In this document: positions 1 through 18,797 of the stretch, piece after piece
Numbering within the stretch: position 1 is the stretch's first letter
Layout: every line of letters starts with the position of its first letter
Assembly (NCBI GenBank): GCA_040757115.1
Contig: JBFLYA010000065.1
Span: forward strand, 1-18,797
Length of the DNA: 18,797 bases
Source of the DNA: a bacterium
Lineage (GTDB): Bacteria > UBA9089 > CG2-30-40-21 > SBAY01
Reading direction: 5' to 3'
The notes under the pieces: model-generated
The model's input: only the letters and a program-made list of their open reading frames with translations
Told to the model about the DNA's origin: nothing
The model's database searches: none
Position numbers and translations under genes: made by a program

Positions 1-100
1 CTAATCTCCCGTTTATAGTTTATCCTTGTTTACCTCATCTTGTTACCCAACTTGTGGGTAAGGATTAGACCCCCGCCAGCGGGGGACAACGGCCAATCAA
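1..100. other. Non-coding left edge with three small palindromes
   Basis: No gene is visible before the stop codon of the HepT-like gene at 101. The stretch contains CTAATC at 1-6 with its complement GATTAG at 63-68, a 7-bp hairpin at 43-61 (TTACCCA loop TGGGTAA), and a GC-rich hairpin at 70-85 (CCCCCG, loop CCAG, CGGGGG). The GC hairpin lies about 15 bp beyond the HepT stop, but no T-run follows it on the minus strand, so it is not a convincing intrinsic terminator. The arms do not match the nine cassette-boundary sites found further right, and the expected left terminal repeat of the first cassette (complement of the end at 913-919) was not found here. Confidence 0.4.
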
Positions 101-580
101 TCACTTGAATGGCGACAGAGCACTAGAACTCAAACTGTTCATAAACAAGCTAAGTTCCCTCTTCAATTGCATCCATATCTTTTGTAAGGGAGTTACCAAC
201 TTTTCTACCTCATCCCATTTCAAGAAAAACGAATATGAGTGTCGATAAAAGTGTCTGAAACCAAGGTACTCAGCCAATTTTTGTGCCATTTCATCTGAAA
301 TAGCATGGTTCCTCTTTGGTGTCCGTTGTGTCATTTGTATCAAGAGATCTCTATGCCACTGATCCCCCTTAGGAACATTTTCGTCAAGTCCTTTTGCGAT
401 GGACAAAAAGATATTTTCCACCCCATTATAGAAAGAATGCAATACAGAGGCTATCGCCGTAATCTCTACCAAATTAGGAATGGACTCTTGCGAATGTTTC
501 AGAAGATCAGTATAGGAATCGAATAATTGGTCAATTTGGTCTATCTCAAATTTTATCTGAGAAATGACGTTATTAGCCAA
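101..580 (-). CDS. hepT: HepT-like ribonuclease toxin (HEPN family)
   Basis: Probable toxin half of an MntA/HepT (type VII) toxin-antitoxin pair, a HEPN-fold RNase that cleaves RNA and is inactivated by AMP transfer from MntA. The hallmark RX4HXY is present: with the chosen start, R109, H114 and Y116 (segment RHFYRHSY), followed by the family's WDEVEKLV stretch. Length 159 residues is usual. I chose a TTG start at 580 because GGAGG lies about 10 nt upstream and the TTG overlaps the MntA stop by 8 nt (TTGGCTAA), the same geometry as two other gene pairs in this window. An ATG at 652 also gives an open frame but would put about 80 nt of overlap inside mntA and add a non-family N-terminus. Family identity is by motif, and RNase activity is inferred from the family. 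Confidence 0.82.
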   Translation of the reverse strand: MANNVISQIKFEIDQIDQLFDSYTDLLKHSQESIPNLVEITAIASVLHSFYNGVENIFLSIAKGLDENVPKGDQWHRDLLIQMTQRTPKRNHAISDEMAQKLAEYLGFRHFYRHSYSFFLKWDEVEKLVTPLQKIWMQLKRELSLFMNSLSSSALSPFK

Positions 581-875
581 TTTGGAGAAGCCTCCCTTCT
601 TTTTCCAGATATTGTGCAAAGGCATCTTGGCTATCCAGGTTGACAAGGTCAATGGAACGATCTAGTGCTAAAAGAAGTTTACCAAGTAGATAGAAAAACT
701 TACCTCGTGGACACCCACGAATAGCAATGTCAATGTCTGAACCCTCTCTGATTTTTCCTTCTCCGAGAGAGCCAAAGAGGAAAATATCTGTGCAGCCTGA
801 CTTTTTTAGTATCTCTACAGCTCGTCGGATGTCTTCCTGAAAATCTGCTGGAAGTTTAATTTTTTCATTCTTCAT
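573..875 (-). CDS. mntA: MntA-like minimal nucleotidyltransferase antitoxin
   Basis: A 100-residue minimal nucleotidyltransferase. In the known MntA/HepT family this protein transfers AMP onto a tyrosine of HepT and silences it. The signature GSX10DXD is intact: G35-S36, then ten residues, then D47-I-D49. The rest matches the small MNT fold in length. The start ATG at 875 gives a family-length protein; an in-frame ATG at 887 is possible, and AAAGG lies just before it. The frame stays open as far as 1244, but that part only reads through the repeat at 913-1186 and is not coding. The gene starts about 44 nt from the cassette end and overlaps the HepT gene by 8 nt, so the antitoxin is translated first. 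Confidence 0.82.
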   Translation of the reverse strand: MKNEKIKLPADFQEDIRRAVEILKKSGCTDIFLFGSLGEGKIREGSDIDIAIRGCPRGKFFYLLGKLLLALDRSIDLVNLDSQDAFAQYLEKEGRLLQIG

Positions 876-912
876 TTTCGTTTCCATCCTTTCGTATATT
901 CTCTTGCATTTC

Positions 913-1186
913 AGCTGACGGGATGCGGATGAGCGAAAGGCTTCAGCCCCGACCCACTTCGTGGGTGCCCCGCCGCTGATAGCCGAAGTGACGCAGAGCC
1001 ACTTCCCTTTTTCAAAAAATCCCCTTTGAGTTACATAAAGCTTCCGCCTTTCGCTCATCCGTATCCCGATAACCAAAATGGAGCGAAGCGACATTTTGGT
1101 TATCGGTCTCAGCATAAAAGAAGTTTTTGCGAAGCGAAAATTTAAGTGAGTGCCGTAAGGCACAAACCTTTTATGCTGTGTTAGGC
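913..1186. repeat. attC-like cassette boundary site 1 (triple hairpin)
   Basis: The site lies between the box AGCTGAC (913-919) and the box GTTAGGC (1180-1186), a perfect GTTRRRY. Three palindromic units follow one another. Unit A (920-1068) has arms CGGGATGCGGATGAGCG and its complement. Unit B (1067-1105) has arms CGATAACCAAAATG and complement around GAGCGAAGCGA. Unit C (1110-1178) has arms CAGCATAAAAG and complement and holds a small GTGCC/GGCAC hairpin. This copy of unit A is about 150 bp, shorter than those at sites 3, 5 and 8 because it lacks the TGCCCC-AAA-GGGGCA palindrome and the adjoining GTTCGACAGGCTCAC stretch. Confidence 0.75.
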
Positions 1187-1203
1187 GATGCGATGGCTGA
1201 TTA

Positions 1204-1788
1204 TTACAATATTTCTCCATAATCCACCTCAATTCCATTGTCAATCTTTTTATAGATGATGATTTTGATGTCTATGTGCTCTGGTAATGCAGCTTTCACC
1301 TCATAGGTATGGGGCTTTATAGATACGGAGATGTCTCCGATGTAACCATCTATTCCTTTTGATTCTTCATCTGGCTCGGATAAACGGTAATTCGTTTTCT
1401 TTATCTCAGCACCCTTCTTAAGTATTGCTTCCTGAAATCTGAGCCCAGCAAAAGTTTTCACGATCACTAAATCTATTACCCATTGTTCAACCATCTTTTG
1501 GTCAATTTTATTCAGAGAATTTTTAAGTTCTTTCAATTTCTGTAATATCTTCTCTATGGCATTTTTGATTGCATCTGGCTTTTTCTCCAAGTACCACTTT
1601 TCCCACTCAGATAGCGTTTTTCCTTCAAACTCCTGAATAATCTCACTCATTTGACCAACAACTCTTGGGCGTGTTCCTTGCGCATATTGATTTGCCAAAT
1701 TGATGAGTGGTGCTACATACTTAGGAAACTCTGGCGTCTCTATGTCCAGATATTTTCTGATTTCTTCGATAGTGATTTTTACTTTCAT
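1204..1788 (-). CDS. Type II restriction endonuclease, MjaI-like family
   Basis: A 194-residue protein that I recognise as like the RE_MjaI family (the prototype recognises CTAG) from the N-terminal stretch FPKYVAPLINLANQYAQGTR followed by VVGQMSEIIQEF, a characteristic block of that family. A plausible PD-(D/E)XK-type active site lies near GIDGYIGDISVSIK (about residues 145-158), with D and K in the right order but serine in place of the usual second acid, so the catalytic assignment is tentative. The start ATG overlaps the methyltransferase stop by 4 nt (ATGA), so the methylase is made first and the nuclease is translationally coupled to it. Specificity for CTAG is an inference from the family only. 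Confidence 0.75.
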   Translation of the reverse strand: MKVKITIEEIRKYLDIETPEFPKYVAPLINLANQYAQGTRPRVVGQMSEIIQEFEGKTLSEWEKWYLEKKPDAIKNAIEKILQKLKELKNSLNKIDQKMVEQWVIDLVIVKTFAGLRFQEAILKKGAEIKKTNYRLSEPDEESKGIDGYIGDISVSIKPHTYEVKAALPEHIDIKIIIYKKIDNGIEVDYGEIL

Positions 1789-3089
1789 GTTACACCCTTT
1801 TGATCTCCATTTTGAAAGTTTAAAAATTTCGCCTTGTATTTATAGTCAAAAGTAGTATCCACATCAACCAAACTATTCTTAATCAAATGAGCATTTAAAA
1901 ATGTCTTATTCCACAAATAAAGATAACAAAGCAAGTTGTTTTTCTCATCGTATTTCACATTATCAAACTTTAGAAACACCTTTTGCCCACAAGTCTTGTC
2001 TCTTAAGAATTGAACAGCCTCTCCATTTTTTTCTGGTCTCTCCTTTACACCTAATAGTTTGATTTTTAGTCCGTTATTTAAAATCAATATCTCTGGGGAG
2101 ATTATTTCTTTTACCGTGTAATGTGTTTCGCTTTCGTAATGTGAATTATCTATTTTCGAACCAAACCTTAATTCTCTCGGGTCAACCTTCTTATCAAATC
2201 TTATAGGGTCGCTGAATTTATATGGCAATTTTTTAATTTCCTCTTTAAAGTCTATTTTTGGGTCTTCTTGCTTAACTATCTCAAAAGTTGCATTTTGAAA
2301 AATAGTACTCTGCTTTAACCCAAGTTTATCTTTTATAATCGGTAGGAACTCCTCATTTATTTCGTAGCCGATAGAGTTTCTATTCAGATTTTTTGCTGCT
2401 AAAGATGTCGTGCCACTACCAAGAAAAGGGTCAAGAACAGTATCATCAACAAAACTGAACATTTTGATGAGTCGTCTTGGTAACTCCTCAGGGAACATCG
2501 CCAGATGTTTATCTTGTTTTTCACCTGGAAAATTCCAGTGTCCTGTGAAATATTGATTCCATTCTTCTTGCGTTAGTTTTGATTGCTCTTTAATTTCATA
2601 GCTTACCTTTGGTGGATTTCCATATTTTTTGAAAATTAAAATAAATTCGTAATCCAATTTAAGAATCCCATTTCTGGGATATGGGAAAGACCCCATTACT
2701 GTTGCTCCACCAGTGGTATGGCAAGTAGTGACTTTTTGCCAGATAATTGCTCCCATATAATCGAACCCCCCGCTTTCACAGAACTTGATGATTTCAGTCC
2801 TTATCGGAATAATTTTATATCTTCCATAATAAACAGAACGAGCGAATTGGTCACCAATGTTAATACACAAACGGCAACCTTTATGCAAAATCCTGTGGCA
2901 CTCATTCCACACCAAATTAAGGTTGTTTATATATTCTTCATAACTATCATTGAAACCTATCTGTTTTCCATTTCCATAATCCTTCAGTTGCCAATAGGGT
3001 GGAGATGTAATGATAAGATGTACTGATTCATCCTGGATCTCTTTCATCCATCTTGAATCACCTATGATTATTTTGTGTTTTGTTTTCAT
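1785..3089 (-). CDS. DNA methyltransferase (SPPY type) with C-terminal SNase-like domain
   Basis: Modification partner of the adjoining restriction enzyme. The catalytic motif TSPPY is at residues 28-32 and the SAM-binding DPFLGSGTT at 220-228. That order (catalytic motif first) is the beta class, and SPPY is commonest in N4-cytosine methylases, though N6-adenine cannot be excluded. After the methylase fold, residues about 322-425 resemble a staphylococcal-nuclease (TNase/OB) domain: KIKLLGVKERPEKNGEAVQF, then GQKVFLKFD and LLCYLYL. The canonical SNase catalytic arginines are not clearly all present, so this tail may serve DNA binding, not cleavage. Total 434 residues is long for the class because of the tail. 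The start ATG lies about 50 nt from the cassette end and has a modest AGG-type ribosome site. Confidence 0.88.
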   Translation of the reverse strand: MKTKHKIIIGDSRWMKEIQDESVHLIITSPPYWQLKDYGNGKQIGFNDSYEEYINNLNLVWNECHRILHKGCRLCINIGDQFARSVYYGRYKIIPIRTEIIKFCESGGFDYMGAIIWQKVTTCHTTGGATVMGSFPYPRNGILKLDYEFILIFKKYGNPPKVSYEIKEQSKLTQEEWNQYFTGHWNFPGEKQDKHLAMFPEELPRRLIKMFSFVDDTVLDPFLGSGTTSLAAKNLNRNSIGYEINEEFLPIIKDKLGLKQSTIFQNATFEIVKQEDPKIDFKEEIKKLPYKFSDPIRFDKKVDPRELRFGSKIDNSHYESETHYTVKEIISPEILILNNGLKIKLLGVKERPEKNGEAVQFLRDKTCGQKVFLKFDNVKYDEKNNLLCYLYLWNKTFLNAHLIKNSLVDVDTTFDYKYKAKFLNFQNGDQKGVT

Positions 3090-3133
3090 CTTGCTACCTA
3101 TAATGGATTTGATTTACTTAAAGCCACCGTTTC

Positions 3134-3213
3134 GCCCAACGGGATGCGGATAAAAGAAGTTGCCAAAAACATTTTGGGGAAATCTTTGATTTCCCTTTTA
3201 TCCGCTGTTGTGC
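3134..3213. repeat. attC-like cassette boundary site 2 (compact)
   Basis: At 80 bp this is one of the cleanest sites. Box GCCCAAC (3134-3140, a perfect RYYYAAC) is followed by a 5-nt spacer GGGAT, arm GCGGATAAAAG (3146-3156), a central part with the palindrome GGGAAATC-TTT-GATTTCCC, the complementary arm CTTTTATCCGC (3195-3205), a 1-nt spacer and box GTTGTGC (3207-3213). This is the R-spacer-L-loop-L-spacer-R order of integron attC sites. The left arm is mosaic: it begins like unit A (GGGATGCGGAT) and continues like unit C (AAAAGAAG). Confidence 0.75.
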
Positions 3214-3221
3214 GAAGTTGT

Positions 3222-3776
3222 CTATTTTTCATTTCCGACCCTCTTCAACAGCTCTTTAATTTTACTAATTTCTGTATCCTCAACTTTCCCAGAGGCGATA
3301 TACCTTATTATTCCTTTTTGGTCTATTATTATCACATTGCTTTCATTATCTTTCATTTTGTAACAAGAATTCATCTTGCCATCCCAATCTCCGTATATTG
3401 TCATCCCTTCTTTCTTTGAATTTTGCCGAAGTTTACTTTTCCATATTCCAGTAAATGGCCAGAATGCTCCTTGACAATTTATAACAGGCAACCTAATAAT
3501 GAGTTTTTTTACTAAATCCAATTGTTCAAAATAAAATTTATTTAACTCATCTTTCAATTTCCGATTCTTTTTTACAACATCTTTTGCCTCATAGAATATG
3601 ACTATTATCTTTCCTTTTATCATATCAAGAGTAAGTATTTTGTCGTCTCCTGATTCAACTTTGAAGAAAGGGGCAGCCGTCCCAATGATTAAATCTTCCG
3701 CAATAGATATCTCGGGCAAGAATAAAGTGCAAAATATAGTTGCTAAAGCGGTAATTGATAATAACTTTTTATCCAT
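3222..3776 (-). CDS. Secreted thioredoxin-fold protein, YtfJ/peroxiredoxin-like
   Basis: A 184-residue protein with an N-terminal signal peptide (charged MDKK, hydrophobic core to about residue 22, then ISIAE, cleavage near residue 27), so it probably acts in the periplasm. The mature part begins like AhpC/TSA or TlpA folds (IGTAAPFFKVESGDDKILTL, then a beta strand GKIIVIFYEA). The thioredoxin CXXC site is absent: the position reads YEAKDVVKKN. Later segments (GMTIYGDWDG, NVIIIDQKGIIRYI) match the thioredoxin-fold beta-hairpin and recall YtfJ-like proteins. A redox-catalytic role is therefore doubtful, and binding or chaperone roles are open. It overlaps the upstream flavin reductase gene by 8 nt (ATGGATAA) and so is co-translated with it. 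Confidence 0.62.
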   Translation of the reverse strand: MDKKLLSITALATIFCTLFLPEISIAEDLIIGTAAPFFKVESGDDKILTLDMIKGKIIVIFYEAKDVVKKNRKLKDELNKFYFEQLDLVKKLIIRLPVINCQGAFWPFTGIWKSKLRQNSKKEGMTIYGDWDGKMNSCYKMKDNESNVIIIDQKGIIRYIASGKVEDTEISKIKELLKRVGNEK

Positions 3777-4926
3777 CTTCTTTACTTTTTCCTTTCAAAA
3801 ACCAATATAAATTGGCGTAGTTCCGCCATAATTTTTTAGAAATACCATAGTTACTTGATATAGATTTCAGAACTTTTCTAGAAACTTTCCCTTGTTCAAC
3901 TAATTCCTTTCCTGCCTGCTCTAAGGATGCCAATATTTGCTTTAAATAAACCCTATAAGGTGGTGCATCAGTAATAAATTGTGCACCGGGTCGTAATATA
4001 GTGGCGATAAGTGGTGTATGAAAATCCCTTGCTATCCCATGAAAAGTTTCGACCACTGGTCCGAAATACTCAATTTCAGGAAACCCATTGACAGAAAAAA
4101 GAACAATATATCGTTCCTTCGTGTTCTGCAATGGGTGCCGTGTCAGATTACGATAAGGCACAAAAACAGGTTTAACAGTAATAAACTCCCTATCAAGAAA
4201 TGCCTTCAATTTGGCAGGAATTGAACTAATGTATAATGGGAAGGCATAAATAGTCACACAACTATTGTTAACCTTTTCTATTAACTCATTTGCAGCATCT
4301 TCAATTACACATTTTCCATTTGTTTTAGTCCAGCAGGTAAAACACCCTCGGCAAGGCTCAATGTTGAACTCCTTGTTATAAATATCAATGACTTCAACTT
4401 CTGTACCTGTCTGCTCAATGCCTTTCATCAAATATTGTAGATAGAAGTAGGTAAAGCCGTTTTTTCTCCGTGGACTCCCATTTATAATTAGAATCTTATC
4501 AGGTTTTTTCCATACTCTTTTCTTTAGGATTTCAAAATCTTGAACCTTATCTTCTATTCCTGCTATTTCTTCATCAGTAAATTTTTTCCCAAATACCTTA
4601 TTGAACATCTTGAGATAATAAAGTGAACCTTTAATACGATATTTTCTCGTCAACCATCCCCAAGTTCCACTGATTTCACCACTGACAATATCAAGCCAAA
4701 CCGAAACTGGTGAATAGATTGTAATGGTAGGATTGCTATGTTTTCCTTCACCATACCCTGCCTTTCCTCCTGATACCGAAAGATAAAAGTAATAAGTTTC
4801 CCCATCTTCTTCCAGAACAAACTGATAAACTGCCTCAAAATCAGGAAATTGCTTATTGTCGTATAAATTAACCAAATAACGAAAAAGGTTAGATAAATTG
4901 TCTTTTGTTGATGGTATTTCAATCAT
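3769..4926 (-). CDS. SCP2-like domain fused to NAD(P)H-dependent FMN reductase
   Basis: Two domains in 385 residues. Residues 1 to about 110 look like a sterol-carrier SCP2 lipid-binding domain (FYLSVSGGKAGYGEGKHSNP, then SVWLDIVSGEISG and the WGWLTRKYRIKGSL strand typical of SCP2). Residues about 143-385 are a flavodoxin-like NAD(P)H:FMN reductase, with phosphate loop GSPRRKNGFT (150-159) and a cysteine cluster C192, C195, C198 and C206 (EPCRGCFTC...GKC) as in iron-sulfur flavoproteins and related reductases. The likely role is reduction of a hydrophobic substrate or quinone; the substrate is unknown. The start at 4926 has a strong AGGAGG 6 nt upstream. The frame remains open to 5019, but that part is repeat sequence. 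Confidence 0.8.
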   Translation of the reverse strand: MIEIPSTKDNLSNLFRYLVNLYDNKQFPDFEAVYQFVLEEDGETYYFYLSVSGGKAGYGEGKHSNPTITIYSPVSVWLDIVSGEISGTWGWLTRKYRIKGSLYYLKMFNKVFGKKFTDEEIAGIEDKVQDFEILKKRVWKKPDKILIINGSPRRKNGFTYFYLQYLMKGIEQTGTEVEVIDIYNKEFNIEPCRGCFTCWTKTNGKCVIEDAANELIEKVNNSCVTIYAFPLYISSIPAKLKAFLDREFITVKPVFVPYRNLTRHPLQNTKERYIVLFSVNGFPEIEYFGPVVETFHGIARDFHTPLIATILRPGAQFITDAPPYRVYLKQILASLEQAGKELVEQGKVSRKVLKSISSNYGISKKLWRNYANLYWFLKGKSKEDG

Positions 4927-4960
4927 GTTTTCCTCCTTGCTAACATTCTTTGACAATTTC

Positions 4961-5293
4961 GCCCAACGGGATGCGGATGAGCGAAGTGCCCCAAAGGGGC
5001 ATAGGTTCGACAGGCTCACTACAAGTTTTGGCTTCAGCCCCGATCCACTTCGTGCGACCCACCTTTGGTGGGTACCCCGCCGCCGCTGATAGCCAAAGTG
5101 ACGCTTCGCAACTTCCCTTTTTCAAAAAATCCCCTTTGAGTTACATAAAGCTTTCGCCTTTCGCTCATTCGCATCCCGATAACCAAAATGGAGCGAAGCG
5201 ACATTTTGGTTATCGTTTTCGCTGTTTGTGAAGCCCGAAGGGCATTTGGGCGAAGCCGCCGAGGGCGGACGAGCCACAAACTCTGTGTTAGCC
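4961..5293. repeat. attC-like cassette boundary site 3 (triple hairpin)
   Basis: Outer boxes are GCCCAAC (4961-4967) and GTTAGCC (5287-5293). Unit A, about 210 bp (4967-5178), has arms CGGGATGCGGATGAGCG and near-complement and holds two further palindromes (TGCCCC-AAA-GGGGCA and ACCCACC-TTT-GGTGGGT) plus GGTTCGACAGGCTCACTAC. Unit B (5177-5215) is identical to that of sites 1 and 5. Unit C (about 5221-5284) has arms GTTTGTG and CACAAAC and a loop full of GC palindromes. Open frames crossing this site on both strands are by-products of the repeat. Confidence 0.75.
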
Positions 5294-6097
5294 GACGTGC
5301 TGATTATGCGACTATTCAAGTTCGAAACTTACCGTGACTTTTGCATTGACGTTAATCTGCCCAAGAGCAATGCTGCTTTCGGCTACTGAAGGTGCACCGC
5401 CAACATTTTGAATTACATTTTGAGCCATTCCACCTCTCCACCAGCGAGAACCCCACCAAGCATTATACCAGCACCACCATCCAACTTGATCTTCCTGGAT
5501 CATATGAGGCTTGCCAATCTTCTGCCCTAGTTCCTTGGCTAAATCATTAGCTTTTTGTTCAGCTGCCTTGATTGCAAGAGCACGTGCTTGATCTCTGTAC
5601 TTACGGAGCTTTGTGGTGCGGAATTGAACCCCGTGAACATAATTGGCGCCGGCTTCAAGTACATCGCTTAGGAGGTCTTCGAACTTGGCGATATCCTTTA
5701 GTGTGAATACAATCGTTTTTCGAACAAAATAACCTATAAAGTTACGCTTCTCATAATCATCACTATATCTCGGCTCAATACTGATGTGGTCGGTTTGGAC
5801 ATGTTTGGATTCAATTTTATACTTTTTGGCAACTGCCAGCAGTTTCTTAACACGTTTATCATTTTGACTTTTTGCTACACCAATATCTTTGTCGCATGTC
5901 TCCACTCCAAGGGTAAGGATAACCTCATCAGGTGTAACTCTTACTTCAGCATCTCCAGTAACTGTGATCAAGCGTAGCTCTGCAAAAGCGGAAAACGAGG
6001 AAGCCAAAACAAGAACAAAGGCAAAAATACCTCTTCTCACGATTACATTCATCAATCATCCCTCCTTTCCTGACAAATTATCAGCATGTCGGCTAAC
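5287..6097 (-). mobile_element. Cassette 4 (SIMPL-domain gene)
   Basis: The left end GTTAGCCGACGTGCTGAT at 5287 and the right end, minus strand GTTAGCCGACATGCTGAT ending at 6097, match at 17 of 18 positions. One gene fills the cassette. Confidence 0.72.
5312..6052 (-). CDS. Secreted SIMPL-domain (DUF541) protein
   Basis: A 246-residue protein with a signal peptide (MNVIVRRG, hydrophobic core, cleavage after SAFA near residue 24) and a full SIMPL/DUF541 domain. Recognisable parts are ITVTGDAEVRVTPDEVILTL at the mature N-terminus, HVQTDHISIEPRYS in the middle, and RDQARALAIKAAEQKANDLA with AKELGQKIGKP before a C-terminal VNAKVTVSFELE strand. A tryptophan- and glycine-rich insert (WWCWYNAWWGSRWWRGG, about residues 193-209) is unusual and may be an exposed or membrane-facing loop. 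The family is periplasmic and has been tied to stress tolerance, but no enzymatic role is established. ATG at 6052 has AGGAGG about 8 nt upstream; a TTG codon at 6055 is the alternative. Confidence 0.85.
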   Translation of the reverse strand: MNVIVRRGIFAFVLVLASSFSAFAELRLITVTGDAEVRVTPDEVILTLGVETCDKDIGVAKSQNDKRVKKLLAVAKKYKIESKHVQTDHISIEPRYSDDYEKRNFIGYFVRKTIVFTLKDIAKFEDLLSDVLEAGANYVHGVQFRTTKLRKYRDQARALAIKAAEQKANDLAKELGQKIGKPHMIQEDQVGWWCWYNAWWGSRWWRGGMAQNVIQNVGGAPSVAESSIALGQINVNAKVTVSFELE

Positions 6098-6261
6098 GTT
6101 CCCAGCATAAAAGAAGTCCAGCACTTTCCATTTCCCCTTTTCCAATATTTCAATAAAACCACTTTATGATCATCTAACTGCTCTCCGCTCTTTAACCATA
6201 AAAAGTGCTGGATTTGGGTAAGTCCGCCTCTGGCGGACGAACTTTTTATGCTGTGTTATAT
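6091..6261. repeat. attC-like cassette boundary site 4 (unit C with long insert)
   Basis: Boxes are GGCTAAC (6091-6097) and GTTATAT (6255-6261). Unit C arms are CAGCATAAAAG (6103-6113) and CTTTTTATGCTG (6242-6253). Between them lies a second pair, CCAGCACTTT and AAAGTGCTGG, enclosing about 75 bp of AT-rich sequence found in no other site, then the palindrome GTCCGCC-TCT-GGCGGAC. Units A and B are absent. Confidence 0.7.
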
Positions 6262-7313
6262 GCTGTTGGTCGCTTTCTGTCACTTTTTCTACCACCTCTC
6301 TTTTTATTTGGTGAATACTTGCCTTTGGGTTCAAAAAGTCTAAGTTGCTGTTCTACTTTCTTTGTCTCATAGATTTTGGTTTTATCTTCTTCAACATTTT
6401 CCAACCTTCTCAAGGCAATTTCTACATATTCGGGGTTAGTGTCAATTCCTATGAATTTTCTTCCTAATTTTTTTGCAGCAATGGCGGTTGTTCCACTTCC
6501 CACAAAAGGATCTAAAACAATTGCGGAATCTGAAAAAGTGGTTAGCTTGATTATATATTCGCATATTGCTAAGGGTTTAACAGTTTTATGGATATTAAAG
6601 TCTCCCTTTTCTTCTTTACTTGGTTTGGGCAAAAGGAAACATTTATCCAAAACTTCGGTAATTTCATGGGTGGTTACCACATTAGAAGGAAACATATCTT
6701 CTCCAATTTTAACATTTGTATTTAGAAGTCCTACATTATACTTTAACATATTTTCTAAGAATGTTTTTTCACATGGTTTCTGAGCCATCATAATCGGCTC
6801 AAAACATGATTTTATTTGCGGTGTTTTCCAACCAGTTAATTTATCCTTTACTTCTTTTTTAGATTTTTTATCCCAATCTAATCTATCTATGAAATGATTA
6901 AGTGACATCGCCTTAGGCTGATTCTGTGTATAAAGCCAAATAAAACAATCTCTTATTAAAAAGCCAGCATCATCAGCTGCTGAAACCATCCGATGATAGA
7001 GCCGAGGACTTGAAAATGAAAAGAAGAACCCACCGGGTTTTAATGCCCGGTATAGCTCTTTTGATATTTTCAGATACCAATCATAAAAATTCTTTCCCTG
7101 ATCTTTATCAAATTTCATTCCAGGTGGGAGAGATTTTACCACATGACAATAATCTGTTATTGTAGAAACTGTTTTATGATTCCAGTTATTATCCATTTTG
7201 TCTAAAAAGTATGGAGGGTCTGTTAGGACAAGGTCTATTGAATTATCCTCAATTTGAGGTAAGACTTGTAAAGCATCTCCTAATATAATTTTATTTATCA
7301 ATGCTCTATTCAT
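6246..7313 (-). CDS. DNA (adenine-N6-type) methyltransferase, DPPY class
   Basis: A 355-residue beta-class DNA methyltransferase: catalytic DPPY at residues 32-35 (LVLTDPPYFLDKMD) precedes the SAM-binding DPFVGSGTT at 268-276. DPPY favours N6-adenine methylation. The lysine- and arginine-rich tail (KKRGGRKSDRKRP) probably adds DNA affinity. The start ATG at 7313 is chosen for GGAGG about 8 nt upstream and because it overlaps the HNH gene stop by 8 nt (ATGAATAG); an upstream in-frame ATG at 7340 lacks this support. The last residues (TAYNTA and stop) are encoded inside the cassette boundary: the stop codon at 6246-6248 lies in the unit C arm, so the C-terminus is partly set by the recombination site. 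Confidence 0.9.
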   Translation of the reverse strand: MNRALINKIILGDALQVLPQIEDNSIDLVLTDPPYFLDKMDNNWNHKTVSTITDYCHVVKSLPPGMKFDKDQGKNFYDWYLKISKELYRALKPGGFFFSFSSPRLYHRMVSAADDAGFLIRDCFIWLYTQNQPKAMSLNHFIDRLDWDKKSKKEVKDKLTGWKTPQIKSCFEPIMMAQKPCEKTFLENMLKYNVGLLNTNVKIGEDMFPSNVVTTHEITEVLDKCFLLPKPSKEEKGDFNIHKTVKPLAICEYIIKLTTFSDSAIVLDPFVGSGTTAIAAKKLGRKFIGIDTNPEYVEIALRRLENVEEDKTKIYETKKVEQQLRLFEPKGKYSPNKKRGGRKSDRKRPTAYNTA

Positions 7314-8064
7314 TTGGGTTCCTCCCATTACATTCTTCATATAAAATCTTGTATACTTGCCACCTGACTTCTTTATCTGACCTTTTTATTACGTTGGAAT
7401 TTGCCAGTTTTATTACCCTACCTCTTTCATCATAAACCCAATTATTTCTATCTGCCTGATTACACTTTTCACACTGTGGGATAATGTTTCCTGCAACCAG
7501 AGGTTGATTTGGATCTTTATGTGCTATTTGTAAGCTGGTAATAGTGTTTGGCCAATGGATATGTGGCTTACTTTCTTCTGAACCACAGGTGACACATCTA
7601 TATCCATACTGTTTCTTAAGATTTTCCCAATCACCAGTTTCTTCTATTTTGTGCCCTTTGAAAGCAGGATAAGGTTTTTCCAGTGTTATAAGTTTATACT
7701 CTCCAGATTCAAGAGTCACATGTCTATTACCACGAGTGCCCGATACAATGAACCAGTCTTTTTGAGCCCCAAGATGCCTTGCTTGCTCAACATCAGCCGT
7801 ATCAGGATAATATTGGCGAACGAATTGTGTAAGTTCTCCTTTTGAAATCTTTTTCGCCTTAGGATAACCCTGTGCCAGATAAACTAATACAAGAGTATCC
7901 TTTGTATAATTCCCATGTGTATCGTCAACTTAGGTAGTTTCACTTCATATTGCTTTAAATGTTTATCATGATACTCGCATATCATTTTGTAAATCTTCTT
8001 TATCTCCTTGTCAGATAATCGTTTCATATTTTATCTCCTTTTCAGACGACCAATTGCGTATAAC
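6255..8064 (-). mobile_element. Cassette 5 (HNH restriction-modification)
   Basis: The left end GTTATATGCTGTTGGTCG at 6255 and the right end, minus strand GTTATACGCAATTGGTCG ending at 8064, match at 15 of 18 positions. The mismatches lie mainly at the TG versus AA positions that recur in other cassettes. Confidence 0.65.
7306..8027 (-). pseudogene. HNH restriction endonuclease gene with a frameshift
   Basis: Restriction partner of the methyltransferase at 6246-7313. Reading from ATG at 8027 (AAGGAG upstream) gives MKRLSDKEIKKIYKMICEYH...VKLPKL, then the frame runs to a stop near 7887. From about 7926 the other frame continues smoothly as DDTHGNYTKDTLVLVYLAQG, through ARHLGAQKDWFIVSGTRGNR, into an HNH/zinc domain: CVTCGS, then IAHKDPNQPLVAGNIIPQCE, KCNQADRNNWVYDE. 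The two parts together encode about 240 residues and are one base short of being in frame, at 7926-7929 (AAGTTGACG). Either the gene is inactivated by a 1-nt deletion or the base is missing from the assembly. An internal ATG at 7719 could express only the HNH half (137 residues). Recognition sequence unknown. Confidence 0.8.
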
Positions 8065-8387
8065 GGGATACGGATGAGCGAAGTGCCCCAAAGGGGCATA
8101 GGTTCGACAGGCTCACTACAAGTTTTGGCTTCAGCCCCGACCCACTTCGTGCGACCCACCTTTGGTGGGTACCCCGCCGCCGCTGATAGCCGAAGTGACG
8201 CAGAGCAACTTCCCTTTTTCAAAAAATCCCCTTTGAGTTACATAAAGCTTTCGCCTTTCGCTCATCCGCATCCCGATAACCAAAATGGAGCGAAGCGACA
8301 TTTTGGTTATCGTTTTCGGTGTAAAAGAAGTTTCAGCGAAGCCGAATTTGGACGAAGCGAAGCGTAGTCTTTTACACCGTGTTATGT
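8058..8387. repeat. attC-like cassette boundary site 5 (triple hairpin)
   Basis: Outer boxes are GTATAAC (8058-8064) and GTTATGT (8381-8387). Unit A (8064-8275) is nearly identical to site 3 apart from a few substitutions. Unit B (8274-8312) is identical to sites 1 and 3. Unit C (about 8319-8378) has arms GGTGTAAAAG and CTTTTACACC. The stop codon of the small gene at 8382-8534 sits in the right box. Confidence 0.75.
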
Positions 8388-8534
8388 GATGTGCGTACCA
8401 ATCTTTTGTTTTCGTAAATAGCCGTATTTTTCTTTGAGTTCATGGAGAAATGCATCGCGGTTAGTAGAATACTTTTTGCTTAACTCTTCACGAATCTTCC
8501 GCTGAAATTTCACAGCATCAAATTTCTTTTTCAT
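8382..8534 (-). CDS. Small basic/charged protein, probable antitoxin or partner of the PIN toxin
   Basis: A 50-residue charged protein starting MKKKFDAVKFQRKIREELSK and continuing KYSTNRDAFLHELKEKYGYL. It starts at ATG 8534 with GGGAGG 7 nt upstream and overlaps the PIN gene by 17 nt. Its predicted helical, lysine- and glutamate-rich nature, with no recognisable DNA-binding domain, fits the small partner proteins often encoded next to PIN-domain genes. The TAA stop (8382-8384) is formed by the TAAC box of the cassette end. The antitoxin role is inferred from context; the order toxin first is less common for VapBC. Confidence 0.7.
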   Translation of the reverse strand: MKKKFDAVKFQRKIREELSKKYSTNRDAFLHELKEKYGYLRKQKIGTHIT

Positions 8535-8982
8535 GGATAACCTCCCTTGGACTCCTAATCTCGAGGATAGGATAACCTAATTTTAAATTGACCGAATTAA
8601 AAGCATGGATACGGTTAAGATTTACAATTTGCTGGAAGTTCCAGCTAACAAGCACATCCACCCGTTCCACTGAAGCTATTGCAATATGTTGAGCGTCTAC
8701 TATATGCTTTGCACTTACCACTCCCTCATCAATGTAATTTTGTGCCAAGATATCAGCTTCCTCTGTAAGGAAAACATTCTCTACATTTGCATCCGGAAGA
8801 GAGAATAAAATTTTCCTTACACTTTCTGGAGCTTTTTCAATCTCTTTATGAGTTAAATCGGAAACAACAGCAATTCGTAAACCTTGTCGAAACTCCTTAA
8901 ACAATTGAATAGACCATTGGGAAAATTCTTCATCTTCACATCCACCAATGACAGATGTATCGATATAAACCCGCTGCTTCAT
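8518..8982 (-). CDS. PIN-domain protein (VapC-like RNase toxin)
   Basis: A 154-residue PIN-domain protein. The first beta strand carries the conserved acid (VYIDTSVIGG, D8), E47 follows in HKEIEKA, and D96 falls in the KHIVDAQHIAIASV helix, which is typical of PIN nucleases; the segment DVLVSWNFQQIVN closes the fold. Three of the usual acidic positions are therefore in place for a metal-dependent RNase. It is the first gene of its cassette, 49 nt from the cassette end, and overlaps the 50-residue gene downstream. Toxin function is inferred from the family and pairing. Confidence 0.8.
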   Translation of the reverse strand: MKQRVYIDTSVIGGCEDEEFSQWSIQLFKEFRQGLRIAVVSDLTHKEIEKAPESVRKILFSLPDANVENVFLTEEADILAQNYIDEGVVSAKHIVDAQHIAIASVERVDVLVSWNFQQIVNLNRIHAFNSVNLKLGYPILEIRSPREVIHEKEI

Positions 8983-9024
8983 ATTATCTTACCTTCATAC
9001 TTATATTTCAAAACTACGCATTTC

Positions 9025-9113
9025 AGATAACGTTCCCAGCATAAAAGAAGTTTTTGCGAAGCAAAAATTTGGGTGAGTGCCATAAGGCACGAACCTTTTA
9101 TGCTCTGTTATAC
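9025..9113. repeat. attC-like cassette boundary site 6
   Basis: An 89-bp site with boxes AGATAAC (9025-9031) and GTTATAC (9107-9113), spacer GTTCCC, arms CAGCATAAAAG (9037-9047) and CCTTTTATGCT (9094-9104). The loop carries TTTTTGC-GAA-GCAAAAA and the GTGCC/GGCAC hairpin. It is closely related to unit C of site 1, showing that unit C can exist alone as a complete site. Confidence 0.75.
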
Positions 9114-10161
9114 AACTGTGCCGTGCTCATTCTAAGAAACTCTTAGAAAATCTCATTTTAATTTCCTTGCAACTCCTTAAGAATGAAATCTATCCATTTT
9201 TGATACCAATACCATGTCCCACAAACTTCGACACCAAATCCTTTGGCAGGATTTTTGCCATTATGGTCTTTCCAGAATTGGGTGTGTTGAGACGGTCCAA
9301 ATTCATTATGACCTTCAGCTTGAACTTTTTTCAGAACATCTTTTCGTAAAAATTTAGGTTTTTCTCTATCTTCTTTTATCCAATATTCCTTTGATATATT
9401 CTTGGCTAATGGCGATTCAGGGTCAATAAATTCAATCACTCTATCCGCTTGCCCTTGCCTTTTAGCAACAACCTTTGAAAATAAAAGCCGATAAGCAAAT
9501 CTATCGCTCTTTATTTCATCATCAGTAAGAGAGTTGTCAAAATCCGCAATATATGAGTGAATTTCTTTTGGTATTAACCCTTCCTTATCTTTAATTATAT
9601 TTGCTTGTGTATAATCAAGTTCTGCAAACTGCAAACTTAAAGCTAAATTATTATCAAGTGAGTATTTTGTACCAAATAGTTCTTTCAAATAGTAATTATA
9701 ATTCAAAGCACATGCTTGGTAACGGGCCGAAAGGTAAGAATCTAATCCAGTAGCTTTTTTATGCTCAATTTGATTTCGTAATCCTATAAGAAATTTAAGA
9801 TTGTTTGAAGTATTTTTATCAAGAGGGCATTCAGATTTTGAAATACATTCCTTGATGTCCCAATGTTTAATGCTTCCATCTGGGTTTCGTAAGAATTTCT
9901 TCCGCTCCTTGGGAATAGTGTAATAACGGTAATCAATTTTTTTTGACCTATAGTATGCATGAAGAAGATATGTCCAAGCAATAATAAAAAGTACTATGAA
10001 TGATTCCGTTTTAAAGGTAGTAAGAGGGTTATTATATATTTGAACAGCAGAGAGAGCTGCTTCTCTTGATTTTAAGATTAAATCTACCTTTTCAGAAAAG
10101 AGTCGTCTATGCATATTTTCAATTCCTTCTATTTACTTCTAGGCACGGCATGTTGTATAAC
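9107..10161 (-). mobile_element. Cassette 7 (DUF3644 gene)
   Basis: The left end GTTATACAACTGTGCCGTGC at 9107 and the right end, minus strand GTTATACAACATGCCGTGC ending at 10161, match along their whole length apart from a TG/A difference and a 1-nt gap. Confidence 0.7.
9158..10114 (-). CDS. DUF3644 protein with HEPN-like motif
   Basis: A 318-residue protein recognised as DUF3644 from its N-terminal block SREAALSAVQIYNNPLTTFK followed by TESFIVLFIIAWTYLLHA. A HEPN-type RNA-cleavage signature RNxxxH is present at residues 113-118 (GLRNQIEHK), which places it plausibly with HEPN ribonucleases. The hydrophobic stretch at about residues 38-55 belongs to the domain and need not be a membrane segment. 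The C-terminal half (from about residue 200) is basic and includes a segment FGPSQHTQFWKDHNGKNP reminiscent of a nucleic-acid-binding tail. It has a GAAGGA ribosome site and is alone in its cassette. RNase and defence roles are inferred. Confidence 0.72.
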   Translation of the reverse strand: MHRRLFSEKVDLILKSREAALSAVQIYNNPLTTFKTESFIVLFIIAWTYLLHAYYRSKKIDYRYYTIPKERKKFLRNPDGSIKHWDIKECISKSECPLDKNTSNNLKFLIGLRNQIEHKKATGLDSYLSARYQACALNYNYYLKELFGTKYSLDNNLALSLQFAELDYTQANIIKDKEGLIPKEIHSYIADFDNSLTDDEIKSDRFAYRLLFSKVVAKRQGQADRVIEFIDPESPLAKNISKEYWIKEDREKPKFLRKDVLKKVQAEGHNEFGPSQHTQFWKDHNGKNPAKGFGVEVCGTWYWYQKWIDFILKELQGN

Positions 10162-10236
10162 GTTCCTGATGTAAAAGAAGTTTTGCGAAGCAAAATTTGG
10201 ACGAAGTGAAACGAAGTCTTTTACATCGTGTTATAC
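10155..10236. repeat. attC-like cassette boundary site 7
   Basis: An 82-bp site with boxes GTATAAC (10155-10161) and GTTATAC (10230-10236), which are perfectly complementary although they belong to different cassettes. Arms are GATGTAAAAG (10168-10177) and CTTTTACATC (10218-10227). The loop contains TTTTGC-GAA-GCAAAA and ACGAAGTGAAACGAAGT. Confidence 0.75.
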
Positions 10237-10277
10237 GCTGTGCCGGGCTCTTTTATAATCATACTTAAAGTAAACTC

Positions 10278-10478
10278 TTATGCCTTTCTCAATAAAACCC
10301 CTTTCTCACTTGGTCTAACTTGAGCTACTCCATCTAAATGTTTGATATTTTCTAACCCTTTCTTTGTAGTCTCAACTCCTACAATATCTGTAAGACTGGA
10401 GACAAATAAAATATTGCCGTATTCTTTAATCCTCTCAACTGCCTGAGTATCCTTAATTTTGGCTAAGATTCTAATCAT
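10278..10478 (-). CDS. Free-standing subtilase propeptide-like protein (putative protease inhibitor)
   Basis: A 66-residue protein plainly homologous to the first 66 residues of the subtilase encoded just upstream: both start M(I)R(I/L)LAK(I/L)KD, share DI(V/I)G(V/L)ET in the middle and end R.SEKG..L. In subtilases this region is the inhibitor/chaperone propeptide (I9-like fold). A separate copy could act in trans as an inhibitor or folding aid of the neighbouring protease. The start ATG overlaps the subtilase stop by 4 nt (ATGA), with a strong GGAGGTG 10 nt upstream, so it is likely made in fixed proportion to the protease or in excess. The inhibitor role is inference from homology and linkage. 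Confidence 0.75.
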   Translation of the reverse strand: MIRILAKIKDTQAVERIKEYGNILFVSSLTDIVGVETTKKGLENIKHLDGVAQVRPSEKGVLLRKA

Positions 10479-11458
10479 TCTTCTAACACCTCCAGTAACT
10501 TATGGATATTAAGCAACCCATATCCCTGTTCATTTCTTCTATATCCCAAGTCCTTGCAACTCTGTTTTATAGAATTTATTACCCATTCTTTATCTTGATA
10601 CTTACTAAAAAGAGAAGCTAATGTGCCTGTTATTATTGGTGTGGAGATAGAAGTTCCCATAACCTTAAATTTGCCAATAGAAAGAGAACCCGGGGCTAGC
10701 AAATCCGGCTTTTCTTGAAATACAAACCCTCTACTGCTGTAATTAGCTATCTTTTCATCCTCACTCGCTCCAATGGTTATCGCCTTATTGGCATTACCTG
10801 GACAGGATATAGTTCCTTCTTCTGGTCCCCAATTCCCAGCCGCAGATACTACATATAGACCATTATCAACCAATACATCTACATACTGACAAAGCCAGCA
10901 GTCTCCCTGACATCTTCTGGAAAAACCCAAAGATAGGTTGACTATATGAGCTTTATTTTGATAAGACCATTCTAAGGCTTGAAATAATGCTATCTCGTCA
11001 ACCTCTCCAAAACGGTTTACTACCTTTCCAATCAACATTGAGGAGTCAGGAGCAATTGACTGAATTAGCTTAGAGATAATAGTGCCATGAGTAATCTCAT
11101 CTTGCAACCCTTCTTCTGTAAAGTCTTTATCCAGGATAACCGAATATTTTAATCCCGAATCTTGAAGGAATACTCCACTATCCAAGATAGAGATATAGAT
11201 ACCTGCACCAAATAGACCCATCTCATGAAGATGTTGAATCCCTATCTTAAACAATGTTTGATTGAATAAGATGGTCCCTTTCTCACTCTCTCTGAACTCT
11301 TCGATAAAACCAATCTGTTTTAATGCTTCTGGGTATTTTGTTTCAAGACCAATTATATCAACAAGCTTCGTTTGGAAGAGTAAGGATACTCCTATCTTTT
11401 TTAATTCTTCTATATGCTCAGACTTCATCTTATCCTTTAACTTTGCAAGTAGTCGCAT
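10475..11458 (-). CDS. Cytoplasmic subtilisin-like serine protease (S8)
   Basis: A 327-residue subtilase with a complete catalytic set: D93 (ISILDSGV), H124 (EITHGT), oxyanion N209 (SAAGNWGPEE) and S270 (VMGTSISTP). Residues 1 to about 66 form a propeptide-like domain; no signal peptide precedes it, so the protease probably acts inside the cell. A cysteine cluster around residues 183-190 (CQGDCWLC) plus C219 is unusual and might bind metal or form a redox switch. It lies 17 nt downstream of the large STAND gene (RBS AGAGG) and is coupled to the propeptide gene. In known conflict systems, STAND ATPase-TPR sensors are paired with peptidase effectors; this protease is the likely effector, kept inactive until the sensor is triggered. 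Confidence 0.88.
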   Translation of the reverse strand: MRLLAKLKDKMKSEHIEELKKIGVSLLFQTKLVDIIGLETKYPEALKQIGFIEEFRESEKGTILFNQTLFKIGIQHLHEMGLFGAGIYISILDSGVFLQDSGLKYSVILDKDFTEEGLQDEITHGTIISKLIQSIAPDSSMLIGKVVNRFGEVDEIALFQALEWSYQNKAHIVNLSLGFSRRCQGDCWLCQYVDVLVDNGLYVVSAAGNWGPEEGTISCPGNANKAITIGASEDEKIANYSSRGFVFQEKPDLLAPGSLSIGKFKVMGTSISTPIITGTLASLFSKYQDKEWVINSIKQSCKDLGYRRNEQGYGLLNIHKLLEVLEE

Positions 11459-11475
11459 AATCCTCTACCTTTTTA

Positions 11476-14400
11476 TCATACAAAATGATTTTTAAATAAA
11501 GCTTGAATTTCTTTAGCAATAGCGACTCGGTCAGGCATGTAATTTTCTTTTTCAAGTTCTGTAAGATGCCAATCAATCTCTACGGTTAACCACTCATGCT
11601 TGCCACTTATGTCAGTTAGTTTAACCTCCATGTCATTCAGAGGATCAATGTAATTCTTGTAATCCTTTCCCTCCAAAGCTAATGCAATACAAACAAGCGA
11701 AGCAGCAATCACTTTTTCTTTATCTAAGAGAGTACCTCGAGTCAATCTTTTATAAGTAGCGATAACCTCATTGTACCTTCTAAGACAAATTTTCACTTCC
11801 ATTTCTCCTAAAAATGCCATTTTATTTAAAGGGTTAAGTCCAGTAGCCATCTGATAATCAGGGATAGAATTTACCAAATCTCCTTTTTGAGAATAGCAAC
11901 CAGCCCTTTGCATATAATTATTATCATTACCTGGTTCAATCTTAATCGCCTTAGTGAAGTCCTGAATTGCCATATTTAAATAGTTTTCAGCGTATTCAGG
12001 GGAACAGACAGCCAAAATTCTATAACATATTCCTCGTCGATTATAGGCACCAGCAAAGCTTGGGTTTATTTCTAAGACTTCAGTATATTTTTCTGCTGCC
12101 TTTTCCAAATTATCTTTTTTAAACAAATCATTAGCTTCTTTTAATGCTTGCTTGTACTTAATAACATCTTCTTCACTTAGGTAGTGTTTTTTAAAGAGAT
12201 TATGAATTATTAAGGCATTATCAATCCGATCCTGTGAAATTCCTAACTCTTTTAGCTTGGGCTCAGAAATATATGGTTCAATATCATTTGGATCATAAAT
12301 ATCCTTAAAGAGCTTAATTGTAATATCTTTTAATGAAGCCATGTAATCTTCGTATGGTATACCCTCTAAGGAGAGAGCTAAACATATAAAATGTGCTGCA
12401 ATTACCCTATATTGATGGGACAGTCTATTTATGCGAATGTCTTTATATGTTTTTCTGGCTTCAGAATACCTACATAGCCAAATTTCAATCTCCATTTTAG
12501 ACATTATTGCAGCTATATTTTGGGGATTCAACCTAATTGCCTCACCATAGTCTGAAATTGCCTTCTCTAAATCTTTCTTATATACATAGCAGTTACCCCT
12601 TCCATGAAATAATGAGCTGGTAGGTTTAATCTGTATAGCTCTGGTATAGTTTTCAATTCCATTGTCAAAGAATTTGTTATTATCTTTTGACTTACCTAAC
12701 TTCAAATATATATCTCCTACCATTTCATATGTTTTGGCAAGATTTGAACCTATTTCTATAGCTTTATCACACTCTTCCAATGCAGTTTCAATCTGGTCAT
12801 TTTTAAAGAGTTGGTTTGCTTCTGCCAAGTAGATTTTACATAGCTGGTTACTGTAAACCCCTTCAGATATAAAATCTCCACTTCCTTTTGCCACAGCTAT
12901 CGCCTGGTGATAATAGTCTATCGCCTTGCTAAATTGGTTTGAGAAAAAGGAGAGATTTCCAAGATTAGAAACGAAACTACCTTCTTGTTGTTTATCTCCA
13001 ATTTTTTTGGCAATTTCTAAGCCATCACGATAATACTCCTCAGCCTGCTTAAATTGACTTAATAAAGCATAAATATTCCCAAGATTGCAGAGAGCCTTCA
13101 TTTGATTTGTTAAGTCTTTATTCTCTTTGGCATTGCTTAGTTCATCTGATAAAGAGCCTATTTTCTTATTTTTCTTATCCCACTGTTTTATTTTTTCTTT
13201 AAAGAAATCTTGAACCGAATCTTCATATTGTTCATCTCCAATCTCTTTAGCAATATTTTCTGCCTGAATAAAACATTCCATTGCCTTGTCAGATTGACCT
13301 GACTTGATATATACATCACCAAGCATAGAAATATAATTACCTTCATTCTGTAGATCTTCATCTTCTTGAGCGATTTTTAGTGCCTTAGAAAGATAACCAA
13401 TAGCCTTGTCAAATTGCTCTAATTTAGAATAGCTTTCTCCAATCTTAGACAAAATATTGCTTTCATGCTGTCTGTTCCTCATCTTTTTGGCAATATCAAG
13501 GCCATACTCAAAGTATTCAATAGCCTGATAAAACTCTAAGAGATCAAAGTACACTATGCCTATATTCCAGAGATCTGAAATCTCATTTTCTAGACTTCTC
13601 ATTTCTTTACTAATCTTCACCGCCTCTTTATAATATTCAATAGCTTCCAGGAATTCTGCAGAAGCCCAATATATGTTGCCAAGGGAAGATAATTGATAAT
13701 GTATTCCTTTTCTAAAGAGAATGCTCTTTGAGATAGATAAGGCATCTTTAAGAAAATCTATTGCCTTTGATGAATATCCTGATTTATAGTACTGGTTACC
13801 CAAAACACCAAGCCACCAGCTTTCATGTCTTCTGTCTTTGGTCTCAATAGCAATTGCATGGGCTAATTCATAACATTCAATTGCTTTTTTATGCTCGTCT
13901 CTTTCCTCATAAATATTTCCTAAATCCCCAAGCCATATACCTTCATATCTTCTATCTTTACTTTCAGGTTCGCGACAAATATCTATAGCCTGTTTATAGT
14001 ACTCCTCAGCCTTTTCCAAATCTCCTTTTGAATGGAGTGCATTACCCAAGCATCCAAAATTTCTTCCTTCAATCTTCCGATTTTTAATTTCCTTGAAAAA
14101 TGCTTTGGCCAGATTGTGGTATTCTATTGATTCATCGATTTCACCCAGAAAATGGCATACATCTCCTAAGTTTACAAGTTGTGTACATTCACTATTCTTA
14201 TCCTGGCAAACTTGGGCAATGGATAGAGCTTCTTTATAATATCTCTTTGCCTCTTGTATGTCTCCCAAATCGCGGAATACAAGCCCTAAATTACCAAGAA
14301 GAATACTTAACTTATCCTCTGGAATCTCTTTTCTTTTTTCTTCAAAACCTTTATAAATGTTCATCAACTCTCTAAAGTAACACCAAGAAAACAGTTTATC

Positions 14401-16608
14401 ATGTAGTCCTTCTTTCATAAATAATTCCACTGTTTCTTTAGTTCTCTCAGCAGATATGAGGTGCTCAATGGCATCAAGAAGAGGATATATATCCTCAATA
14501 GACTTCTTATGTTCCGATAAGAGGGATGCCTGGTTGAGGTAGAAATCTCCTGCCTTGCTATGAAGATAGATTTTTTCTTTATCTTTTAATTGACTTAACA
14601 CATATTCCCTTACTATTGCGTGAACATCATAAGTTTCTTCTTGAGGTCTTGACACAAGACATCGCTGGATTAGTTCATTCAAAGCATGAAGGCTCTCTCT
14701 TTCAGGCATATCTGTCACAAAAGAAAAAGCCTTTAGGTCACATGGTTTTAAAAATATACAAACAGAATGGAGAGCCTTCTTCAAATTTGAATCGTGAGAA
14801 ATCCTTTTGTAAGCCCGAGAGACGACATTAGTAGTAATCTTCTCTAATTTGCCCAACCAAAGGATGTCATCATTTATAATTGTTTGGATACCTGTAGAAG
14901 ATAGGGAAGGAGCTATCCACTCTAATGCACCAGGATGTCCTTGCATCTTTTCTCTTACCAGTGTTCTTATATCTTCAACCGACTTCTCCAAAATTGGTCT
15001 ATCTTCTTCAGAAATTCCCCTCTTGAGTATTTCTATTCCCGCAGATTCATCAACACCTTTAAGAAATATATGATGGAATTCCTTCTCTTCTGAATCTTTA
15101 GGTATCACCCACGCAGTAAGTATCAGCCTTGCACTCTCTAAATTCCTTGAGCAAGTTAAAAACTTAGCAAAACCCTCATCCTTTGGTTTAAGGGTTTTCC
15201 TATCAACAAGAACCTCAAATTGGTCAATAATAACAAGACATGAGTTCTTCTCAATTGTGTTTATGACTAATTGAACCTGCTCATCTACGGTGCTACCACC
15301 AAAATCTATATCCTCATCGGTTAGATATTTAATCAGTCGTCTTCCAAACTCAGAAAATGAAGGTGGTTTATCATAGTTAAGGCGTCTCCAATAATACCTT
15401 TTGAACTGCAACCATTTATCTTTTATTATTTTTTCAAAAAGTGCTGAAAGTAATTTTGACTTGCCGATTCCTTTAATGCCTACAATAGCAAAAGAATACC
15501 CTTTGAGTAAATTAAGGCATTTTTCTATCTCTTCTTCGCGTCCAAATAAATCTTTAGCTGGAACCTTATATTCTTCTTCTGAAATAGGTATAATTTTTCT
15601 TTTTCTTTCTTCCCTTTCCTTCCTTTCTTGCATCTCTTCCAAAACTTGAATAATCTCTGGTGGAAAAGGCTCCCTAAGGAATCGGTTCTCTTTAACATCG
15701 GAAGTAGTACTGATGTTAATCTGTATTTTATTATTTACCAATGTCTCTAATATCTGGGCATTCTTATTAGAAAACCCATCAATGAATATAGATTTAACCA
15801 ATGGACCATATTTTTCTTTGTCCTCTGGGCGCATTTGAATAACCACTTCAATCGCATAAGGGGTGTAGGAGCTGATCTCGGTCTGATTGTGTAACCACCA
15901 ATAAATTTCATCATGTGGGTCAAGTCTAAAATTCCTTACTGTTTCGAATGATACCCGATTACTTGCTATATCCAATTCATCAGAGAAGCGTAACATCGCC
16001 CCTATTAGTCGTTTGCGTTCATTCGAATTGAACTTGAACTTCTCGTCACAATCGTCAATTGGTAGTTTAGAATGGTACTTGCAGACATCCATCAAGTCCT
16101 CTACAAGATTTGAAGGAATAGTTTTAGCTGCAGGACCAAGGACAGAGTCTCCAGTCTCGTAGGCATACTCAATCCAGGCGGCACTGAAGTAGTGGTGGTT
16201 TTTGCGAATAGCTTTCTGCTCGTCTATGCTGTAGCTACTGGATGTCGAAGCAGTAAAGGTAACATCAAACTCTGCGCCCATTTTTTCAGCCCTCTCCTTA
16301 ATCTCAGGGAATCTGATAACATCACACTGCATTCCTATATCGTGCAAGTAGATACCTGCCAAAACCAGATACATTTCTTGTGCAGAAATGGGTTTACCTT
16401 GATTAACTTCTAACAATTTGTTTTTAAAATTTTCTACTACTCGCTCGCAATGTGTTTCATCATGGTAAGTACAATCCCGAATGATGCGTGGTGCATCAGA
16501 AGCCCATATATCTTCCATTGCTTCTCGAATTTGTGCAAGATTGGAGCGAAGACGATTGTTGGCAATATCCTTCAAAAGTTGTTCCTCAATAGCGGAAAAT
16601 TTAGCCAT
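11476..16608 (-). CDS. HD-domain, STAND ATPase and TPR sensor protein
   Basis: A 1710-residue multidomain protein. Residues about 1-320 form an HD-superfamily phosphohydrolase-like domain with the full ligand set: H49/H53 (YHDETH), H89-D90 (YLHDIGM), H138/H139, H179 (KYHSK) and D210 (RFSDELD). A charged linker (about 325-340, KEREERKRK) follows. Residues about 353-680 are a STAND/NACHT-like ATPase: Walker A GIKGIGKS at 377-384, Walker B LVIIDQFE at 458-465, GHPGAL at 557-562, and a winged-helix part. From about 700 to the end are some 20 or more TPR units in blocks: about 40-residue kinesin-light-chain-like repeats to about 1250, then canonical TPRs with LNP/IKP/INP ends. It is the first gene of an operon with subtilase and propeptide. 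It is probably a ligand-sensing switch that oligomerises and activates the protease. The HD domain may hydrolyse or bind a nucleotide signal. Confidence 0.88.
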   Translation of the reverse strand: MAKFSAIEEQLLKDIANNRLRSNLAQIREAMEDIWASDAPRIIRDCTYHDETHCERVVENFKNKLLEVNQGKPISAQEMYLVLAGIYLHDIGMQCDVIRFPEIKERAEKMGAEFDVTFTASTSSSYSIDEQKAIRKNHHYFSAAWIEYAYETGDSVLGPAAKTIPSNLVEDLMDVCKYHSKLPIDDCDEKFKFNSNERKRLIGAMLRFSDELDIASNRVSFETVRNFRLDPHDEIYWWLHNQTEISSYTPYAIEVVIQMRPEDKEKYGPLVKSIFIDGFSNKNAQILETLVNNKIQINISTTSDVKENRFLREPFPPEIIQVLEEMQERKEREERKRKIIPISEEEYKVPAKDLFGREEEIEKCLNLLKGYSFAIVGIKGIGKSKLLSALFEKIIKDKWLQFKRYYWRRLNYDKPPSFSEFGRRLIKYLTDEDIDFGGSTVDEQVQLVINTIEKNSCLVIIDQFEVLVDRKTLKPKDEGFAKFLTCSRNLESARLILTAWVIPKDSEEKEFHHIFLKGVDESAGIEILKRGISEEDRPILEKSVEDIRTLVREKMQGHPGALEWIAPSLSSTGIQTIINDDILWLGKLEKITTNVVSRAYKRISHDSNLKKALHSVCIFLKPCDLKAFSFVTDMPERESLHALNELIQRCLVSRPQEETYDVHAIVREYVLSQLKDKEKIYLHSKAGDFYLNQASLLSEHKKSIEDIYPLLDAIEHLISAERTKETVELFMKEGLHDKLFSWCYFRELMNIYKGFEEKRKEIPEDKLSILLGNLGLVFRDLGDIQEAKRYYKEALSIAQVCQDKNSECTQLVNLGDVCHFLGEIDESIEYHNLAKAFFKEIKNRKIEGRNFGCLGNALHSKGDLEKAEEYYKQAIDICREPESKDRRYEGIWLGDLGNIYEERDEHKKAIECYELAHAIAIETKDRRHESWWLGVLGNQYYKSGYSSKAIDFLKDALSISKSILFRKGIHYQLSSLGNIYWASAEFLEAIEYYKEAVKISKEMRSLENEISDLWNIGIVYFDLLEFYQAIEYFEYGLDIAKKMRNRQHESNILSKIGESYSKLEQFDKAIGYLSKALKIAQEDEDLQNEGNYISMLGDVYIKSGQSDKAMECFIQAENIAKEIGDEQYEDSVQDFFKEKIKQWDKKNKKIGSLSDELSNAKENKDLTNQMKALCNLGNIYALLSQFKQAEEYYRDGLEIAKKIGDKQQEGSFVSNLGNLSFFSNQFSKAIDYYHQAIAVAKGSGDFISEGVYSNQLCKIYLAEANQLFKNDQIETALEECDKAIEIGSNLAKTYEMVGDIYLKLGKSKDNNKFFDNGIENYTRAIQIKPTSSLFHGRGNCYVYKKDLEKAISDYGEAIRLNPQNIAAIMSKMEIEIWLCRYSEARKTYKDIRINRLSHQYRVIAAHFICLALSLEGIPYEDYMASLKDITIKLFKDIYDPNDIEPYISEPKLKELGISQDRIDNALIIHNLFKKHYLSEEDVIKYKQALKEANDLFKKDNLEKAAEKYTEVLEINPSFAGAYNRRGICYRILAVCSPEYAENYLNMAIQDFTKAIKIEPGNDNNYMQRAGCYSQKGDLVNSIPDYQMATGLNPLNKMAFLGEMEVKICLRRYNEVIATYKRLTRGTLLDKEKVIAASLVCIALALEGKDYKNYIDPLNDMEVKLTDISGKHEWLTVEIDWHLTELEKENYMPDRVAIAKEIQALFKNHFV

Positions 16609-16775
16609 GATTCTGTACCTCTTAACAATCTGTTTATACTTATGACAATATCATCTTAATTAGGAGTCTTACATAAATAAAAAAAACCAGGTTATTCATT
16701 CTCTTTTTTTCCAATTTATCTTTAAAAATAAGCTGATGACACCTAACATTTCTTAAATTAAGGGCACGGCATTGC
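16609..16775. other. Long AT-rich leader of the STAND operon
   Basis: About 165 bp separate the STAND start codon from the cassette end, against 30 to 50 bp in the other complete cassettes. The stretch is very AT-rich with A- and T-runs (for example near 16679-16690) and could hold a cassette-own promoter. Weak -10-like hexamers occur (TAAGAT and TATAAA on the minus strand), but no convincing -35 partner was found. AAGAGG precedes the ATG as ribosome site. Confidence 0.4.
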
Positions 16776-17120
16776 ATATAACGGGATGCGGATGAGCGAA
16801 GTGCCCCTTTAGGGGCATAGGTTCGACAGGCTCACTACAAATTTTGGCTTCAGCCCCGACCCGCAAGCGCGACCCACTTCGTGGGTTCCCCGCCGCCGCT
16901 GATAGCCGAAGTGACGCTTCGCAACTTCCCTTTTTCAAAGATTCCCCTTGAGTTACATAAAGCTTCCGCCTTTCGCTCATCTGCATCCCGATAACCAAAA
17001 TGCGAACCCCAAAGGGGTTCGAGCGAAGCGTCATTTTGGTTATCGTTCGCGGTGTTTGTGAAGTGCGAGCGTTAGCGAGCATTTGGGTGAGCGCAGCGAG
17101 CCACAAACACCGTGTTATCT
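16776..17120. repeat. attC-like cassette boundary site 8 (triple hairpin)
   Basis: Boxes are ATATAAC (16776-16782) and GTTATCT (17114-17120). Unit A (16782-16990) again has CGGGATGCGGATGAGCG arms and the GGTTCGACAGGCTCACTAC stretch. Unit B (16989-17045) is enlarged by an inserted palindrome CGAACCCC-AAA-GGGGTTCG at 17003-17021. Unit C has arms GGTGTTTGTG (17051-17060) and CACAAACACC (17102-17111), with a loop rich in GCGAGC palindromes. Confidence 0.75.
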
Positions 17121-17953
17121 GAAATCCAACAATAGTATCATAATGGTTTGTTACAAACAAACATTGTAAGAATGTATTTCCCCTTTCCAAAGATGAAACG
17201 GTCATAGGAGTGTTCTAACTTCATCTGTTTTACTTCAACTCCTACCTCTTTTAAAAGATCAAGCCAAGTCGATAGATTGAAACGGCCTATTGTACCGATG
17301 TCGGAGTGAATTTCCAATTTGCCTTTACGCCGGATCAAAAAGACTAATGTTGCTTCATAAGTTGTCCCAGCAGGATCAGGAACATAATTGTTTTCAAAAA
17401 TTGTGATTTCAGTATCTCCTTTGGAACCAGTATAGACAAAATTATTCTCTTTGAATTCTTCTTTAATATTAGCTACGATCAAGAGCACTCCGCCTGGTTT
17501 CAAGTGGTTGTATGCAGTAATAATTGCACCTCTGAGGTCTTCTACCGTTGTCATGTGGCCTATAGAATCAGGAATAGCAATGGCATCAAAACATTCCTTT
17601 AATCGCATTGCTCGCATATCGCCATAAAGATAAGTTACTTCTGGGTTGCGTTCTTTTGCAATTTTAAGCATATCTTCACTAATATCCACCCCTGTTACCT
17701 TAAAGTGTCTTTTAAAGGTGTAATCATTGCCACCCGCCCCACAACCAAGATGAAGCAATGTTCTTGCTTCGATTTTTGAATGCTCCTTAATTACCTTGCT
17801 AAATAGCTCTGTTTCTTCTGCATACTCCTCATGTGGAGCAATGATTGATTCAGTCCAAGCAAGGTCACTGTAGGAACGCCATTTAGTCGTCTTCATTCCA
17901 TATTTCTCTCTTAATTTTTTCATTTCTAACCCTTAAGTTGGATTTCAGATAAC
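17114..17953 (-). mobile_element. Cassette 9 (SAM methyltransferase)
   Basis: The left end GTTATCTGAAATCCAAC at 17114 and the right end, minus strand GTTATCTGAAATCCAAC ending at 17953, are identical over 17 bp. This is the best inverted repeat in the window. Confidence 0.75.
17138..17923 (-). CDS. Class I SAM-dependent methyltransferase
   Basis: A 261-residue methyltransferase of the small-molecule type. Motif I LLHLGCGAGGNDYTF is at about residues 56-70 and the acidic ribose-binding D80 lies in VTGVDISEDMLKIA; motif II/III region FDAIAIPDSIGHM and LKPGGVLLIVANI follow. The N-terminal WRSYSDLAWTE is characteristic of a subgroup of uncharacterised methyltransferases; the substrate is unknown. 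The start at 17923 (AAGGG upstream) gives nine extra residues before MKTTKWRSYSD; the ATG at 17896 is a realistic alternative because that is where the family block begins. Single gene in its cassette. Confidence 0.85.
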   Translation of the reverse strand: MKKLREKYGMKTTKWRSYSDLAWTESIIAPHEEYAEETELFSKVIKEHSKIEARTLLHLGCGAGGNDYTFKRHFKVTGVDISEDMLKIAKERNPEVTYLYGDMRAMRLKECFDAIAIPDSIGHMTTVEDLRGAIITAYNHLKPGGVLLIVANIKEEFKENNFVYTGSKGDTEITIFENNYVPDPAGTTYEATLVFLIRRKGKLEIHSDIGTIGRFNLSTWLDLLKEVGVEVKQMKLEHSYDRFIFGKGKYILTMFVCNKPL

Positions 17954-18004
17954 GGGATGCGGATGAGCGAAGTGCTTTAGCATTTCGTTTATGCTGAGTT
18001 ATCT
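17947..18004. repeat. attC-like cassette boundary site 9 (58 bp, most compact)
   Basis: Boxes AGATAAC (17947-17953) and GTTATCT (17998-18004) are perfectly complementary. Between them GGGATGCGGATGAGCGAAGTGC pairs imperfectly with GCATTTCGTTTATGC around the loop TTTA. The left arm copies unit A; the right part resembles unit C (TTTATGCTG). The size is that of a classical 59-base element. Confidence 0.72.
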
Positions 18005-18030
18005 GCCGTTGTGGGCAATTTTCTCATTTT

Positions 18031-18429
18031 TTATTTCTCAAATATTACTTTTCTATTCGAATGGTCAAATTTAATATCAAACTGATCGAATATGTCTAAC
18101 CTACCAAGTAAAAATGGCACCTCTTCTATTAAAACCCAACCAATTCGAGTTTCAACCTCATCATTTCCTATTTTAATCTTGACCCGTTTGATGATATAGG
18201 GAATTGCTCCTTCCCCAATGCCTTTGAGTTCTTTAATTTCTTCTTTTTCTATTTCAAATCCCAAGTAATCTCCTGCTCTTTTTGGTATCAAAGTAATATC
18301 TGCGCCAGAATCAAGGAGCATTTCGCATCTAAAACTCTTTTCACCACTGGTAACTCGGAGAACTACATATGGTTTCCGAATTACTCCAAAATCCTTTAAT
18401 TGTTCTTCACAATAAGGGAATTCAATCAT
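18031..18429 (-). CDS. Retropepsin-like aspartyl protease
   Basis: A 132-residue protein with the aspartyl-protease motif DSGAD at residues 40-44 (CEMLLDSGADITLIPK), the following KRAGDYLG stretch and a C-terminal LLGRLDIFDQFDIKFD, which match bacterial retropepsin-like domains that act as homodimers. There is no signal peptide. It overlaps the DUF5678 gene upstream by 4 nt (ATGA). DUF5678 and retropepsin-like genes are, to my knowledge, a recurrent pair; their joint role is unknown. Confidence 0.82.
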   Translation of the reverse strand: MIEFPYCEEQLKDFGVIRKPYVVLRVTSGEKSFRCEMLLDSGADITLIPKRAGDYLGFEIEKEEIKELKGIGEGAIPYIIKRVKIKIGNDEVETRIGWVLIEEVPFLLGRLDIFDQFDIKFDHSNRKVIFEK

Positions 18430-18641
18430 ACTATCATCAACTCCTCCTTTGGGATTTTAGCAATAAGTGGGTCATCTGAAACTTTTTTTGCTTTCTCAAT
18501 TACCCCTATAAAATCAATCCCATGAGCCACTATTTCCTCTCCTGCAACAGCAATATATTCCCCCCTATATTTAAGCCTTTCTTCTGAATGTGAATCTAAC
18601 CAATCTGCTTCCTTATCACAGGGTATTTTATTATGTTTCAT
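18426..18641 (-). CDS. DUF5678-type small protein
   Basis: A 71-residue protein whose middle and end (YRGEYIAVAGEEIVAHGIDF, then AKKVSDDPLIAKIPKEELMI) match the DUF5678 pattern. These short soluble proteins have no known function. It is translationally coupled to the retropepsin-like gene (ATGA overlap). The start ATG at 18641 is preceded by an AGGAGA ribosome site. Confidence 0.75.
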   Translation of the reverse strand: MKHNKIPCDKEADWLDSHSEERLKYRGEYIAVAGEEIVAHGIDFIGVIEKAKKVSDDPLIAKIPKEELMIV

Positions 18642-18692
18642 CTTTTTATCATCTCCTCTTTTTTAAATTTTTTCGACCTGTGCGGTTAGATT

Positions 18693-18797
18693 TTATGCTG
18701 CCAATTTGAGTTCTATCTTACCCTCTTCAAACCATCTTTTAGTTTCATTGTTTCTTACCATAGCAGTTATTGAGGCAAGAGTTACTGAACCAGGCTT
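18693..18797 (-). CDS. C-terminal end of a gene entering from the right edge (unidentified)
   Basis: An open frame runs from the window edge to a TAA stop at 18693-18695 and encodes 34 residues (ending RWFEEGKIELKLAA). The residue mix looks like a real soluble protein, but I do not recognise the family. It has the same direction as all other genes and lies 51 bp upstream of the DUF5678 start. Confidence 0.4.
   Translation of the reverse strand, partial: KPGSVTLASITAMVRNNETKRWFEEGKIELKLAA

Follow-up and report, generated by a model that had tools for sequence, protein, structure and literature searches.

The DNA analysed here, a stretch of 18,797 nt referred to below as the window, carries on its minus strand an operon of three genes which, according to its ORF list, run in the order sensor, subtilase and 66-aa protein. 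The sensor gene (11476-16608) encodes a protein of 1710 aa with HD-CE, nSTAND and TPR regions, the subtilase gene (10475-11458) a cytosolic-type protease of family S8 with 327 aa, whose residues 1 to ~66 are assigned to a prodomain, and the last gene (10278-10478) a stand-alone propeptide homologue of 66 aa; a leader read from the sequence (16609-16775, minus strand) lies upstream of the sensor gene, within the integron cassette described below. The gap between the sensor and subtilase genes is 17 nt, and the subtilase and 66-aa genes overlap by 4 nt (ATGA), where the stop of the former meets the start of the latter. This three-gene architecture, which had been claimed by a first-pass annotation, is borne out by the ORFs, domains, motifs and structural models and is not a product of chance.

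The HD-CE domain of the sensor (aa 45-256) was identified with Pfam (PF24391, E 7.9e-25, 88.5 bits against a cut-off of 27) and its metal residues H53, H89-D90, H179 and D210 were located by a motif script, the profile and the H...HD...D residues together placing it among the HD-CE phosphohydrolase-like domains. An nSTAND1 match (E 1.2e-6, 28.9 bits against a cut-off of 27.1), the Walker A residue K383, a Walker B motif at 459-465 (VIIDQFE), a GHP motif of the GxP type at 557 and C-terminal repeats identify the protein as a STAND NTPase (nSTAND1); the repeats form a TPR array (aa ~770-1530) on which many Pfam TPR families scored above their cut-offs. The combination of HD, STAND and TPR had been called unusual, a judgement that we do not share, as HD-CE-STAND(-TPR) proteins recur in the host phylum. 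HD-CE domains are present in 12 of its 19 genomes (above the cut-off in 9), and residues H53, H89-D90 and D210 are common to the sensor and its phylum relatives. In three of these the HD-CE domain is followed, as in the sensor, by a STAND or AAA NTPase, namely nSTAND2 in L152, nSTAND5 and TPRs in L153, and an AAA domain in L154, with a TPR protein encoded by the next gene; a fourth relative, L151, has the order NACHT-HEAT-HD-CE. Unlike the sensor, L152, L153 and L154 have no subtilase beside them, and the best STAND subfamily is another one in L152 and L153; L151 likewise has no subtilase among its neighbours. Homologues of the sensor which lack an adjoining protease were to count against the first-pass proposal, and in part they do, with the neighbours of L153 being mostly unseen on its 3.5-kb contig. 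Since HD-CE and STAND are often found together without a protease, the protease appears to be an addition, and the window gene is the sole S8 profile match in the host genome. The HD-CE domain may itself be an effector in the sensor; a literature search on HD-CE returned nothing useful.

The subtilase belongs to family S8 by its profile (Peptidase_S8, PF00082, E 2e-25, 90.1 bits against a cut-off of 21.8), its catalytic residues D93, H124 and S270 with the oxyanion N209, and its subtilisin fold, the model of the catalytic domain reaching a pLDDT >90 and Z scores of ~34-35 against subtilisins. No signal-peptide-like segment was detected, the best 19-residue hydropathy window starting in the first 60 residues scoring 1.18 and the N-terminus being charged, so that the complete Asp-His-Asn-Ser set without a signal peptide described earlier stands. 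The first 66 residues were modelled with low confidence, and the assignment of this part as a prodomain therefore relies on sequence. Three cysteines spaced as Cys183-X3-Cys187-X2-Cys190, together with Cys219, are kept in the subtilases of the window and of Hakubella (see below) and possibly form a metal or redox site.

The 66-aa protein is 43% identical to aa 2-63 of the subtilase (E 1.9e-6, whole-genome search), and by alignment it appears to end at the expected cleavage point of the prodomain. Its model (pLDDT 85, with a low-confidence C-terminal tail) has the order b-a-b-b-a-b, and its 13 closest solved structures are without exception propeptides of subtilisins or prosubtilisins (Z 8.9 and 1.6-1.7 A for the best), while POIA1, a free inhibitor with the propeptide fold, matches at Z 6.9. 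As the unrelated NapD scores Z 8.3, the fold by itself is not decisive; fold and relation to the cognate prodomain together mark an I9-like stand-alone propeptide and uphold the separate propeptide homologue of the first-pass annotation. Neither the 66-aa protein nor the subtilase was listed at E <= 1 for Pfam Inhibitor_I9. Between the two copies of the free propeptide in the host genome dN/dS is 0.13 (11 synonymous and 6 non-synonymous changes), and the gene is under purifying selection between these copies. Stand-alone propeptide-like inhibitors are described in eukaryotes (POIA1, yeast proteinase B inhibitor, Arabidopsis SPI-1, TgMIC5 and Plasmodium SUB1-ProM, the gene of the last adjoining subtilase genes; PMC6993865). 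The 66-aa protein resembles them in having the propeptide fold encoded separately from the protease, and differs from them in being bacterial and cytosolic, in the overlap of its gene with that of the protease and in its location on a mobile cassette.

The operon is one ~6.6-kb integron cassette with three genes, a point absent from the first-pass annotation. It is closed at its 3' end by an attC-like site (10155-10236, minus strand; GTATAAC ... GTTATAC, 10/10 inner arm, 2- and 6-nt spacers), its bounds fall at recombination cores, and the genome encodes an integron integrase, with one full-length match above the cut-off on contig C39 (TIGR02249, 368.6 bits against 265). The 5' edge is marked by a composite repeat that resembles attC and belongs to the preceding cassette (16776-17120, minus strand; AGATAAC ... 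GTTATAT, nested inverted repeats), which was read by eye and was missed by a simple attC scan. A copy of the cassette 3' end on contig C338 is similar to the window up to 10155, at the attC core, beyond which the sequences differ. The intergenic repeats are attC-like and lie in gene direction: AAC is separated by a short spacer from an inner arm of 10 nt, and beyond a loop the matching arm is followed, after 5-6 nt, by GTT. A strict attC scan gave few sites and another scan none in the window; a relaxed scan placed sites at 3134-3213, 9025-9113 and 10155-10236 of the window, at 2941-3022 of locus L024 and at 2730-2811 of locus L025. Since single matches of the relaxed scan are near chance (0-6 per shuffle), we used only sites with a 10/10 arm, in gene direction and with comparative support. 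A second integron-integrase match above the cut-off carries an internal stop, and many fragments are also present in the host genome, with broken or partial copies on contigs C30, C63, C114, C116, C118, C154 and C324. A repeat of ~270 nt with nested inverted repeats was also observed at cassette borders (844-1115, 4954-5225, 8051-8322 and 16772-17060), and by eye a sequence resembling it occurs in L024 and in L154, from a genome of the same genus.

The neighbouring cassettes encode the candidate defence protein PDC-S19, a restriction-modification system consisting of an MjaI-type restriction enzyme and a DNA methyltransferase (1204-3089), a further DNA methyltransferase and a protein resembling retropepsins; these surroundings, rich in defence genes, lend support to the first-pass interpretation. 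The retropepsin-like aspartyl protease ORF occurs in two cassette arrays (window 18031-18429, Pfam RVP; L024 328-726, by eye). No MBL protein was found among the scanned proteins of the window, and the cassette has no target gene of the kind of an MBL pro-nuclease; nor did it show a gene for a precursor peptide or for a modifying enzyme.

Comparison with other loci shows that the conserved unit is the protease with the free propeptide and not the trio, the sensor not being co-conserved. The end of contig C224 and the start of contig C338 of the same genome both lie within a second subtilase gene, and we join the two contigs tentatively, on an exact 100-nt overlap in this draft assembly that is also found in the window. 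The joined order would be a weakly SIR2-like ORF, a frameshifted HerA-like ATPase (PADLOC HerA 9.7e-38, Pfam DUF87 8.9e-15), a broken subtilase gene that has lost most of its 5' part and is out of frame, and lastly an intact gene for a 66-aa propeptide. The first ORF has a weak PADLOC match to PDC-S65 (E 1.8e-4), which we take to be of SIR2 type, also from a motif seen by eye. In another phylum, Candidatus Hakubella thermalkaliphila (Actinomycetota) has the pair and no sensor; starting at residue 104, its subtilase shares 56% identity with that of the window, the Asp region being absent, and its 66-aa propeptide is intact (43%), starting one base after the subtilase stop. A broken protease thus stands beside an intact propeptide in both loci, as would fit a dangerous enzyme with an inhibitor that is harmless alone, two cases being few. 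The co-conservation expected by the first-pass annotation was accordingly found for protease and propeptide, which recur behind other genes or without a sensor: they travel as a pair, and their sensor partners appear to change.

A propeptide profile run over all loci examined detected only the window, C224-C338 and Hakubella, besides the subtilase's own prodomain. A scan of 84,980 species genomes, which was built on two short patterns and may have missed orthologues, yielded 167 S8 relatives; among the 80 of these that were retained none had the sensor, and Hakubella was the only one with a free propeptide. No further orthologue was found in the host phylum (19 genomes), the Hakubella class (40), Actinomycetota (396) or the phylum of locus L088 (Dehalococcoidia, 400). 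On plasmids, matches to the sensor were limited to the STAND part and the propeptide had no match, and IMG/VR scans gave distant S8 proteins and no close relatives. Rfam gave no match. Other S8 genes were also noted. In gut Clostridia (L053-L077) genes of ~380 aa are preceded, in the inspected cases, by an overlapping ORF of 85-100 aa that looks helical; it was rejected as an inhibitor analogue, its sequence being unlike a propeptide. S8 genes with a cysteine-rich head lie within apparent virus head-tail runs on two Geocrenenecus contigs and two IMG/VR contigs (L073, L084, L050, L051). An operon of a TPR-CHAT protease, an S8 subtilase and an MBL-fold hydrolase (L080:6-3125 / L004, G017:C185) resembles caspase-nuclease loci (PMC12799240) with an added subtilase.

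Taken together, these data lead us to favour, tentatively and with slightly less than an even chance of being right, a cytosolic protease that is gated by the sensor and restrained by a propeptide inhibitor of its own, to which it is translationally coupled, on a mobile integron cassette, probably acting against invaders. The inhibition, the contact between sensor and protease and the role in defence are what we infer for it, as follows. The subtilase would be kept silent through its own prodomain and the co-translated stand-alone propeptide, which would fit into the cleft of the active site much as a propeptide does after cleavage. A product of the invader, or damage to the cell, would be perceived by the TPR array, the STAND module would switch or oligomerise on ATP, and this switching would displace or outcompete the inhibitor, leaving the protease free to cut its target, for which the HD domain of the sensor, host proteins or phage proteins are candidates. 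The HD-CE domain would probably be a second effector, directed at nucleotides or nucleic acids, and the protease-inhibitor pair could be an exchangeable module attachable to other sensors. Such a model is favoured by the intact catalytic set, the subtilisin fold and the similarity of the free propeptide to subtilisin propeptides and POIA1, by the gene overlap, the close coupling kept in Hakubella and the purifying selection on the free propeptide, and by the defence-type neighbours and the reappearance of the pair in another phylum and downstream of a HerA-like and a weakly SIR2-like ORF. It is weakened by the trio having been seen in no other genome, by the degraded state of the C224-C338 locus with its inferred join and weak SIR2 match, by the missing MBL-type target gene in the cassette and by the low-confidence model of the prodomain. 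The first-pass claim is in this respect retained for an intact S8 protease with a tightly coupled trans propeptide homologue and for the co-conservation of these two, and abandoned for the trio as a conserved unit.

A serious rival, although we hold it doubtful, is that protease and free propeptide are a toxin-antitoxin-like pair stabilising the cassette or array, with an unrelated sensor that merely travels alongside and is equipped with an HD effector of its own. The conservation of the pair and not the trio, the overlap that couples the two genes, the survival of the inhibitor where the protease is broken and the HD-CE-STAND(-TPR) relatives without a protease all speak for it. However, in both loci of the host genome the pair stands behind a further multi-domain gene that has the same orientation, and there is no conserved promoter region of its own, only ~20 nt upstream of the subtilase being common to the loci by eye. 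Those relatives without a subtilase could also mean that HD-CE is the effector, with the subtilase having no role beyond trimming or maturing the sensor; the HD metal residues are intact and conserved, and STAND effectors are usually N-terminal. We nonetheless consider this improbable, a dedicated inhibitor being unusual for a simple maturase.

Whether the free propeptide is mainly an inhibitor bears on another reading, in which it acts in trans as a folding helper (foldase). The propeptides of mesophilic extracellular subtilases are both chaperones and inhibitors (PMC10580911). With a prodomain already in cis, however, there would seem to be no need for another that served folding only, and the free propeptide persists where the protease is broken, so that we give a foldase little credence. 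Least of all do we expect a system without a role in defence, with a housekeeping or peptide-processing protease that lies in the array by chance: the QhpE and PatA peptide-maturation S8 profiles do score on the subtilase, below their own cut-offs, but the cassette showed no precursor or modifying enzyme gene and adjoins cassettes with restriction-modification and a candidate defence gene.

The sensor-gated protease that we prefer can be extended to a more general, speculative and on balance unlikely proposal, that subtilase and stand-alone propeptide form a proteolytic toxin-antitoxin-like module on integron cassettes, plugged into different infection sensors each of which frees the protease; these would be the HD-CE-STAND-TPR protein in the window and, at the sister locus, a system of HerA type. 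If true, this would be a protease-inhibitor module that switches sensors, and a single integron cassette would hold an entire conflict operon of large size and several genes. An antiphage system relying on a protease must keep that enzyme silent in the cytosol, for which a dedicated inhibitor of the propeptide type, translated together with it, would offer a simple solution.

Unrelated antiphage systems have repeatedly acquired protease modules (PMC12799240). AVAST type I (Avs1), Hachiman, Lamassu and DRT nuclease-protease pairs combine, as here, a STAND or other sensor with a serine protease; in those systems a trypsin-like protease is fused to the system enzyme and a separate MBL pro-nuclease is its substrate (PMC12799240), whereas in the window the protease is an S8 subtilase encoded separately, its partner is propeptide-like and no MBL gene is present. 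In particular, the trypsin-like protease fused to Avs1a and the MBL nuclease gene that define AVAST type I are both missing from the window. The NucA-trypsin conflict systems of Kaur et al. 2020 (PMC7159879) are regulated by a peptidase, sometimes with an S8 domain, and may be linked to STAND; in the window, NucA and trypsin domains were not found and the protease has an inhibitor-like partner. IetAS also pairs an ATPase (AAA) with an S8 protease, and weak PADLOC IetS matches fall on the S8 domain of our subtilase (3e-9), which scores 18.5 against a cut-off of 900 for the NCBIfam IetS equivalog; the ATPase here differs in being an HD-CE-STAND-TPR protein.
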